A stretch of DNA of 64,000 nt from positions 1 to 64,000 of the forward strand of contig NZ_JAUFPN010000206.1 of NCBI RefSeq assembly GCF_030409335.1. Reading direction: 5' to 3'. The position numbers and the translations under genes were made by a program. How positions within the stretch are numbered: the stretch's first letter is position 1; each line of letters opens with the position of its first letter. The notes below the pieces were generated by a model that saw nothing but the letters and a program-made list of their open reading frames with translations, did no database searches and was not told where the DNA came from. Below, piece after piece: positions 1-64,000 of this stretch. Origin of the DNA: Paeniroseomonas aquatica. Its GTDB lineage: Bacteria; Pseudomonadota; Alphaproteobacteria; Acetobacterales; Acetobacteraceae.

Positions 1-33
1 CCATTCTGTGGCTACGGTAAATGTCCACAGGAC

Positions 34-414
34 CTAGCGGGCCTTCAGCACCTCGGTGCCGAGGCCGCCGCCGCTGGTCCAGGTGCCGCGCAGGCTGCCG
101 TCCGGCTCCACGCCATAGACCGCAATGCCCGGCCGTCCCTCGACCGAGAAGGACAGCGCCAGCATCCCGCCTTGGATCAGCCCGAGGCCGATGATCTGGG
201 CATTGCCGACGTTCCAGCGGGCGACCCAGGCGGCATTCGGCCCTTCCAGCAACTCGAAGGTGCCCTCATAGGCGCTGCCGTCCGGATTCTGTCCTTCGAC
301 GGTATAGGAGCCGGTTCGGAGCTGCGCCTTGGCGCCGGGGGCCAGGGCCGAGGACAGCGCCAGGGAGGCCAGGGCCAGGGCGACGGTGAGATAGGCGCGG
401 CGGAACAGGGACAA
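34..414 (-). CDS. Small secreted hypothetical protein
   Basis: This is a 126-residue protein of unknown function. Residues 1-31 form a convincing signal peptide: SLFRR at the start, a hydrophobic Leu/Ala core, and an AKAQ cleavage region. The mature part is short, Gly-rich and probably beta-structured (TGSYTVEGQNPDGS, then repeated small-residue strands), so a periplasmic location is inferred. I chose the TTG at 414 because GGAG lies just upstream and the signal peptide then begins directly; starts further upstream would add an Arg/Pro-rich extension that looks non-coding. It is divergent from glcD. No catalytic motif is visible. Confidence 0.6.
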   Translation of the reverse strand: MSLFRRAYLTVALALASLALSSALAPGAKAQLRTGSYTVEGQNPDGSAYEGTFELLEGPNAAWVARWNVGNAQIIGLGLIQGGMLALSFSVEGRPGIAVYGVEPDGSLRGTWTSGGGLGTEVLKAR

Positions 415-535
415 GGGATTCTCCAGGCGGCGATCGGGCCGGAGAGTGGGCGCGCGAGGCGGCCGGAGCAAGCGGGGCGCTTGCCGGCAGGGCCCCGCCG
501 GCCCATTTTCACCGGCAACGAAGGAGCGCCGTCCC

Positions 536-1981
536 GTGATCAGCCTGCCCGAACCCAAGCCCGCCGTCATGGCGCGCCGCGCCGAGATCGTCGCCGGCCT
601 GCAGGCCCTGGTCCCAGGCGATGGGGTGATCAGCGAGGCGGTCCGCCTCAAGCCCTACGAGACCGACGGGCTCTCGGCCTATCGCCAGCCGCCGCTGGCG
701 GTGGTGCTGCCGACCACCACCGAGCAGGTGGCCGCGGTGCTGGCCTACTGCCACGCCAATGGCGTGCGGGTGGTGCCGCGCGGCGCCGGGACCAGCCTCT
801 CGGGCGGGGCGCTGCCGCTGGCCGATGCCGTGGTGCTCGGGCTGATGCGGATGAACCACATCCTCGAGGTCGACTACGCCAACCGCCTGGCGGTGGTGGA
901 GGCCGGCGTCACCAACCTCGGCATCACCAACCACGTCGCGGCCGACGGGTTCTTCTACGCGCCCGACCCGTCCAGCCAGCTCGCCTGCATGATCGGCGGC
1001 AACGTCAACATGAACTCGGGCGGGGCCCACTGCCTGAAGTACGGCGTCACCGCCAACAACCTGCTCGGCCTGAAGCTGGTGACCATCGAGGGCGAGATCT
1101 TCGAGGTCGGCGGCCGGTACCTCGATGCCGCGGGCTACGACTGGCTCGGCCTGCTGACGGGGTCCGAGGGCCAGCTCGCCGTCATCACCGAGGTCACCGT
1201 CCGCATCCTCCACAGCCCCGAGGGCCAGCGGGCGATGCTGGCCGCCTTCACCTCGAACGAGATCGCCGGCGAGGCGGTGGACGCCATCATCGCCTCCGGC
1301 ATCATCCCCGTCGCATTGGAATTCATGGACCGGCCGGCGATCCATGCCTGCGAGGCCTTCGCCCACGCCGGCTACCCGCTGGACGCCGAGGCCATGCTGA
1401 TCATCGAGGTCGAGGGCTCGACCGCGGAGCAGGACATGCTGCTCGGCCGGCTGAAGGAGATCTGCGAGCGCTTCGCCCCGATCAGCCTGAAGGTGGCCGA
1501 GACCGCCGAGCAGTCGCTGGCCATCTGGAAGGGGCGCAAGGGCGCCTTCGGCGCGGTGGGGCGCATCTCCCCGGACTACCTCTGCATGGACGGCACCATC
1601 CCGACCGGGCAGCTGCCCTTCGTGCTCAAGCGGATCGGCGAGATGTCGGCGAGCTACGGCCTGCAGGTGGCGAACATCTTCCATGCCGGCGACGGCAACC
1701 TGCATCCGCTGATCATGTTCGACGCCAACGACCCCAAAAGCTTCCATGACGCCGAGCAATTCGGCGCCGATATCCTGACGCTCTGCGTCGAGGTCGGCGG
1801 GTGTCTCACCGGCGAGCACGGCGTCGGCGTCGAGAAGCGCGACCTGATGCCGGTGCAATTCACCCCCTTCGAGCTGGACCAGATGCGCGCGGTGAAGGCG
1901 GCCTTCGATCCCGACTGGCTGCTGAACCCGGCCAAGGTCTTCCCGCTCGAGGGCAATGCCGCCTTCCAGACCGCGGCATGA
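536..1981 (+). CDS. glcD: Glycolate oxidase FAD subunit GlcD
   Basis: This is a 481-residue FAD-linked oxidase of the GlcD/D-lactate dehydrogenase family, which oxidises glycolate to glyoxylate together with GlcE and GlcF. The PCMH-type FAD-binding domain covers roughly residues 50-230, with the flavin loop PRGAGTSLSGG at 81-91. The FAD-oxidase C domain follows, with HAGDGNLHP and LTGEHGVGVEKR near the end. The GTG at 536 is preferred because AAGGAG sits 9 nt upstream; the longer reading from 446 would add a basic, low-complexity leader. Its stop overlaps the glcE start (ATGA), so the two are translationally coupled. Substrate could also be D-lactate; the glcDE pairing favours glycolate. Confidence 0.93.
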   Translation: MISLPEPKPAVMARRAEIVAGLQALVPGDGVISEAVRLKPYETDGLSAYRQPPLAVVLPTTTEQVAAVLAYCHANGVRVVPRGAGTSLSGGALPLADAVVLGLMRMNHILEVDYANRLAVVEAGVTNLGITNHVAADGFFYAPDPSSQLACMIGGNVNMNSGGAHCLKYGVTANNLLGLKLVTIEGEIFEVGGRYLDAAGYDWLGLLTGSEGQLAVITEVTVRILHSPEGQRAMLAAFTSNEIAGEAVDAIIASGIIPVALEFMDRPAIHACEAFAHAGYPLDAEAMLIIEVEGSTAEQDMLLGRLKEICERFAPISLKVAETAEQSLAIWKGRKGAFGAVGRISPDYLCMDGTIPTGQLPFVLKRIGEMSASYGLQVANIFHAGDGNLHPLIMFDANDPKSFHDAEQFGADILTLCVEVGGCLTGEHGVGVEKRDLMPVQFTPFELDQMRAVKAAFDPDWLLNPAKVFPLEGNAAFQTAA

Positions 1982-3144
1982 GCGAGACGCTGCTGCCGGC
2001 CGACGAGCCGGCCGTCGCCGCCGCCATCGCCGCGGCCGCCGCCGCCGGCGAGCCGCTGGCGATCGAGGGGCGGGGGACCAAGCGGGCCCTGCTGCGGCCG
2101 GTGCAGGCGGCCCGCACCCTGTCGCTGCGCAAGCTCTCCGGCATCACGCTCTACCGGCCGCAGGAGCTGATCCTCTCGGCCTGGGCCGGCACGCCGCTGC
2201 CCGAGATCGAGGCGGCGCTGGCCGAACGCGGCCAGCAGGTGGTGGCCGAGCCGCCCGATCTCACTGCCCTGTTCGGCGCGACCGAGGCGGCGACCATCGG
2301 CGGCCTGGTCGCCACCAACCTCTCCGGCCCGCGGCGCATCACCGCCGGGGCGATGCGCGACCATGTCATGGGCATCCGCGCCATGAACGGCCTGGGCGAG
2401 GTCTTCCGCAGCGGCGGCCGGGTGCTGAAGAACGTCACCGGGCTCGACCTCTGCAAGCTGCTGGCGGGCAGTCACGGCACGCTCGGCGTCATCACCGAGG
2501 TGACGCTGAAGGTGCTGCCGGCGGCGCCGGCGACCGGCACCGTGGCGGTGCGGGTCGCCGACCTCACGGCGGCGGTGCGGGTGCTCTCGGCCGGGCTGGG
2601 CAGTCCCTATGGGGTGAGCGGCGCGGCGGTACTGCCGGGCGAGCACCCGCTGGCGGTCCTGCGGCTGGAGGAATTCCCGGAGTCGATCGCCTATCGGGCC
2701 GGGCGTCTGCGGGATGCGCTGGCTGGCATGGGTGAGGTCTCGGTCATCGAGGATGCCGAGAGCCGGGCGCTGTGGCGCCGGGTGCGCGATGCCGAGCCGC
2801 TGGAAGCCGCGCCGGAGGAGGCGATCTGGCGCGTCTCGGTGCAGCCGACGGCGGGGCCGGGGGTGGTCGCCGCCCTCGGCTTCGGCAAGTCCCTGCTGGA
2901 CTGGGGCGGCGGGCTGGTCTGGCTGGCCGGGCCGGCCACCGCCGAGACGCATGCTGCGGTGATGGCCGCGGCGGCGGCGGCCGGCGGCAGCTTCACCCTG
3001 TTCCGCGGGCCGGAGGCGCTGCGGGCCGCCGTCGCGGTCTTGCCGGAGGAACCGGCGGCGTTGGCGGCGATCGGCCGCCGGGTCAAGGCGGTGATGGACC
3101 CGCGGGGCGTGCTGAACCCGGGCCGGATGCGGGCGGCCGGCTAG
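1978..3144 (+). CDS. glcE: Glycolate oxidase FAD-binding subunit GlcE
   Basis: This 388-residue protein is the second flavin-binding subunit of glycolate oxidase. It has the shortened GlcE form of the FAD_binding_4 fold: a glycine-rich loop IEGRGTKRALLRP near residue 32 and the signature LAGSHGTLGVITEVTLKVLP around 165, with no complete C-terminal oxidase domain. It ends with the family-typical MDPRGVLNPGRM. The start overlaps the glcD stop by 4 nt. GlcF, the iron-sulfur partner, is not next to it but 3 kb downstream at 6136, separated by three unrelated genes. Confidence 0.9.
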   Translation: MSETLLPADEPAVAAAIAAAAAAGEPLAIEGRGTKRALLRPVQAARTLSLRKLSGITLYRPQELILSAWAGTPLPEIEAALAERGQQVVAEPPDLTALFGATEAATIGGLVATNLSGPRRITAGAMRDHVMGIRAMNGLGEVFRSGGRVLKNVTGLDLCKLLAGSHGTLGVITEVTLKVLPAAPATGTVAVRVADLTAAVRVLSAGLGSPYGVSGAAVLPGEHPLAVLRLEEFPESIAYRAGRLRDALAGMGEVSVIEDAESRALWRRVRDAEPLEAAPEEAIWRVSVQPTAGPGVVAALGFGKSLLDWGGGLVWLAGPATAETHAAVMAAAAAAGGSFTLFRGPEALRAAVAVLPEEPAALAAIGRRVKAVMDPRGVLNPGRMRAAG

Positions 3145-3152
3145 ACCGGAAG

Positions 3153-3172
3153 CCCGGGACGGGGTCCCCGGG
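3153..3172. terminator. GC-rich hairpin after glcE
   Basis: An inverted repeat, CCCGGGAC and GTCCCCGGG with one bulged C, lies 9 nt past the glcE stop and just before the stop of the convergent SGNH gene. There is no T tract, so it may slow both converging transcripts rather than act as a classical intrinsic terminator. Confidence 0.35.
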
Positions 3173-3189
3173 GGCCTCCGCCCGGCCGC

Positions 3190-3933
3190 TCAGCGGCCGG
3201 CGATCCGTGAAGGCCCGGCGGCATCGACCACGGAATGCGCCAGGGCCTGGGCGATGCAGGTATAGCCGCGGTCGTTGTGGTGCAACCCATCCGGCCCGAT
3301 CATGGCGTCATTCGGAATGCCGGCGGCCTCCCAGGCCTGCATGAGGGCGGCGCGCGAGAAGAGCGGCACCCGCAGCCCGGTCGAGAGGCTGCGAAGGGCA
3401 GCATCGAAGCTGGCGAAATTCGGGGCCAGCAGGATCCGCGGTGCCCGCTGGCTGTCCATCAGCACCACATCGACCCCGCGGGCCCGCAGCCGCTCGATGC
3501 CATCCGTCATGGCCGCGATGAAGCTGTCCGGCGCCATGCCCCGCAGCACCGCATTGGCCCCGGCCTGCCAGATGACCAGGGTCGGTCGGGCGGCGATGAC
3601 GTCGGTCTCCAGCCGGTCCATCATCTCGTCGACTTCCTGGCCGCCCCGGCCACGGTTGAGCACCCGCAGCCGGGCATCCGGCAGGGCGGCCTGCAGCCGG
3701 GCCTCGAGCACGGCCGGATAGGCCCGGTCCTGGCCGCTCGCGCCTGATCCCTCGGTGGAGGAGGAGCCGAAGGCGACGATCGTCACCTTGCGGCCCTGCG
3801 CCAGGGCGGCCCGGGTCCCCGGCAGGGAGAGGATCTGCGCCGGCCCCATGGGGCAGGGTGCCTCCGCCTGGGCCAGGGGGACGGCCGCCGACAGGGCGAG
3901 GAGGAGGAGGGGGATGAAGGCGAGGGGGCGCAT
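3190..3933 (-). CDS. Secreted SGNH/GDSL-type hydrolase, catalytic residues present
   Basis: This is a 247-residue protein with a signal peptide (residues 1-23, ending AQA) and an SGNH-hydrolase fold. Block I is FGSSSTEG (55-62), a GSS variant of GDS with the nucleophile Ser kept; block III is GAN (125-127); block V is DGLHH (215-219), which supplies the Asp-His pair. It should act as a periplasmic esterase or acetyl/acyl-transferase. It is divergent from the OpgC-type acyltransferase gene, 108 nt away, and a second SGNH-like gene lies on the far side of that gene, so a role in O-acyl modification of an envelope glycan is inferred. The substrate cannot be read from the sequence. Confidence 0.8.
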   Translation of the reverse strand: MRPLAFIPLLLLALSAAVPLAQAEAPCPMGPAQILSLPGTRAALAQGRKVTIVAFGSSSTEGSGASGQDRAYPAVLEARLQAALPDARLRVLNRGRGGQEVDEMMDRLETDVIAARPTLVIWQAGANAVLRGMAPDSFIAAMTDGIERLRARGVDVVLMDSQRAPRILLAPNFASFDAALRSLSTGLRVPLFSRAALMQAWEAAGIPNDAMIGPDGLHHNDRGYTCIAQALAHSVVDAAGPSRIAGR

Positions 3934-4041
3934 CCCCTCGAAGCTGCCGCAAGCGGCAGCGTCGCGCCAGTCTCAATGGCGAGAAAAGGTCTCACTTGCG
4001 TCGCCACCGACCACCCCCCAAAGCTGCTGGTGGAGGTGGCA

Positions 4042-5265
4042 ATGCGGCAGTTTATCCGGGGCTTGCAGCCTGCGAGTGGGGTCGGGGCCGGACGGGACCT
4101 GCGTGCGGATGCCTTCCGCGGCATTGCGCTGTGGTTCATCCTGATCGATCACATGCCGGGTAACCGGCTGGGCGGCCTCACCCTGCGCAACATCGCACTC
4201 TGCGATGCGACCGAGGGTTTCGTGCTGCTGGCCGGCTATGCCGCCGGCATCGCCTACGGGGCGACGCTCGACCGGCGGAGCTGGAGCTTCGCCGCCGCGT
4301 CGCTGCTGCGCCGGGTCGGGACGCTCTACGTCGCGCACATATTCCTCTTCGTCGTCTTCACCGCCCAGGTCGGCTATTCCGCCGCAGCGCTCGAGAGCTC
4401 GGCCTACCTGGACGAGCTGCACCTCGACGTCTTCGGCGAGCAGCCCTACCTGGCGTTGCTGCAGGCGCTGCTGCTGCGGTTCCAGCCGGCCTTCCTCGAC
4501 ATCCTGCCGATGTACATCGTGCTGCTGCTGCTGCTGGTCCCGGCCCTCCCGCTGCTGCGCCGGCCGGCGCTGCTGATGGCCCTCAGCGGCATCGCCTATG
4601 TGGCGGTACGGCTCTTCGACCTCAACCTGCCGAACTGGACGGGCGGCGGCTGGTTCTTCAACCCGCTGGCGTGGCAGGTGCTGTTCTTCACCGGCGCGGC
4701 CCTGGGCTATGCGCCGCCGCGTCCGGGAGCCGGCCGGTCGGTGGTGCCGGTGGTGCCCTTCCACCCCGGCCTGGTCGCGGCTTCGGTCGTGACCCTGGCG
4801 CTCAGCGCCGCGGTGCTGCTGGTCGGGGACTATCGCGAGCACTGGCTGGCGGAGCTGCCGCTGCCCCTGGCGGAGCTGCTCACCACCATCGACAAGACCG
4901 GCCTCCATCCCTTCCGCCTGCTGTCGATCCTCGCCCTGGCCTACCTGCTCGGGCATGCGGTGCCGCGCCACGCGCCCTGGCTCCGCGGCCGGCTGGCGGC
5001 GCCCTTCGTGCTCATGGGCCAGCATGGCCTGCCGGTTTTCTGCGCCGGCATCTTCCTGGCCTTCCTCGGCCGGCTGGCGCTGGAGATGGACGACCGCTGG
5101 CTGATGCAGGCCGCGGTGAACATGGCCGGCCTGGCGGCCCTGGTGTCGATCGGCGTCGTCGCCGGCTGGTACCGGCTACGGGAGAAGGGGGAGGCCCGGT
5201 ACCCGGCCGCGGCTGCCGCTGACCGCTTGCAGCCCGCCGCCGCGTCTTCTACGACAGCGACATGA
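4042..5265 (+). CDS. OpgC-family membrane acyltransferase
   Basis: This is a 407-residue polytopic inner-membrane protein with about ten hydrophobic segments. It carries the OpgC/acyltransferase-3-like signature RADAFRGIALWFILIDHMPG at residues 21-40. E. coli OpgC adds succinyl groups to osmoregulated periplasmic glucans. The ATG at 4042 is chosen because GGAGG lies 5 nt upstream; an in-frame ATG at 3976 has no such site. The stop overlaps the start of the following SGNH-like gene (ATGA), a strong sign that the two products work together. The donor and the glycan acceptor are unknown here, and no opgG/opgH glucan synthesis genes are in the window. Confidence 0.8.
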   Translation: MRQFIRGLQPASGVGAGRDLRADAFRGIALWFILIDHMPGNRLGGLTLRNIALCDATEGFVLLAGYAAGIAYGATLDRRSWSFAAASLLRRVGTLYVAHIFLFVVFTAQVGYSAAALESSAYLDELHLDVFGEQPYLALLQALLLRFQPAFLDILPMYIVLLLLLVPALPLLRRPALLMALSGIAYVAVRLFDLNLPNWTGGGWFFNPLAWQVLFFTGAALGYAPPRPGAGRSVVPVVPFHPGLVAASVVTLALSAAVLLVGDYREHWLAELPLPLAELLTTIDKTGLHPFRLLSILALAYLLGHAVPRHAPWLRGRLAAPFVLMGQHGLPVFCAGIFLAFLGRLALEMDDRWLMQAAVNMAGLAALVSIGVVAGWYRLREKGEARYPAAAAADRLQPAAASSTTAT

Positions 5266-6026
5266 TTTCCGGTGCCGGCCGCATCCTGCTGCTGTTCGGC
5301 CTGCTGCTGGCCCCGCCGGCGGCCCGGGCCGCCGTGCCGGCCTGTGACCTGCCGCTCGAGCTGCTGCAGGCGAGCGCCGCCCTGCCGGCCACGGCGCGGG
5401 CCGCCAGCGCCGGCCGGCTGCGGATCCTGGTGGTCGGCGGGGCCTCGGTCTTCGGTCCCGGCACCAGCGCGCCGGCGGCGGCCTGGCCTGCCCGGCTCGA
5501 GGCGCTGATCCGGGCCCGCAACCCCCAGCTTCAGCTGGAGGTGGTGACGCGCGGCGCACGCGGCCTCACCACCGCCGAGACCGCCGATATCATTGCCTCC
5601 GAGCTGCGCACCGACCCACCCAACCTGGTGCTGTGGCAGGCCGGCACGGCGGAAGCGGTGCGCGGCCTCGCCCTGGACGAGATGGTGGAGGCCTTGAACA
5701 GCGGCCTGACCAAAATGATCTCCGCCGGCGTCGATGCCGTGATCATGGACCAGCAATTCTCCCGCTTCCTGCGCGCCAACGCCAATGTGGACGCCTACCG
5801 GGACGCGCTGCGGCTGGCCGCGGCCGCGCACGGGGTGCCGGTGCTGCGGCGCTGGGACCTGATGTGGCACTGGGCGGACAACAACCAGGTCGACCTCGAG
5901 CGGGCGGCCCGCAGCGAACGGGCCGCGGCGACCGACCTGCTGAACGAATGCCTGGCGCGGGCCATGCAGGTCCTGCTGCGGGACGGGGTGGACGAGGCAC
6001 GGGGCAGGCCGGGACCGCGGCCCTAG
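5262..6026 (+). CDS. SGNH-like periplasmic protein with degenerate active site
   Basis: This 254-residue protein has a signal peptide (about residues 1-23, PAARA) and the same overall pattern as the SGNH protein at 3190-3933. It is coupled by a 4-nt overlap to the OpgC-type gene. The motif positions have drifted: block I is VVGGASVFG (57-65), keeping Ser62 but losing Asp; the block III Asn is replaced (QAGTA, 126-130); and no Asp-x-x-His block V is visible near the C terminus, where WHWADNNQVD occurs instead. It may be a non-catalytic glycan-binding or adaptor partner, or use different residues. The family call rests on the matching RILVVGG, LVLWQAG and VDAVIMD strands. Confidence 0.65.
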   Translation: MISGAGRILLLFGLLLAPPAARAAVPACDLPLELLQASAALPATARAASAGRLRILVVGGASVFGPGTSAPAAAWPARLEALIRARNPQLQLEVVTRGARGLTTAETADIIASELRTDPPNLVLWQAGTAEAVRGLALDEMVEALNSGLTKMISAGVDAVIMDQQFSRFLRANANVDAYRDALRLAAAAHGVPVLRRWDLMWHWADNNQVDLERAARSERAAATDLLNECLARAMQVLLRDGVDEARGRPGPRP

Positions 6027-6135
6027 CGGGGGCCCGGCAGGGCACCGTCGGCCCGGCCGGACGTTTCCGCCCGGCGCGACCCGGCCTATAACCGAGGACG
6101 CGCTCCGCATCGCCGCGATCGCCCCCCGAGGACCC

Positions 6136-7458
6136 ATGCAAACCAATTTCTCGCCGGACCAGCTGCAGGACCCCGATACGCGGGAGAGCAATGGCATCCT
6201 GCGCACCTGCGTCCATTGCGGCTTCTGCACCGCTACCTGCCCGACCTTCGTGCTGCTGGGCGACGAGCTGGATAGCCCGCGCGGCCGCATCTACCTGATC
6301 AAGGAGATGCTGGAAGGCGGCAAGCCGGCGACCGAGGAGGTGGTCCGCCATGTCGACCGCTGCCTCTCGTGCCTGTCGTGCATGACCACCTGCCCCTCGG
6401 GCGTGAATTACATGCACCTGGTCGACCACGCCCGGCATTACATCGAGGACACCTATGTCCGGCCCTGGCCGGAGCGTGCCCTGCGGGGCCTGCTCTCCCG
6501 CGTGCTGCCCTATCCGGCCCGGTTCCGCGCCGCGCTGATGGGCGCCCGGCTCGGCCGGCCCCTGGCGCGGCTGGTGCCCGGCGCCTCGCTGACCGCCGAG
6601 CGCCTGCGCGCCATGTTCCGGCTCGCCCCCGGCGCCCTGCCGCCGGCCAGCCCGATGCAGGCGCCGCAGATCCACAAGGCCGAGGGTATCCGCCGCGGCC
6701 GGGTCGCCCTGCTGACCGGCTGCGCCCAGACCGTGCTGGCGCCCTCGATCAACGAGGCGACCATCCGGCTGCTGACCCGCATGGGGATCGAGGTGGTGAT
6801 CACCCGCGAACAGGGCTGCTGCGGCGCGCTGAACCACCACATGGGCGACCGCGAGCCGGCCATGGCCCTGGCCCGGGCCAATATCGCCGCCTGGAGCCGC
6901 GAGGCCGAGGGCGAGGGGCTGGATGCCATCGTCGTCAATACCTCGGGCTGCGGCACCACGGTGAAGGACTACGGCTTCATGTTCCGCGAGGAGCCGGCGC
7001 CCTGGAAGGCGCGGGCCGAAGCGGTGGCCGGGCTGGCGAAGGATGTCTCCGAGGTGCTGCTGCAGTTCGGCTATGCCCCCAGCCGGGAGGCACCGGAGCT
7101 GACGGTCGCCTATCACAGCGCCTGCTCGCTGCAGCATGGCCAGAAGGTCACCGCGGCGCCGAAGCAGCTGCTGGCCAAGGCCGGCTTCCGGGTGAAGGAG
7201 CCGGCCGAGGGGCATCTCTGCTGCGGCAGCGCCGGCACCTACAACATCCTGCAGCCGGTCATCGCGGCACAGCTGCGGGAGCGGAAGCTCGGCAACATCG
7301 CCCGCACCGGCGCCGACCTGATCGCCGCCGGCAACATCGGCTGCCTCACCCAGCTCGCCGGGGACACCCTCCCAGTGGCCCATACGGTCGAGCTGCTGGA
7401 CTGGATGGCCGGCGGCCCGGCACCGCCGGCGGTGGCAGCGGCCAGGCGCGCCGCGTGA
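6136..7458 (+). CDS. glcF: Glycolate oxidase iron-sulfur subunit GlcF
   Basis: This 440-residue protein is the electron-transfer subunit of glycolate oxidase. Two 4Fe-4S clusters are predicted from CVHCGFCTATCP (Cys 25, 28, 31, 35) and CLSCLSCMTTCP (Cys 76, 79, 82, 86). Two cysteine-rich CCG domains follow, with EQGCCGAL near 231 and GHLCCGSAGTY near 358, as in GlcF and heterodisulfide-reductase-like proteins. It is separated from glcDE by the acyltransferase island, which is unusual. A GTG start for the next gene overlaps its stop. Confidence 0.92.
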   Translation: MQTNFSPDQLQDPDTRESNGILRTCVHCGFCTATCPTFVLLGDELDSPRGRIYLIKEMLEGGKPATEEVVRHVDRCLSCLSCMTTCPSGVNYMHLVDHARHYIEDTYVRPWPERALRGLLSRVLPYPARFRAALMGARLGRPLARLVPGASLTAERLRAMFRLAPGALPPASPMQAPQIHKAEGIRRGRVALLTGCAQTVLAPSINEATIRLLTRMGIEVVITREQGCCGALNHHMGDREPAMALARANIAAWSREAEGEGLDAIVVNTSGCGTTVKDYGFMFREEPAPWKARAEAVAGLAKDVSEVLLQFGYAPSREAPELTVAYHSACSLQHGQKVTAAPKQLLAKAGFRVKEPAEGHLCCGSAGTYNILQPVIAAQLRERKLGNIARTGADLIAAGNIGCLTQLAGDTLPVAHTVELLDWMAGGPAPPAVAAARRAA

Positions 7459-7688
7459 TACCGGCCCGCTTCACCGCGGTGCTGTTCCCGCTGGTGATGA
7501 CCTTCTTCATGGCGGGCGTGGTCTCGCTGCTGCTGACGGTGGTCAACCTCGGCATGCCCGCAGGCTTCCTGCTGCTGTGGCTGGCGAATTGGGGGCTGGC
7601 CTGGCTCTTCGCCTTCCCGGCGGCGATGCTGGCCATCCCGCTCGCACGCCGCATCGTCGGCTGGATGACCGCGGCACCCGGGGCCTGA
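7455..7688 (+). CDS. DUF2798-family small membrane protein
   Basis: This is a 77-residue protein beginning at a GTG that overlaps the glcF stop (GTGA). It has two transmembrane segments separated by a short loop: FTAVLFPLVMTFFMAGVVSLLLTVV, then a Gly/Trp-rich turn, then LAWLFAFPAAMLAIPLARRIV. This two-helix pattern with the final ARRIVGWMT matches the DUF2798 group. Function is unknown. Translational coupling to glcF implies co-expression, which may be incidental. Confidence 0.65.
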   Translation: MIPARFTAVLFPLVMTFFMAGVVSLLLTVVNLGMPAGFLLLWLANWGLAWLFAFPAAMLAIPLARRIVGWMTAAPGA

Positions 7689-7720
7689 CGCCAGGGCCGG
7701 CGCCGCGGGCCGGAGGTCCC

Positions 7721-8833
7721 TCAGGCAACGGTATCGGCCATCCGCGCACCGCGGGCGCCCCGCGGCTGTTCCGGCCCGGCGGTGGTGTCGCGGGCGGTCT
7801 GGTGCTCCATCTCGGCATCCAGCTCGGCGCCGACCAGCACCACGGTGGCGGAGAGCCAGGTCCAGGTCATGAAGCCGACGACGGCGCCGAGCGAGCCATA
7901 CGTCTCGTTGTAGTTGCCGAAATTCGAGACGTAGAAGGAGAAGCCGAGGGAGAAGGCGAGGAATCCTGCCGCCGCCGCGGCGCTGCCCCAGCTCACCCAG
8001 CGCCATTGCGCGCGGTCGCGGCTCGGCCCGTAGCGGTAGACGACGGCGAGGAAGAGGCCGATCACCAGGACCAGTACCGGCCAGCGCGCCAGCGACAGGA
8101 CCAGCCCCAGCCCGCCCTCGGTGCCGAGGCCGATGAATTTCAAGGCCAGCGGCAGCACCACCACGCCCGCCATGGCCAGCAGGATGAAGAGGATGCCGCC
8201 CAGGGTGAAGGCCAGGGTGACCACGGTGCGCCGCAGGAAGCCGCGCCGTTCCTTCTCGTCGTAGACGACGTTCAGCGCATCGACGAGCGCCTTCATCGCC
8301 TGATTGGCGCTCCAGAGCGAGGTGGCGAGGCCGATGATGGCGCCGATGCCGAGGCTGGTGCTGCCCTTGGAGACGATGCGCTTCACCTGCTCGTCGATGA
8401 TCTGCATCCCGCCGTCGGGGACCACGATGGAGACCGTCGAGAGATGCTCCGAGATGGTCGAGGGATCGGCGAAGAGGCCGTAGATCGAGATCATCGCGCC
8501 AATGCCGGGAAACAGCGCCAGCAGGGTGAAGAAGGTGATCCCGGCCGCCTCGGTCATCACCCGGTCGTCGGAGACCTGGCCGGCGGTCCGCTTCAGGATG
8601 CTCCACCAGCCCCGGGCCGGGATCTCGCTGGGGCTGGCGGCATCGCGGCCCTGGCCGTCGGCTGCCGGTGCGGGGGCAGGCTCCAGCTCGGATCGGCGGC
8701 GGGGGCTGGCCGGGTCGGAGCGGACGCGGGCCGGACGCTGCTCGCTGGGCCGGCTGCCGGCCAGCAGCAGGACCAGGGCGCTGGCGGCGATGGCGGTCGT
8801 CAGGATCGGATTGGGCGAGGACTGGTCCGCCAT
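7721..8833 (-). CDS. YihY/BrkB-family inner-membrane protein
   Basis: This 370-residue protein belongs to the YihY/virulence-factor BrkB family, whose biochemical role is unsettled despite the old label ribonuclease BN. It has one N-terminal hydrophobic stretch, an Arg/Ser/Pro-rich linker, and then about six membrane helices from residue 90 on, starting with the family block DRVMTEAAGITFFTLLALFP and including IGAIIGLATSLWSANQAMKA. I chose the ATG at 8833 because GGAG lies about 8 nt upstream; the in-frame ATG at 8869 lacks such a site. It is convergent with the DUF2798 gene and divergent from the Bug receptor gene. Confidence 0.85.
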   Translation of the reverse strand: MADQSSPNPILTTAIAASALVLLLAGSRPSEQRPARVRSDPASPRRRSELEPAPAPAADGQGRDAASPSEIPARGWWSILKRTAGQVSDDRVMTEAAGITFFTLLALFPGIGAMISIYGLFADPSTISEHLSTVSIVVPDGGMQIIDEQVKRIVSKGSTSLGIGAIIGLATSLWSANQAMKALVDALNVVYDEKERRGFLRRTVVTLAFTLGGILFILLAMAGVVVLPLALKFIGLGTEGGLGLVLSLARWPVLVLVIGLFLAVVYRYGPSRDRAQWRWVSWGSAAAAAGFLAFSLGFSFYVSNFGNYNETYGSLGAVVGFMTWTWLSATVVLVGAELDAEMEHQTARDTTAGPEQPRGARGARMADTVA

Positions 8834-8974
8834 CGGAAAGCTCCGGTCTGGGATATTCTGTGGGGGCAACGCGCCGTTGGCGTTTCGGTGCCCGGGTCAA
8901 TCCATTTCCGGGCATAATTGCCTGGGTCTGACATCCGGGGCATGAGGGCGATCGCCAAGAGGAAAGCCCCGGGA

Positions 8975-9994
8975 ATGATCGTGTCACGCCGTCTGCTGCT
9001 GCTCGCCCCCGCATCCCTGGCCCTGCCGGCCGCCGTGGCCCGGCCCGCGGCGGCGCAGGCCACGGCTGCCCCCTCCGGCTATCCGGACCGCCCGATCAGC
9101 CTCGTCGTGCCCTTCCTGGCCGGGGGCTCCACCGATATCGCGGCGCGGATCCTGGCCGAGCGACTGGCACCGAAACTGGGGCCGAATGCCCGGGTCATCG
9201 TCGAGAACCGGGCCGGGGCGGGCGGATCGGTCGGCAGCGAGTGGGTCCGGCACCGGCCGGCGGACGGCTATACGCTGCTGCTCGGCAGCGCCTCGGCGCT
9301 CGGCACCAACCCGGCGGCGCTGCCGCAGCAGACCCCCTACGACCCGGTCGAGGACTTCTCGCCCATCGCCCCGGTCGGCGGTGGGCCGATGGTGCTGGTG
9401 GTGCCGGCGGCGTCGCCCTTCCGCAGCGCGCAGCAGCTGCTCGATGCGGTCAAGGCCAGGCCGGGCCAGTACACCTGGGCGACCTCGGGCGCGGGCGGCA
9501 TCGGCCACCTGACCGGGGAATACATCAAGCTCATGGCCGGCGGACTGAGCGCCGAACACGTGCCCTATCGCGGCGGCTCCGCGGTGATGGAGGCCCTGGC
9601 CAAGGGCGAGGTCGACTATTCCGTCGAGGTGCTGGCCTCGACCGCCTCCCATATGCGGGACGGGCTGTCGCGTGGGCTGGCGGTGACCTCCCTGCAGCGG
9701 CACCCGCTGTTCCCCGAGGTCCCGACACTCGACGAGGTGGGGCTGAAGGGCCTTGAGGTGACGACCTGGAACGTGCTGGTGGCGCCGCGCGGCCTGCCCG
9801 CCGAATTGGCGCGGACGCTCTCCGCCGCGGTGCGGGCGGTCCTGGCGGACCCGGCGGTGGCGCAGCGGATGACCGTTGCCGGCGTCGACCCCATGCCGGA
9901 CAGCACGCCGGAGTCGACCCGCGCCTTCCTGGTGGCCGAGCGCGCCAAGTTCGGCAGCATCGTCGAGCGGGCCGGGTTGCGGCTGGGCCGCTGA
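8975..9994 (+). CDS. Bug/TctC-type tripartite tricarboxylate transporter substrate-binding protein
   Basis: This 339-residue periplasmic receptor belongs to the Bug family, solute-binding proteins related to TctC. The N terminus SRRLLLLAPASLALPA ending AAAQA is a signal peptide with a twin-arginine-like start. The mature protein begins with the family block YPDRPISLVVPFLAGGSTDI and has the conserved VENRAGAGGSVGS and LAVTSLQRHPLFPEVPTLDE. No tctA/tctB membrane genes are nearby, so it is an orphan receptor, common in Acetobacteraceae and Burkholderiales. Ligand (often a carboxylate) cannot be deduced. An alternative start is the ATG at 8942. Confidence 0.87.
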   Translation: MIVSRRLLLLAPASLALPAAVARPAAAQATAAPSGYPDRPISLVVPFLAGGSTDIAARILAERLAPKLGPNARVIVENRAGAGGSVGSEWVRHRPADGYTLLLGSASALGTNPAALPQQTPYDPVEDFSPIAPVGGGPMVLVVPAASPFRSAQQLLDAVKARPGQYTWATSGAGGIGHLTGEYIKLMAGGLSAEHVPYRGGSAVMEALAKGEVDYSVEVLASTASHMRDGLSRGLAVTSLQRHPLFPEVPTLDEVGLKGLEVTTWNVLVAPRGLPAELARTLSAAVRAVLADPAVAQRMTVAGVDPMPDSTPESTRAFLVAERAKFGSIVERAGLRLGR

Positions 9995-10045
9995 GGAACT
10001 CTGCCCCGACCGGCCGGTTCGGATCGCAGAGGCAGGAGGACCAGC

Positions 10046-10174
10046 ATGGCCAAGGACGCAGCGAAGCCGGCGAAGCCGGAATCGGACAAGGCGAAGCCCG
10101 AGGCGCAGCCGGTGGACACCGGGGCGCAGGAGGATGCGGCGAAGGAGCGGGAGAAGACCGGCGGCTACCAGTAG
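10046..10174 (+). CDS. 42-residue Lys/Ala/Glu-rich small protein
   Basis: This small reading frame of 42 codons follows a strong ribosome-binding site (AGGAGGA, 5 nt before the ATG). The product starts MAKDAAKPAKPESDKAKPE and ends KEREKTGGYQ. It is hydrophilic and highly charged, with no membrane segment, and probably intrinsically disordered. It starts 51 nt after the Bug receptor stop and overlaps the 3' end of the convergent ackA by 10 nt. I do not recognise a family. The strong ribosome site and clean composition support real translation. Confidence 0.55.
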   Translation: MAKDAAKPAKPESDKAKPEAQPVDTGAQEDAAKEREKTGGYQ

Positions 10175-11344
10175 CCCAGGCCCGCAACCCGCAGGGTATG
10201 GCGGGCGATCATCCTTTCCTCGTCGGTCGGGATGATCCAGGCCGCAACGGCGGAGTCTTCGGCGCTGATGCGGGGGCCACCGGCGGCGTTGCGCGCGGCA
10301 TCGGGCACCAGCCCGAGCCAGCGGCACCCCTCGCAGACCGCGGCCCGCAGCGCCGCGTCGTTCTCGCCGATGCCGGCGGTGAAGACCAGCCCGTCGAGAC
10401 CGCCCAGGGCTGCGGCTAGCGAGCCGATCTCGCGCAGGATCCGATAGGTGAAGAGGGCGATCGCCTCCGCCGCCTCGGGCGCCGCCGAGGCTCGCAGGGT
10501 CCGCATGTCCTGCGAGAGGCCGGAGACGCCGAGCAGGCCGGACTGCCGGTAGATCAGCGCCTCCAACTCGCGCGGCCCCAGGCCGTGGCGGTCCATGAGA
10601 TGGATCAGCACCCCCGGGTCGATGCTGCCGCAGCGGGTACCCATCATCAGCCCCTCGGCGGCGGTGAAGCCCATGGTGGTGGCGATGCTGCGGCCGCCCC
10701 GCAGGGCACATAGGCTGGCGCCGTTGCCGAGGTGGGCGATGATGACCCGCCCGGCGGCCAGTGCCGGATCCAGCCGGCCGGCGACGTATTCGTAGGACAG
10801 GCCGTGGAAGCCGTAGCGGCGGATGCCCGCCGCGGACAGCGCTGCGGGGCAGCGGCATCTGCCGGGCCAGGGCCGGCTGGGTGCGGTGGAAGGCGGTGTC
10901 GTAGCAGGCGACCTGAGGCAGGTCCGGTGCCAGGGCGGCGATGGCATGGATCGGGGCCAGGTTGTGCGGCTGGTGCAGCGGCGCCAGGGGCACCAGTTGC
11001 GCCAGCGCCTCCAGCAGCGGCGCATCGACCAATTCGGCAGAGGCATCGCGGTCGCCGCTATGGACCACCCGGTGGCCGACGGCGGCGAGCCGGCGGCCGC
11101 CGAGTTGGGCCTGCAGCTCGTCCAGCAGGTGCGCCGTCGCGGCGTGGTGGTCTGCCTGATCGGCGGAGAGGGCCCGGTCCTCGATGACCGCCCCGCCCTC
11201 GCCGAGAAGCTTCACCCGCGGCGTGGCGCCGATGCCCTCCACCTGGCCGCGGAGGACCGGCGCGGCCTCCCCCAGCGGCAGCGCATGCACGGCGAATTTG
11301 ATGCTGGAGGAGCCGGCGTTCAGCACGGCGACGCAGGGCTGCAT
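10165..11344 (-). pseudogene. ackA: Acetate kinase AckA, interrupted by a +1 frameshift
   Basis: AckA converts acetyl phosphate and ADP to acetate and ATP. The first part (11344 to about 10850) encodes VLNAGSSSIKFAVHAL and GHRVVHSG through YDTAFHRTQPALARQMPLP. The rest continues in another frame as ALSAAGIRRYGFHGLSYEYV, HLGNGASLCALRGG and FTAGIGENDAALR to the stop at 10165. Deleting one base from the run of four G/C pairs at 10846-10849 gives one uninterrupted frame of 392 residues, the normal family length. The rest of the sequence looks intact. It therefore reads as either a very recent inactivation or a homopolymer sequencing error. It lies 3 nt downstream of the phosphate acyltransferase gene, its usual partner. 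Confidence 0.88.
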
Positions 11345-11347
11345 GGC

Positions 11348-12298
11348 TCAGGCCACCGCCGCAGCCGGCGTCGCCCGCCGTGCCGCGGCCAGCAGCGCCG
11401 CCACGGCACAGGAGGCGAGGCGGGTCATCAGGCTGTCCGCGCGGCTGGCCAGGATGATCGGCACCCGGGCGCCGAGCACGATCCCGGCGGCATCCGCACC
11501 GGCCAGGAAGGACAGGCTCTTGGCGAGCATGTTCCCCGCTTCTAGGTCGGGCACGATCAGCACGTTGGCGCGGCCGGCGACATCGGAGCGGATCTGCTTG
11601 GCGGCCGCCGCCGCCGGGTCGATGGCATTGTCGAGCGCCAGCGGGCCATCCAGCAGCGCGCCGGTGATCTGGCCGCGATCGGCCATCTTGCAGAGCGCCG
11701 CCGCCTCGACCGTGCTGCGCAGCTCCGGGTTCACCGTCTCCATCGCCGAGAGGATGGCGACGCGCACCTCGGGGAAGTGCAGCGCCTGCGCGAGGTCGAT
11801 GGCGTTCTGCACGATGTCCTGCTTCTCGGCCAGCGTGGGCACCACGTTCACCGCGGCGTCGCTGATGATCAGCGGGTCGGCGTGGCCGGGCACGTCCATG
11901 GTGTAGCAGTGGCTGATGCGGCGGGCGGTGCGCAGCCCGGTGTCGCGGGCGATGACGGCGCGCATCAGCTCATCCGTATGCAGGCTGCCCTTCATCAGCG
12001 CGGCGGCCTTGCCCGCCCGCACCGCGGCGACGGCCGCCTCGGCGGAGGCTTCGCTATGCGGCGTGTCCTGGATGGGGATGTCGCCTAGGTCCAGCCCCGC
12101 GGCGGCGGCGGTGCGGCGTACCCGGGCCTCCGGCCCGAAGATCAGCGGCTGGATCAGCCCGAGGCGGCCTGCCTCGATGGCACTCTCGAGCGAGGTGGCA
12201 TCGCAGGGGTGCGCGACCGCGGTGGCGGTGGGCGGCAGGGCGCGGCAGGCCTGCAGCAGCCGGTGGTACTTTTCGCCATGCGGAGAGGCCAGGATCAT
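11348..12298 (-). CDS. Phosphate acetyl/butyryltransferase
   Basis: This 316-residue enzyme of the PTA/PTB family interconverts acyl-CoA and acyl phosphate; with AckA it would form the acetate/ATP-yielding pathway. Visible signatures are AVAHPCDATSLESAIEA near the start, AALMKGSLHTDELMRA, the catalytic-region block MDVPGHADPLIISDAAVNVVPTL split around residue 170, and LIVPDLEAGNMLAKSL near 270. It lacks the MaoC-like domain found in longer bifunctional relatives. I chose the ATG at 12298 (AAAGG about 8 nt upstream); an in-frame ATG at 12334 is possible. A near-consensus Fnr/FixK site lies about 136 nt upstream. Confidence 0.88.
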   Translation of the reverse strand: MILASPHGEKYHRLLQACRALPPTATAVAHPCDATSLESAIEAGRLGLIQPLIFGPEARVRRTAAAAGLDLGDIPIQDTPHSEASAEAAVAAVRAGKAAALMKGSLHTDELMRAVIARDTGLRTARRISHCYTMDVPGHADPLIISDAAVNVVPTLAEKQDIVQNAIDLAQALHFPEVRVAILSAMETVNPELRSTVEAAALCKMADRGQITGALLDGPLALDNAIDPAAAAAKQIRSDVAGRANVLIVPDLEAGNMLAKSLSFLAGADAAGIVLGARVPIILASRADSLMTRLASCAVAALLAAARRATPAAAVA

Positions 12299-12427
12299 GC
12301 CGATGCCTTTGCTGCGGGGCTCGAGCCTTACCATGCCGCGGCCCGCCGGGGCTTGCGCCGGATCACGGAGCTGTCCGGCGGGGCCCGGGCGGCGCGTCTT
12401 CACAAATACTTCATGCCGTGCCGCGCT

Positions 12428-12441
12428 TTGCGGCGGATCAA
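12428..12441. promoter_or_regulatory. Near-consensus Fnr/FixK-type site
   Basis: TTGCGGCGGATCAA matches TTGAT-N4-ATCAA with a perfect right half and TTG of the left half. It lies between the divergent phosphate acyltransferase and CBS-protein genes, centred 62 nt before the CBS start. The perfect copy at 13362 in the same block strengthens the call. Confidence 0.5.
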
Positions 12442-12496
12442 GGGATTTGCGCCGGCCGGCGCGCCAGCTGTGGGGCTGCCAGGGAGGATCCCGACC

Positions 12497-12919
12497 ATGC
12501 ACCAGCGCACCATCGGCGAAATCGCCCGCGATCGCCGTCCCCTGACGAAGGCGCCCGAGGCGACCGTGGCCGAGGCCTGCGCCGCCATGCACCAGCGCCG
12601 GGTCGGCGCCGTGCTGGTGGTGAATCCCGCGGGGGAGCTGCTCGGCATCTTCACCGGACGCGACGCGGTGCGCTGCCTGGCCGAAGGCTGCGACGCGACG
12701 CACACGCCCCTGCGTCAGGTCATGACCCACCGGCCGGTGACCCTGGCGCCCCACCACCATGCCATCGATGCGTTGCGGCTGTTCACCGATGGCGGCTTCC
12801 GCCACCTGCCGGTCTGCGAGGATGGCAAGGTCTCGGGCATCGTCTCCCGCTACGACTTCCGGGCGCAGGAGCATGCCCGGCTCGACGAGGAGACCGGATA
12901 CTTCGAGATCCTGCGCTGA
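12497..12919 (+). CDS. Tandem CBS-domain protein
   Basis: This 140-residue protein consists of a single Bateman module: CBS1 about residues 6-62 (AEACAAMHQRRVGAVLVVN, LLGIFTGRDAVRCLA) and CBS2 about 70-125 (VTLAPHHHAIDALRLFTDGGFRHLPV, VSGIVSRYDF). Such modules bind adenine nucleotides or similar ligands and act as energy sensors. The start is set by AGGGAGG about 10 nt upstream. It sits in a block with phosphate acyltransferase, cytochrome c and a universal stress protein, with an Fnr-like site upstream, so a role in low-oxygen or energy stress is inferred. Confidence 0.87.
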   Translation: MHQRTIGEIARDRRPLTKAPEATVAEACAAMHQRRVGAVLVVNPAGELLGIFTGRDAVRCLAEGCDATHTPLRQVMTHRPVTLAPHHHAIDALRLFTDGGFRHLPVCEDGKVSGIVSRYDFRAQEHARLDEETGYFEILR

Positions 12920-12923
12920 GGCA

Positions 12924-13271
12924 TCAGCGCCGGAGGGCCATCAGGTAGGCGATGACATCCTCCCGCTGCTGCTCGGTCAGGTTGTAGTCCGGCATCTGCC
13001 GGTGCGGTGCCTGCAGGAAGGCCCGCAGCCCGGCCCGGGTGGTGGAGCCGCGCCGCGCGAGGGTGGCGAAGGGAGGAGCCGCATCCTGCGCCGCGGGCTG
13101 GCCCGCGTGGCGCTCCGCCAGGCCGACCAGATGGCAGTTGCTGCACCATGTGGCGGCGATCCGGCCGCCGGCGACGGGGTCGCCCACCGGTTGGGCCGCG
13201 GCCGGCGGCGCCATGGCGAGCAGGCCGCTGATCCCCAGCACCCGAAGCCAATGCCCTTGCTGCCTCGCCAT
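12924..13271 (-). CDS. Small periplasmic class I cytochrome c
   Basis: This 115-residue monohaem cytochrome c has a signal peptide (about residues 1-27, PPAAAQ) and the haem site CSNCH (Cys43, Cys46, His47). The likely distal ligand is the Met in HRQMPDYNL near residue 93, and the C-terminal helix EQQREDVIAYLMAL is typical of the fold. It should carry electrons in the periplasm; its partners are not in the window. The start has GGGAG about 10 nt upstream. The gene is convergent with the CBS gene (4-nt gap) and divergent from the stress-protein gene, sharing a perfect Fnr/FixK box. Confidence 0.87.
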   Translation of the reverse strand: MARQQGHWLRVLGISGLLAMAPPAAAQPVGDPVAGGRIAATWCSNCHLVGLAERHAGQPAAQDAAPPFATLARRGSTTRAGLRAFLQAPHRQMPDYNLTEQQREDVIAYLMALRR

Positions 13272-13361
13272 CGCCTGCTCCCTGTCCCCGGGAGGGAGCC
13301 TAAGGCAGCAATGCACCGCCGGTCCTTGATCCGGCGCAGTCGCGGCATGGCGTGCGGCGGC

Positions 13362-13375
13362 TTGATGTGGATCAA
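13362..13375. promoter_or_regulatory. Perfect Fnr/FixK box
   Basis: TTGATGTGGATCAA is an exact TTGAT-N4-ATCAA palindrome. It sits in the 189-nt gap between the divergent cytochrome c and universal stress protein genes, about 92 and 97 nt from their start codons. That position suits activation of either or both when oxygen is low. The regulator itself is not in the window. Confidence 0.8.
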
Positions 13376-13460
13376 GGTGCGAAGCACCAGCCGGGCGGAG
13401 GATGGCGCCAGGAACGGCCCCAGGGCCGGCGATGCCCCCGGATGGGGGCCGGAGGCCATC

Positions 13461-14306
13461 ATGCGGTTCAAGGACATCCTGGTCCAGCTCGACTCCAGCG
13501 CGCAGTCGGCGAGCCGGCTGCGGCTGGCCGCCGACCTCGCGCGCAGGCACGAGGCCCATCTCACCGGGCTGCTGGTCGTCGACGTGATGACGCCGATGCT
13601 CATGGCGGGCGACGGCGGCGGCGGGGCGGTGCTCGGCGACCTGCTGGAGGAGATGCGCCAGGACGCGCTGGCGGCGGCGGCCAAGGTCGAGGCCGGCTTC
13701 CGCGAGACCCTGCGGCGCGAGGGATTGGCCGGCGAGTGGCGGCTGGTCGAAGGCTTCGCACCCAGCCAGGTCGCCATGCAGGCGCGCTACGCCGACCTGC
13801 TGATCCTCGGCCAGCCGGACCCGGAGGGCGCCCTGACCAATGCCGCGGCGGTGCTGGAACAGGCGCTGTTCGCCTCCGGCCGTCCGGTGCTGGTGGTGCC
13901 CTTCGCCGGGGATTTCGTCAGCATCGGCCAGAACATCCTGGTTGGCTGGAATGCCGGGCGGGAAGCGGCGCGGGCCCTGGCCGACGCGCTGCCGCTGCTG
14001 GCGGCGGCGAGGTCGGTCACGGTCTTCAGCATCAACCCGGCCGGTGGCGAGGATGGCCATGGCGAGGAACCGGGTGCCGATATTGCCCTGCACCTGGCCC
14101 GGCACGGCGTGCGGGTGTCGGTGGAGCGGACCGAGGCGCGCGGCATCGAGCCGGGCGACATCCTGCTCAATCAGGCGGCGGATACCATGGCAGACCTGCT
14201 GGTGGTCGGCGCCTATGGCCATTCCCGGCTGCGCGAGATGGTCCTCGGCGGGGTGACCCGCACCTTGGTACGGCAGATGACCTTGCCGGTTCTCATGGCC
14301 CACTGA
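13461..14306 (+). CDS. Tandem universal stress protein (UspA domains)
   Basis: This 281-residue protein has two UspA domains, about residues 1-150 and 155-281, like UspE. Domain 1 starts FKDILVQLDSS and ends VLEQALFASGRPVLVVPF. Domain 2 starts NILVGWNAGREAARAL and has the nucleotide-binding-type end VVGAYGHSRLREMVLGGVTRTLV (split here as GAYGHSRLREMVLGG and VTRTLV). Domain 2 keeps the G-2x-G-9x-G-like motif, so ATP binding is likely there. GGAGG just upstream fixes the start. It is controlled, by inference, from the Fnr/FixK box 92 nt upstream. The fourth member of the low-oxygen block. Confidence 0.88.
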   Translation: MRFKDILVQLDSSAQSASRLRLAADLARRHEAHLTGLLVVDVMTPMLMAGDGGGGAVLGDLLEEMRQDALAAAAKVEAGFRETLRREGLAGEWRLVEGFAPSQVAMQARYADLLILGQPDPEGALTNAAAVLEQALFASGRPVLVVPFAGDFVSIGQNILVGWNAGREAARALADALPLLAAARSVTVFSINPAGGEDGHGEEPGADIALHLARHGVRVSVERTEARGIEPGDILLNQAADTMADLLVVGAYGHSRLREMVLGGVTRTLVRQMTLPVLMAH

Positions 14307-14339
14307 GCCCGAAGGGCGGCCGGCGCCGGCGGCCTGGCG

Positions 14340-15521
14340 TCAGCGCCCGAGGAAACGGGCCAGCCGCCCCGGCACCGCGGCCATGTCCGCCTCCGGGCCG
14401 CAATAGGACAGGCGGAGGAAGCGGCTGCCCCGGGCGGCATCGAAGTCGACGCCCGGAGTCGCGGCGATGCCGGCCTCGGCCAGCAGGCGGCGGCAGAATG
14501 CCGGGCTGTCGTTGGTCAGGTGGCCGACATCGGCCCAGAGGTAGAAGGCGCCGTCGGCCGGCGAGAGCCGGTCGAGGCCTGCCGCCGGCAGCCCGGCCAG
14601 CAGCACGTCCCGATTGCGGCGGTAGCGGGCGATATTGGCCTCCAGCTCCGGCCGGCAGGCGAAGGCCGCCTCCGCCGCCACCTGGGCGACATGCGGGGCA
14701 TTGATGAACATGTTCTGCGCCAGGCATTCGACCGGGCGGACCAGGTCCTCGGGCAGCACCAGCCAGCCGATCCGCCAGCCGGTCATCGAGAAATACTTGG
14801 AGAAGCTGTTCACGACCACGGCGCTCGTGGAATGCGCGGCGGCGGTCCGTTCCTCGACCGTGCCATAGGTCAGGCCGTGGTAGATCTCGTCCGAGATCAG
14901 CCGCACCCCATGGGTCTCGCACCAGCGGGCGATGGCGATGAACTCCGCGGCCGGCAGCATGGTCCCGGCCGGGTTGCAGGGGCTCGCCAGGATCAGCCCC
15001 GCCGGGCGCGGGTCGAGCGCCTCCAGCATCGGGCTGGTCGGCTGCCAGCGGGTCGAGGCGTCGCAGGGCAGGATCTGCGGCACCATGCCGAGGGCGGTCA
15101 GGATATTGACGTAGGGCGGGTAGTAGGGGGCCGCCATGGCCACCCGGTCCCCGGCGTCGAAGGCGGCGAGGAAGGCCAGGGGAAAGGCGCCCGAAGCCCC
15201 GACGGTGACCGCGATCCGTTCGGCCGGCACCGCCGCGCCATGGCGTTCGGCGTAGTGGCGGGCGATCCGCTCGCGCAGCGACCGCAGCCCGAAGGCCTCG
15301 GTATAGCCCATGGGTGCCCCGGCCTCGAGCGCCGCGACCACGGCCTCGGCGGCGCCGCGCGGTGCCCCGGTGCCGGGCTGGCCGACCTCGAGCCGCAGGA
15401 TGCCGAGCCCGTCCGGGAAGGCCCCCGGCGGCAGCGCCGCGGCCCGGGCATTGGCCGCAGCGATCACGTCCATCACCAGGAAGGGCGGCGCCGCGGCGCC
15501 TTTGCCGACCTTCAAAGCCAT
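14340..15521 (-). CDS. Class I/II PLP-dependent aminotransferase
   Basis: This 393-residue fold-type I aminotransferase shows the usual landmarks: VTVGASGAFPLAF in the cofactor-binding region, SPCNPAGTM (the NPTG-like block near 180), ISDEIYHGL (Asp211 for the PLP ring nitrogen), and SFSKYFSMTGWRIGW with the Schiff-base Lys at 242. The C-terminal FLRLSYCG contains the substrate-carboxylate Arg. Substrate is not readable; the relatives include aspartate, aromatic and pyruvate-linked enzymes. It starts 2 nt after the stop of the gamma-glutamyltransferase-like gene, so the two form an operon. Confidence 0.88.
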   Translation of the reverse strand: MALKVGKGAAAPPFLVMDVIAAANARAAALPPGAFPDGLGILRLEVGQPGTGAPRGAAEAVVAALEAGAPMGYTEAFGLRSLRERIARHYAERHGAAVPAERIAVTVGASGAFPLAFLAAFDAGDRVAMAAPYYPPYVNILTALGMVPQILPCDASTRWQPTSPMLEALDPRPAGLILASPCNPAGTMLPAAEFIAIARWCETHGVRLISDEIYHGLTYGTVEERTAAAHSTSAVVVNSFSKYFSMTGWRIGWLVLPEDLVRPVECLAQNMFINAPHVAQVAAEAAFACRPELEANIARYRRNRDVLLAGLPAAGLDRLSPADGAFYLWADVGHLTNDSPAFCRRLLAEAGIAATPGVDFDAARGSRFLRLSYCGPEADMAAVPGRLARFLGR

Positions 15522-15523
15522 GG

Positions 15524-17038
15524 CTACTGGTCGATCGCGCCGAGCGCCACGCCGGCGCCGCGCGGGTCGGTGACGATCGAGCAGCGGTCGGGATAGCCCG
15601 GCAGGTAGTTGGCGCAGGCGCCGAGCTGGGTGCGCGCCGTGCCGATCGCCCCGGCTTCCAACGCCGAGATCGGCGCCACGGAGCGGAGCAGCTGGAAGGC
15701 CGCCGGGCCGGCGACGCCGATCGGCGCTTGGTCCTGGCCCGAGGCGGCGACGCCGAGCCGGAAGCCGCGGACATTGGGGTTGTAGGCGATGGCGGCCGCG
15801 AGCAGCGGTGGTCGCACCTGGCCGATGTTCGCCGCCGGCGCCAGCAGGAAGCCGAGGCCGGGGGCGATGCGCCCGGTGCCGAAGAGGTTGTTCACGGTGA
15901 AGGCGCATGTCACCGCGCCGCCCTGCCGGTCGAAGACCACCAGCCCCGCCGAGGCGCCGACCGGGCCTGGCGTCGCCGCCGGAAGATTGTTCGCGGCGAC
16001 CAGGGTCTTGGGGTCGCCGCCCTGCTGCCGCCAGGCGCTGACGGCGGCAAGGCCGCGCCGGGAGGCTTCCTCGGGCGTGGCGCCGGACTGCATGGCGGTG
16101 AAGGCGGCGGCGGCGGCCAGGCCGCCATCGGCCGGCGGCGGCAGGAAGGCGATGCGGTCACCGTTGCGCGAGGGCAGCTCGAAGGGCGGCACCAGGGTCG
16201 GCAGCCCCGCCCGCAGCTCCTCGGTGGTCAGGTTGCCGCCGACGGCGCGGGAGCTCTCCTCCAGCCGCTTGGCAAGGCCGCCCTGGTGCAGGTCGCCGAC
16301 GCCGGCGAGCCGCAACTGGCCCAGGGTGGCCGCCAGTTCCGGCTGCTGCAGCGGGTCGCCGGCCCGCTTCGGCGCGCCATCGGCCCGGGCGAAGATGGCC
16401 CGTGCGCCGGGGTCGGCAAAGAGCGGTCCGGCGACGGCGGCGAGGTCGGACGCGAGGCCGCGGCTGACCTCGGTGCCAAAGCGGGCGAGCTGCTCGGCCG
16501 GGGCGATCAGCTCCTCGAAGGGCCGGCCGGGGTTGCGGGTATGCAGGCCGAACATGCCGCGGGCGAGCAGCGGCACCGCTGCGGGGCGGTCGGCGCCGGC
16601 CGGGGTGCTGGCGCGGGGGCCGGGCAGGAAGAGCACGGATTCGGTGGCGGCCTTGGCCGGGTCGAAGACCAGGCAGGCGCCGCCGCCGCCGAGCCCGACC
16701 CGCGACGGCAGGGTCACCGAGAGCACGAAGCCGGCCGCCACCGCCGCATCCACGGCGGTGCCGCCGGCCGAGAGCACGTTGCGGGCAGCGAGCGCCGCGG
16801 CCGGATCCTCGGTGGCCACGCCGCCGAGGAAGCCGCGGACATTGCCGGGCGCGCCGATCGGCGGGCCGCTGCCGACGACCGAGGAGACGGTGCGGTTCAG
16901 CGTATCGCAGCCTGGCAGGGCCAGCACCGCCGCCAGCGCCATGACCCCGGCGCGCCCGGCCTTCCGCGACGCGGCGGGCCGCGCTCGATTCGTCTCCAGG
17001 CGGAAACCGCTGGCCTTGATCTCGGCGCTGCTGGTCAT
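15524..17038 (-). CDS. Gamma-glutamyltransferase-like lipoprotein, catalytic Thr apparently lost
   Basis: This 504-residue protein has the gamma-glutamyltranspeptidase fold: DPAAALAARNVLSAGGTAVDAAVAAG at 77-101 (quoted in part) and VGLGGGGACLVFD at 112-124. A lipobox LPGC (41-44) makes it a predicted lipoprotein. Active enzymes cut themselves before a Thr in a TTH-x-SVVD motif; here the aligned stretch is GASAGLVVFD (359-368), so that Thr appears to be Ala or Ser. The usual GSPGGSR block is also replaced by AASGQDQAP. Self-processing and transferase activity are therefore doubtful. The ATG at 17038 is preferred (AGGGA upstream). It leads the aminotransferase gene by 2 nt. Confidence 0.75.
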   Translation of the reverse strand: MTSSAEIKASGFRLETNRARPAASRKAGRAGVMALAAVLALPGCDTLNRTVSSVVGSGPPIGAPGNVRGFLGGVATEDPAAALAARNVLSAGGTAVDAAVAAGFVLSVTLPSRVGLGGGGACLVFDPAKAATESVLFLPGPRASTPAGADRPAAVPLLARGMFGLHTRNPGRPFEELIAPAEQLARFGTEVSRGLASDLAAVAGPLFADPGARAIFARADGAPKRAGDPLQQPELAATLGQLRLAGVGDLHQGGLAKRLEESSRAVGGNLTTEELRAGLPTLVPPFELPSRNGDRIAFLPPPADGGLAAAAAFTAMQSGATPEEASRRGLAAVSAWRQQGGDPKTLVAANNLPAATPGPVGASAGLVVFDRQGGAVTCAFTVNNLFGTGRIAPGLGFLLAPAANIGQVRPPLLAAAIAYNPNVRGFRLGVAASGQDQAPIGVAGPAAFQLLRSVAPISALEAGAIGTARTQLGACANYLPGYPDRCSIVTDPRGAGVALGAIDQ

Positions 17039-17470
17039 GCTGCTGTCCCTGATCCCCTTCATTGCGCCAGCCCTGGCCGCGCCGGGCACGGCGCGGGCCG
17101 GGGCGGCGCAGGCCCCGGGCGCGGTCGTGGCGACGGGCGATGCGGTGAGGGAGAACCCCCTCCGCGGCATCGTCCACCCCCGTTCCGTGCCGCCGGCATG
17201 GAGGCCGGCCTGGCGCGCATCACGCTGGTCCAGGCCCGGGCCATAGACGCCTTCGTCACGACCGGCAACCGCATGTTCCGCCGCCCCGGCCCGGGCCGGG
17301 CGCCGGATGACCTCCGCGCCTGGCCCGGGCCCCGCCCCGTCGGTGCCATTCGGCGCCTTCCGGCGGCGGTCATGCTAGGCTGCAGGAGATACGCCTGGCG
17401 CCCGGGCCTTTTGGGAACCGCGCGGGATCTGCGCACCGCCGCGCGACACGATGTGGAGGAGAGAGCCAAG
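17039..17470. other. Intergenic region, no gene recognised
   Basis: This 432-nt gap lies between divergent gamma-glutamyltransferase-like and DsbA-like genes and must contain promoters for both. Short open frames here have no ribosome site and atypical composition. I see no repeat, terminator or recognisable operator. Confidence 0.5.
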
Positions 17471-18226
17471 GTGAGGACGGTTTTCGCAGGGGCGTTGGCT
17501 GGGACATTGGCCGGGTTGCTGGCCTTCGTGGCGCCGGCCGCGGCGCAGGGCTTCTCGCCCGAGCAGCGGCAGGAGGTGGTGGGCATCCTGCGGGAGGCGC
17601 TGCGACAGGATCCCGGCATCCTGCGGGAGGCCCTGGCGGCGCTGGAGGCGGCCGAGGTGCGCGACCGCGAGGGCGCCCAGCGGGTCGCCATCGCCGCCCA
17701 TGGCGAGGCGCTGTACCGCAACGCCGCCGATCCGGTGAAGGGCAACCCGCAGGGCGCCGTCACCATCGTGGAATTCTTCGATGCCCGTTGCGGCTATTGC
17801 AAGCAGCTGCAGCCGGTGATGGATCAGATGCTGCGGCGCCAGCGCGACGTGCGGGTGGTGATGAAGGACCTGCCGATCCTCGGCCCCAACAGCGTGCTGG
17901 CCAGCCGGGCGCTGCTGGCGGCGCAGCGGCAGGGCAAATACGTCGAGCTCTATGACGTGCTGATGAAGCTGCGGGACGATCCGGCCGAGCCGGTGCTGAA
18001 GCGCGAGGCGGAGCGGGTCGGGCTCGACTGGTCGCGGCTGCGGCGGGACATGGATGATCCCGGGCTGCAGGCGCGGATCCAGGGCAACCTCCAGCTCGCC
18101 CAGCAGCTTCGGATCGAGGGCACGCCGGCGCTGCTGATCGGCGACACGCTGGTTCCGGGCGCCATCGACCTCGCCACCCTGGAGCGGCTGGTGGCCGAGG
18201 CGCGTGTCAGGCCCGGCGGCGGCTGA
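17471..18226 (+). CDS. DsbA/DsbC-family periplasmic thiol oxidoreductase
   Basis: This 251-residue protein has a signal peptide (residues 1-26, PAAAQ), an N-terminal helical extension rich in Glu/Ala/Leu (30-75), and a thioredoxin-fold domain with active site CGYC (Cys107, Cys110) in IVEFFDARCGYCKQL. The cis-Pro loop is GTPAL, followed by LLIGDTLVPGAID. This layout matches the Com1/DsbA-like group in alphaproteobacteria. It would make or reshuffle disulfides in the periplasm. The GTG at 17471 has GGAGAGAG upstream. It ends 5 nt before the metallo-beta-lactamase gene. Confidence 0.88.
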   Translation: MRTVFAGALAGTLAGLLAFVAPAAAQGFSPEQRQEVVGILREALRQDPGILREALAALEAAEVRDREGAQRVAIAAHGEALYRNAADPVKGNPQGAVTIVEFFDARCGYCKQLQPVMDQMLRRQRDVRVVMKDLPILGPNSVLASRALLAAQRQGKYVELYDVLMKLRDDPAEPVLKREAERVGLDWSRLRRDMDDPGLQARIQGNLQLAQQLRIEGTPALLIGDTLVPGAIDLATLERLVAEARVRPGGG

Positions 18227-18231
18227 CGCCG

Positions 18232-19050
18232 ATGCCGCATTTCATCTGCCAGGCCTGCACCACGCAATTCGCCGGGAGCGAGGCCCCGCCCGCCCGCTGC
18301 CCGATCTGCGAGGACGAGCGGCAATACGTCCCGGCCCGCGGCCAGGCCTGGACCACGCTGGAGCGGCTCCGCGGCAGCCACACCAACGGCTGGCGGCAGC
18401 TGGAGCCGGACCTGCTGGCGGTGCAGAGCTACCCCGCGCTCGGGATCAACCAGCGGGCGCTGCTGGTCCGGACGCCGGCCGGCAACCTGCTGTGGGACTG
18501 CATCGCCCTGCTGGACGCGGCGACCGAGGCGGTGGTGCGGGGATTGGGCGGCCTGGCCGGGATCGCCCTGAGCCATCCGCACTACTACTCAACCATGGTG
18601 GAATGGGGCCGGGCCTTCGGCGTGCCGGTCTGGCTGCATGCGGCGGATCGCCGGCATGTCGCCCGGCCCGACCCCTGCCTGCGCCACTGGGAGGGCGAGT
18701 CCCAGACGCTGCTGCCGGGGCTTGCGCTGCACCGGCTCGGCGGGCATTTCGCCGGCGGGGCGGTGGCCCATTGGGCGGCAGGAGCCGGGGGGCAGGGGGC
18801 GCTGCTGACCGGCGACATCCTGCAGGTGCTGCCGGACCGCAGGCACCTCGGCTTCATGCGCAGCTACCCCTGCCTGATCCCGCTGCCGCCCGCCGAGGTG
18901 CGGCGGATGGCGGCCCATTGCGACCGGCTTGCCTTCGAGGCGATCTACGGTGCCTTCCACGAGCGCGAGATCGTGGCGGGCGGCAAGGCCGCGCTCGCCA
19001 AGTCGGCAGCGCGTTACTGCGCCTGGATCGAGGGAATGGTGGAGCCGTAA
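18232..19050 (+). CDS. Metallo-beta-lactamase-fold hydrolase with N-terminal zinc ribbon
   Basis: This 272-residue protein begins with a four-Cys zinc ribbon (CQAC at 6-9 and CPIC at 23-26). The body resembles a metallo-beta-lactamase fold: a conserved SHPHYYSTM motif near 121 in place of HxHxDH, LHAADR, a Gly-rich strand LHRLGGHFAGGAVAHW, and TGDILQV with the bridging Asp. Known relatives are annotated simply as MBL-fold hydrolases. There is no signal peptide, so it is cytosolic. It follows the DsbA-like gene by 5 nt, implying co-transcription. The motif departs from the classical set, so activity is uncertain. Confidence 0.72.
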   Translation: MPHFICQACTTQFAGSEAPPARCPICEDERQYVPARGQAWTTLERLRGSHTNGWRQLEPDLLAVQSYPALGINQRALLVRTPAGNLLWDCIALLDAATEAVVRGLGGLAGIALSHPHYYSTMVEWGRAFGVPVWLHAADRRHVARPDPCLRHWEGESQTLLPGLALHRLGGHFAGGAVAHWAAGAGGQGALLTGDILQVLPDRRHLGFMRSYPCLIPLPPAEVRRMAAHCDRLAFEAIYGAFHEREIVAGGKAALAKSAARYCAWIEGMVEP

Positions 19051-19598
19051 GCTCCTGCGACCTGCCATCCAGCCCGGTTTGGCCGAGTCCAAGGCCTGCC
19101 GGCCCGTGTCGGGAGGCGAACCGGCCTAGCATGCACCGAGGGCAGCAACGCAACAGCCCGCCTCATTGCTCACATTGCGGTGAAGTGCTTCCCGGCTGGT
19201 AGCTTGCCATCGGTGTTACTGCCGCCGATCGCCGAAAACAGGCGTGGAGCCGCGACATGGAGCCGCCGACCTCACCCAGGATTGGAAGGCTCCAGCCAGG
19301 TCGACCCGGCCGGTGGCGTGGTGCCCCTCCGCCAGGCCCAGGGCAGCAGGGGCCGGTTACGGCCATGCACCGGCATAGGCCGCTGATCCCTCCGGGCTGC
19401 TGGCCGGAGGGGATGCGGCCCTATGGCCTTGTCGCCACGCCAATGCCCAGGCACCGCCAGGCGGAATCCGTCGCCCCCGTCTCCGACGCGGCGCGGGCGC
19501 TGCGACGCGCGATCCCGGCGAGCTTTCCCGATGCGGACCGTGGCCCCCCGATTGCCCCCCGCGCCACCCCGTATAGACTGCGCAACGGGAGACTTGGG
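19051..19598. other. Intergenic region, no gene recognised
   Basis: This 548-nt gap precedes argE. An in-frame extension of argE back to 19257 would be Pro/Arg/Gly-rich, without family resemblance, so I treat it as non-coding. I find no convincing hairpin, repeat or operator. Confidence 0.5.
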
Positions 19599-20756
19599 AT
19601 GACGGAGATCGGCGAGGCCTTGGGGCTGCTCGACCGGCTGGTGGCTTTCGACACCACCAGCAGCAAGAGCAACCTCGATCTGATGCAGGACGTGCAGTCC
19701 TGGCTGACGACGCATGGGGTGGAGAGTCGCATCACCCTCGATGCGGCGGGGACCAAGGCCAACCTGCACGCCATGGCCGGCCCCCGCGTCGCCGGCGGCG
19801 CGGCGCTGTCGGCGCATGTCGACTGCGTGCCGGTGGAGGGGCAGGCCTGGCTGGCCGATCCGTTCCGCCTGCGCCGGCAGGATGGCCGGCTGATCGGCCG
19901 CGGCACCTCGGACATGAAGGGCTTCGCCGCCTGCGCCATTGCCATGATGCCCGAGTTCGCCGCGCTGGACCTGCAGCGCCCGGTGCATCTCTGGCTGACC
20001 CATGACGAGGAGACCAATGCCGCCGGCGCCCATCGGCTGGTGACCGAGCTGGATCAGGCACCGCCGGCCGGCTTCTGCGTGGTGGGGGAGCCGACCGGCA
20101 TGGCGCCTATCATCGCCCACAAGGGCTACGCCAGCTGGGACGTGTCGGTCACCGGCCTGTCCGGCCATTCCTCCCGCACCACCGAGACCGCCAATGCGCT
20201 GCAGGCGGCGGCCGAGGGGGTGGCGCTGCTGGCGCGCCGGGCGCGGGCTTTCGCCGCGGAAGGGCGCCGTGCCGCCGGGTTCGAGCCGCCCTTCACCACG
20301 GTGCATGTCGGCACCTTCCAGGCCGGCAGCATCCTCAACATCGTGCCCGACCGGGCCGACTTCACCTTCGAGGTCCGCAGCGTGCCCGGGGACGAGGCCG
20401 CCGCCGTGCTGGCCGAGCTCGAGGCCTTCATGCGGACGGTGGCGCTGCCGCCGCTGCGCGCGGTGGCGCCCGACGTCGCGGTCCGCATCACGCCGCGCTC
20501 CGTGCTGCCCGCCCTGGACCTGGCCGAGGATGCCCCGCTGACCCTGCTGGTGCAGCGCTTGACCGGGCGGAACAGCGCCGGCCGGGTCAGCTACGGCACC
20601 GAGGCAGGGCTTTACCAAAACGCCGGCATCCCCACCATCGTGTGCGGACCGGGGCACATTGCCCAGGCGCATCAACCGGAGGAATGGGTGGCCGAAAGCG
20701 AACTCGGATCCTGCCTCGAATTCCTGCGCCGGCTTGCGGATACGCTGACGGCCTGA
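19599..20756 (+). CDS. argE: Acetylornithine deacetylase (M20 family)
   Basis: This 385-residue M20 metallopeptidase-family enzyme best fits ArgE, which removes acetyl from N-acetylornithine in arginine synthesis. It has LSAHVDCVPVEGQAW (first metal His and Asp), RGTSDMKGFAACAIA (bridging Asp), THDEETNAAGA (catalytic Glu pair) and VGEPTGMAPIIAHKGY, with the dimerisation domain starting SVTGLSGHSSRTTETANA. The C-terminal metal His is in GPGHIAQAHQPEEWV. The ATG at 19599 has GGGAGA upstream. An AstE-like deacylase starts 2 nt after its stop, so a broader N-acyl amino-acid deacylation role is possible. Confidence 0.85.
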   Translation: MTEIGEALGLLDRLVAFDTTSSKSNLDLMQDVQSWLTTHGVESRITLDAAGTKANLHAMAGPRVAGGAALSAHVDCVPVEGQAWLADPFRLRRQDGRLIGRGTSDMKGFAACAIAMMPEFAALDLQRPVHLWLTHDEETNAAGAHRLVTELDQAPPAGFCVVGEPTGMAPIIAHKGYASWDVSVTGLSGHSSRTTETANALQAAAEGVALLARRARAFAAEGRRAAGFEPPFTTVHVGTFQAGSILNIVPDRADFTFEVRSVPGDEAAAVLAELEAFMRTVALPPLRAVAPDVAVRITPRSVLPALDLAEDAPLTLLVQRLTGRNSAGRVSYGTEAGLYQNAGIPTIVCGPGHIAQAHQPEEWVAESELGSCLEFLRRLADTLTA

Positions 20757-20758
20757 CG

Positions 20759-21778
20759 ATGCCGGAGGACAGTATCCTGCATCCGGCGCTCCGGGCCCTC
20801 ATCGCCGGCAATGCCCAGGGCCGGCCCGGCCCCCCGGGCCTGCGGCTGGACGTGCGCATCCAGGCGCCGGACCTGCGGCCCTTCCTCGGCGGCAATGTCC
20901 TGCCGGGGGTGTGGAGCTTCGCCGCGGCCGAATCCGGGCCACATGTCGCCGTGGTGGCGCTGGTGCATGGCAACGAGATCGGCGGCGCGCTGGTGCTCGA
21001 CCGCTGGCTGCGGGCGGGGCTGCGGCCGAAGCGCGGCCGGCTTTCCCTGGTCTTCGCCAATATCGACGCCTATGCCCGGTTCGATCCGGAAGACCCGACC
21101 GCGAGCCGTTTCCTCGACGAGGACCTGAACCGGCTGTGGGAGCTGGATACGCTGGAGGGCGGCCGGCGCTCCCTCGAGCTGCGCCGGGCCCGTGCCCTGC
21201 GGCCGCTGTTCGACAGCGTCGACATCCTGCTCGACCTGCATTCCATGCTCTGGCCCTCCGAGCCGTTGCTGCTGGCCGGGCAGGCGCCGCGGGCGGCGTC
21301 GCTCGCGCTGCGGCTCGGCGTGCCGCCGCTGGTGGTGGCCGATGACGGTCACCTGAGCGGCCGGCGGCTGATCGACTACGCGCCCTTCGTCGCACGGGAC
21401 GGCGCCGCCACCGCCGTGCTGGTGGAGGCAGGCTCGCATTGGGAACCGGCGACGGTCGGCACCATGGAGGCGACCGGTGCCGCCCTGCTGCGCACCACGG
21501 GGGTCGTGGACCCGGCCGATGCGGCGCTCTGGCCCATGGCCGCGCCCGGGGCGCCGCGCCTGGCCGCGGTGACCCGGACCGTCACGGCGCGCACCTCCGG
21601 CTTCGCCTTCGTCCGTCCGTTCCGCGGCGGCGATGTGCTGCCGCAGCGCAACACCCTCATCGCGCTGGACGGCGAAACCGAGGTGCGGTCGCCGCACGAC
21701 AACTGCCTGATGGTCATGCCCAGCCTGCGCACCATGCCCGGCCAGACCGCGGTGCGGCTGGCCCGCTTCATGGACTAG
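20759..21778 (+). CDS. Succinylglutamate desuccinylase/aspartoacylase-family hydrolase
   Basis: This 339-residue zinc hydrolase belongs to the AstE/AspA group of M14-like enzymes. The metal site is VALVHGNEIGGAL (His and Glu, near 69-72) with the third ligand in ILLDLHSMLWPSE near 160. FLDEDLNRLWE is the conserved substrate-arginine region, and VLVEAGSHWE carries the likely catalytic Glu. It probably cleaves an N-acyl amino acid or related amide. Coupling to the preceding argE gene (2-nt gap) suggests joint action. It is not clearly AstE itself: no other arginine-succinyltransferase pathway gene is present. Confidence 0.8.
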   Translation: MPEDSILHPALRALIAGNAQGRPGPPGLRLDVRIQAPDLRPFLGGNVLPGVWSFAAAESGPHVAVVALVHGNEIGGALVLDRWLRAGLRPKRGRLSLVFANIDAYARFDPEDPTASRFLDEDLNRLWELDTLEGGRRSLELRRARALRPLFDSVDILLDLHSMLWPSEPLLLAGQAPRAASLALRLGVPPLVVADDGHLSGRRLIDYAPFVARDGAATAVLVEAGSHWEPATVGTMEATGAALLRTTGVVDPADAALWPMAAPGAPRLAAVTRTVTARTSGFAFVRPFRGGDVLPQRNTLIALDGETEVRSPHDNCLMVMPSLRTMPGQTAVRLARFMD

Positions 21779-21803
21779 GCGCGCCGCGCCGGCGCCGCGG
21801 CGC

Positions 21804-22577
21804 TCAGCCCTCGGGCGCGGGTTCGCCCTGGCGGGCGCTGCCGAAGCGGGCGAGCAGGGCGTACATCGCCTCGGCCGCCGCCGCCACCGCCGCCGCCTCG
21901 GTCCCCTTGGCCACCAGGGCGACGCCGCCGCCGGTGCCGCGGTAGTAGGGATAGCTGCCGAGATCGAGGCCGGGGTGCTGCGCCTGGATGGCGGTCAGCC
22001 CGTCGGCTATCTGCCCTTCGTAGACGTAGTCGGCATGGACCGTATGGGAGAGGATCGGCTGGCCGCGTTCCAGGCTTGGCGCCAGGGCCTCGAACATCGC
22101 CCGCATGATGCGCGGCACCCCGGCCATGACATGGACATTTCCCATGCTGAAGCCGGGTGCGGTCGTCTCGCTGCAACGGATCGGCACGGCGCCCACCGGC
22201 AGGGTGGCCATGCGCAGCCGGGCGGCGTTGAACTCGACCGGCGGGCTGCGGCGGGCGTAATCCTCCGCCATCAACGCGCGGGTTTCCGCGTGCACCTCCC
22301 AGGCCACGCCGAAGGCGCGGGCGACGCATTCGCTGGTGATGTCGTCATGGGTCGGGCCGATGCCGCCGGTGGTGAAGACATGGGTGAACCTGGCACGGAC
22401 CTCGTTCACCACGCCGATGATGGTTTCCGGCACATCCGGGATGACGCGGACCTCGCGCACGGGGATCCCGAGCTCCCCCAGCCTGGTCGCCAGGAATTGC
22501 AGGTTGGCGTCGCGGGTGCGGCCCGAGAGGACCTCGTTGCCGATGATGAGGATGCAGGCGGTGGGGTTGTCGGTCAT
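21804..22577 (-). CDS. CinA/MoCF-type molybdopterin-binding domain protein
   Basis: This 257-residue protein contains a single MoaB/CinA-type domain: CILIIGNEVLSGRTRDAN at residues 8-25, FTTGGIGPTHDDITSE near 68-83, and VHVMAGVPRIMRAM near 148. It lacks the C-terminal nicotinamide-deamidase domain of full-length CinA. Relatives are annotated as competence/damage-inducible protein A or molybdopterin-binding protein; some short CinA proteins are ADP-ribose or FAD pyrophosphatases. Convergent with the AstE-like gene. Confidence 0.83.
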   Translation of the reverse strand: MTDNPTACILIIGNEVLSGRTRDANLQFLATRLGELGIPVREVRVIPDVPETIIGVVNEVRARFTHVFTTGGIGPTHDDITSECVARAFGVAWEVHAETRALMAEDYARRSPPVEFNAARLRMATLPVGAVPIRCSETTAPGFSMGNVHVMAGVPRIMRAMFEALAPSLERGQPILSHTVHADYVYEGQIADGLTAIQAQHPGLDLGSYPYYRGTGGGVALVAKGTEAAAVAAAAEAMYALLARFGSARQGEPAPEG

Positions 22578-22721
22578 GGCGGCTCCGGGCCCGGGGGGGG
22601 GATTGGCCGGCAGGGTAGACCCAGTCCGGCGCCAGGGGCAGTGGGGGCTGGCGTATCAACCCATGGCGATCGCCTGCGGCAGCTCTCCGCACGATGCCGA
22701 TCGCCGCCACCCCGATGCCCG

Positions 22722-23636
22722 CTACTGCTGGAAGTTCAGCCTCAGGCCCGGCTCCGGCCACTGCATCTGGCCAAGCTGGCCGGTGCCCGACAGGGTGACG
22801 GTCGCGGTCCGCATGTCCGGGCCGCCGAAGCAGATGTTCGTCGGATGGGTGTCCGGCATCCTCACCTCGTCCAGCACCTGCCCGGCCGGGGAGAAGACCG
22901 TGATGGTGCCGGCCACCAGCGTCGCCACCGCGATGTTGCCGGAGGCGAGCACCGCCAGGCTGTCGAAGCGGCAGAAGGCCGAGAGGTCCCCGATGCAGCG
23001 GCCGCCATGCGGGGAGGGGAAGGGCTGCTTCCGCAGCACCCCGGGACTCTCGATGTCGAAGGCCCAGAGCCGGGCGGATTCGGTGTCGGCGACGTAGACG
23101 ACCCGCTCGTCCGGCGAGAGGCCGACACCATTGGCGCTGAGGATGGGATAGGCGATCTCCCGCACCGAGGAGCCATCCGGCAAGGCGTAGTACAGCCCGC
23201 CATGGTCGCGCGAATGATCGTAGCGCTTGCCGAGGTCAGTGAAATAGAAGCCGCCCTGGCGATCGAAGACCAGGTCGTTCGGGGCCGAGAGCTTGTGGCC
23301 GTTGCACATGTAATAGAGCAGGCGCCGCTCGCCCGTGGTGGGGTCGACCCGCTCCACCGTGCCGGTGACATAGTCGGCGGCCGGGCCCTGGCCCATGAAA
23401 TGCCCGGGCTCGTAGCGGCTGCCGCCGTTGTTGCAGAGGTAGAGCGCCCCATCCGGCCCCCGCGCCAGTCCGTTCGGCCCGCCGGAGGACGGACCGAGCC
23501 GGGTCACCGTGCCGTCGGGCGTGACGCGGGTGACCGCGCCGCCCTTGATCTCGGTGAGGATGATGCTGCCATCGGCCATGGCGACCGGGCCTTCGGGGAA
23601 GCCGAGGTCCTTGGCCAGGATGCGGATATCGGTCAT
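22722..23636 (-). CDS. SMP-30/gluconolactonase-family protein
   Basis: This 304-residue six-bladed beta-propeller is of the SMP-30/gluconolaconase/LRE family, metal-dependent lactonases. The calcium/zinc ligands expected for the family are present: Glu in DLGFPEGPV near 15, Asn in NGLARGPDGALY and SAPNDLVFDRQGG, and Asp in VYVADTESARLW. No signal peptide, so cytosolic. It is 23 nt upstream, on the same strand, of a luciferase-like oxidoreductase gene that it follows in transcription order. Substrate unknown. Confidence 0.85.
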   Translation of the reverse strand: MTDIRILAKDLGFPEGPVAMADGSIILTEIKGGAVTRVTPDGTVTRLGPSSGGPNGLARGPDGALYLCNNGGSRYEPGHFMGQGPAADYVTGTVERVDPTTGERRLLYYMCNGHKLSAPNDLVFDRQGGFYFTDLGKRYDHSRDHGGLYYALPDGSSVREIAYPILSANGVGLSPDERVVYVADTESARLWAFDIESPGVLRKQPFPSPHGGRCIGDLSAFCRFDSLAVLASGNIAVATLVAGTITVFSPAGQVLDEVRMPDTHPTNICFGGPDMRTATVTLSGTGQLGQMQWPEPGLRLNFQQ

Positions 23637-23659
23637 GGGGTTTCCTGTCGTCCGGTGGA

Positions 23660-24616
23660 TCAGCGGATGTGGTCCAGCACCTCGGTGCGGAAGCGCTGCA
23701 TGTCGGCGGCGGCCTTGCCGGCATCGCGGCCCTCGAAATCGAAGTCGAGCCCGGTGACGCCGATGCGGCGCAGCGCGGCGATGTCCTCCAGCACGCGGGC
23801 GATGCCGCCGGTGAATAGCCGGCGGTGGCCGTCGCTGGCCGGCGGCGCCTCCTGGCCGTGGCGCTTCACCCGGTAGACCACGCCGATATCGGCCGGGTCG
23901 CGTCCCGCCGCCCTGGTCAGCTGGCGCAGCCGGGCGATGCCGGCCTCCAGCCGCGGCAGGGTATCGAGCAGATGCGCGTTGTTGCTGCCGATCGGGTACC
24001 AGGCATCGCCCAGCCGGGCGGCGCGGCGCATCGAGGGACCGCTCTCGCCGCCGACCCAGAATGGCGGGTGTGGCTGCTGCACCGGCTTGGGGTCGAAGAC
24101 CATGCCGGCGCCGAACCGCACGTACCGGCCTTCGATGCTCGGCCGCGCCTCGGTCCAGAGGGTGCGGAAGGCGTCGAGGTATTCATCCGTCACGGCGCCG
24201 CGCTCGGCGAAGGGGGTGGTGACCACCGCCTCGAATTCGGATTGCAGCCAGCCGGCGCCGATGCCGACGGTCAGCCGCCCGCCCGAGAGGACGTCGATGG
24301 TCGCCAGCATCTTCGCCGCCAGCACCGCCGGCCGGTGCGGCACCACCAGCACCGCGAGGACCAGCCGGATGCGCTCGGTCTTGGCGGCGATATAGGCGGC
24401 GGTGGTGAGCTGCTCGTGCCGGTGGCCGGGGTCGGGCGAGTAGAATTCGCCGCTTTCGGAATAGGGGTAGCCGGCCACGCTGGCCTCGGGCAGCACGAGG
24501 TGGTCGGTCAGGGTCAGGTAGTCGAACCCCAGGCCTTCGCCGAGCTGGGCGATGCCGACCATGGTCGCCGGCGCCGCCATGGGCCCGCTGACCGGCAGGT
24601 TGAACCCGATCTGCAT
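23660..24616 (-). CDS. LLM-class oxidoreductase, F420-type (bacterial luciferase-like)
   Basis: This 318-residue TIM-barrel protein is in the luciferase-like monooxygenase superfamily, in the branch annotated TIGR03619-like/F420-dependent. It has GFNLPVSGP at the start, YLTLTDHLVLP near 37, TERIRLVLAVLVVPHRPAVL, and the hallmark LSGGRLTVGIGAGWLQSEFEA near 112-130, then PPFWVGGESGPSMRRAARLGDAW. It probably oxidises or reduces a small molecule with FMN or F420. It is divergent from a second LLM gene and upstream of the SMP-30 gene in a likely two-gene unit. Confidence 0.85.
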   Translation of the reverse strand: MQIGFNLPVSGPMAAPATMVGIAQLGEGLGFDYLTLTDHLVLPEASVAGYPYSESGEFYSPDPGHRHEQLTTAAYIAAKTERIRLVLAVLVVPHRPAVLAAKMLATIDVLSGGRLTVGIGAGWLQSEFEAVVTTPFAERGAVTDEYLDAFRTLWTEARPSIEGRYVRFGAGMVFDPKPVQQPHPPFWVGGESGPSMRRAARLGDAWYPIGSNNAHLLDTLPRLEAGIARLRQLTRAAGRDPADIGVVYRVKRHGQEAPPASDGHRRLFTGGIARVLEDIAALRRIGVTGLDFDFEGRDAGKAAADMQRFRTEVLDHIR

Positions 24617-24724
24617 GCGTGCCTCCCCCCTTTTGCCGGGCAGGCTGCACCCGGCGGGGTCAGTCAGTCCAGCGGCGCATCCGGCGCGGTGCACGGGGGC
24701 AGGCGGCGCCTCCCCGCGATGCGA

Positions 24725-24753
24725 TTGACACCCGTGCGAGGCGGCACCTACCG
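24725..24753 (+). promoter_or_regulatory. Candidate sigma-70-type promoter for the LLM gene at 24775
   Basis: TTGACA (24725-24730) is an exact -35 hexamer, followed 17 nt later by CTACCG (24748-24753), a weak -10. The start codon would lie only about 15 nt after the predicted transcription start, leaving a very short leader. Confidence 0.35.
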
Positions 24754-24774
24754 TTTTGCCAAGGGATGAACGGG

Positions 24775-25869
24775 ATGGAAATCATGTCCAGCAAGCGGAC
24801 GCCTCGCTTCGCCTATCAGATCGGCGCGGTCGGGGAGCCGGAGCACGACGACCGCGCGCTCTACCGGGAGGCCCTGGCGGATGCCCGGCTGCTGCAGGAG
24901 ACCGGCTACGATGCGGCCTGGATGGTCGAGCATCATTTCAGCGACTACTACCCGCAGCCCAACCCGCTGCTGTTCCTCTCCCATGTGGCGGCCGCCTGCC
25001 CGGGCCTCGGCCTCGGCACCTCGGTCATGGTGCTGCCGTGGTACGAGCCGGTGCGCTTCGCCGAGGATCTGGCGATGCTGGCCAACCTCAGCGAGGGCGA
25101 GCTGCACATCGGCATGGGCCGCGGCACCGCGAAATCCGAGTACGATGCCTTCGGCATCGGCATGGAGACGGCGCGGGACCGCTTCCGCGAGACCTGGGAA
25201 TTCACCCGCCGTGCCATGGTGGGCGACGCCTTCACCTTCGCCGGCCGCTACGCCACCCTCACCGAGCCGACCCGCATCCGCCCCGCCTTCGGCAACCGCC
25301 GGCCGAATTTCTACGGCGCCATCGGCAGCGTCGAGAGCGGCGGCATCATGGCCGACCTTGGCCTGCCGCCGCTCTGCCTCTCGAGCTTTCCCGATGCGAT
25401 CCTGCGCAAGATCCTCGACACCTGGCGCAGCCGCAGCGCCGCCGCCGGGCATCCGACCGACGTGACCTTCCCGATCTCGATCAAATGCTTCGTGGCGGAG
25501 ACGGATGCCGAGGCGCGCGAGCAGGCGCTGCGCTACCTGCCGGAGTTCTTCGCGCTGCAGGTGCGGCACTACCAGTCCGATGATGCGCCGTGGGGCAATA
25601 TCGAGGGCTACCAGCAGTTCAACCGGATGTTCGCCAACCTGCGGCGGCTGAGCGACCCGGCGAACCTCGACGGCTACCTGGCGCAGAACCTGGTCGGCTC
25701 GCCGGAGACGGTGGCGAGGCGGGTGCAGGAGATCGCCGAACTCGGCTTCAACTACTTCGTCATCAGCAATGCGACCTACGGCGTGCCGCGGGCGGTGCGG
25801 CACGCGACCATCCGGCTTTTCGCCGAGGAGGTGATCCCCCGGGTCCGCGGCATGGCCGTGGCGGCCTAG
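24775..25869 (+). CDS. LLM-class flavin-dependent oxidoreductase
   Basis: This 364-residue protein belongs to the luciferase-like monooxygenase superfamily. Visible blocks are DAAWMVEHHFSDYYPQPNPL near 46-65, LGTSVMVLPWYEPVRFAEDLA (in part), LSEGELHIGMGRGTAKSEYDA near 108, and the C-terminal NLVGSPETVARRVQEIAELGFNYF (in part), typical of flavin-using members. Substrate unknown. Three close start codons exist (24766, 24775, 24784); AAGGG 9 nt before 24775 favours that one. It lies head to head with another LLM gene, sharing a 158-nt regulatory gap. Confidence 0.85.
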   Translation: MEIMSSKRTPRFAYQIGAVGEPEHDDRALYREALADARLLQETGYDAAWMVEHHFSDYYPQPNPLLFLSHVAAACPGLGLGTSVMVLPWYEPVRFAEDLAMLANLSEGELHIGMGRGTAKSEYDAFGIGMETARDRFRETWEFTRRAMVGDAFTFAGRYATLTEPTRIRPAFGNRRPNFYGAIGSVESGGIMADLGLPPLCLSSFPDAILRKILDTWRSRSAAAGHPTDVTFPISIKCFVAETDAEAREQALRYLPEFFALQVRHYQSDDAPWGNIEGYQQFNRMFANLRRLSDPANLDGYLAQNLVGSPETVARRVQEIAELGFNYFVISNATYGVPRAVRHATIRLFAEEVIPRVRGMAVAA

Positions 25870-25934
25870 CCCGCTTTCGGGTGGCGCCGACCTGGGGCCT
25901 CGTCGCGGCGTGGCGGGGCAGGCTAGGGTCCCGC

Positions 25935-27140
25935 ATGCCCCATGCCCCCGCCGCCCTGCCGAAAGCCGCCCCGCCGCGGCTGCCCCCCTTGGCGCCGATG
26001 CCCTGGGCGCTGCTGGCCGCCGCCTGCCTCGGGATGTTCGCGGCATCCTCCTCCGGGACCACCCGGGCACCTTTCCTGATCGACATGGCACGCGACCTGT
26101 CCACCAGCCTGCCGATGGTGGCCAACCTGATGGCCATGACCTCCATCGCCTGGGGCGTGGCTTCGCTGCTGGCAGGGGCGGGGTCGGACCGCTGGGGACG
26201 GCGGCCCTTCCTCATCGGCGGCCCGCTCGGCCTCGCGGCCTGCATGGTCGGCGCCGCCTCCTCGGGCAGCTACGCCGGGGTCGCGGCCTGGGCGACGGCC
26301 GCCGGTGGCTTCGCCGGCAGCTATACCGGCGTGGTCATGGCGGAGGCCTCGGCCCGGGTGGTCGACCGCCAGCGCGGCAGGGCGCTGGGCTGGGTGATGG
26401 CGGGGCAGTCGCTGACGCTGCTGGTCGGCGTGCCACTGGCGGCCTGGATCGGCGCCTATGTCGGCTGGCGCGGCGTCAACCTCTGCGTCGGCGTGGTGGC
26501 GCTGGCCGCGGCGCTCGGGCTCTTCGTCACCACCCTGGCGCCGGTCGATGGCCCGCGCGCCGCCGGAACGCTGCGGCCGAGCTACCGCTCGGCCATGTCC
26601 GGCCCGGTCATCCGGCTACTGGCGATGGGCGTCGCCGAGCGCATCTGCTACGGCCTGACCGCCGTCTACTTCGCCACCTTCCTGCAGTCGAGCTACAGCC
26701 TGTCCTTGGCCGGGGTGGCGGTGCCGCTGGCGACCTTCGCCCTGGGCAATATCCTCGGCACCATCCTCGGCGGGCAACTGGCGGACCGGCTGCCGAACCG
26801 GTTGATGACCTTCGCCCTGGCCATGTTCGGCTCCGCCGCCATCGCCCTGGTCCTGTTCACCTGGACCGCCGGGCTGGTCGTCTCGGTGGCGCTGGGCTTC
26901 GGCTATGTTCTCGTGAATGCCCTGGCCCGGCCCAGCCTGATGGCCGCCCTGGCCAATGTCCCGGACGAGGTGCGCGGCACGGTGCTCGGGCTCAACGTGA
27001 CTTCGGCCTCCTTCGGCTGGCTGGGCGCCGCTTCGCTCGGCGGCTGGATGATGGCGGAGTTCGGCTTCTTCGGCTTCGGCCCCCTGGCGGCCGGCATCGG
27101 TGTGCTGGGCGGCGCGCTGGCGCTGGTCGGGCGGCGGTAG
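25935..27140 (+). CDS. Major facilitator superfamily transporter
   Basis: This 401-residue protein has about twelve membrane helices. The loop between helices 2 and 3 is AGAGSDRWGRRPFLIGG, the MFS signature, and the equivalent loop in the second half is GGQLADRLPNRLM. An N-terminal cytosolic Pro/Ala-rich tail precedes helix 1. The family exports or imports small solutes by proton exchange; the Asp/Arg content gives no substrate. It starts 65 nt after the LLM gene and may be co-transcribed. Its stop is 5 nt from the stop of the convergent SNF2-type gene. Confidence 0.87.
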   Translation: MPHAPAALPKAAPPRLPPLAPMPWALLAAACLGMFAASSSGTTRAPFLIDMARDLSTSLPMVANLMAMTSIAWGVASLLAGAGSDRWGRRPFLIGGPLGLAACMVGAASSGSYAGVAAWATAAGGFAGSYTGVVMAEASARVVDRQRGRALGWVMAGQSLTLLVGVPLAAWIGAYVGWRGVNLCVGVVALAAALGLFVTTLAPVDGPRAAGTLRPSYRSAMSGPVIRLLAMGVAERICYGLTAVYFATFLQSSYSLSLAGVAVPLATFALGNILGTILGGQLADRLPNRLMTFALAMFGSAAIALVLFTWTAGLVVSVALGFGYVLVNALARPSLMAALANVPDEVRGTVLGLNVTSASFGWLGAASLGGWMMAEFGFFGFGPLAAGIGVLGGALALVGRR

Positions 27141-27145
27141 CGGCC

Positions 27146-30100
27146 TCACTCCGCCGGGGCGAACAGCTCCTCCACATCCGCCTCGGTCAGCTTCAGCGCC
27201 CCGCCGTGCTCGGCATCCAGCACCGAGGCGACCAGCGCCCGCTTGCGCTCCTTCAGCACCTCCATCTTCTCCTCGATGGTGCCGAGGGTGACCAGGCGAT
27301 GCACGAAGACATGCTTCTCCTGGCCGATCCGATGCGCCCGGTCGGTCGCCTGGTCCTCCACCGCCGGGTTCCACCAGGGGTCGTAGTGGATGACGGTATC
27401 GGCGGCGGTCAGGTTCAGGCCGACGCCGCCGGCCTTCAGGCTGATGAGGAAGACCGGCACCTCGCCGGCCTGGAAGCGGCGCACCGGGATGTCGCGGTCC
27501 TTGGTCTCGCCGGTCAGCAGCTCGTGCTCGATGCCGGCATCGGCCAGGCGCCGCTCGATCAGCTCCAGCATGGAGGTGAACTGGGAAAAGAGCAGCACCT
27601 TCCGCCCCTCCTCCAGCATGGTTTCCAGCATCTCCATCAGCCGGTCGAGCTTGGCCGAACCGGCCCGCGCATCCCGCGCCGCCTTCAGCTTCAGCAGCCG
27701 TGGGTCGCAGCAGGCCTGGCGCAGCTTCAGCAGCGCATCGAGGATGATGATGCCCGAGCGCGACATGCCCTTCTCGGCGATGGCGTCCTTCACCCGCGCA
27801 TGCATCGCCAAGCGGATGCCCTCATAGACGCCGCGCTGCGCCGTCCCGAGCTCCACCGGCTCGGTGATCTCGGTCTTCGGCGGCAGCTCGGTCACCACCT
27901 CGTCCTTGGTCCGCCGCAGCAGGAAGGGCTTCACCCGCCGGTGCAGCATCGCCTGCTTCTCGGCATTGCCCGCCTTCTCGATCGGGTTGCGGAAGCGGCT
28001 GCGGAAGTCCTTGGCGCTGCCGAGAAAGCCCGGCGCGACGAAGTCGAACAGCGACCACAGCTCGCCCAGGTGGTTCTGCAAGGGGGTGCCGGACAGGCAC
28101 AGCCTTTGCCGCGCCTGCAGCCGCAGCGCATGCCGCGTCGTCTCGGCATTCGGGTTCTTGATGGTCTGCGCCTCGTCGAGGATGACCACGTGCCAGGACT
28201 GCAGCGTCAGCACCGCATGGTCGCGGGTCAGCAGCGGATAGGTGGTCAGCACCAGGTCATGCCGGGCGATGCCGCCGAACTGCTCCGCCCGGTTCGGTCC
28301 GTGCAGCGCCAGCAGCTTCAGGTCGGGGGCGAAGCGCGCCGCCTCCCGCGTCCAGTTCGGCACCAGGCTGGTCGGGCAGACGATCAGCACCGGCCGGTCG
28401 AGCCGGCCGGCGGCCTTCTCGATCGCCACATGCGCCAGGGTCTGCACGGTCTTGCCGAGGCCCATGTCATCCGCCAGCACGCCGCCCAGTCCGGCGGCGC
28501 GCAGCACCTGCAGCCAGCCGACGCCCTGCGCCTGGTAGGGCCGCAGCGCACCGTGGAAGCCCTCCGGCAGCGTCACCTCGGGGATGGCATCGCCGGCCTC
28601 GCGCAGCTGCCGCCCCAACAGCCGCAGCGAGTCGCCGCCCAGCCAGGGCAGCCCTGACTCCGCCTCCAGCGCCGCCAGCTCGGCCGCGTCGTGCGGGGTG
28701 AAGCGGACCTTGCCGCCCGGCCCCGGGGCGGGGCCGATGCCGCCGCCGGAGAAGATCTCGATCAGCGCCAGCATGATGGGGCGGACCCGGGCGCGCGGCA
28801 GCGACAGCAGCCGGCCATCCGGCAGCGGCACCAGGAAGGGTGCATCCTCGTCGCCGTCCTCGGTCCGGGCCAGCGCCGCGCCGGAGCCGTTGGCGATGAG
28901 CATGACCAGGATGGGGATGAGGTCGATCCGCTGGCCGCCGACGACCACGCCGAGGTGCAGCTCTAGCCAGTCGATGCCGGAGCCTTCGGTGAAGCCGGGG
29001 CCGGCCTCCACATCCGCCACTTCGAATTCGGACGGCTGGTCCTCCTCGATCGTCTCGGGCTCCGGCGCCTTGGCCTGCCCGCCGCCAGGCTCCAGCATCA
29101 CCTCGAGCGGCCCGTCGGGCTCGACCAGCCGGATCGGGAATTCGGCGGCCACCTCCACCTGCCAGCCGGAATTCCGCAACGCCGGCACCTCGCGCGTCAG
29201 CACGTGCAGCCAGTCGGTGCCGTCGCTGTCGTCGTCCAGCACGAAGTCGGTGCCGTGGCGGAAGGCGATCGGCACCGGCGCCACTTGGTTGACCCGGGCG
29301 AAGCCGATGCCGGTCATCCGCCGCAGCACCGCCGCCTCGGCCTTCTCGTCCCGCTGCAGCCGGTAGAGCTTGCCCTCATGGGTGATCACCGCCGGCGGCT
29401 CCTCCCGGCCGAAGGGCAGCACCAGCGGGCCGTAGCCGAAGGCCAGTTGGGCCAGGGGGACCTCGTAGCTGCTGCCGGAGAAAGGGTAGCGTCGGGTCGA
29501 CCGCTGCGCCGGGTCGAAGGGCAGGCTCGCCTGGGTCAGGCGGAGGTGCACCCGCGGCGGTCCGCGCAGGGTTTCGGGCGGGCCGAGCGCCGCCGGGGCC
29601 GCGACCGCATGCTCCGGCAGCCGGCGGGCGAGTTCGGCGGCCACCTTGGGCGCCGCCGCGGCCGGGATGGGCGGTGCCGCCAGCAGTCGCACCGCGACGC
29701 CCTGGGGCACGCCGGGATCGACCGGACCGATCGCGCCGCTGGCGGTATCCGCATACCAGGGGGAAGGGAGCATGAAGCCCAGCAATCCGGGATCGAGCTG
29801 CACCGCCGCCCGCTGGTTGCCGTCGGCATCGGCCACCCAGCCGATGCTGCCCTTTCGCTCCGGCGCCTCGGCCACCACCGGGCCGATCACCTCGGCCCAG
29901 TGCGCCCGGCCGGTGGCGACGATCCGCCGCAGCAGGTCGGCCGGGTCCTCGTCGCGGTCGAGCGTCGGCGCGCCATAGCCGAAGCGGGCCAGCCGCCGCA
30001 GGATCAGTTTGTCCGAGGCCCGGAGGTAGTGCGCCGGCATCTCCACCTGCCGCGGCGCATAGGCCCGCGGCGCGCCGAAGCCGCCGTCACGCCGCAGGGT

Positions 30101-30673
30101 CACGGTGCAGCAGGAGACCTGCAGCAGGCCGCCGGCAGCCGGTCCCGGCACGACCTCAAGGACATAGAGCAGGCGTTGGCGAATGGTGTCGGGGTAGGCC
30201 TCCAACGCGGCGTCCTTCGTATCGTTCAGGGAATCGAGCCAGGCCATGACGTCGTAGGATAGCGCAGCCGGGGCTGCCGCAGGTGGGGATGGGTCGGGCG
30301 GTTTTGCAGGACCGGAGGCATCGGGCGCTGTCGCCGCGCCGGTGGCCGCCGCCTGTCGCCGCCGGGAGGCAACCAGCACCGCCGCCACATGCTTGCAGTT
30401 CAACCCGACGGGGCAGGTGCAGAGGCCGGTGAAGCCGACCTGGCCCTGGGTATCGGGCCGCAGGGTGATGGTCTGGCCATAGGGCCGCCGCTGCGTCCCC
30501 TGTGTCTCGGCCTCGATCCGGCGGCCATCCTCGGCCCAGCTCAGCCGCCGCACCCGGCCCTGGCTGACGTAGCGGTGCCCGGCGACGAGAGCATTCGAGG
30601 ACATGGCGCGAAGGATCTCGGCATCCTCGACCGGGCGGAGCGACGCCGGGGGGATTGTGTCGCGCTTCTGCAT
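27146..30673 (-). CDS. SWIM zinc-finger SNF2-family DNA helicase/ATPase
   Basis: This large 1175-residue protein starts with a SWIM zinc finger, CTCPVGLNCKH (Cys85, Cys87, Cys93, His95). A long middle region follows (about 130-700) with no clear enzymatic motif. The SNF2 core occupies roughly the last 450 residues: Walker A DDMGLGKTVQ, Walker B ILDEAQTIKN, motif III LSGTPLQNHLGELWSLFDF, motif IV LLFSQFTSM, and motifs V-VI GVGLNLTAADTVIHYDPWW then DRAHRIGQ. It should be a DNA-dependent ATPase that moves proteins or polymerase on DNA. It is much like RapA-type or bacterial Snf2 proteins of unknown cellular role. It is monocistronic. Confidence 0.9.
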   Translation of the reverse strand: MQKRDTIPPASLRPVEDAEILRAMSSNALVAGHRYVSQGRVRRLSWAEDGRRIEAETQGTQRRPYGQTITLRPDTQGQVGFTGLCTCPVGLNCKHVAAVLVASRRRQAAATGAATAPDASGPAKPPDPSPPAAAPAALSYDVMAWLDSLNDTKDAALEAYPDTIRQRLLYVLEVVPGPAAGGLLQVSCCTVTLRRDGGFGAPRAYAPRQVEMPAHYLRASDKLILRRLARFGYGAPTLDRDEDPADLLRRIVATGRAHWAEVIGPVVAEAPERKGSIGWVADADGNQRAAVQLDPGLLGFMLPSPWYADTASGAIGPVDPGVPQGVAVRLLAAPPIPAAAAPKVAAELARRLPEHAVAAPAALGPPETLRGPPRVHLRLTQASLPFDPAQRSTRRYPFSGSSYEVPLAQLAFGYGPLVLPFGREEPPAVITHEGKLYRLQRDEKAEAAVLRRMTGIGFARVNQVAPVPIAFRHGTDFVLDDDSDGTDWLHVLTREVPALRNSGWQVEVAAEFPIRLVEPDGPLEVMLEPGGGQAKAPEPETIEEDQPSEFEVADVEAGPGFTEGSGIDWLELHLGVVVGGQRIDLIPILVMLIANGSGAALARTEDGDEDAPFLVPLPDGRLLSLPRARVRPIMLALIEIFSGGGIGPAPGPGGKVRFTPHDAAELAALEAESGLPWLGGDSLRLLGRQLREAGDAIPEVTLPEGFHGALRPYQAQGVGWLQVLRAAGLGGVLADDMGLGKTVQTLAHVAIEKAAGRLDRPVLIVCPTSLVPNWTREAARFAPDLKLLALHGPNRAEQFGGIARHDLVLTTYPLLTRDHAVLTLQSWHVVILDEAQTIKNPNAETTRHALRLQARQRLCLSGTPLQNHLGELWSLFDFVAPGFLGSAKDFRSRFRNPIEKAGNAEKQAMLHRRVKPFLLRRTKDEVVTELPPKTEITEPVELGTAQRGVYEGIRLAMHARVKDAIAEKGMSRSGIIILDALLKLRQACCDPRLLKLKAARDARAGSAKLDRLMEMLETMLEEGRKVLLFSQFTSMLELIERRLADAGIEHELLTGETKDRDIPVRRFQAGEVPVFLISLKAGGVGLNLTAADTVIHYDPWWNPAVEDQATDRAHRIGQEKHVFVHRLVTLGTIEEKMEVLKERKRALVASVLDAEHGGALKLTEADVEELFAPAE

Positions 30674-30861
30674 GCCGCGCCATCATGCCGCCCGGCAGGC
30701 CGCAGGACCAGCCCGGCGGGGCTGGCCCACCGACGATCGACCGTTGCGTGTGTCGTCGACGGGGCTTCGGGCGAGGCCGACCTTGGGCCTAGGCGCCCGG
30801 CGGACAGGCCCGTGCCGGATTGCCAGAGCAAGCTTGCCGCACCCGCCTGCGGCGCCGCGGG

Positions 30862-31203
30862 CTAGAGGCGCCGCAATGCCTGGATGGCCTGCGCGATATC
30901 CGCCGCGGCGCGGCCCACCTCGGCGACGCCGAGGCTCTCCCGCGCCCGCCCGACCGCATCCAGCGCCTTGCCCAGGGCCGGCTGCGGCGACATCGCCCGG
31001 CCGTCCTGGCAGCGCAGTTCCAGCTCCGCGTTGTCGAGCTCCACCCAGGCGGCATCGAGTCTGTCCTGCTTCAGACCATCGCCGACCGCCTGCAGGGCAT
31101 CGATCGCGGGCATGATCTCCGGCGCTGCGGCACCGGCCTCGGTGGAGACCGGCCGGTCGATGCGGACGACGGGACCGCCGCTGCGGGGGCTGTGGGACGC
31201 CAT
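30862..31203 (-). CDS. Hypothetical protein, helical
   Basis: This 113-residue protein has no recognised family. Residues 28-113 are predicted helical, Ala/Leu-rich with regular charges (EIMPAIDALQAVGDGLKQ, LDAAWVELDNAELELRCQD). There is no signal peptide or membrane segment. A reasonable ribosome site (AAGGGTG) precedes the ATG by about 10 nt. It lies just past the end of the tonB gene region on the same strand, 149 nt downstream of the tonB stop. Confidence 0.5.
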   Translation of the reverse strand: MASHSPRSGGPVVRIDRPVSTEAGAAAPEIMPAIDALQAVGDGLKQDRLDAAWVELDNAELELRCQDGRAMSPQPALGKALDAVGRARESLGVAEVGRAAADIAQAIQALRRL

Positions 31204-31352
31204 GGTGATATCGCACCCTTTCGCTGCGCCGGTGCTTCGGCCTCAACGCCGCAGCATGGCGCGGTACGCCTGACACCCGCCACGGCGGGGCAGTCACATC
31301 GGTGCCACCAGGCGGGCGGCATGCATGACCAGCCGAACATGCACGCCAAGGG

Positions 31353-32159
31353 TCACCGCAAGGTGAAGCGAACCGGCACGGTCAGCTCGACCGGGTTGCC
31401 GGCCAGCTCATCGGGCGGCGGCGGCAGCGGCGAGGCGTTCTGGATCATGGTCTGCACCGCCTGATCCAGGGAATTGTCGCCGGTGCTGCGTTCGATCCGG
31501 TAGCCGACGACGGTGCCATCCCGCGCCATGCGGAAACGCAGCACGGCGACGCCTTCGGCACGCCGCCAGCGGGCATCCTCGGGGTAGCGGCGATGGCGCT
31601 CCAGCGCCCGCAGCAGCAGCGCGGTGTAGCTGGGCGACGGGGCGCCGGAAACCCGGGCCGGCGCCGCCGGTGCCGCGGGTGCGGCAGGGGTCGGCGTGGG
31701 GGCAGGGGCCTCGGCGGCCTGCGGCAGGGGTGGGCGCGGGACCGGCGGACGATGCGGCGCGACCGGAACCCGGGGCGCCGGCCTGGGCGGCGGCGGCGGT
31801 GGCGGCGGCAGGGGCAGGGCGGCAAGTTCCTCCGGCGGCGGCGGAGGCTCGACCGGCGGCGGCTGCTCCTGCGGCGGTGGCGGCTCCGGCATCGCCTCCG
31901 CAACCGGCGGCGGCGGCTGCTCGGGCGGCACCTCCGGCGGCGGGGGCTCCGGCGGGGCGACCTCGGCCGGGGCGGTGGCCGGTTCCGCCACGGGCTCCGG
32001 CACCGGCGGCGCCTCTGGCGTCACCGGCATGGGCATCTCGAGCAGCATCACCGGCTGCGGCGCGGCCGCCGGTTCCGTCACGGCGGTCAGCACCGCGGCG
32101 CCGGCGGCGAGGTGGACGACGGCCGAGGCAGCCCAGGCCAGGTGGCGGGCATTCGCCAT
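31353..32159 (-). CDS. tonB: TonB energy-transducing protein
   Basis: This 268-residue TonB protein has an N-terminal membrane anchor (LAWAASAVVHLAAGAAVLTAV, residues 7-27 in part), a long periplasm-spanning Pro/Glu-rich stretch (about 35-165) that includes runs of Pro, and a C-terminal TonB domain (YPEDARWRRAEGVAVLRFRM, then GYRIERSTGDNSLDQAV). TonB passes proton-motive energy from ExbBD to outer-membrane receptors. The start is 3 nt past the exbD stop. It is the last gene of the iron-uptake operon and probably serves the receptor at 35227-37350. Confidence 0.92.
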   Translation of the reverse strand: MANARHLAWAASAVVHLAAGAAVLTAVTEPAAAPQPVMLLEMPMPVTPEAPPVPEPVAEPATAPAEVAPPEPPPPEVPPEQPPPPVAEAMPEPPPPQEQPPPVEPPPPPEELAALPLPPPPPPPPRPAPRVPVAPHRPPVPRPPLPQAAEAPAPTPTPAAPAAPAAPARVSGAPSPSYTALLLRALERHRRYPEDARWRRAEGVAVLRFRMARDGTVVGYRIERSTGDNSLDQAVQTMIQNASPLPPPPDELAGNPVELTVPVRFTLR

Positions 32160-32162
32160 TCC

Positions 32163-32656
32163 TCAGCGGCCCGTGGCGGCAGGGGACGGCGCGGCCTGGA
32201 TCGACGGGGACTGCGCCGGTGCGCCCGGAACCGCCGGCGCATCGCCGCCAGGCATCGAGACCAGCGCCACCTTGGCGATCCCGGCCCGCTGCACCAGGCC
32301 CATGATGCGCAGCACCTCGCCGTACTCGATGCCGCGGTCGGCCCGGAGATGCAGGGCCCGGTCTGGCGATTCCGTGTGCAGCGCGACGAGCCGCGGCTCC
32401 AGCGCCGCGAATTCCAGGGCGTCGGGACCGATGAAGAGTCCCCCCTCGCGGGTCATCGACAGCTCGAGCGGCGGCTGCGGCGGGCTCAGCGGCGCCGCCG
32501 CGGTACGCGGCAGGTCCACCGCCACGCCCGCCGTCAGCATCGGCGCGGTCACCATGAAGATCACCAGCAGCACCAGCATCACGTCGACCAGCGGCGTGAC
32601 GTTGATCTCGGAGACCGGATGCGCGTCGTCGTCCGTGTCGCCGATGGGCTGCATGC

Positions 32657-32660
<4 letters not shown>
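32163..32660 (-). CDS. exbD: Biopolymer transport protein ExbD
   Basis: This 165-residue ExbD has one transmembrane helix near residues 22-45 with the proton-channel Asp in EINVTPLVDVMLVLLVIFMV, and a periplasmic domain with HLRADRGIEYGEVLRIMGLV. It forms the proton channel with ExbB. A C-terminal tail of about 30 residues is Pro/Ala/Ser-rich and beyond the usual domain. Its ATG overlaps the exbB stop by 4 nt. Confidence 0.92.
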
Positions 32661-33351
<691 letters not shown>

Positions 33352-33355
<4 letters not shown>

Positions 33356-34542
33356 GCGGGGTGCTCCTTCGAGCGGGGCTTGAGGCGGCGGCGGTTGCGG
33401 CGGCGTAGCAGCCAGGCGGCAAGGCCGGTGACGAACAGCACCGGCATGGCGAGGCCGGAAAGGAAGACCAGCAGCCGTCCGGTCCAGCCGAGCAGCGCCC
33501 CGCCGTGCAGCCAGCGCTGCATCGCCAGCGCCTCCTCGCCGGCGGAGCGGGTGCGCGGGCCGCGCTCCTCCAGCACTTCGCCCGACCAGGGGTCGATGGT
33601 GATGAAACTGCGGGCGCGGACCTCCGGGCTGCTGTCGGCCGGGCGGGTGGTGACCTGCCAGGACTGGCGCTGGCGGGTCGGCAGCAGCACCCCGGTCACG
33701 ACCTGCCCCGGCAGATGGGCCAGGGCGGCGGCGGCGGCGGCATCGGCATCGAGCCGCATCGGCTCGCGGCGCGGCGCCGGGCCACCCTGGCTCGGCGCAG
33801 CCTGCAGCATCGGGCTGCCCGGTGCCGGCGAGGCGACGCCGACGAGCGGGCGGAACCAGTTGGGGAAGATCAGCACCACCCCGGAGAAGGCCACCACGGC
33901 CAGCACCACCGCCATCCAGATGCCGATGACACGGTGCAGGTCGAGGTTGAACACCACGCTCGGCCGGGTGCGGATGGTCACCAGCGCCCGGGCGAGCGAG
34001 CCCTGATTCGGCCACCACAGCCAGATGCCCGAGGCCGAGAACAGCACCATCAGCACGCCGAGCCAGCCCACCGCGTCCCGCCCGCCCCAGTCACGCATCA
34101 GCAGCGTGTCGTGCAATTGGCGCGTCACCGCGATGAAGCTGCCGCTGCCGTCGCGTTCGCCCAGCAGGGCGCCGGTGGCGGGGTCGAGATAGGCGGTCGG
34201 CGCGCTGGCCCCGCCGCGGACCCGCGGCGGCGAGACGATCCAGACCGGCCAGACCGCATCGGGCGGGCGGACGGTGCCGGCGGTACGGCCGGTGGCCGTC
34301 TCGGCCAGCCGGAGGATGGCGCTGTAGCCGAGTTCCGGATTGGCCGGGCCGGTCGGGCGGTACAGCGCGGGGTTCAGCGCCGCGTCGATCTCCCGCTGGA
34401 AGGACAGGATGCTGCCGGTGACGCCGATCACGACGAGTACCAGGCCCAGCACCAGCCCGGCCCAGCGGTGCGCCAACAGCAGCGCCCGGCTGACGGTGAG
34501 GCTGCGGCGCGCGACCGCGGCGTCCTGGAGGACCGCGCTCAC
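33352..34542 (-). CDS. PepSY-domain membrane protein (PiuB-like)
   Basis: This 396-residue inner-membrane protein has four transmembrane segments and PepSY repeats in the periplasmic loops. The N-terminal block [20 protein letters not shown] then [11 protein letters not shown] is the PepSY_TM signature, and conserved His residues occur in [21 protein letters not shown] and QRWLHGG, consistent with haem or metal binding. In Pseudomonas the analogous PiuB is encoded with piuA and piuC. It may reduce ferric siderophores at the membrane, an inference. It overlaps the exbB start and the dioxygenase stop by 4 nt each. Confidence 0.85.
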
Positions 34543-35222
34543 GCGTCGGCCCAGCGGCGCAGGAGGTTGTGGTACACGGCAGTCAGCTCCGTGGGCGCGG
34601 CATGGCCAGGCGGCAGGTTCCCGCGGGCCCGGTTGATGGCCATGTCGAGGTCGAACAGCAGCCCGCGCTGGCCGTCGTCGCGCACCATGCTCTGGACCCA
34701 GAAGAAGCTGGCGAGGCGCGAGCCGCGGGTGATGGGGGCCACGCGGTGCAGGCTGGTGGCGGGATAAAGCACGGCATCGCCGGCCGGCAGCTTCACCCGG
34801 TGCTCGCCATAGGTGTCCTCGACGATCAGCTCGCCGCCGTCGTAGCTCGCGGGGTCGCTGAGGAAGAGCGTGCAGGAGACGTCGGTGCGGATGCGGGTGC
34901 CCTGTCCGGGCACGATCCGGATGGCATTGTCCACATGGGCACCGAAGGTCATGCCCGGGTCGTAACGGTTGAACAGCGGCGGGAAGACCTTCAGCGGCAG
35001 CACGGCGGAGATGAACAGCGGCGTGCGCTCCAGCGCCGAGAGCACCAGCTCGCCCAGCGCCCGGTGTTCCGGACAGCCCTCGGGGATCTGCAGGTTGTCC
35101 TTCACCTGCGCGGATTGATGTCCGGCGGTAACCCGGCCATCGACCCAGGGCGCGCGCGCGAGCAGCGCGTGCGCCTCCGCCAGCGGACCGGCCTTCAGAA
35201 CCTCGGGGAGCTGCAGCAGCAC
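34539..35222 (-). CDS. piuC: PiuC-like Fe(II)/2-oxoglutarate-dependent dioxygenase
   Basis: This 227-residue protein is a PKHD-type hydroxylase (PiuC/YbiX family). The double-stranded beta-helix carries the iron ligands in [10 protein letters not shown] (His and Asp, near 93-95) and the second His in [18 protein letters not shown], where the Arg binds 2-oxoglutarate. The C terminus [16 protein letters not shown] is typical. Function in siderophore uptake is not settled. It starts 4 nt after the TonB-dependent receptor stop and overlaps the PepSY gene, so it is part of the same operon. Confidence 0.9.
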
Positions 35223-35226
35223 CGCG

Positions 35227-37350
35227 TCAGAACCGCGCCGCGACGGTGGCGATGAAGGTGCGGCTGGCGCCCGGCACCACCTGCCCGCCGGTCACCTGGT
35301 CGTAGTAACGGCGATCGGTGAGGTTCAGGGCGTTGAGCTGGACCCGCAGGCCGCGGAAGCCGCCCTCCTTCGGCACCCAGGCGAGCGAGGCGTCGTAGCG
35401 GGTATAGCCTGGGGCGAAGTTGGTGTTGGTGGTGTTGGAATAGCGCCCGTCCACGTAGAAGGCGCCGCCGCCGAGGGTCAGGTCATAGGGCAGGTCGTAG
35501 GTCGACCAGACCGTGGCGGTGTGCTTCGGGGTATTCGGGATGTTGCGGCCGACCTCGGCCGGCACCTTGCTCTGGACGATCTGGCCGTCGAGGAAGGTGT
35601 AGCCCGCCAGCAGGTTCCAGTTCTGGGTGACGCGGCCGAGCATCGAGACCTCGAAGCCATCGACCCGCTGGTTGCCGGCGAGGCTGGTGATGCCGCTGGC
35701 CGGGTCCGTCGTCCGGGCGTTCTCCTTCTCCAGCCGGAAGACAGCGCCCTTGACCTCGACGCGGCCGGCGATGTCGTAGGAGGCGCCGATCTCGTAGCTC
35801 TGGTTGCGCTCCGGCGCCAGGTCGGCGGTGGTCGCGGTCAGGGTCAGGAACTCGCCCGAGGGATTGAACGAGGTGCCGGTCGAGAAGTAGGTGCGCAGCC
35901 CGGGGATCGGCTTGAAGACCAGCGCGGCGCGGTAGCTGGCGAGGTTGTCGTTGCCCTTCAGCCGGACATTGTCGAGGAAGCTGCGGTAATCGGTCTCGAA
36001 GTGATCGAAGCGGCCGCCCAGCAGCACCTCGAACATCTGGCCGATCTTGATCTGGTCCACCGCGAAGGCGGCGGCGCTGTCCGAGGTGACGCTGACGCGC
36101 GAGCGCAGGCTTCGGGTCAGGTTACTGGTGTTGTCGAAGTAGTTGGGAAAGAAGAGGTTGGCATTCGGGCGAGGGCCGAAATACCGCGTGGTATGGTTGG
36201 TGTCGCGGCCGAATTCGGCGCCCACCAGCGCCGAATGCTCCAGCGGGCCGGTGCGGAAGTTCAGCACCAGCTCGCTGAGGTTGTTGTAGCCGGTGTCGGT
36301 GGCGTCGCGGAACTGCGCCTCCCGCAGCACCGTGGTGGTCGGGATCTGCGCCAGGCTGGTGGGCGTCGCGTTGAAGCGCGGTGCCGTCGCCTGCAGGTCG
36401 CGGTCGTAGTTGGAGAAGCGGAAGGTGTTGCGGACGGTGACCTCGTCGCTGAAACGATGCGAGAGCCGGGCCGTCAGTACATCGGTGGTCAGCCGCTCAT
36501 GGTCGACGCCGGCGGTGCCGTAGTAGTTGTTGCGGTTCACCGCGGCCGGCCGGCCGAACAGCCAGGGCAGGCCATAATCCGGAACGTTGTTCTCGTACTG
36601 GTGCAGGTAGTGCACGGTGAACTGCGTGTTGGTGCCGAGCCCGAAGGTGACGGAAGGGGCAATGCCGTAGCGGCTGTTCTCGACATGGTCGCGCCCGGCG
36701 ACCTGCTGGGTCAGTGCCATGGTGTTCAGCCGGACGCCGACCGTGCCGGCGTAGAGGTTCACGTCGCTGGTGGCGCGAACGCCGGCGGGCGAGAAGGCCT
36801 GCAGGCTGAGCTCGCCGAAGTTGCGGGCCTGCGGCAGGCGCAGCGTCTGGTTGATGACGCCGCCGGTGGAGCCGCGGCCGAACTGGATCGAGGAGGGGCC
36901 CTTCAGCACCTCGACGCTGTCGAGGTAGAAGGGGTCGCGGGTGTATTGCCCGATGTCGCGCAGCCCTTCGATGAAGAAGTCGCCACGCGCGCTGAAGCCG
37001 CGGAGCGTGAGGTTGTCGCCGGAGGCGCCGCCCTCGCCGGCGGCGAAGCTGATGCCGGTGACGTTGCGCAAGGCTTCCCGCAGCGTGGTGCCGGCACGCT
37101 CGTCGATCAGCGCGCGGGGGACGACGGAAATGGTCTGGGGAGCGTCGGCGACGGTGGTCGGCAGGCGGGCCGCCGGGACATTGGCGCCGCTGTAGCTGGA
37201 CGGCGCCTGGGTCTGGACATTCATCTCCGGCAGCGCCAGGTCGGCGGCCGGCGGGGTCTGCGCAGCGGTGGGCATCGCGGCCGCGAGCAGCCCGAGCCCC
37301 GCGAGGCCGAGGCTGGGTTCGAGGCTTGGGATGGGGTGGCGGAGCGACAT
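35227..37350 (-). CDS. TonB-dependent siderophore receptor (PiuA/Fiu type)
   Basis: This outer-membrane receptor of 707 residues has a signal peptide (about 1-29, ending TAAQ), a plug domain (about 55-170: [51 protein letters not shown]), and a 22-strand barrel ending FIATVAARF with a terminal Phe. The plug pattern and the neighbours piuC and Sel1 protein point to catecholate siderophore uptake. I chose the ATG at 37350 since GGGAAG lies 9 nt upstream; an ATG at 37359 would abut that site. A Fur-like box sits 43 nt upstream. Confidence 0.92.
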
Positions 37351-37393
37351 CGCGTGCATCTTCCCGGCTGCGGTGCCGCTTCGATAGAGACGA

Positions 37394-37408
37394 TGAGAAT
37401 GACTCGCA
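37394..37408 (-). promoter_or_regulatory. Fur-like box upstream of the siderophore receptor
   Basis: On the minus strand TGCGAGTCATTCTCA forms a 7-1-7 partly palindromic Fur-type site, 43 nt before the receptor start. It shares a 17-nt stretch with one mismatch with the copy at 38406-38426. Confidence 0.6.
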
Positions 37409-37462
37409 ATAGCAATTCGTAACGCAGTATGACCGGCCGGTGGGTTGGGCCATGCCATGGTT

Positions 37463-38239
37463 CTAGCCCTGGCCGGAGGTGGCTAGGCGGCCGGCGACCG
37501 CCGCGCCGATGGCGCGGAGCTCCGGCTCCGGCCGTGCCGCCAGCCGTTCGGCCATGCTGGCGAGGAAGCCGCCCGGGCTGCCCTCGATCGCCTGGCTGAA
37601 CCAGTCCACGGCGGCGGCGACTTCGCCACGCGCCGCGAGCAGGGTGCCGAGGTTGAACTTCCCCCGGAAGTCGCCGGCCTCCGCCGCGCGGCGGTAGAGC
37701 GCCGCGGCTGCCGCCGGGTCGGGCTCGGTCTCCCAGCCCTCCTCGAGGAAGCGGCCGAGGATGTTCAGCGACTTCGCATGGCCCTGGGCCGCAGCCCGGC
37801 GGTACCAGTGCAGGGCCGCGGCCGGATCCGGGCCAGTGCCGGCGCCACGCCAGAGCAGGGCGGCATAATTGTACTGTGCCCAGTCGAGTCCCGCCTCCGC
37901 CGCACGGCGGAAGCATTCGAGGGCGGCGGCGGTATCGACCGGCCCGCCCCAGCCCAGCTCATGGCAGCGACCCAGCAGGTTCAGCCCCGCCATGCTGCCG
38001 GCCTCGGCGGCGCTGCGGAACCAGACCCGGGCGGTGGCAGGGTCGGCCGGCAGGCCGCGGCCGTCGAGCAGGATCTGGCCCAGCAACAGCTGCGCCTCGA
38101 CCATGCCGTACCGGGCCGCGGCGGCGATCCAGTGGGCCGCTTCGGCGGGTTCGCCGTTGAAGGCCGCGACCAGCTCCGCCTGGGTGGCGGCTGCCAGCTG
38201 GTCGAAGGTGACCGGGGGCGGGCGGTGGCGTTGGGACAT
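37463..38239 (-). CDS. Sel1-repeat protein
   Basis: This 258-residue protein is built of about six Sel1-like (TPR-related) repeats, for example AEAQLLLGQILLDGRGLPAD-type units: LLGQILLDGRGLPADPATA, LLGRCHELGWGGPVDTAAA, ILGRFLEEGWETEPDPAAA. Such proteins act as protein-binding scaffolds. In pseudomonads a Sel1 protein (PA4516) is encoded with piuA and piuC, and here it precedes the receptor gene by 112 nt on the same strand. The ATG at 38239 is one of several possible starts; 38299 is in frame. No signal peptide is seen. A Fur-like box lies 166 nt upstream. Confidence 0.82.
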   Translation of the reverse strand: MSQRHRPPPVTFDQLAAATQAELVAAFNGEPAEAAHWIAAAARYGMVEAQLLLGQILLDGRGLPADPATARVWFRSAAEAGSMAGLNLLGRCHELGWGGPVDTAAALECFRRAAEAGLDWAQYNYAALLWRGAGTGPDPAAALHWYRRAAAQGHAKSLNILGRFLEEGWETEPDPAAAAALYRRAAEAGDFRGKFNLGTLLAARGEVAAAVDWFSQAIEGSPGGFLASMAERLAARPEPELRAIGAAVAGRLATSGQG

Positions 38240-38405
38240 GCGGGCCTGGGCCGGTGCGGACCGTGGCGTCGCGCGGATCAGTGGCTGCCGCATCCGCACC
38301 GCCGCCGGGCGGCGATGCGGAGGGCGGGAGGGGGGGCAGGGCGGGGCAGGGGGAGGCTCGGCATGGTCGCAATGATCCCGGCTATGGCAGGCAGCCTAGG
38401 ATTTC

Positions 38406-38420
38406 TGCGAATAACTCGCA
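38406..38420 (-). promoter_or_regulatory. Fur-like box upstream of the Sel1 gene
   Basis: On the minus strand TGCGAGTTATTCGCA is a 7-1-7 palindrome with only one mismatched pair (TGCGAGT and ATTCGCA). The adjoining bases ATAGCA-side are shared with the site at 37394. It probably heads the whole iron locus. Confidence 0.6.
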
Positions 38421-38438
38421 ATAGCAGGACGCATCCCC

Positions 38439-40118
38439 TTACCGAACCCGCCACTCCTCGACCCAAAGCGAGGTCGGGTTCAGGTGCCCGGTCGGCCGCA
38501 CGCCCTCCAGCCAGCGTGGCCAGATATGGGCATCGGCGCGGAACCACAGGGGCAGCTCCGGCAGGTCCTCGGCAAAGAGGGTCTGGAACCGCGACCACAG
38601 CAGGCGGCGCTTGTCGCGGTCGAGTTCCTGCGGCAGGGCTTCCAGCAGCGCGTCCATGGCCGGATTACGATAGCCGCCGTAATTCTGCCCGGACCAGTTG
38701 CGCGCCTCGGTCGGGATCTCCTGGGAATGCAGGGTGGAGCGGGGCACGTTCTCGGGCGCGCTGATCCAGGCGAACAGCGCGGCGCCGGTGAAGCGGCGGC
38801 GCGACAGGGTCTCACCGAACAGCACCCGCGGCGGCTCGTTGCGGATGCGGGCCTCGATGCCGGCCTGCTTCCACATGGCGGCCATCACCTGCTGCACCGA
38901 TTCCCGGGCCCGGTTGCCGGCGGTGGTCATGAATTCGAAGCTCAGCCGCTCGCCGGCGGCATTGCGGCGGATGCCGTCGGGGCCAGGGCGCCAGCCGGCC
39001 GCGTCCAGCAGGGCGCCGGCGCGGGCGGCATCGAAGGGCCAGTCCGGCGCCGCCGGATCATGCATCGGGTCCAGGGGGTTGACCCCGGTCCGGGCGACCA
39101 CCTGCCGGCCCTCGAACAGCCGCGCCACGATCTGCGCCCGGTCGATCGCCAGCAGCATCGCCTGCCGCACCCGGCGGTCGGCCAGCATCGGCGTATCGAG
39201 CCGCAGGTCGAGGTGCTCGTAGATCAGCCCCGGCTTGTACTCGATCCGGAAGCGCTGGCCGCTGCGGCGTTCCAGCGCCGCCGCCTGCTCCACCGGCAGG
39301 CCAAGCTCGCCGGCGATCATGTCGAGCTGCCCGGCCAGCAGCTGCGCTTCCATGGCGGCGGTATTCTCGACCGTACGGATCTGGATGCGGCGGAAGGCCG
39401 GGGCGGCGCCGCGCCAGGCCGCGTTGCGCTCCAGCGTCACCCCCGCGCCGGGCTGCACCGCGGTGATCCGGTAGGGACCGGACCAGAGGGCGGGGTTGGC
39501 GGTCTCGGTGTCGTAGGCGGTGCGGTTGCGGTAGGCACGCGGATCGGCTTCCCAGCGGGCGCGGTCGACATGCGTCGGCAGCGGCTGGAAATCGCCGAGC
39601 GAGGCGAAGTCGAAGGTGACCTTGTCGAAGCGCAGGGTGAAGCTGCGGGCATCCTCGACGATCATCTCATAGGCCGAGCGGAAGAACTCGGCCGGGCCGA
39701 GCCCGGTCGTCGCCTCCCGACCCGCGTCGTAGGCGAAGCGCAGGTCGGCCGTGGTCACCCGCGTGCCGTCGCCCCAGCGGGCATCCTCGCGCAGCCGCCA
39801 GGTGACGCGGAGGCCGGGCTTGCCCTCCGGCGTGGTCTCCCGCACCGCGCCGCCGTTCTCGAGGCTGGGCAGCGTCTCGCAGGTCATGCAGCCGAGCTGC
39901 CAGTCCGGCCCATAGGCGGTGACCGGGCGGCGGGTGAAGCCGAGGACGTAGGATTTCGCCGCCATCGCATCGAAGTTGGGATGGAAGGTGGAGGGGTACT
40001 GGCTGATGCCGATGGTCAGGCTGTCGCGCGGCTGGGCCTGGGCCTGGGCTTGGGCTTGGGCTTGGGCGACGGCCGCCGCCCCGAGCAGCGCGAGGGTCAG
40101 CATGCTGCGGCAATGCAT
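38439..40118 (-). CDS. ABC-type peptide/solute-binding protein (SBP family 5)
   Basis: This 559-residue protein is an extracytoplasmic binding protein of the DppA/OppA type. After the signal segment (MLTLALLGAAAVAQA) comes an unusual run of six Gln-Ala pairs, then TIGISQYPSTFHPNFD, the usual RLREDARWGDGTRVTTADLRF near 145, and late TLFAEDLPELPLWFRADAHIW. It would deliver peptides or similar to an ABC importer, but no permease or ATPase genes are adjacent. A hexanucleotide repeat encodes the Gln-Ala run (see repeat). Alternative start at 40103. Confidence 0.87.
   Translation of the reverse strand: MHCRSMLTLALLGAAAVAQAQAQAQAQAQPRDSLTIGISQYPSTFHPNFDAMAAKSYVLGFTRRPVTAYGPDWQLGCMTCETLPSLENGGAVRETTPEGKPGLRVTWRLREDARWGDGTRVTTADLRFAYDAGREATTGLGPAEFFRSAYEMIVEDARSFTLRFDKVTFDFASLGDFQPLPTHVDRARWEADPRAYRNRTAYDTETANPALWSGPYRITAVQPGAGVTLERNAAWRGAAPAFRRIQIRTVENTAAMEAQLLAGQLDMIAGELGLPVEQAAALERRSGQRFRIEYKPGLIYEHLDLRLDTPMLADRRVRQAMLLAIDRAQIVARLFEGRQVVARTGVNPLDPMHDPAAPDWPFDAARAGALLDAAGWRPGPDGIRRNAAGERLSFEFMTTAGNRARESVQQVMAAMWKQAGIEARIRNEPPRVLFGETLSRRRFTGAALFAWISAPENVPRSTLHSQEIPTEARNWSGQNYGGYRNPAMDALLEALPQELDRDKRRLLWSRFQTLFAEDLPELPLWFRADAHIWPRWLEGVRPTGHLNPTSLWVEEWRVR
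40031..40066 (-). repeat. Hexanucleotide tandem repeat in the signal-peptide region
   Basis: Six consecutive 6-nt units of the type (G/C)CTGGG or CTTGGG, three of them identical, encode Gln-Ala pairs just after the hydrophobic core of the binding protein. Gain or loss of a unit keeps the frame and changes the length of the cleavage region. Confidence 0.75.
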
Positions 40119-40260
40119 CGGGCGACCTCCCATTGCGAGGACCGGGCCTGAGCCGCGCTCCGTCGTCCCTCCGGCACCCCGGCGCACAGGCTCGAGGCCC
40201 GTGCCCGGGTAGACCGATTGTCCAGGCCCGGCGCTCCGCCCGAGGCCGGGCCGTCGGCTG

Positions 40261-40980
40261 CTACTCCATCCCCTTCGGCTTGGCCTCGGCCAAGCTGCCG
40301 ATGCCGCCGTGGGACTGCGACCAGGAGACCGGATTCTCCAGGAATTTGCGCACTTCCTTCAGCGCCTCCTCGGAGAAATACGGCCGCTCCCGGCACACCT
40401 CCAGCACGTCCCACCAGGTGCAGAGGTGATGCAGGTTGAGGTCCATGGCCTTCATCGTCTCGAAGCTGCCGGGGAAGACCCCGTAGTAGAAGACGACGAA
40501 GGTATGGTTGCAGAGCGCGCCCGCATCCCTCAGTGCCTGGGCGAAGGCGATCTTGCTGGCACCGTCGGTGGTGAGGTCCTCGACCAGCAGGGTCTGCTTG
40601 CCCTCCGGCACGTCGCCCTCGATCTGGGCATTGCGGCCGAAGCCCTTGGGCTTCTTCCGGACATAGGCCATGGGCGCCATCATCCGGTCGGCGATCCAGG
40701 CGGCGAAGGGGATGCCCGCGGTCTCGCCGCCGGCCACCGCGTCGATCGTCTCGTAGCCGATGTGCCGGCCGATCTTCTCCACCGCCAGCTCGCAGATGCG
40801 GGCCCGGGCGCGGGGGAAGTAGATGATCTTGCGGCAATCGATGTAGACGGGGCTCTTCCAGCCCGAGGTGAAGGTGTAGGGCTCCTCGGGGCGGAAATTC
40901 ACCGCCTTGATCTCCAGCAGGATGCGCGCCGTCGTCAGCGCGGCGTCCCTGTCCCAATCGGAAGCGTGTTGCATGGCCAT
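40261..40980 (-). CDS. pyrE: Orotate phosphoribosyltransferase
   Basis: This 239-residue PRTase converts orotate and PRPP to OMP in pyrimidine synthesis. The PRPP-binding signature is [13 protein letters not shown] at about 131-143, with the catalytic loop residues in [17 protein letters not shown] near 107-123. It has the extra C-terminal stretch seen in alphaproteobacterial PyrE ([14 protein letters not shown] and beyond). GAGGAA upstream fixes the ATG at 40980. Other pyrimidine genes (pyrB and a pyrC homologue) are 17 kb away. Confidence 0.93.
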
Positions 40981-41040
40981 GGCGCATTCCTCTGCCGGCG
41001 GCGGTTGGCGCATCCGTAACCGGGGCGCGGCGGCGCGTCC

Positions 41041-41973
41041 ATGACCGAACCGGAGGTTTGGGTGCTGGCCGATCCCCGCGCCGGCACCGCGGCCCAGGCG
41101 TTGGGAATCGCCGAGCGGCTCGGGCTGCCGCACCGGGTGGTGCCCCTGGCCTGGTGTCCGCTGGCCCGGCTGCCCATCCCCTGGCCCAGCCTTGCCGGCC
41201 TGACCGCCGGGACCCGCGCGGCCATGCGGCCGCCCTGGCCCCGGCTGGTTCTCTCGGCCGGGCGTCGCTCCGCCCCGGTCGCACTCTGGCTGGCGGGGCG
41301 GGGCGCCCGCACGGTGCATTGCATGCGCCCCGGCTTCGGCGCGGGCCGCTTCGACCTGCTGGTGCTGGGCCGGCACGACCGGCCCGGGGATGCCGCGAAT
41401 ATCCTGCCCATCCTCGGCGCCTGCCACCGGATGTCGCCGGACCGGCTGGCGGCGGCGCATGCGGCATGGGCGCCGCTCGAGCTGCTGCCCGGCCCGCGCG
41501 TCGCCCTGCTGGTCGGCGGCAAGGTGCGGGCGGAGGGCATGGATCCCGCGACCGCTGCCGCCCTCGGCGCCCGGGTCGCGGGCTTCGCCGGCAGCATCCT
41601 CGCCACTACCAGCCGCCGCACGGGCGGCGCGGCGACCGAGGCGCTCGGCGACGCGCTGGCGGCGCGGCCGCACCGGCTGTTCCGCTGGGGCGATGCCGGC
41701 GGCAACCCCTTCGCCGGCTTCCTCGCCTGGGCGGATGCCGTGGTCGTCACCGGCGACAGCGTCTCCATGCTGTCGGAGGCTCTGGCCACCCGTGCCCCGG
41801 TCTTCATCGCCGACCCCGGTGGCCTCGGCCCGCGGCACCTGCGGCTGCATGCCAGCCTTTATGCCGCCGGCCAGGCCCGGCCGCTGGACCAGGCGCCGGT
41901 ACCCTTCGCCCGGCCGCCGCTGGACGAAGCCGCTCGCGTCGCCGCCGCCATCCTCGCGCGGGGGTGGGCATGA
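41041..41973 (+). CDS. Mitochondrial-fission ELM1-like protein (DUF1022)
   Basis: This 310-residue protein belongs to the DUF1022/ELM1-like family, related to plant ELM1 but with unclear bacterial function; its fold resembles GT-B glycosyltransferases. Characteristic blocks are [21 protein letters not shown] at 8-28, [38 protein letters not shown] and [23 protein letters not shown]. The UDP-sugar-like binding region would be the last block. It is divergent from pyrE and its stop overlaps the msrQ start (ATGA). Confidence 0.85.
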
Positions 41974-42974
41974 GCGGGGGTTACCGAAACCCGGCCTGGC
42001 GCGAAGTAAGGGCCATGCTGCAAGCCATCCTCCATGCCGCCTTCCCGCCGATGCCGCGCAATCCCCGCGCCCGGCCGCTGCCCATCCGCTGGCCCTGGCG
42101 CGACCGCGCCGGCCGCGTCTCCGCCCTGCGCGCCGTGGTGCTCGCCCTGGCCCTGGCGCCGGCGCTGATCCTGGCGGGGCAGGGGGTCCTGCAGGAGCTC
42201 GGGCCGGAACCGGCCAAGGCCGCGCTGAAGGAGCTTGGCCTCTGGACCATCCGGCTGCTGCTGGTCACCCTGGCGGTGACGCCGCTGGGGCGCATCCTGG
42301 CCTCGCCGCAGGTGCTGAGCCTGCGGCGGATGCTGGGGCTGACCACCCTCGGCTATGCGCTGCTGCATCTGCTGCTCTATGCCGCCGACCAGAATTTCAT
42401 CCTGCCGCGCATCGCCCTGGAGATCCTGCAGCGCTTCTACCTCACCATCGGCTTCGTAGCCCTCGCCGGGCTGGTAGTGCTCGGCTGGACCTCCACCGAT
42501 GGCTGGATGCGCAAGCTCGGCCGGCGCTGGAAGCGGCTGCATGGCGTCATTTTCGGTCTGGCCGCGCTGGGCGTGTTCCATTTCTTCCTGCAGTCGAAAT
42601 CGCAGCTCTGGGAGGCGATCCTGGCGGCGGGCTTCCTCGCCTGGCTGGTGCTGTGGCGATTGCTGCCGCGGGGCGTCCAGGCGCATCCGGCGGCGCTGCT
42701 GGCGCTGGCCCCGGCCGCCGGCCTTGCCGCCGCCGGCCTCGAGTATGCCTGGTATGCGCTGGCGACCAACCTGCCGGCCCAGCGCATCCTGGCGGCCAAC
42801 CTCGACATCGACTTCGGCCTGCGGCCTGCGGTCTGGGTCGCGGTGGCCGCCGTGGCGATGCCGCTGCTGGCCTTCCCCGGCTGGGTGCGGCTCAGAAATA
42901 GCGGGCGAGGTTCGCCCGGATCCGCTCCAGCACCGGCTGGTGCGGATCGGGCAGCGGGAAGCGCTGGCCGGTGA
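41970..42974 (+). CDS. msrQ: MsrQ-like haem-binding membrane protein
   Basis: This protein of 334 residues is a ferric-reductase-like transmembrane protein of the MsrQ (YedZ) family, the haem-b partner of the methionine-sulfoxide reductase MsrP. It has about six helices; His ligands lie in [20 protein letters not shown] and [13 protein letters not shown]. It is normally encoded with msrP, which is not in this window. The last 27 residues (after WVRLRNS) are read antisense to the 3' end of purC, an 83-nt overlap, and look unlike a natural MsrQ end. The start could be the ATG at 42015, with AAGGG just upstream. Coupled to the ELM1-like gene. Confidence 0.83.
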
Positions 42975-43866
42975 TGGCCTCAAAGACGCTGATGTAGATC
43001 CGGGCGGCCTCGAGGTTGATCTCGGCCGGCACCTCCGGGAGGTCGTCCTTGTAGGGGTCGCAGCGGGCGACCACCCAGGTGCGGACGAAATCCTTGTCGA
43101 AGCTCTCGGGCGGCTGGCCGGCGGCGAAGCGCTCCGCATAGCTGGCGGCGAACCAGTAGCGGCTGCTGTCCGGCGTGTGGATCTCGTCCGCCAGCACGAT
43201 GGCGCCGGCCTCATCGAAGCCGAATTCGTATTTGGTATCGACCAGGATCAGGCCGCGCTCGGCGGCGATCTCCCGGCCGCGGGCGAACAGCTTCAGGGCC
43301 AGGGCGCTGACCGCCTCCCATTGCGCCTGCGTCAGCAGCTTGCCGTCGACGATCTGCGCCGGGGTCAGCTCCTCGTCGTGGCCGGCGTCGAAGGCCTTGC
43401 TGGTCGGCGTCAGGATGGTCGCCGGCAGCTTCTGGTTCGGCCGCATGCCATCGGGGAAGCGGTGACCGTACATCTCCCGCCGGCCGGCCTTGTACATGGT
43501 CAGGATGGCGGTGGAGGTGGTCCCCGCCAGGTAGTCCCGCACCACCACCTCGACCGGCATGATGGTCAGCCGCTTGCAGCGCAGCACGCAGGGGTCGGGG
43601 TACTCGAGGACGTGGTTCGGACAGATGTCCCGGGTGCGGTCGAACCAGAAGCGGGCGATCTGGGTCAGCACCTGGCCCTTCAGCGGCACCGCGGTGATGA
43701 TCCGGTCGAAGGCGCTCAGCCGGTCGGTCGCGATGATGATCCGGCTGCCGTCGGCCAGGTCGTAGTTCTCCCGTACCTTGCCGCGGTAGTGATTCGGCAG
43801 CTCCGGGATGGTGGCGTCGCGCAGCACGTGGCCGGCGTAGGGGGCGAGGTCGGCGGTGCTGGTCAT
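42892..43866 (-). CDS. purC: SAICAR synthetase PurC
   Basis: This 324-residue enzyme joins aspartate to CAIR in purine synthesis. It shows [21 protein letters not shown] near 29-49 (Gly/Lys ATP-binding loop), [23 protein letters not shown] near 103, and [20 protein letters not shown] near 207 followed by [12 protein letters not shown]. It is of the longer eukaryote-like class common in alphaproteobacteria. It is separated from the divergent dehydrogenase gene by 100 nt. Confidence 0.93.
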
Positions 43867-43966
43867 GCGGCTGTCCTGAGCGGAATGTCGCCGTCTTATA
43901 CCGCATGATCGCCCCCGGTTGAGCATGACCCCTCTCTGCGCCATGGTGCCGCCGAGGAGACCCCGC

Positions 43967-45043
43967 ATGAGCACCCGCAAGAAGTACCGCATCGCCGTGA
44001 TCCCGGGCGACGGCATCGGCCAGGAAACCACGCCCGAGGGCCTGCGTGTGCTGGATGCCGCCGCCCGCCGCTTCGGCTTCGACCTGGAGCTGGTGCATTA
44101 TGACTGGTCCTGCGAGGTCTATTCCCGGACCGGCAAGATGATGCCCGACGACGGGCTGGAACAGCTCAGGCAGTCGGACAGCGTCTTCCTCGGTGCGGTC
44201 GGCTGGCCCGGCGTGCCGGACCACGTCTCGCTCTGGGGCCTGCTGATCCCGATCCGCCGGGGGTTCGACCAGTATGTGAACCTCCGCCCCTGCAAGCTGC
44301 TGCCGGGGGCGACCACGCCGCTGGCCAATCGCGGGCCGAAGGACATCGACTTCTACGTGGTGCGGGAAAATACCGAGGGCGAGTACAGCTCGGTGGGCGG
44401 AAGGATGTTCCCGGGGACGGACCGCGAGTTCGTCTCCCAGCAGTCCATCCTGACGCGGATCGGCTGCGACCGGGTGATGAAATACGCCTATGAGCTGGCA
44501 ATGACCCGGCCGCGGCGGAAGCTGACCAGCGCCACCAAGTCGAACGGCATCACCTTCACCATGCCCTACTGGGACGAGCGCTTCGCCGAGATGGGCAAGA
44601 ACTACCCCGGGGTGACGACCGACCAGTTCCACATCGACATCCTCTGCGCCCATTTCGTGCAGCACCCGGATTGGTTCGACGTGGTCGTGGGCTCCAACCT
44701 GTTCGGCGATATCCTGTCGGACCTCGGCCCGGCGGTGGCGGGCTCGATCGGCATTGCAGCCTCGGCCAACATCAACCCGGAGAAGGCCTTCCCCAGCATG
44801 TTCGAGCCGGTGCATGGTTCGGCTCCGGATATCGCGGGTAAGTGGATCGCCAATCCGATCGGCCAGATCTGGTCCGGCGCAATGATGCTGGAGCACCTGG
44901 GGGAAAAGGCGGCGGCGGATGCCATCGTCTCGGGCATCGAAAGAATGCTAAGCGAAGGCGGCCCCCGCACCCGGGACATGGGCGGCCAGGCTGGCACGGT
45001 GGATGTGGGCAAGGCGCTGGCGGAGGCGGTCGGTCGCGCCTAG
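43967..45043 (+). CDS. Tartrate/D-malate dehydrogenase (isopropylmalate dehydrogenase family)
   Basis: This 358-residue beta-decarboxylating dehydrogenase resembles TtuC/DmlA, which oxidise tartrate and D-malate with NAD. Signatures are [20 protein letters not shown] at 8-27, [32 protein letters not shown], and the metal-binding [18 protein letters not shown], then [14 protein letters not shown]. The group's [19 protein letters not shown] block distinguishes it from LeuB and Icd. AGGAGA upstream supports the ATG at 43967. It could be a LeuB relative of other specificity. Confidence 0.87.
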
Positions 45044-45063
45044 CGCAGCATTCGAAAGCCGGT

Positions 45064-45089
45064 GGCGGCGCCGGCAGGAAGGCGCCGCC
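45064..45089. terminator. Hairpin after the dehydrogenase gene
   Basis: GGCGGCGCC and GGCGCCGCC form a perfect 9-bp stem with an 8-nt loop, 20 nt past the stop. There is no T tract. The stem core GGCGCC matches the hairpin after gatB. Confidence 0.45.
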
Positions 45090-45280
45090 GGCGCATCCGG
45101 TCACGACCTCGCGGGTTCTCCGAGGTTCACGAACTGACCTTCCCCTTGCCAGGCGGCGGGGTTCCCTGATCTACAGGGATATCCCGGCAGCGCGGCAATG
45201 AGGCGGAATTGCAACGAACCGGAACAAAGGGGCGAACGACCCTTGAAGGACCGGTCCGGCCCCGTTAGCATGGCCTTCTG

Positions 45281-45308
45281 TTGCGAGTGGTTCTTAATTG
45301 GCTCGCAA
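45281..45308 (+). promoter_or_regulatory. Fur-like box and inverted repeat before the 82-residue gene
   Basis: TGCGAGTGGTTCTTA (45282-45296) matches the two Fur-like boxes of the iron locus at 12 of 15 positions of the 37394 copy. A second half CTCGCAA (45302-45308) makes a 7-bp inverted repeat with TTGCGAG. It ends about 15 nt before the ATG at 45324, close enough to block transcription. Confidence 0.5.
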
Positions 45309-45323
45309 TCGGAGGATCGCCGG

Positions 45324-45572
45324 ATGGGTCGCATTGACCTCGACTTCAGCATTATTGGCCGTCGCTGTGAACGCGCGGTGGTGACCGCCTACCGGGAGCT
45401 GCGCGAAACCGGCAACGACGACCTGTCGTCCTTCCGTGCCTGCACCACCCTCTATCGCGTGCATCATCCGGAAGCCTCGGTGCAGGAAGCCCGCCGGTTG
45501 GTGGCCGAATGGATCGACCATCATGTCGTCCGCGGCGACAACGGTCCTACCGACGGCTGCGACTGCGACTGA
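45324..45572 (+). CDS. 82-residue Cys-containing hypothetical protein, possibly iron-regulated
   Basis: This small protein has no recognised family. It starts MGRIDLDFSIIGRRCERA, contains RACTTLYRVHHPEA, and ends GCDCD, so it has four Cys (two in a C-terminal CxC) and a His-His pair. It looks cytosolic and helical. GGAGG 8 nt before the ATG makes translation very likely. The Fur-like motif just upstream suggests iron control, and the CxC end could bind metal. Whether it helps handle iron or zinc cannot be told. It is convergent with the racemase gene (3-nt gap). Confidence 0.7.
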   Translation: MGRIDLDFSIIGRRCERAVVTAYRELRETGNDDLSSFRACTTLYRVHHPEASVQEARRLVAEWIDHHVVRGDNGPTDGCDCD

Positions 45573-45575
45573 GCC

Positions 45576-46280
45576 TCAGCAAGACGGGCTCCGCGCCCAG
45601 CCGATCGCGGCGCGCGCCAGGGCATCGATGCTATCCGCCACCGGAAAGGGCAAAGCCGGTCCGGCCGCCATCCCCAGCGGGATCTCGGTGCAGCCCAGCA
45701 CCACCGCCCGGGCCCCCCGCATCACCAGCCGCTGCGCCACCTCGGCCAAAGGCGCGTAAGCCTCCGCCACCCGGTTGGCCTTCACCAGCGCAATGGCCGG
45801 GGTGACCTGCTGCGCCATCTCCGTCGCATCCGGCATCAGGCAGGACCAGCCACGGCCTTCGAGTCCCTGCTGGTAGAGCCGCATCGCCAGGGTCGCCGCC
45901 GTGCCCATGACGCCGATCGGGCCGGCAGCGACGCCGAGCCGGATCAATTCCGCCGCGGTGGCGTCGACGATATGCAGAATCGGCCGGTCCGTCGCCGCCT
46001 GCATGGCGGCATGCCAGCCATGGGCGGTGTTGCAGGGGATGGCGATGGCGCCGCACCCTGCGGCCTTCAGGCCGGCGATGCCGCGCAGCAGCATCGGCAA
46101 GGGATCCTCGCCCCCTGCGAGGCGGGCGGCGGTGCGGTCCGGTACCCGCGGGTCCGACCAGAGCACCGACGGAATATGGTCCTGGTCCCGATCGGCGGGT
46201 GTCAGCAGCGTGAGTCGCAGCATGAAATGGGCACTGGCCAATGGCCCCATGCCGCCCAGCACACCCAGGATCTTGCTCAC
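45576..46280 (-). CDS. Aspartate/glutamate-type racemase
   Basis: This 234-residue protein is in the Asp/Glu/hydantoin racemase superfamily. It begins SKILGVLGGMGPLAS, with the two catalytic Cys at 83 (AIPCNTAHGW) and 197 (VLGCTEIPL), which swap protons on the substrate alpha-carbon. RxxxRLGV-type contacts and the tail PVADSIDALARAAI fit aspartate-racemase relatives. The start is the GTG at 46280, judged from the conserved N terminus. It is followed 40 nt upstream by an orphan gene on the same strand. Confidence 0.87.
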   Translation of the reverse strand: MSKILGVLGGMGPLASAHFMLRLTLLTPADRDQDHIPSVLWSDPRVPDRTAARLAGGEDPLPMLLRGIAGLKAAGCGAIAIPCNTAHGWHAAMQAATDRPILHIVDATAAELIRLGVAAGPIGVMGTAATLAMRLYQQGLEGRGWSCLMPDATEMAQQVTPAIALVKANRVAEAYAPLAEVAQRLVMRGARAVVLGCTEIPLGMAAGPALPFPVADSIDALARAAIGWARSPSC

Positions 46281-46320
46281 GCGCCCGCCATTCCCGTCCG
46301 TCGGGCGGCAGTCTGCCTGA

Positions 46321-46971
46321 TCAGGGCAGCCACATGAAGTTCGCCGTGGCACTGGCGCGGGAAATCAGCGCCCGCATGTCGGGATTGTTGTGGCCATCCT
46401 GGGCGATCAGCGCCTCCATCGGGCAGTAGAATTCATGCGCCTGCGCGATCTGGTTACGGGCAAAGCCTTCGTAGTGCCGGTTCTTGAGCCCGAAGACGAC
46501 GCGAATGTCCCGAACCGGCAGGGTCAGTGGCTGGTGCGGCTCCGCCTTCAGGATTCGAATCAGCCGCCAGCGTGGCGTCGGATCCGGCTCCTGCGCCGGG
46601 CCGAGCAGCCAATCCAGCGGGCAACAGGCCATGAGGGACGAGGTCGTGGGCGAGAAGCGGGAACGCTTGTCGAGCAGGTTCTGCAGGGAGGAGCAGGCCT
46701 CGATGCAGAGGATGTCGACATAGAGGTCGGCCGGATCGGGGCTGAAATGCAGCCAGAGCCCGTCCGGCAAGGTTCGGAGCCGGTTCGAGCCCGGCAGCTT
46801 GAGGAAGGGCTGGTTGGTCGCCGCCAGGTCGCCGGGCCTGCCGCGAAGCCAGGTGCCGGGCTGCTTCGGACTGGCCATGACCCCGGGTGGGCGTTGCGGC
46901 CACTTCTTCAGTTGTGTGCGGACCTGCTGATCGAGGGTTTGGAGGGATGCGGAGCTGGCAGCTTCGCCCAT
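46321..46971 (-). CDS. Orphan hypothetical protein in a less GC-rich patch
   Basis: This 216-residue protein has no recognised domain. It has SNRLRTLPDGLWLHFSPDP and ADLYVDILCIEACSSLQNLL in the middle, CCPLDWLLGPAQEPDP, and a Trp/Phe/Tyr-rich end (HEFYCPMEALIAQDGHNNPDM). Composition (more Asn, Gln, Lys, Cys) differs from its neighbours, and the adjoining 46972-47130 is visibly AT-richer, so horizontal gain is possible. AGGA 8 nt before the ATG supports translation. No operon partner except the racemase gene downstream. Confidence 0.6.
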   Translation of the reverse strand: MGEAASSASLQTLDQQVRTQLKKWPQRPPGVMASPKQPGTWLRGRPGDLAATNQPFLKLPGSNRLRTLPDGLWLHFSPDPADLYVDILCIEACSSLQNLLDKRSRFSPTTSSLMACCPLDWLLGPAQEPDPTPRWRLIRILKAEPHQPLTLPVRDIRVVFGLKNRHYEGFARNQIAQAHEFYCPMEALIAQDGHNNPDMRALISRASATANFMWLP

Positions 46972-47134
46972 TGAATGAGTCCTGGCCTAGATATGCAACT
47001 CAGAGCCGTAGTCTTGGTCTGATCGATTCGATATCGCAAGAGATATTCCGGGCAAAACTCGAATTCCTGGAGCCCATGATTTTGCACCATGGCCAAGGCC
47101 AATACTGCTCACCCGTAAGTGACGGTCGCTTGGC

Positions 47135-47170
47135 AAAAAGAAACGCCGACCAGAAAGGATTCTGGCCGGC
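47135..47170 (-). terminator. Rho-independent terminator of gltA
   Basis: On the minus strand GCCGGCCAGAA and TTCTGGTCGGC form an 11-bp stem (one G-T pair) with a TCCT loop, followed by GTTTCTTTTT. It lies about 64 nt past the gltA stop and is the clearest intrinsic terminator in the window. Confidence 0.85.
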
Positions 47171-47233
47171 GTCCTTCATCTTGCATCTTCACTGCGGCGC
47201 CCGCGAGGCGCCGCGGTCAAGTCTTGGGCCGGG

Positions 47234-48553
47234 TCAGCTCCGGCGATCGACCGCGACGTAGTCGCGGGTGCCGGCGCCCCGGTAGATCTGCCGCGGGCGG
47301 CCGATGCGCTGGGCCGGATCCTCGATCAGCTCCTTCCACTGGCTCACCCAGCCGACCGTCCGTGCCACCGCGAAGAGCACGGTGAACATGTGCGTCGGGA
47401 TGCCCATCGCCTTCAGGATGATGCCCGAATAGAAGTCAACGTTCGGATAGAGTTTGCGCTGGATGAAGTAGTCGTCGGTCAGCGCGATCCGCTCCATCTC
47501 CATCGCCATGTCGAGCAGCGGGCTGTCCTTGATGCCGAGCTCGGCCAGGACCTCGTGGCAGGTGTCCTTCATGATGGTCGCGCGCGGATCGAAGTTCTTG
47601 TAGACCCGGTGGCCGAAGCCCATCAGCTTGGTGTGGCTGTTCTTGTCCTTCACTTCCTTAATGAACTGCGGGATGTTCTCCTTGGTGCCGATCTCGGCCA
47701 GCATCTTCAGCACGGCCTCGTTCGCACCGCCATGCGCCGGGCCCCAGAGGGCGGCGATGCCGGCGGCGATGCAGGCAAAGGGATTGGCGCCGGTCGAGCC
47801 CGCCAGCCGCACCGTGGAGGTCGAGGCATTCTGCTCGTGGTCGGCGTGCAGGACCAGGATGCGGTCCATCGCCCGCGACAGGATCGGGTTGTTGACGTAG
47901 GGCTCCGCCGGCACGGCGTTGAGCATGTAGAGGAAATTCTCCGCATAGCTCAGGTCGTTGCGGGGGTACATGAAGGGCTGGCCGATCGAGTACTTGTAGG
48001 CCCAGGCGGCGATGGTCGGGACCTTGGCGATCAGCCGGAAGGCCGCGATCTCACGCTGGCGCGGATCGTTGATGTCGAGGTTGTCGTGGTAGAAGGCGGC
48101 CAGCGCCCCGACCACGCCGCAGAGGATCGCCATCGGGTGGGCATCGCGGCGGAAGCCGTCGAAGAAGCGCCGCAGCTGCTCGTGCACCATGGTGTGGTTG
48201 GTGACGTTCTTGCGGAAATCGGCCAGCTGCGTGCCGGTCGGCAGCTCGCCCTCCAGCAGCAGATAGGCGACTTCGATGAAGTCGGACTTCTCGGCCAGCT
48301 GCTCGATCGGGTAGCCGCGGTACAGCAGGATGCCGGCATCGCCGTCGATGTAGGTGATCTTGCTTTCGCAGGACGCGGTGGCGCCGTAACCTGGGTCGAA
48401 GGTGAAGACCCCGAGGTCGCCGTAGAGCTTACGGATATCGGCCACTGCAGGCCCGAGCGTGCCGGTCAGGAGCGGCAGGGTGGTGCTGCGATTGGTCCCA
48501 TCCAAGGTAACGGTGACGGAGGCTTTCGCCGCCTCTTTTGCCGTGCTGCTCAT
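47234..48553 (-). CDS. gltA: Citrate synthase (hexameric type II)
   Basis: This 439-residue enzyme condenses oxaloacetate and acetyl-CoA. Family blocks include [20 protein letters not shown] near 68, NFLYMLN, the active-site His in [19 protein letters not shown] near 238, [11 protein letters not shown] near 272, [15 protein letters not shown] near 309, and [14 protein letters not shown] with the catalytic Asp. The N-terminal extension is typical of NADH-sensitive Gram-negative GltA. It is monocistronic with a terminator downstream and a candidate promoter upstream. Confidence 0.95.
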
Positions 48554-48612
48554 CTCGCCTGTATCCTCGGATATTGCGGCGCCGTAGTGGACGGGCCGAC
48601 ATGGTGCGGCGC

Positions 48613-48642
48613 AAGATATCGGTTGGCGGCGAAGCTTGGCAA
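48613..48642 (-). promoter_or_regulatory. Candidate gltA promoter
   Basis: On the minus strand TTGCCA (48642-48637) and TATCTT (48618-48613) are separated by 18 nt, about 60 nt ahead of the gltA ATG. The match is fair, not exact. Confidence 0.4.
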
Positions 48643-48755
48643 CGCAGCCTTGAACAAATGCTGAACGCCCCGGTGCTTCGGCACGGATCGGAAACCTGGG
48701 CGCGAATTCGCGCTCCGGCCGGCAGTGACCAGGCGGCGTTCGCCGCAACGGCCGT

Positions 48756-50444
48756 TCAGCGCGCCAGGCCGGCGGCGTAGGAAGCGGGTTCGGTCAGCAC
48801 TGCGCGGGCCATCGCGGCATCGACCGGCCGGCCTTCCGCCGGTGGGCAGGTATCGCGCAGGCTGGCCACCTCGCTGGCCGGCACCGGCGCCCGCGCCGCC
48901 CGTTGCCGTGCGAGTGTCGCCGCCATGGGGGAGTCGCCCAGCCGCAGCCGCGCCAGCGCATCGGCCGCGGCATCCACGCCGAGGCTCGTGCACAGTGCCG
49001 GCAGCACCCCGAGGCCCTGGAGCGGCCAGCCCAGCGGTGCCAGGACCCGCGACCAGGTCACCAGCAGTTCGCCGCCGTTCGGCAGCGGCACCACCACCTG
49101 GATCAGCCCCTTGCCGGTGGTGACGCTCCCGATGACCACGGCCCGGCCCCGGTCGCCGAGGGCGGCGGCGACGATTTCGGCCGCCGAAGCGGAGCGGCCA
49201 TCCACCAGCACCACCAGGGGCACGCCGGTCGCCTGGTCGCCCGCGGTCGCAACATAGACCCGGTCCGCGTCCGGGTGCCGCCCCGAGGTCCTGGCGACCA
49301 CCCCGCCCGGCAAGAAGGCCCCGGCGACGGCCACCGCCTGACCCAGCAGCCCGCCGCGATTGCCGCGCAGGTCCAGCACGATGCCGCGCGGGCGGCCTGG
49401 GCGGAAGCCTTCCGCCAGGGCCGCCAGCACGTTGCGGTCGGTCGCGGTCGAGAAATTCTCGAGCTGCAGCCAAAGGATATCCTCGCGCCGCTCGGCATGC
49501 ACCGTCTCCGGCGCCAGCAGGCTCCGCAACAGCCGCGCCTCGAAGCGCCGGTTGCCGCGCTGGAGGCGCAGCACCACCTCGCTGCCGGCCGGGCCTTCCA
49601 GCAAGGCGGCGGCACTGGCCAGATCCTGCCCGCTGACCGGGCGGCCGTCGATCGCCAGCACCCGGTCACCCGGCCGCAACCGCGCCATCGCCGCCGGCCC
49701 GCCCTGGCTGAGCGCCGCTAGCACCACCGTGTCGCCACGCCCGGCCGCCAGCCGCAGGCCGAGCCCCACCTGGCCGATCCGGCGCGCCCGGGCCGAGCCG
49801 GCCTCCTCCGGTGTCAGGTAGCGGCTGTAGGGGTCGAGGTGGTTGAACAATTCCTCGAAGCCGCTGCGCAGCATCCGTTCCGCCCCGGCCTGCCGCAGCA
49901 AGGGGGAGGCCTGCCATGCAGCCTCGAACAGTGCGGCCAGACCCTGGGCCAGGGCCGGCGCCGCCGCATCCCCGGCGACCGCCGGGGGGGGCAGGGGACG
50001 CGCGGCCAGCAAACGCTCGCCGGCGTTGAGCAGCAGAGTGCCGGACCGCAGCTCGGATTTCAGCAGCGGCTCCAGCACCTCGAGCCCACGCAGGGTCCAG
50101 AGCCCGATGTCGGCCGGGGCGGCGCGTTCCAGGTGCCGCTCCAGCACCGCGCCCAGCGCCACCGCCAGCACCGCCTGGACCGGTTCGCGGGGGAAATCCT
50201 CCTGTGCCGCCGCCGGCTTCGGCAGCAGCAACAGCAGGGCCAGGATCAGTGCCGCCCGGACCTGCCGCCGCCAGCCGGGCGGCGCCTGGGCTGCAGCGGC
50301 GGCAGACCCTGCATCAGGTGGAACACCATCCCGCCGGTGTGCGGCGTGGCCTCGGCGAGGCGCACCTCGACCGCCTGGCCCAGGGCAAAGCGCAGCCCCG
50401 TCCGCTGGCCCGCCAGGGCGCGCCTCGGCAAATCCTGCAACCAT
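48756..50444 (-). CDS. S41-family C-terminal processing peptidase
   Basis: This carboxy-terminal-processing protease has a secretion signal ([23 protein letters not shown], quoted in part as [16 protein letters not shown]), a PDZ domain ([13 protein letters not shown] to VVLRLQRG) and the S41 catalytic domain with the nucleophile Ser in [20 protein letters not shown] (20 residues) and the Lys in [11 protein letters not shown]. It acts in the periplasm. The start is unclear: the only in-frame ATG (50444) lies inside rnr and adds about 60 unlikely residues before the signal. A CTG whose next bases give the rnr stop TGA at 50246 is a possible non-standard start. Coordinates at the 5' end are provisional. 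Confidence 0.8.
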
Positions 50445-52441
50445 CGATCATCCGGCAGGGAACCGAGCGGAACAATTCCACTGGCCCCATTACTATCCAC
50501 GGTGACGAACAGGCCGAAGCGTGTCACCCCGGAAATGCGTGCCTCGAACACGTCTCCGATACGATGTGCCATATGAGCCGCAAGGTAGCGGTCGACCGCG
50601 TCCCGCTCGGCCGCCGCGGACCGGCGCTCGGTGCCGGTGATATGCTCCCCGGTATCGGCAAAACGGTCCGCCTCGGGCTCCGCCAGCCCGCCGTCGCCGA
50701 GCTTCAAGCCGCGGATCAGCGCCCGGTGGACCAGGAGGTCGGCGTAGCGGCGGATCGGGCTGGTGAAATGAGCGTAGCGCGGCAGGGCCAGGCCGAAATG
50801 GCCGATGTTCTCCGGCGCATAGGCCGCCTGGGACTGGCCGCGCAGCACCGTCTCGTTCACCAGCCGCTCATGTTCCGCGCCACGAACCAGATCCAGCACC
50901 TGGGCGAAGTGGCGCGGCTGGAGCTGGTCGCCGGGCGGCAGGGTGATGTCGAAGGTGGCGAGGAAGGCGCGGAGCCCCTCCAGCTTCTCGTCCGAAGGCC
51001 GGTCGTGCACCCGGTACATGCAGGGCTGGCCGAGCCTTTCCAGCTCCTCCGCGGCGCAGACATTGGCCGCGACCATGAATTCCTCGATCAGCCGGTGGGC
51101 GTCGAGCCGGGCGCGCGGCTCCACCGCCAGCACCATCCCGGCCGGGTCGAGGATGACCCGGCGCTCCGGCAAGTCGAGGTCCAGCGTGCCACGGCGGTCG
51201 CGGGCGGACAGCAAGGCGCGGTAAGCGCCGTAGAGCGCCGCCAGGGTGCCGGTCGGGTCCTCGCCGGCATCCTGGGCGGCCTGCACCGCCTCGTAGGTCA
51301 GGCGGGCGGCGCTGCGCATCAGGCCGCGGCCGAAGCGGTGGCGGGTCTTGCTGCCAGCGGCGTCGATGTGGAATTCGACGAAGAGGCAGCCGCGGTCCTC
51401 GCCCGGGCGCAGGCTGCACCAGCCGTTGGACAGCGCCTCGGGGAGCATCGGCACGACGCGGTCGGGGAAATAGACGCTGTTGCCGCGCAGCCAGGCGTCG
51501 CGGTCCAGGGCACTGCCGGGGCGGACGTAATGCGCCACGTCGGCGATGGCGACGAGCAGCCGCCAGCCGCCCCCGGACGGCTCCGCCCAGACCGCATCGT
51601 CGAAGTCGCGCGCATCCTCGCCGTCGATGGTGACGAGGGGGATGGCCCGGAGATCCTCGCGGCCCTCGAGGGCTGCCGCCTTGGCCGCCTCGGCCTCGGC
51701 CAGGGCATCGCCATGGAAGGCATGCGGGATGCCATGCGCATGGATGCAGAGCAGCGAGACGGAGCGCGGCTCCCCCATCCGTCCCAGTCTTTCGATGATC
51801 CGGGCGGGGCGCAGGCCCAGCGCCTGGCCGGGCAGGGGTTCGGCCAGGACGATCTCGCCGGGCTCGGCGCCATTGGCCTGGCCGGGGGGGACCTCCCATT
51901 CCGCCTTGTGGCGGCGGTCGGTCGGGATGATCCGGCCATGCTCGTAGATGCCGAGGATGCGGGCGGGGGCGGGGCCGGCGACCCGCTTGACCGTGGTGCC
52001 GTCGTACTTGCTGCGGCCGGCGGGCTTCAGCCGGGCCAGAACCCGCTCGCCTGGCGCCAGCGCGGGCTGGCCGGGGCGTTCGGGGCGCATGTAGATCAGC
52101 GGCATCTCGCCCTGGGCCGAGGTCCAGCCGAGCGGCCGGGCCAGCGGGTCGCCGTCCGGGTCGGTGCCGAAGATCTCGACCACCGCCATCTCGGGCAACC
52201 GTCCGGGGGCGGCCAGCCCGTGCCGTCCCGCCGGCATCGCCGAGCCATCCTGCTTCAGGGCCTTCAGCAATTCGCGGAGCGCCGGGCGCTGGTCCGTGGT
52301 CAGGCCGAAATGCCGGCTGATCTCGGTCTTCCCGACCTTCCCGGGGGCAGCGCGGATGAAGCGCCGTAGATCCTCCTTCGAGGGCAGCGGCCGGGGCCCG
52401 GCCAGGGCATCGCCCGGCGGCCTGGCCTGGCGCCGCGGCAC
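50246..52441 (-). CDS. rnr: Ribonuclease R
   Basis: This 731-residue 3'-5' exoribonuclease degrades structured RNA. It has an N-terminal winged-helix and cold-shock part, the RNB catalytic domain with the metal-binding Asp cluster VTIDGEDARDFDDAVW near 270 and HFTSPIRRYADLLVHRAL near 560, and an S1 domain (GDVFEARISGVTRFGLFVTV) near 627. The C terminus is a short basic tail. The start is GTG at 52441, 1 nt after the topA stop, so it is coupled to topA. Confidence 0.95.
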   Translation of the reverse strand: MPRRQARPPGDALAGPRPLPSKEDLRRFIRAAPGKVGKTEISRHFGLTTDQRPALRELLKALKQDGSAMPAGRHGLAAPGRLPEMAVVEIFGTDPDGDPLARPLGWTSAQGEMPLIYMRPERPGQPALAPGERVLARLKPAGRSKYDGTTVKRVAGPAPARILGIYEHGRIIPTDRRHKAEWEVPPGQANGAEPGEIVLAEPLPGQALGLRPARIIERLGRMGEPRSVSLLCIHAHGIPHAFHGDALAEAEAAKAAALEGREDLRAIPLVTIDGEDARDFDDAVWAEPSGGGWRLLVAIADVAHYVRPGSALDRDAWLRGNSVYFPDRVVPMLPEALSNGWCSLRPGEDRGCLFVEFHIDAAGSKTRHRFGRGLMRSAARLTYEAVQAAQDAGEDPTGTLAALYGAYRALLSARDRRGTLDLDLPERRVILDPAGMVLAVEPRARLDAHRLIEEFMVAANVCAAEELERLGQPCMYRVHDRPSDEKLEGLRAFLATFDITLPPGDQLQPRHFAQVLDLVRGAEHERLVNETVLRGQSQAAYAPENIGHFGLALPRYAHFTSPIRRYADLLVHRALIRGLKLGDGGLAEPEADRFADTGEHITGTERRSAAAERDAVDRYLAAHMAHRIGDVFEARISGVTRFGLFVTVDSNGASGIVPLGSLPDDRWLQDLPRRALAGQRTGLRFALGQAVEVRLAEATPHTGGMVFHLMQGLPPLQPRRRPAGGGRSGRH

Positions 52442-52442
52442 C

Positions 52443-55247
52443 TCAGGCCTTGCCCTTGGCCGCCGCCTTGGCCGCGGCTGGCTTCGCCGCGGATTTGGCC
52501 CGGACCGCTGCCTTGACCGCCGGCGCCTTGGCCGCGGCCTTCTTGGGAGCGGCCTTGGCCGCCGGCTTCGCGGCCGGAGCCTTGCGCGCCGGCGCCGGCT
52601 CCGTCGCCGGCGCTTCCGGTGGCGCAGCCCCGTTCGCCTTGGCCTTGGCGGGAGCCTTGGCCTTCGCCTTGCCCTTCCCCCCCTTGACCAGGGGCTTTAG
52701 CTCCTTGCCCTTCTCGGCCAGCAGGGTGACCACCTGCTCCAGCGTCGCCTCCTCCATCGCCAGGTTGCGCGGCAGGTTGGCGACGGTCTTGCCGTGCTGG
52801 GCATAGGGGCCGAAGCGGCCCTTGCGGATCTCGACCGGGGCGCCGTCCTTCGGATGGGTTCCGAGCAGCCGCACCTTGGCCCGCGCCTTGGCCAGCAGCT
52901 CCATCGCCCGGTTCATGCCGAGCGCCAGCACGTCGTCGCCGGGCTCCAGCGACTGGTAGGTGGTGCCGAGCCGGATGTAGGGGCCGAAGCGGCCGATGCC
53001 GGCGGTGATCTCCTCGCCGGTCTCGGGGTCGCGGCCGATCGGCCGCGGCAGCGACAGCAGCGCCACCGCCCGGTCGAGGTCGAGGGTCTCCGGGTCCATG
53101 TCCCGCGTCAGGCTGGACCTTCGGGGCTTGGTCGGCTTGCCCTTGGCATCGACCCCGGCCTCGCCCTGCTGGACATAGAGCCCGTAGGGGCCGCGGCGGA
53201 GGGTGATGGCCTCGCCGCTCGCCGGGTCCTGGCCCAGCTCGCGCTGGCCCTCGGCCAGGCTGGTGGTGTTCTCGCCGTCGGCACCGGGCACCGCCAGCGG
53301 CCGGGTGTAGCGGCATTCTGGGTAGTTGGAGCAGCCGATGAAGGCGCCGGTGCGGCCCAGACGCAGTCCGAGCCGGCCGCCCGAGCAGGCCGGGCAGACC
53401 CGCGGGTCGGTGCCATCGGCCTTGGCCGGGAAGAAGTGCGGCCCGAGCTCCTCGTCCAGCGTGTCGATGACGTCGCTGATCTTGAGGTCCTTGGTCGCAT
53501 CGATGGCCTTGCGGAAATCCTCCCAGAAGGCCCGCATGACCGCGCGCCAGTCGATCTTGCCGCCGGAGATGTCGTCGAGCTGACCCTCGAGTCCGGCGGT
53601 GAAGCCGGTATCGACGTAGCGCTCGAAGAAGGAGACCAGGAAGGCGGTCACCAGCCTCCCGCGGTCCTGCGGGATGAAGCGCCGCTTGTCGAGCGTGACG
53701 TAGTCGCGGTCCTGCAGCACCTGCAGGATGGAGGCATAGGTGGAGGGCCGGCCGATGCCGAGCTCCTCCATCTTCTTCACCAGCGAGGCTTCCGAGAAGC
53801 GCGGCGGCGGCTGGGTGAAGTGCTGGCTGGCGGTGACCTCGCCGCGCTTCAGCGGGTCGTTCTCCCGCATCGGCGGCAGGGTGCGGGTATCGTCGTCCGG
53901 CTTGGCGTCGTCGGGGGCGGCGATGCCGGCACGGGCATCGGCGGCGCGGTCGTCCTCGTCCTCGCGGTACAGCTTGAGGAAGCCGTCGAAGGCGATGACC
54001 GAGCCGGTCGCCCGCAGGATGGTCTTGCGGCTCTCGTCCGCCAGCTCGACCGTGGTCTGGTCGATCTCGGCCGATTGCATCTGGCTGGCGACGGCGCGCT
54101 TCCAGACCAGCTCGTAGAGCTTGCGCTGCCGGTCGTCGAGGAAGCGGGCGACCTTCTCCGGGGTATTGGCGACGTCGGTCGGGCGCACCGCCTCATGCGC
54201 TTCCTGGGCGTTCTTGGCCTTGGAGCTGTATTCCCGCGGCGCGCTGGGCAAATAGCTCGCGCCGAACTCCTCCTGCACGTGGTCGCGGATCGCGGCGATC
54301 GCCTCCCGCGCCATCTGCACGCCGTCGGTCCGCATGTAGGTGATGAGACCGACGGTCTCGCCCTGCATGTCGACGCCTTCATAGAGCTGCTGCGCCGTGC
54401 GCATGGTCTGCTGGGCGCCGAAGCCGAGCTTCCGGCTGGCTTCCTGCTGCAGGGTGCTGGTGGTGAAGGGCGCTGGCGGGTTGCGCTTGACCCGGCGCTT
54501 CTCGACCGTGGTGACCGCGAAGGTCCCGGCCTCGACCTGCGCCTTGGCGGCCATCGCCTTGGCTTCGTCGTTCAGGTCGAACTGGTCGAGCTTGCGGCCA
54601 TCGAGGTGGGTCAGCCGGGCGCCGAAGGGGGCGCCCTGCGGCGTCTGGAAGCGGCCTTCCACGCTCCAGTATTCGCGGGCGCGGAAGTCCTCGATCTCGG
54701 CCTCACGCTCGCAGATCAGCCGCAGCGCGACGGATTGCACCCGCCCCGCCGAACGGCTGCCGGGCAGCTTCCGCCACAGCACCGGCGAGAGGGTGAAGCC
54801 GACCAGGTAGTCCAGCGCGCGCCGGGCCAGATAGGCGTCAATCAGCGGCGCATCGAGATCGCGCGGATGGGCGAGGGCGTATTGCACCGCCCGCTTGGTG
54901 ATCTCGTTGAAGGTGATGCGGCGGACCTCGACACCCTTCAGCGCGCCGCGGCGGGCCAGCATCTCCTGGACGTGCCAGGAGATCGCCTCGCCCTCCCGAT
55001 CCGGATCGGTGGCGAGGAAGAGCCGCTTGGCCCCCTTCAGGGCCCGAGCGATCTCGTTGACCTGGCGTTCGCCGCGGTCCTCGGATTCCCAGTCCATGGC
55101 GAAATCCTCGTCCGGCCGGACCGAGCCGTCCTTGGGCGGCAGGTCGCGCACATGGCCGAAGCTGGCCAGGACCTTGAAGTCCCCGCCGAGGTATTTGTTG
55201 ATGGTCTTGGCCTTGGCCGGCGATTCGACGACGACGACGTCCGTCAT
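52443..55247 (-). CDS. topA: DNA topoisomerase I
   Basis: This 934-residue type IA topoisomerase relaxes negative supercoils. The Toprim domain begins VVVVESPAKAKTINKYLGG with FLATDPDREGEAISWH; the active-site Tyr is in LITYMRTDGVQ near 310. One four-Cys zinc ribbon (CPACSGGRLGLRLGRTGAFI, then CSNYPEC, near 615-640) and several Topo-C repeats (LRRGPYGLYVQQGE, IGRFGPYIRLGT, IRKGRFGPYAQHG) follow. A Lys/Ala/Pro-rich tail of about 80 residues ends the protein, as in alphaproteobacterial TopA. The start at 55247 is standard; dprA precedes it by 73 nt. Confidence 0.96.
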   Translation of the reverse strand: MTDVVVVESPAKAKTINKYLGGDFKVLASFGHVRDLPPKDGSVRPDEDFAMDWESEDRGERQVNEIARALKGAKRLFLATDPDREGEAISWHVQEMLARRGALKGVEVRRITFNEITKRAVQYALAHPRDLDAPLIDAYLARRALDYLVGFTLSPVLWRKLPGSRSAGRVQSVALRLICEREAEIEDFRAREYWSVEGRFQTPQGAPFGARLTHLDGRKLDQFDLNDEAKAMAAKAQVEAGTFAVTTVEKRRVKRNPPAPFTTSTLQQEASRKLGFGAQQTMRTAQQLYEGVDMQGETVGLITYMRTDGVQMAREAIAAIRDHVQEEFGASYLPSAPREYSSKAKNAQEAHEAVRPTDVANTPEKVARFLDDRQRKLYELVWKRAVASQMQSAEIDQTTVELADESRKTILRATGSVIAFDGFLKLYREDEDDRAADARAGIAAPDDAKPDDDTRTLPPMRENDPLKRGEVTASQHFTQPPPRFSEASLVKKMEELGIGRPSTYASILQVLQDRDYVTLDKRRFIPQDRGRLVTAFLVSFFERYVDTGFTAGLEGQLDDISGGKIDWRAVMRAFWEDFRKAIDATKDLKISDVIDTLDEELGPHFFPAKADGTDPRVCPACSGGRLGLRLGRTGAFIGCSNYPECRYTRPLAVPGADGENTTSLAEGQRELGQDPASGEAITLRRGPYGLYVQQGEAGVDAKGKPTKPRRSSLTRDMDPETLDLDRAVALLSLPRPIGRDPETGEEITAGIGRFGPYIRLGTTYQSLEPGDDVLALGMNRAMELLAKARAKVRLLGTHPKDGAPVEIRKGRFGPYAQHGKTVANLPRNLAMEEATLEQVVTLLAEKGKELKPLVKGGKGKAKAKAPAKAKANGAAPPEAPATEPAPARKAPAAKPAAKAAPKKAAAKAPAVKAAVRAKSAAKPAAAKAAAKGKA

Positions 55248-55320
55248 GGACTCCAGATCCGTTGGCCCACTGCGTTCGGGCAAGGAAGGCGCGATCTTCG
55301 GGTCACCCTTCAGGACCTGA

Positions 55321-56460
55321 TCAGGCGGGGCAGGTGAGCGCCACCCGGTTGCCCGGCAGCATCTCCACCCGCCCTGCCAGCTCAAGATCGAGAAGGATCG
55401 CCTGGACCGCGGAGGGCGACAGGTGGCAGCGCCGCATCACCTCGTCAACCGCGATCGGGTCACCACTAAGCAATTCAAGCACTTGGCCCGCATCGTCCGG
55501 AGGAGGGGACGGTTCCAGCACCGATTCAGCCATTCGATCGGCATCGGTCCAACGCGGCTGGGGCGCGAAGACCGGCCCGTCGTGCGGCGCCTCGGGCAGG
55601 TGCTCAAGCACGTCGGCGACGGATTCGGTCAGGTGCGCGCCCTGGCGGATCAGGTCGTTGGAGCCGCGGCAGCGGGGATCGAGCGGGCTGCCCGGCACGG
55701 CGAAGAGCTCCCGCCCCGCCTCCAGCGCCAGCCGGGCCGTGATGAGGCTGCCCGAGCGCAGCGCCGCCTCCACCACCACCACGCCGAGCGAGAGGCTGGC
55801 GACGATGCGGTTGCGCCGGGGGAAGTGGCGGGCGAGGGGGGCGGTGCCAAATGGCGCCTCGGCGACCACCGCGCCGCCCTCCTCGGCGATGCGGGCCTGC
55901 AGCTTGGCATGGTCCGGCGGATAGGGCTGGTCGAGCCCGCCGGCGATGGCGGCGACGGTGCGGCCCCGCCGCAGCGCCCCGAGATGGGCCGCGGCGTCGA
56001 TGCCCCGCGCCAGGCCGGAGACCACCACCAGCCCGGCCGCGGCGAGCTGTTCGGCTAGGTCCTCCGCCATGCGCCGGCCCCCGGCCGAGGCATTGCGGGC
56101 GCCGACCAGGGCGACGGCACGGCCGGTCAGGGCGGCCGGGTCGCCAAGCACGGCCAGGACCGGCGGCGCATCCTCCTGCAGGTCGAGCAGCGGCGGGTAG
56201 GGGAGCTCCCCGGCGAAGAGGAAGCGGCCGCCGAGGCGCTGCACCGCGGCCCATTCCCGCCGCGCATCCGCCTCCGGGCAGATCACCAGCGGTGTGCCGC
56301 GGCGGGCGGCCAGCCGGGGCAGGGCAGCGAGCGCGGCGGCGGCGCTGCCGTGCCGGGCCATCAGCCGGCGGAAATTGACCGGACCGATGCCGTCGGTGCG
56401 GGCCAGCCGCAGGCGGGCGAGCTCCTCGGCCTCGGTCTGGCGCGGGCGGGCTGCGAACAA
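55321..56460 (-). CDS. dprA: DNA-processing protein DprA
   Basis: This 379-residue protein loads RecA on single-stranded DNA during transformation. The Rossmann-like core has VALVGARNASAGGRRMAED near 135-153, VVSGLARGIDAAAHLGAL near 165-182, AIAGGLDQPYPPDH, and RRNRIVASLSLGVVVVEA. The C-terminal winged helix (IAVDEVMRRCHLSPSAVQAIL) is also present. Start: TTG at 56460 with AAGGA 9 nt upstream, preferred over the TTG at 56490. A perfect 8-bp inverted repeat lies just upstream. In the plsY-dprA-topA run. Confidence 0.92.
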   Translation of the reverse strand: MFAARPRQTEAEELARLRLARTDGIGPVNFRRLMARHGSAAAALAALPRLAARRGTPLVICPEADARREWAAVQRLGGRFLFAGELPYPPLLDLQEDAPPVLAVLGDPAALTGRAVALVGARNASAGGRRMAEDLAEQLAAAGLVVVSGLARGIDAAAHLGALRRGRTVAAIAGGLDQPYPPDHAKLQARIAEEGGAVVAEAPFGTAPLARHFPRRNRIVASLSLGVVVVEAALRSGSLITARLALEAGRELFAVPGSPLDPRCRGSNDLIRQGAHLTESVADVLEHLPEAPHDGPVFAPQPRWTDADRMAESVLEPSPPPDDAGQVLELLSGDPIAVDEVMRRCHLSPSAVQAILLDLELAGRVEMLPGNRVALTCPA

Positions 56461-56475
56461 GGCGCCGGATCCTTC

Positions 56476-56494
56476 ATTCTTGCAGCGCAAGAAT
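56476..56494. promoter_or_regulatory. Perfect 19-bp inverted repeat before dprA
   Basis: ATTCTTGC-AGC-GCAAGAAT is a perfect 8-bp dyad with a 3-bp centre, 16 nt before the preferred dprA start. It could be an operator or an RNA hairpin that hides the alternative TTG at 56490. No T tract follows. Confidence 0.5.
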
Positions 56495-56534
56495 AGCCGG
56501 TTTTCGCGCCTGGCGCCCTAATCTCGTGAGATGC

Positions 56535-57119
56535 TCAACTCCGCCGGCCGATCCTCGGCTCCGTCCCCGCCAGCAGCCGCGCAATGTTGCCGCGGTGGCG
56601 GATGACCACCAGCGCGGCGATCCCGGCGCTGAAGAGCGCCAGGTCCGGCCGCCCGGCCAGCAGGGCCACCACCGGCGCCGCGGCGCAGGCCGCCATCGAC
56701 GCGGCGGAGGAGATCCGCAGGCTGAAGGCGACCGCCAGCCAGACCAGCGCCGCGGCGAGGCCGAGCCACCAGCCGGCGGCCAGGAGCACGCCGCCCCCGG
56801 TGGCGACGCCCTTGCCGCCCTTGAACCCTAGCCAGACCGGGAAGGCATGGCCCAGCATGGCGCCGAAGCCGGCCGCCAGCCCGGCCTGCTCGCCCCAGAG
56901 CTGCCCGGCCAGCCAAAGCGCCAGGGCGCCCTTGCCGACATCAAGCGCCAGGGTGGCGGCGGCCAGCGGCTTGTTGCCGGTGCGCAGCACGTTGGTCGCC
57001 CCGATGTTGCCGGAGCCGATGGCGCGGATGTCGCCGAGCCCGGCCGCGCGGGTCAGCAGCAGGCCCCAGGGGACCGAGCCCAGCAGGTAGCCCAGGGCCA
57101 GGGCCAGCAGCAGGCTCAT
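56535..57119 (-). CDS. plsY: Glycerol-3-phosphate acyltransferase PlsY
   Basis: This 194-residue membrane protein moves an acyl group from acyl phosphate to glycerol 3-phosphate, the first step of phospholipid synthesis. The three catalytic motifs are present: GSGNIGATNVLRT near 36-48, GHAFPVWLGFKGGKGVATGGG near 90-110 (in two parts), and the third, HRGNIARLLAGTEP, near 174-187. Five helices. The start overlaps the pyrC' stop by 4 nt. Confidence 0.93.
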   Translation of the reverse strand: MSLLLALALGYLLGSVPWGLLLTRAAGLGDIRAIGSGNIGATNVLRTGNKPLAAATLALDVGKGALALWLAGQLWGEQAGLAAGFGAMLGHAFPVWLGFKGGKGVATGGGVLLAAGWWLGLAAALVWLAVAFSLRISSAASMAACAAAPVVALLAGRPDLALFSAGIAALVVIRHRGNIARLLAGTEPRIGRRS

Positions 57120-58393
57120 GCGCCGAAGACCCGCCGCCCGGCCTTCCAGGTGCCGAGGACACGGCCTTCCAGGGCCCGGCCGTCGAAGGGCGAGTTCTGC
57201 GCCTTGCCCGGCAGCGCCCCGGCCTTGACCTGCCAGCCGCGGTCGAGGTCGAACAGCACGAGGTCGGCCGCGGCGCCCTTGGCCAGCCGCCCGGCCTCGA
57301 TGCCGAGCAGCGCGGCGGGCCGCGCGGTCAGCAGGTCGAGCGCCTGCAACAGGGTCAGGTCGCCGCCATGGACCCGCGCCAGGGTGACGCCGAGCAGGGT
57401 GGCGAGACCGGCGCCGCCGGGCTCCGCCTGGGCGAAGGGCAGGCGCTTGTCGTCGGCGTCGCGCGGCTGGTGGTCGGAGGCGATGGCATCGATGGTGCCA
57501 TCGGCCAGGGCTGCCACCACCTGCAGCCGGTCGGCATCCGGGCGCAGCGGCGGCGAGAGCTTGGCATAGGTGCGCCAGTCGCCGATGGCGGTCTCGTTCA
57601 GGTCGAAATAGGGCGGGGCGGTGTCGCAGGTGACGGCGAGCCCCTCGGCCTTGGCGGTGCGGATCAACGCCAGGGCCGCACCGGTGCTGACATGGGCGAA
57701 GTGGACGTGGCCGCCGGTGAGCCGGGCCAGGGCGATGTCGCGGGCGACCAGCATGGACTCGGCGGCGGCGGGGATGCCGGGCAGGCCGAGCCGCGTGGCC
57801 AGCTCCCCCTCGGTTGCGGCGCCGCCGGCGGCAAGGCTTGGCTCCTCCGGATGCTGCACCACCATGCGGCCGAAGGCGCGGGCATAGGAGAGCGCGAGGC
57901 GCATGGTGCGGGCACTGCCGATGGCCCGCCGGCCATCGGTGAAGGCGATGGCGCCGGCTTCCAGCAGCAGCCCGTATTCGGCCAGCTCGCGGCCCTCGCA
58001 CTGCTTGGTGGCGGCGCCGTAGGGCAGCAGGGTGATGCAGCCGGTCGCCGCGCCGCGGCGGAGGACGAACTCCACCAGCGCCGGGTCGTCCAGCGCCGGA
58101 TGGGTATCTGGCAGGGCGCAGAGGGTGGTGATGCCGCCGGCGACCGCGGCGCTGGCGGCAGAGGCGATGGTCTCGCGGTGCTCGAAGCCCGGCTCGCCGA
58201 TGGCGGCGCGGAGGTCGATGAGGCCGGGGGCCAGGCAGAGGCCGGTGGCGTCGAGCGTCGGGATGCCCTCGGGGCGGCCGAAGCCGGTGCCGGTCTCGGC
58301 GATGCGGCCGTCCCGGATCAGCAGGTCGCCGGGCGAATCGAGGCCGGTCGCCGGGTCCAGCAGGCGGGCGCCAAGGAACAGAATATCATGCAT
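57116..58393 (-). CDS. pyrC: Dihydroorotase-like PyrC', zinc HxH motif missing
   Basis: This 425-residue protein has the fold and length of a class I dihydroorotase, but the first metal motif is changed. Where active enzymes have DLHVHLREPG, it has [10 protein letters not shown] (60-69), so both His (expected at 62 and 64) are replaced by Arg and Ala. Later blocks [16 protein letters not shown] near 210 and [14 protein letters not shown] near 300 are partly kept. Catalytically dead PyrC' (PyrX) proteins form a complex with aspartate transcarbamoylase in Pseudomonas and others; its gene here overlaps pyrB by 8 nt, in full agreement. A functional dihydroorotase should be encoded elsewhere. Confidence 0.9.
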
Positions 58394-59336
58394 TGCGGCG
58401 AAGGTCCCGGGCCAGCACGTCCAGCACCGCCATCCGGCAGGCGACGCCCATTTCCACCTGTTCGCCGATGACGCTCCGTTCCGGGTCGTCGGCGATGGCG
58501 CTGTCAATCTCGATGCCGCGGTTCATCGGGCCGGGGTGCATGACGATGGCGTCCGGGCGGGCCCAGGCCAGCTTCTCCGCGTCCAGGCCGAAGAATCGGA
58601 AGAACTCGCGGGAGGAGGGGACCAGGCCGCCGGTCATCCGTTCCTTCTGGAGGCGCAGCATCATCACCACATCGGCGCCGTCGAGACCTTTCTTCATGTC
58701 GTGGAAGACCTCGACGCCGAGCCGTGCGGCCTCGGCCGGGATGAGGGTAGGCGGGCCGATGAGGCGGACCCGGGCATTCATCGCCGTCAGCAGGTGGATG
58801 TTCGAGCGCGCCACCCGGCTATGCAGCACGTCGCCGCAGATGGCGACGGTCAGGCCTTCCAGGCGGCCCTTGCGGCGGCGGATGGTGAGCGCATCCAGCA
58901 GTGCCTGGGTCGGGTGCTCATGGGTGCCGTCGCCGGCATTGATGACGGCGGCGGAGACCTTCTGGGAGAGCAGCGCCGGAGCGCCGGACTGGCCGTGGCG
59001 GACCACCAGCAGGTCGCAATGCATGGCGTTCAAGGTGGTCGCCGTGTCGATCAGCGTCTCCCCCTTGTTCACGCTGCTGGTGGAGACCGCCATGTTGATC
59101 ACATCCGCCCCGAGCCGCTTGCCGGCCAGCTCGAAGCTAGTGCGGGTGCGGGTGCTGTCCTCGAAGAAGAGGTTGATCAGGGTGCGGCCGCGCAGCAGGT
59201 CCCGCTGGGTCTTTCCCTGACGGTTGAGCAGCGCATAATTCTCCGCCAGGTCGAGCAGGGCGCCGATATGCGGCGGCTCGAGCCCCTCGATGGCGAGGAG
59301 GTGGCCATCGGGGAGGATGGGGAAGGAGAAGGACAT
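58386..59336 (-). CDS. pyrB: Aspartate carbamoyltransferase catalytic subunit
   Basis: This 316-residue enzyme makes carbamoyl-aspartate in pyrimidine synthesis. The carbamoyl-phosphate loop is [20 protein letters not shown] near 58-77, with [14 protein letters not shown] (His and Gln) near 139, [12 protein letters not shown] near 167, [10 protein letters not shown] near 224, and [11 protein letters not shown] near 267. It begins with its ATG 1 nt before the ruvX stop codon's end and overlaps pyrC' by 8 nt. PyrC' probably serves as its structural partner; no pyrI is present. Confidence 0.95.
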
Positions 59337-59852
59337 TCAGGGACAGCCTGTACCGGGTGGCGGCACCCTAGCCGCCGGGCCCCATCTGTCCAAGCTGGTG
59401 GCGTCCAGGGCCGACTGCAGCATCCAGGCCGCCGCCGCTGCATCCACCGCCGCGGCCCGCTTGGCCCGGGTCAGGTCCGCCTCGCCGATCAGCATGCGGT
59501 TGACCGCGGCGCTGGACAGCCGCTCGTCCCAGAGCGCCACCGGCAGGCCGACCGCGGCGGCGATGGCCATGGCCCAGTCCTTCGCCGCCTGGGCCGCCGG
59601 GCCGAAGCTGCCGTCCATCGACAGCGGCAGGCCTGCGACCAGCCCGCCGACCGATTCCTTGCGGATGATCGCGGCCAGCTCTGCCGCATTGGCGGCCAGC
59701 TTGCCGCGCCGGATCACGCCGTAGGGGCTGGCCAGCATCAGCGAGGGGTCGGACAGTGCCAGCCCCACCACCCGGCTGCCGGGGTCGAGGCCGATGAGGC
59801 GTTGGCCGCGCGGCAGGCCGGCGCGGAGGTCGATCAGGTTGAACAGGGCCAT
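59337..59852 (-). CDS. ruvX: Holliday junction resolvase-like RuvX (YqgF)
   Basis: This 171-residue RNase H-fold nuclease is involved in 16S rRNA 5' processing and possibly junction resolution. The conserved blocks are RLIGLDPGSRVVGLALSD near 17-34 (first catalytic Asp), VGGLVAGLPLSMDGS near 67, ALWDERLSSAAVNRM near 105 (Glu), and DAAAAAWMLQSALD near 137 (Asp). First gene of the minus-strand operon, divergent from gatC by a 44-nt gap, and adjacent to pyrB with no gap. Confidence 0.93.
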   Translation of the reverse strand: MALFNLIDLRAGLPRGQRLIGLDPGSRVVGLALSDPSLMLASPYGVIRRGKLAANAAELAAIIRKESVGGLVAGLPLSMDGSFGPAAQAAKDWAMAIAAAVGLPVALWDERLSSAAVNRMLIGEADLTRAKRAAAVDAAAAAWMLQSALDATSLDRWGPAARVPPPGTGCP

Positions 59853-59896
59853 GGGGGGCCTTATAGCCCTCCGGCTGCGCAAGACTGGAATGGACC

Positions 59897-60184
59897 ATGT
59901 CCCTCGATCTCGACCAGGTGAGGCGGATTGCCTCGCTCGCCCGCATCCGGCTGAAGGAATCCGAGCTCGGCCAGGCCCAGGCCGAGCTGAACGGCATCCT
60001 CGGCTGGATCGAGCAATTGCAGGCGGTCGATACCGACGGCATCGAGCCGATGGCCGGCGGCGGCGCCGTCGCGCTGCGGCCGCGGCCGGATGCGGTGACC
60101 GATGGCGGCCAGGCCGAGCGGGTGCTGGCCAATGCGCCGGACCGGCAGGGCGAATATTTCGGCGTTCCGAAGGTGGTCGAATAA
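59897..60184 (+). CDS. gatC: Asp/Glu-tRNA amidotransferase subunit C
   Basis: This 95-residue subunit tethers GatA and GatB. It starts [19 protein letters not shown] and has the typical [25 protein letters not shown] block. GatC is required for transamidation of Glu-tRNA(Gln) and Asp-tRNA(Asn) in organisms lacking those aminoacyl-tRNA synthetases. GatA begins 2 nt after its stop. Confidence 0.95.
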
Positions 60185-60185
60185 C

Positions 60186-61673
60186 ATGCACCCGACCGAT
60201 TTCACCCTGCGCGGCGCGATCGACGCGCTGAGCGAGGGCATCATCAGCTCAGTCGAGCTGACGAGCGCGCACCTGGACGCGATCGCGAAGCTGAACCCTC
60301 GGTTGAACGCCTATATCAGCGTGACCGGCGAGCAGGCGCTGGCCCAGGCCAGGGCCAGCGATGCCCGCCGGGCCGAGGGCACCGCGGGGCCGCTGGACGG
60401 CGTGCCGCTGGCGATCAAGGACCTGTTCTGCACCGCCGGCACCCGCACCACGGCCGGCAGCCGGATCCTCGGCAATTTCACCCCGCCCTATGAGAGCACC
60501 GTCTCGGCCAACCTGCTGCGGGATGGCGCGGTCTTCCTCGGCAAGGCGAACCTCGACGAATTCGCCATGGGCTCCTCCAATACCACCAGCGCCTTCGGGC
60601 CGGTGGAGAACCCATGGTCGCGGCGCAACGACCCGGAGACGCGGCTGGTGCCCGGCGGCTCCTCCGGCGGGTCGGCCGCCGCCGTCGCGGCGCGGCTGGC
60701 GCTGGGGGCGACGGCGACGGATACCGGCGGCTCGATCCGCCAGCCGGCGGCCTTCTGCGGCATCGCCGGCATCAAGCCGACCTACGGGCGATGCTCGCGC
60801 TTCGGCATCGTGGCCTTCGCCTCCTCCCTCGACCAGGCCGGGCCGGTGGCCCGCACCGTCGAGGATTGCGCCATCCTGCTGAGGTCCATGGCCGGCTTCG
60901 ATCCGAAGGACAGCACCTCGGCCGACGTGCCGGTGCCCGACTTCGGCGCCGCCTGCGCCCGCGGGGTGAAGGGGCTGCGGATCGGCGTGCCGAAGGAATA
61001 CCGGCTGGACGGGACGCCGCCGGAGATCGCGGCGCTCTGGGAGCAGGGCCTCGCCTGGCTCCGCGCGCAGGGGGCCGAGACGGTCGAGATCAGCCTGCCG
61101 CACACGCAGTACGCCCTGCCGACCTACTACATCGTGGCGCCGGCCGAAGCTTCCTCCAACCTCGCCCGCTACGATGGCGTACGCTTCGGCCTGCGGGTGA
61201 CGGAGCCGGGCAGCGACCTTAAGGACCTCTATGAGCGGACCCGGGCCGAGGGCTTCGGCGCCGAGGTGCGGCGACGCATCCTGATCGGCACCTATGTGCT
61301 GAGCGCCGGCTACTACGACGCCTATTACCTGAAGGCGCAGAAGATCCGGGCGCTGATCAAGCGGGACTTCGACGAGGCCTTCCGGACGGTCGATGCCATC
61401 GTCACCCCGGCGACGCCCTCCGCCGCCTTCGGGATGGACGAGAAGCAGGACGACCCGGTGAAGATGTACCTGAACGACGTCTTCACCGTGACCGCCAACC
61501 TCGCCGGCCTGCCGGGCCTGGCGGTGCCGGCCGGGCTGGACGGGCAGGGGCTGCCGCTCGGCCTGCAGGTCATCGGCCGGGCCTTCGACGAGGAGACGGT
61601 CTTCGCCGTCGGCGCCGCCATCGAGCATGCCGCCGACTTCACCGCCTTGCCGGCTTTGAGGGCTGGGATATGA
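60186..61673 (+). CDS. gatA: Asp/Glu-tRNA amidotransferase subunit A
   Basis: This 495-residue amidase releases ammonia from glutamine or asparagine for transfer to misacylated tRNA. The Ser-cisSer-Lys triad is present: Lys78 in PLAIKDLFC, Ser159 in [14 protein letters not shown], and Ser183 in [14 protein letters not shown]. Family end [17 protein letters not shown] is intact. It follows gatC by 2 nt and its stop overlaps gatB (ATGA). Confidence 0.96.
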
Positions 61674-63118
61674 GCTACACACTCGAGGGCCGCACCGGCA
61701 CCTGGGAGATCGTCTGCGGCCTGGAGGTCCATGCCCAGGTCACCTCGCAGTCCAAGCTGTTCAGCGGCGCCGCCACGGCCTTCGGTGCCAGCCCGAACAG
61801 CCAGGTGTCGTTCATCGATGCCGGCTTCCCCGGCATGCTGCCGGTCATCAACCAGGAATGCGTGGCCCAGGCGGTGCGCACCGGCCTCGGGCTGAATGCC
61901 GAGATCCATCTCTGGTCGCGCTTCGACCGCAAGAACTACTTCTATGCCGACCTGCCGCAGGGCTACCAGATCAGTCAGTTCGCCCATCCCATCGTCGGGA
62001 CCGGCACGGTCGAGATCACCCTGGCCGACGGCAGCACCAAGCCCATCGGCATCACCCGGCTGCATCTCGAGCAGGATGCCGGCAAGTCGTTGCACGACCA
62101 GCACCCGCAGAAGAGCTTCATCGACCTGAACCGCTCCGGCGTCGCGCTGATGGAGATCGTCTCCGAGGCCGACATCCGCAGCCCCGAGGAAGCCGGCGCC
62201 TACCTCACCAAGCTGCGGCAGATCCTGCGCTACCTCGGCACCTGCGACGGCAACATGGACGAGGGCTCGATGCGGGCCGACGTCAATGTCTCCGTCCGCC
62301 GCGCCGGCGAGCCCTACCGCACCCGCTGCGAGGTGAAGAACGTCAATTCCATCCGCTTCGTCATGCAGGCGGTGGAGGCCGAGGCGCGGCGGCAGATCGA
62401 GGTCTGGGAGGAGGGCGGCGAGGTCCAGCAGGAGACCCGGCTGTTCGACACCGGCCGAGGCGTCACCCGCTCCATGCGCTCCAAGGAGGATGCGCACGAC
62501 TACCGCTACTTCCCCGACCCCGACCTACCCCCGCTGGTGCTGGATGCCGCCTGGGTGGAGAGTCTGAAGGCGGCGCTGCCGGAGTTGCCGGATGCGCGGC
62601 GGGCGCGCTACGCAGCCATGGGCCTGTCGCCCTACGACGCCCATGTCCTGACGCTCGAGAAGGAGACCGCGGCCTTCTTCGAGGCGGTGGCCCAGGGCCG
62701 CGATGCCAAGACCGTGGCGAATTGGGTGACCGGCGATTTCTTCGCCGCCCTCAACCGCACCGGCCACGACATCGGCTCCAGCCCGGTCGGCGCCGCCGGC
62801 CTGGCGGAGCTGCTCGACCTGATCGCCGACAAGACGATCAACGGCAAGATCGCCAAGGACGTGCTGGCGCTGATGTTCGAGACGGGCGAGGGCGCGACCG
62901 CCATCGTCGATGCCCGCGGCCTGCGGCAGGTCGTGGATACCGGCGCGATCGAGGCGGCCATCGAGGCGGTGATGGCGGCGAATGCCGGCAAGGTCGCGGA
63001 ATACCGCTCCGGCAAGGACAAGCTCTTCGGCTTCTTCGTCGGCCAGGTGATGAAGGCGATGCAGGGCAAGGGCAACCCGGCCCTGGTCAACGACGTGCTG
63101 AAGCAGAAGCTGGGCTGA
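61670..63118 (+). CDS. gatB: Asp/Glu-tRNA amidotransferase subunit B
   Basis: This 482-residue subunit phosphorylates the tRNA-bound Glu/Asp and receives ammonia from GatA. N-terminal kinase domain: [22 protein letters not shown] near 12-33 (in part), [20 protein letters not shown] near 87, [19 protein letters not shown] near 163 and [17 protein letters not shown] near 226. C-terminal YqeY-like tRNA-binding tail with [20 protein letters not shown]. Start overlaps the gatA stop. A strong hairpin follows the stop. Confidence 0.96.
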
Positions 63119-63125
63119 GTCAGGC

Positions 63126-63149
63126 GCGGCGCCGGTTGGCAGGCGCCGC
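63126..63149. terminator. Hairpin after gatB
   Basis: GCGGCGCC and GGCGCCGC form a perfect 8-bp stem with an 8-nt loop, 8 nt past the gatB stop and ahead of the convergent TM2 gene's 3' end. No T tract. Same stem core as the hairpin at 45064-45089. Confidence 0.45.
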
Positions 63150-63202
63150 ACCGCTCCAGTCCGGTCGGTCGCGGCACCCCGGGGGGAGGGAGCCGCGATC
63201 GG

Positions 63203-63478
63203 TCAGGCGCCGGGGACCGGGTCGTTCAATTCGCGGGTCATGCTGGGGATCAGCAGCGCATCGGCCAGCGCCCAGGTGCCGGTGGTGACGAAGCCGAGCA
63301 GGCCGAGGCCGCTCCAGATCAGCGGCACCGAGAGGACCGTGATCGCGGCCATGCCGGCGGCCGAGAGGGTACGGCCGAGATAGAGCCGGTGCAGCCCGAA
63401 CAGGCCGAACAGGGCCCAGAGCATATAGGCAAGGCCTACCGACTTTCGGCGCGGCGCCCGAAGTGTCATCGCCAGCAT
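63203..63478 (-). CDS. TM2-domain small membrane protein
   Basis: This 91-residue protein has a TM2 domain: a basic N-terminal stretch LRAPRRKSVGLAY, helix LWALFGLFGLHRLYLGRT with the signature G-x-HRxYLG motif, a short turn, and a second helix ILIWSGLGLLGF-like (VLSVPLIWSGLGLLGFVTTG), then the ALADALLIPSM end. Function is unknown. GGGGGA 8 nt before the ATG at 63478 favours this start over 63487. It is convergent with gatB. Confidence 0.82.
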   Translation of the reverse strand: MLAMTLRAPRRKSVGLAYMLWALFGLFGLHRLYLGRTLSAAGMAAITVLSVPLIWSGLGLLGFVTTGTWALADALLIPSMTRELNDPVPGA

Positions 63479-63693
63479 GAAGATCATCCCCCAAAGGTCG
63501 GCGCCGCAACCATTTCCCCAGCCCGGTGCCGCCCTGTTGCATGTGCGGCAGCGCGTCGCGGTTGGGAAGCCGTTTCGCGGGACTCGCTTGTCTTCTTGGC
63601 CGCGCGTGGCCCCGCCGCCACAATCGCAGGTTGCTCGCCAGCATGACGGTGCTCGGCTAGGCTCCCCGCCAAGCAAGCGGAGAGAGGCAGCCC

Positions 63694-64000
63694 ATGATCG
63701 AGCTACACACCTGGAATACCCCGAATGGCCGCAAGATCAGCGTGGCGCTGGAGGAGATGAGGCTGCCCTATACGGTGAAGGTCGTGAATATCGGCAAGGG
63801 CGAACAATTCAACCCAGAGTTTCTTGCCTTCAGCCCGAACAACCGGATCCCGGCGATCGTCGATCCCGACGGCCCGGGCGCGGCACCGATCACCGTCTTC
63901 GAGAGCGGCGCCATCCTGCTGTACCTCGGCGAGAAGACCGGCAAGTTCCTGCCCAGCGACCTCCGGGCCAAGGTGCCGGTGCTGGAGTGGCTGATGTGGC
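63694..64000 (+). CDS. Glutathione S-transferase, N-terminal part (runs off the window)
   Basis: Only about 102 codons are visible. The thioredoxin-like domain begins IELHTWNTPNGRKISVALEE and has the glutathione-binding cis-Pro and Glu-Ser in FSPNNRIPAIVDPD and VFESGAILLYLGEKTGKFLP, then the start of the helical domain (VLEWLMW). The pattern resembles the YfcG/YghU-like (Nu-class) or Ure2-like group. GGAGAGAGG upstream supports the ATG at 63694. The C-terminal domain lies beyond the end of the window. Confidence 0.88.
   Translation, partial: MIELHTWNTPNGRKISVALEEMRLPYTVKVVNIGKGEQFNPEFLAFSPNNRIPAIVDPDGPGAAPITVFESGAILLYLGEKTGKFLPSDLRAKVPVLEWLMW

Follow-up and report, generated by a model that had tools for sequence, protein, structure and literature searches.

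An OpgC-family membrane acyltransferase, a catalytically intact SGNH protein (SGNH1) and an SGNH pseudoenzyme (SGNH2) are encoded by a gene set that recurs across Alphaproteobacteria. With moderate confidence, we interpret this set as a three-protein envelope acylation system in which OpgC is the acyl donor, SGNH1 the transferase and SGNH2 a non-catalytic partner. OpgC would pick up a short acyl group, either succinyl or acetyl, from a donor in the cytoplasm and carry it to the periplasmic side of the inner membrane. The secreted, intact SGNH1 would take the acyl group onto its serine and hand it on to a glycan hydroxyl in the periplasm or at the cell surface, and SGNH2, translated with OpgC, may act as a fixed partner whose task is to dock on OpgC, to hold SGNH1 or to bind the glycan. 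We infer the complex, the acyl group, the acceptor and the transferase, rather than esterase, direction of SGNH1. The proposal as a whole is supported by the full-length PF10129 match of OpgC, the catalytic triad kept in one SGNH type and lost in the other, the pairing of opgC with SGNH2, and the company of SGNH1. An initial annotation had proposed a module of this kind, and its recurrence across the class upholds the idea.

The locus and its three proteins

The genes lie in the window, the 64,000-nucleotide stretch of Paeniroseomonas aquatica DNA analysed here, which starts at base 1 of a 152.5-kb contig (NZ_JAUFPN010000206.1) from a 6.5-Mb genome. The order is glcD-glcE, SGNH1 (reversed), opgC, SGNH2 and glcF. 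SGNH1 (3190..3933, minus strand) encodes a secreted SGNH hydrolase-fold protein of 247 aa. The opgC gene (3976..5265, plus strand) encodes a multi-pass membrane acyltransferase of 429 aa from the transmembrane acyl transferase (TmAT) superfamily. SGNH2 (5262..6026, plus strand) encodes a secreted SGNH-fold pseudoenzyme of 254 aa, and its start overlaps the opgC stop by 4 nt, as ATGA. The glycolate oxidase genes, all on the plus strand, are context outside the module: glcD (524..1981), whose best matches are the NCBIfam GlcD models at scores under their cut-offs; glcE (1978..3144; GlcE at 281.7 bits, cut-off 284); and glcF (6136..7458), which passes the GlcF cut-off of 333 at 445 bits.

All of these reading frames are open and each matches a curated family in the Pfam or NCBIfam profiles. 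Our Belnapia set comprises eight genomes, with the source genome grouped among them. The order glcD-glcE-(SGNH1 reversed)-opgC-SGNH2-glcF is found again in six other Belnapia genomes, each examined over 16-19 kb, and in one sister genus; the proteins share 57-79% identity with those of the window. The gene order is thus not a chance arrangement, and the genes named at the outset are real.

OpgC matches PF10129 at 352 bits (cut-off 21.4) over profile positions 1-357 of 358 and carries a conserved RDxRxDxxRG...DH region. Its start codon is provisional, as another in-frame ATG lies at about 4042. Orthologues in the same relative position share 68-79% identity, and dN/dS within the genus is 0.24-0.32. 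Membership of this family suggests that the module carries out acylation. The source genome also holds a second, distant OpgC-like gene on contig C280 (L070), with 33% identity and one in-frame TAG in the matched stretch; it has no SGNH neighbours, and a match to an FlbD-like regulator lies about 5 kb off.

The two SGNH proteins both exceed the curated cut-off of PF25182 (NonGDSL, ‘Non-GDSL lipase-like family’), SGNH2 with the better score (241 bits, against 170 bits for SGNH1). Both also match PF13472, SGNH1 at 70 bits and SGNH2 at 37 bits. The PF25182 family name carries no function; we draw the split between intact and dead types, and the connection with OpgC, from the present data. SGNH1 has an N-terminal signal-peptide-like segment and intact blocks: FGSSSTEG (Ser), NRGRGG (Gly), WQAGANA (Asn) and DGLHH (Asp-His). 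An alignment of 93 family members comprised 45 of the SGNH1 type and 48 of the SGNH2 type. The catalytic Ser, Asn, Asp and His are kept in 45/45 SGNH1-type proteins, with the block II Gly replaced in some. Among SGNH2-type proteins, the Asn and Asp-His are absent in 48/48 and the catalytic Ser in 46/48; SGNH2 of the window has Ala, Ala, Glu and Ala at the Ser, Asn, Asp and His columns. In every bootstrap tree a single branch separates the two types. Both window proteins have a cysteine near each end of the domain, invariant within each type, and the pair may form a disulfide.

Loss of the catalytic residues has left the fold of SGNH2 in place. Its AlphaFold model (pLDDT 95.1) finds SGNH/GDSL esterases as the best solved structures (Z 20.1, rmsd 2.5 over 198 residues), and in comparison with the SGNH1 model its Asp/His loop has given way to the first part of a long C-terminal helix. 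Estimates of dN/dS within the genus stand at about 0.25 for SGNH2 and 0.23-0.35 for SGNH1. SGNH2 is a maintained pseudoenzyme under purifying selection; its conservation and this selection rule out a decaying pseudogene. The description of the second SGNH protein as degenerate was therefore apt for its catalytic residues and wrong if taken to mean decay.

For SGNH1, the AlphaFold model (pLDDT 93.8) lies closest to carbohydrate esterases (Z 23.9), and its closest folds also include Ape1, the enzyme that removes O-acetyl groups from peptidoglycan. This likeness favours the main rival to our proposal, which is that OpgC transfers the acyl group alone, in the manner assumed of stand-alone enzymes, SGNH1 is an opposing esterase, and SGNH2 has a non-catalytic part, as a regulator or as a subunit that binds glycan. 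The frequent placement of SGNH1 on the opposite strand or elsewhere in the genome is likewise what separate control would produce. However, most of the solved SGNH structures used for matching are esterases, so the fold match is silent on direction, and in Bradyrhizobium-type genomes all three genes share one strand. We regard the opposing-esterase explanation as unlikely.

Distribution and age of the gene set

SGNH2 relatives were sought in one genome per species; 351 were found, and the best 80 were examined for neighbourhood. All 80 of these were of the SGNH2 type, and they span the Acetobacteraceae and relatives as well as the Nitrobacteraceae (Bradyrhizobium, Tardiphaga and Afipia). In 73 of the best 80, all from named genomes, opgC lies directly upstream on the same strand, and the SGNH2 start often overlaps the opgC stop codon. 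In the Nitrobacteraceae, the Bradyrhizobium-type arrangement is an unbroken row of opgC-SGNH2-SGNH1, which adds support to the three-protein acylation system.

Co-occurrence was followed in a sample of 147 genomes, with a per-genus test that took one genome per genus within the family and was uncorrected for shared ancestry. The opgC gene stands next to SGNH2 in 37 of the 147, and SGNH1 is present in 30 of these 37 versus 16 of the 110 others. Per genus, SGNH1 accompanies OpgC-SGNH2 in 19/26 cases versus 15/57 (p = 9e-5, ancestry-uncorrected). Physical linkage is dispensable for this association: in about a dozen OpgC-SGNH2 genomes SGNH1 lies on another contig or at a distance, and it is intact every time. 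Four genomes of this sample, from four other families of the class (G123, G131, G132 and G141), have all three proteins.

Two sets of genomes weaken the three-protein model. In seven OpgC-SGNH2 genomes of the sample no SGNH1 was seen, one having a partial candidate, and in six genomes SGNH2 is present with neither an OpgC match nor SGNH1; one of these six is a 100% complete assembly in 4 contigs. SGNH2 must therefore also act without OpgC. Among the neighbours checked in OpgC-less genomes, no acyltransferase adjoins SGNH2; flagellar, SRP or COX2 genes are found instead. Other genomes form a group in which OpgC is paired with SGNH1 alone; in the tree these OpgC proteins lie outside the SGNH2-linked group. 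The module was first described as looking self-contained, a wording that the data do not support: the SGNH1 gene frequently lies elsewhere in the genome, and SGNH2 is also found in the absence of OpgC.

The glycolate oxidase locus records a later chapter. In several other Acetobacteraceae genera the glcE-glcF gap is a few tens of bases (L217, L220, L222, L224, L225, L229, L230 and L233). The Belnapia genomes read, like the sister genus G031, have glcE and glcF separated by SGNH1-opgC-SGNH2; G042 has the same layout as far as its contig end, G081 shows the glcDE side of it, and Siccirubricoccus shows the glcF side. The glc-located trios form one clade in the OpgC tree (support 98), adjoining genomes with the trio elsewhere. 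Because the position is common to Belnapia and several sister genera while glcDEF is contiguous in other genera, a single old relocation of the gene set into the locus is the simplest reading. A recent mobile insertion is ruled out by the same shared position and by the single OpgC clade. Comparison of the glcD-glcE-glcF run among relatives, as the initial annotation had suggested, showed it to be contiguous in other genera and interrupted in Belnapia and several sister genera. The separation of glcDE from glcF stands relative to those other genera. The inserted island was probably relocated relative to them, but it is not recent, its position being ancestral to Belnapia and the sister genera.

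The gene set is much older than its glc position; the OpgC-SGNH2 pair is found throughout the Acetobacteraceae, in a further four families of the class, and in Bradyrhizobium, Tardiphaga and Afipia. It is extremely improbable that the genes are passengers inserted in the glycolate oxidase locus, either lacking a coherent function or tied to glycolate use. Such a reading would fit the restriction of the glcE-glcF position to this lineage, but the same genes are conserved in other contexts, in at least two orders, and all three are under purifying selection. It is already contradicted by the conservation data.

Candidate acceptors and the flagellar neighbourhood

Neither opgG nor a GH94 cyclic glucan synthase was found in any of the eight Belnapia genomes (0/8 for each, the source genome included). 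The source genome does have, on contig C1 (L234:1401-4133), a full gene for a 910-aa GH17-GT2 fusion protein, which we take to be of the NdvB kind, a beta-glucan synthase type. A second protein with a GH17-like domain, possibly its partner, is encoded on contig C19 (L235:1488-3899). The GH17-GT2 gene is present in G000, G004 and G007 and was not detected in the other five Belnapia genomes, all of which carry the trio; these assemblies are listed as 97-99% complete, so gaps in them are a caveat on the absence. Since opgG and GH94 are absent from all eight genomes and GH17-GT2 from five, the Belnapia acceptor is probably neither an OpgG-type periplasmic glucan nor a glucan of the three tested synthases. 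As to the initial suggestion of a possibly undescribed glycan, the view that the acceptor is no known osmoregulated periplasmic glucan is upheld for those five genomes.

Association tests across genera speak to the same candidates. OpgC-SGNH2 is not associated with opgG (11/26 versus 26/57 genera, p = 0.82, ancestry-uncorrected), leaving an opgG glucan unsupported as the acceptor for SGNH2-linked OpgC. For a GH17-GT2 (NdvB-like) beta-glucan, the association over all genomes is weak (p = 0.014) and fades inside the family (p = 0.10), and the gene is missing from five Belnapia genomes; for a GH94 cyclic glucan, the eight Belnapia genomes hold no synthase. These candidates were set aside.

Could OpgC nonetheless perform ordinary succinylation of osmoregulated periplasmic glucans (OPGs), with the SGNH genes as incidental neighbours? 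Its family membership is in keeping with this, and OpgC found with SGNH1 only is opgG-enriched (9/11 versus 28/72, p = 0.01, ancestry-uncorrected); in four genera (L115, L117, L118 and L119, from G062, G048, G079 and G077) OpgC and an intact SGNH gene lie within 20 kb of opgG, the distance at these loci being no more than about 15 kb, which links SGNH1-type proteins to OPG genes there. However, the SGNH2-paired OpgC shows no such enrichment, opgG is missing from every Belnapia genome, with GH94 and GH17-GT2 missing as well from five, and the pairing with SGNH2 is too widespread for incidental neighbours. We consider ordinary OPG succinylation very unlikely.

No acceptor glycan gene was consistently linked to the loci examined, a result that, together with the description of E. 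coli OpgC as stand-alone, also weakens the three-protein model. In Bradyrhizobium (L199:6721-9749), genes near opgC-SGNH2-SGNH1 include hslO and, as identified by eye, one for a methionine-pathway sulfhydrylase, and no glycan synthesis gene was recognised within about 7 kb of this trio.

A recurring neighbourhood of another kind is flagellar. Some 15 genera have SGNH2 immediately downstream of flhF-fleN, where it closes a run of flagellar genes; opgC may be present or absent there. At seven loci (L104, L108, L110, L111, L112, L100 and L203) an SGNH2-type gene is directly downstream of flhF-fleN with no adjacent opgC, and G009 and G068 have SGNH2 at this position and no OpgC match anywhere in the genome. 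In the source genome itself, reference proteins for flagellar genes gave no match in the stretch near fliM. Within the family, fliM is present in 26/26 OpgC-SGNH2 genera versus 38/57 others (p = 4e-4, ancestry-uncorrected). This flagellar link of SGNH2 is a lead. Taken further, the position in OpgC-less genomes and the fliM counts would suit a protein that mainly serves the flagellum or its passage through the envelope, with OpgC as a secondary associate. Yet SGNH2 occurs in four genomes without fliM (G047, G070, G080 and G132), the Belnapia, Roseococcus, Elioraea and Bradyrhizobium loci lie away from flagellar genes, and the fliM statistics are uncorrected for shared ancestry. A mainly flagellar role is, on balance, quite improbable. 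A more specific form of the acylation proposal can be offered tentatively: the dead SGNH may be an obligatory structural partner of a stand-alone OpgC and, with the active SGNH, may acylate a non-OPG envelope glycan, with an ancestral flagellar tie.

Comparison with known acylation systems

A 2022 review raises the question of how stand-alone membrane acyltransferases, which have no SGNH domain fused to them, complete transfer, and whether they require an SGNH protein as a separate partner (PMC9558356). The gene set, found in about 30 genera among the genomes examined here, is a natural system for this question; with one active and one dead SGNH protein, catalysis and scaffolding become separable. 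Moreover, an ‘OpgC’ annotation need not imply OPG chemistry, because the SGNH2-linked type does not follow opgG. Each protein family and SGNH-assisted acylation are already known, whereas our searches of openly licensed papers turned up neither OpgC together with one dead and one live SGNH nor any work on SGNH partners of OpgC or on SGNH pseudoenzymes in such a role. The set is a good candidate for work on envelope sugar acylation.

The account of OpgC, SGNH1 and SGNH2 acting together draws on their families and on precedents from AT3-SGNH and alginate systems (PMC9558356, PMC7448272, PMC4148444, PMC10641220). Transfer by fused AT3-SGNH enzymes depends on an active SGNH domain, and WecH, an AT3-only protein, can supply a separate SGNH protein, PatB (PMC9558356). 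Acetylation of alginate involves a single membrane donor, two SGNH-like proteins and AlgF as a mediator that is not catalytic (PMC4148444, PMC10641220).

The closest relative of the membrane component is OpgC/MdoC, the OPG O-succinyltransferase of E. coli, Rhodobacter sphaeroides and Dickeya dadantii, which belongs to the same Pfam family over its full length and is likewise a predicted inner-membrane acyltransferase. Known OpgC/MdoC proteins are described as stand-alone and tied to opgGH glucans, whereas the OpgC studied here is coupled to an SGNH pseudoenzyme and found in genomes without opgG. The evidence here for a system of the AT3-SGNH or alginate type is gene coupling and co-occurrence. 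Like the fused acetyltransferases OafB and OatA, the set combines a membrane acyl-donor domain with an SGNH domain outside the membrane; unlike them, it uses separate genes, OpgC in place of the AT3 domain, and two SGNH proteins, one catalytically dead. With AlgI-AlgJ-AlgF-AlgX (and PatA/PatB) it shares a membrane donor, two SGNH-fold proteins, one of which is not necessarily the terminal transferase, and a non-catalytic mediator. The alginate donor is an MBOAT protein in place of OpgC, and AlgF has a beta-sandwich structure; AlgJ and AlgX, unlike the dead SGNH2, are described as SGNH hydrolase-like enzymes.

Follow-up and report, generated by a model that had tools for sequence, protein, structure and literature searches.

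What might be the task of an 82-residue protein, rich in cysteine and histidine, whose gene lies behind a Fur-like box in Paeniroseomonas aquatica? The gene was met in a stretch of 64,000 nucleotides (contig NZ_JAUFPN010000206.1, here called the window), where its reading frame opens with the ATG at 45324 and its stop codon ends at 45572, as observed by ORF inspection. The ribosome binding site that the initial annotation had pointed out is in place (Table 1). The four cysteines that it had listed were also confirmed (Cys15, Cys40, Cys79 and Cys81), the last two forming a CxC that ends one residue short of the C-terminus. It had counted a single His-His pair; a conserved pair is indeed present, but there are two of them, His47-His48 and His66-His67. 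The protein has no visible signal sequence and is probably cytosolic.

Table 1. Features of the window discussed in the text (positions counted from the first nucleotide of the window).
Feature	Position	Strand	Basis or remark
PKHD-type Fe(II) dioxygenase (YbiX/PiuC type)	34539..35222	-	in the siderophore-receptor locus
TonB-dependent siderophore receptor (Fiu-like)	35227..37458	-	true start probably near 37350
Fur-like box before siderophore-receptor operon	37393..37409	-	core-box match; internal control
Fur-like box before Sel1-repeat gene, siderophore-receptor locus	38405..38421	-	core-box match
Upstream neighbour, tartrate/isopropylmalate-type dehydrogenase	43919..45043	+	kept beside the gene in most Acetobacteraceae loci
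Candidate -35 element TTGAAG	45243..45248	+	by inspection; in relatives within palindrome TTGAAC-N4-GTTCA
Candidate -10 element TAGCAT	45266..45271	+	17 nt from -35; by inspection
Core Fur-like box TTGCGAGTGGTTCTTAA	45281..45297	+	kept upstream of 79 of the 92 distinct copies
Extended dyad TTGCGAG-N14-CTCGCAA	45281..45308	.	exact; ends 15 nt before the ATG
Ribosome binding site GGAGGA	45311..45316	+	7 nt before the ATG; by inspection
CDS, 82-residue Cys/His three-helix protein	45324..45572	+	translation, homologues, conservation, AlphaFold2

We observed that the gene is far from being the orphan it had been taken for. Using tblastn, relatives of the protein were confirmed in 326 of 456 candidate stretches of the genome collection, and 80 of these were kept. 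The gene was present in 55 of 60 Acetobacteraceae genomes (the own genome counted) and in 4 of the 40 other genomes of this search. In the order sample it was found in 267 of 299 genomes, nearly always as a single copy. The conservation of the cysteines and histidines among homologues had been set beforehand as one of two refutation tests, and the family passed it. All eight positions were invariant in each of the 92 distinct Acetobacteraceae copies (92 of 110 loci after removal of duplicates); when three more copies were added, His47, His66 and His67 differed in one or two of the 95, and the remaining Cys/His positions in none. A crude estimate on four pairs gave dN of 0.04-0.11 against dS of 0.58-0.85, so that dN/dS is far below 1. 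The ORF 45324-45572 is a real, conserved gene, and its product belongs to a family of several hundred.

Next to the gene, the downstream neighbour (45576-46352) matched the model for the cysteate racemase CuyB above the model cut-off. An operon shared with the upstream dehydrogenase was weighed and set aside, as against it stands a Fur box of its own before the small gene in most loci. At one Acetobacteraceae locus (L077), the dehydrogenase match stops about 45 nt before the small gene.

The dyad before the ATG, which the initial annotation had called Fur-like, is exact, and it may be read as two overlapping, oppositely oriented Fur boxes. The outer dyad by itself is not beyond chance, since it was matched at two or fewer mismatches in 24 of 100 shuffled windows. 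The core box was searched as TTGCGANNNNTTCNNAA with at most one mismatch, and this gave 3 matches in the window against a shuffle mean of 0.24, with none of the 100 shuffles reaching 3. We further built a position-weight matrix on six Fur-like sites that precede other genes of the genome, and scanned 120 nt upstream of each distinct copy. A score of at least 12 was reached in 79 of the 92 upstream regions; among dinucleotide shuffles 5 of 460 reached it, and among stretches drawn at random from these loci 1 of 385. Matrix and footprint test are not fully independent, because the matrix sites were picked with a pattern that had initially been fitted to the upstream regions of the family itself. 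Thirteen of the 92 regions scored below 12, and 12 of these below 10. The phylogenetic conservation is thus strong evidence for a Fur-like site, as judged from the sequences, while the dyad statistics alone are not decisive. Fur control of the small gene is well supported by this footprinting across relatives.

The candidate promoter elements would place the transcription start next to the Fur box, which is the usual position for repression. A palindrome, TGAAC-N4-GTTCA, overlaps the -35 element upstream of Acetobacteraceae copies and is degenerate in the window (45243-45257). We counted 17 exact occurrences in 877,018 bases (the 92 distinct loci), and all 17 lay within 220 nt upstream of the small gene. 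In 60 whole genomes, TTGAAC-N4-GTTCA was rare and no other obvious shared target was found. The palindrome may be a second, gene-specific operator for another regulator.

Elsewhere in the 64 kb, the core box was found in only two further places, both at the siderophore-receptor/PiuC locus, and the window therefore holds its own positive control. This locus (33352-38299) comprises genes for a Sel1-repeat protein, the TonB receptor, the PKHD-type dioxygenase and a PepSY membrane protein, together with the two Fur-like boxes; its control by Fur is probable from the motif. The true start of the receptor is probably near 37350, downstream of the box. A pattern scan of the whole genome gave 37 matches, against 7 for a reversed control pattern. 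We inspected 13 of the match loci and tested the neighbours of some of them with Pfam. Two of the inspected matches precede TonB receptor genes outside the window, and one precedes the gene of a solute-binding protein; one more lies near an AsnC-type regulator, one before a protein without a Pfam match, and another near a DUF4198-like protein (itself below the Pfam cut-off). No clear iron gene was found at the rest of the 13 loci looked at. DUF4198 genes are under Fur regulation in Caulobacter, as given in the iron/Fur data of PMC3751524. Two FUR-family genes were found in this genome (PF01475 at 124.2 and 35.8 bits); fur is not adjacent to the small gene here but placed elsewhere, and it was not found within the Acetobacteraceae loci of the small gene that were searched.

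Outside the Acetobacteraceae, the neighbours of the gene are of a different kind. The window protein as sole query already reaches members beyond its family (best E of 2e-11 to 8e-6). A family profile found members in 19 other-family genomes among 289, and a wider profile in 42 of 385 genomes, at 46 places; loci were taken for 30 of these. In the phylum sample there were 6 matches among 349, one of them a doubtful fragment and none clearly outside the class. We observed that fur lies directly upstream, on the same strand, in 15 of the 27 distinct non-Acetobacteraceae loci, with 26-135 nt between the last position of the Fur match and the first of the small domain; the other 12 have no adjacent fur. 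The homologues directly downstream of fur strengthen the link to iron. Four of the homologues not linked to fur (L142, L146, L155 and L158) have upstream sites that look FNR-like by inspection, TTGATNNNNATCAA or close to it, which we take to be an FNR-type motif, and this hints at oxygen control in those lineages. Another homologue (L143) lies downstream of, and on the same strand as, genes for SufE and for a NifU_N protein, and is flanked on its other side by a metal ABC-3 permease.

In the Azospirillum order, 75 of 82 genomes have the family, with up to six copies each. We read 70 of these loci (the 30 best matches, and 40 chosen to cover second copies). The small gene follows fur in 49 of the 70. 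In 8 it follows mntP, the gene of a manganese exporter, some of these loci carrying mntP remnants. In 8 more it accompanies the cobalt/nickel sensor and exporter genes dmeR and dmeF: five have the small gene between the two, one has it before dmeF, and in two it is divergent from a dmeR-like gene. Of the remaining five, three are near NicO, CobW or an HMA-type ATPase with MerR, one is near DUF4198 and one beside a protoglobin gene. Pfam confirmed MntP, Trns_repr_metal, NicO and CobW as neighbours. Copies linked to fur and copies linked to mntP or dme genes form clusters in a tree (10 label changes against a shuffled mean of 27; the 65 columns give weak resolution). A plasmid search returned 12 records with homologues, all from Azospirillum or Indioceanicola; for the window protein itself, no copy on a plasmid was found. 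The small gene of Azospirillum sp. TSA2s and of A. oryzae sits between a metal-sensing repressor gene and dmeF, the A. oryzae copy being annotated as a hypothetical protein. In Indioceanicola one copy follows mntP (Pfam Mntp, 1e-43). A plasmid record of Azospirillum brasilense (L218, 2473-3174) has fur followed by the small gene, with the fur frame apparently shifted so that it enters the small gene.

To place the conserved residues, we used AlphaFold2 with an alignment of 30 rows, which predicted three helices (residues 14-28, 33-47 and 53-69) at a mean pLDDT of 84, with the core above 90. The model of a fur-linked member also has three helices (pLDDT 78). In the window model, Cys15, where helix 1 begins, and His47-His48, where helix 2 finishes, would meet at one end of an antiparallel hairpin. 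Among the 70 copies of the Azospirillum order, 67 have a cysteine before helix 1, 64 have [HYQ]HP and 69 a C-terminal histidine. Across the wide family only Cys15 and His48, of the eight Cys/His positions of the window family, are near-invariant. Cys15 is missing from one homologue (L155) and His47 from others, and the metal site must therefore differ between branches. The Acetobacteraceae branch has His66-His67 and the C-terminal CxC in place of the C-terminal histidine of the Azospirillum order. The pattern suggests a common core site with a further, branch-specific ligand.

Searches for a known family gave little. With Pfam, the best match of the window protein was a meaningless viral one (E 0.29); NCBIfam and PHROGs gave it no match, and ten homologues run against Pfam and NCBIfam gave nothing convincing. 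The family profile found nothing below E 0.087 among all PDB sequences. Foldseek returned no match for the two predicted models at E up to 0.001, and the best Z of VIA-align over 74 chains was 6.3, which lies in the range that the tool's note calls common for helical bundles. That no fold was matched does not prove the fold to be new. The identity of a CsoR-type repressor was rejected, since neither the window protein nor the ten homologues matched PF02583 (Trns_repr_metal) at E up to 1; the repressor neighbouring the homologue at L217 matches the same model at 1e-20. In the open literature on small proteins beside fur or in dmeRF operons we found nothing on this family, and no recognisable homologue was found in the consulted passages on the iron transcriptome of Gluconacetobacter diazotrophicus (PMC9368920).

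Together, these results have led us to favour, at a probability of roughly 0.55, an unnamed alphaproteobacterial family of small accessory proteins of metal homeostasis, of which the window member would be a Fur-repressed iron binder acting as chaperone or buffer, or else as a Fur partner of the Fpa (YlaN) type. Since its distant relatives adjoin genes for the sensing or export of iron, manganese, cobalt and nickel, a metal-handling helper of a new kind is probable. The Acetobacteraceae copy would be a free-standing gene with a promoter of its own; Fe-Fur, binding across the transcription start, would repress it, and the protein would be produced under iron shortage. In other families the small gene travels in the operon of a metal sensor or exporter (fur, mntP, dmeR-dmeF). 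Most probably the protein would bind the metal that its operon serves (for the Acetobacteraceae, iron) at the Cys15 and His47-His48 site, with His66-His67 and the C-terminal CxC available as a second group in the window family, and would then hand the metal to a partner, or withdraw it from one, as a buffer or chaperone; the partner is possibly Fur. From the evidence above we infer Fur repression, metal binding, the identity of the metal and the partner. The small iron-handling protein proposed at the outset is therefore favoured, in the form of a chaperone or buffer for metal that would be produced when iron is limiting. The Fur site, the conserved cysteines and histidines and the fur-adjacent homologues speak for that proposal; what does not stand is its restriction to iron, as the family is not iron-only, given the relatives beside manganese and cobalt/nickel genes.

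The main rival is that the protein acts on Fur itself, docking as an anti-repressor or co-regulator when iron is short and freeing Fur from DNA as Fpa does, with the paralogues doing likewise on DmeR. We consider this unlikely, though it has the position directly downstream of fur in its favour (15 of 27 distant and 49 of 70 Azospirillum-order loci), as well as the place beside a CsoR-type sensor in dmeR-X-dmeF (X being the small gene). It sits poorly with the mntP-linked copies, which adjoin an exporter and not a regulator, and with the window's genome, where the gene is far from fur, as well as with the Acetobacteraceae loci searched, in which no fur was found; the PDB profile search also found no sequence relation to a solved structure. 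Small Fe(II)-binding partners of Fur do exist, according to PMC11559061.

Two other explanations appear much less probable still. One is a divergent Bfd-like protein, an iron-sulfur or mononuclear iron electron carrier that mobilises stored iron under limitation. Bfd is a typical Fur target, and it is defined by C-x-C-X31-34-C-x2-C, with four ligands to a [2Fe-2S] cluster. Distant members have an N-terminal CxC or CC followed by HH(P) 31 residues on, which recalls the CxC-X31-CxxC of Bfd. This spacing suggested homology, but the hhalign probability in the profile comparison was 2.6%, so homology is not supported, and Fer2_BFD (PF04324) was unmatched at E up to 1 by the window protein and ten homologues. 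There is no counterpart of the second Cys pair of Bfd, the window protein having no CxxC and not showing the Bfd ligand pattern, and the genome already has three Fer2_BFD domains. The other explanation, to which we give as little weight, is a zinc-structured or redox small protein with no part in metal trafficking, induced by iron limitation for, e.g., oxidative stress or iron-sparing metabolism. Many non-iron genes are Fur-regulated, and the conserved neighbour is a tartrate/isopropylmalate-type dehydrogenase rather than an iron gene; however, this would leave the relatives beside fur, mntP, dmeR/dmeF and NicO unexplained. As for Bfd-like genes under Fur, the iron/Fur table for Caulobacter in PMC3751524 shows strong induction of a bacterioferritin-associated ferredoxin gene.

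A wider form of the accessory-protein reading can be offered only tentatively, and we think it rather doubtful. Each metal system (Fe/Fur, Mn/MntP, Co/Ni/DmeR-DmeF) would have its own adaptor paralogue, a three-helix Cys/His protein by which the sensor or exporter of that system is loaded or unloaded. The family would then be a multi-metal Gram-negative counterpart of Fpa, and its Acetobacteraceae branch would have become a feedback element that stands free and is repressed by Fur. In the usual description, metal sensors respond unaided to the pool of free metal. With a small protein that accompanies fur, mntP and dmeR-dmeF, the idea of a dedicated partner in alphaproteobacterial metal sensing would become testable, and there is a lead to the function of several hundred unnamed genes. 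Few accessory proteins of metal sensors are known; for Fur, PMC11559061 names Fpa, PtsN and YdiV.

Among known systems, Bfd resembles the family as a small, cysteine-bearing protein of an iron-limitation gene, with the CxC-X31 spacing common to the fur-linked branch; it differs by its CxxC pair and by the profile comparison given above. The CsoR/RcnR/DmeR repressors (PF02583) are likewise small Cys/His proteins, encoded in the same operons, and they are all-helical; they differ in being the products of separate genes, side by side with the small gene where both occur. The closest parallel in role is Fpa (YlaN), likewise small and connected with both Fur and iron limitation, which in Staphylococcus binds both Fe(II) and Fur and relieves repression (PMC11559061). 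No Fpa entry appeared at E up to 10 when the family profile was run against all PDB sequences (Fpa itself not being the query). As described in PMC11559061, Fpa is confined to the Firmicutes, uses O/N ligands only and has a promoter without a Fur box. The present family is in contrast alphaproteobacterial and rich in cysteine and histidine, and its genes are either preceded by a Fur box or part of a fur operon.
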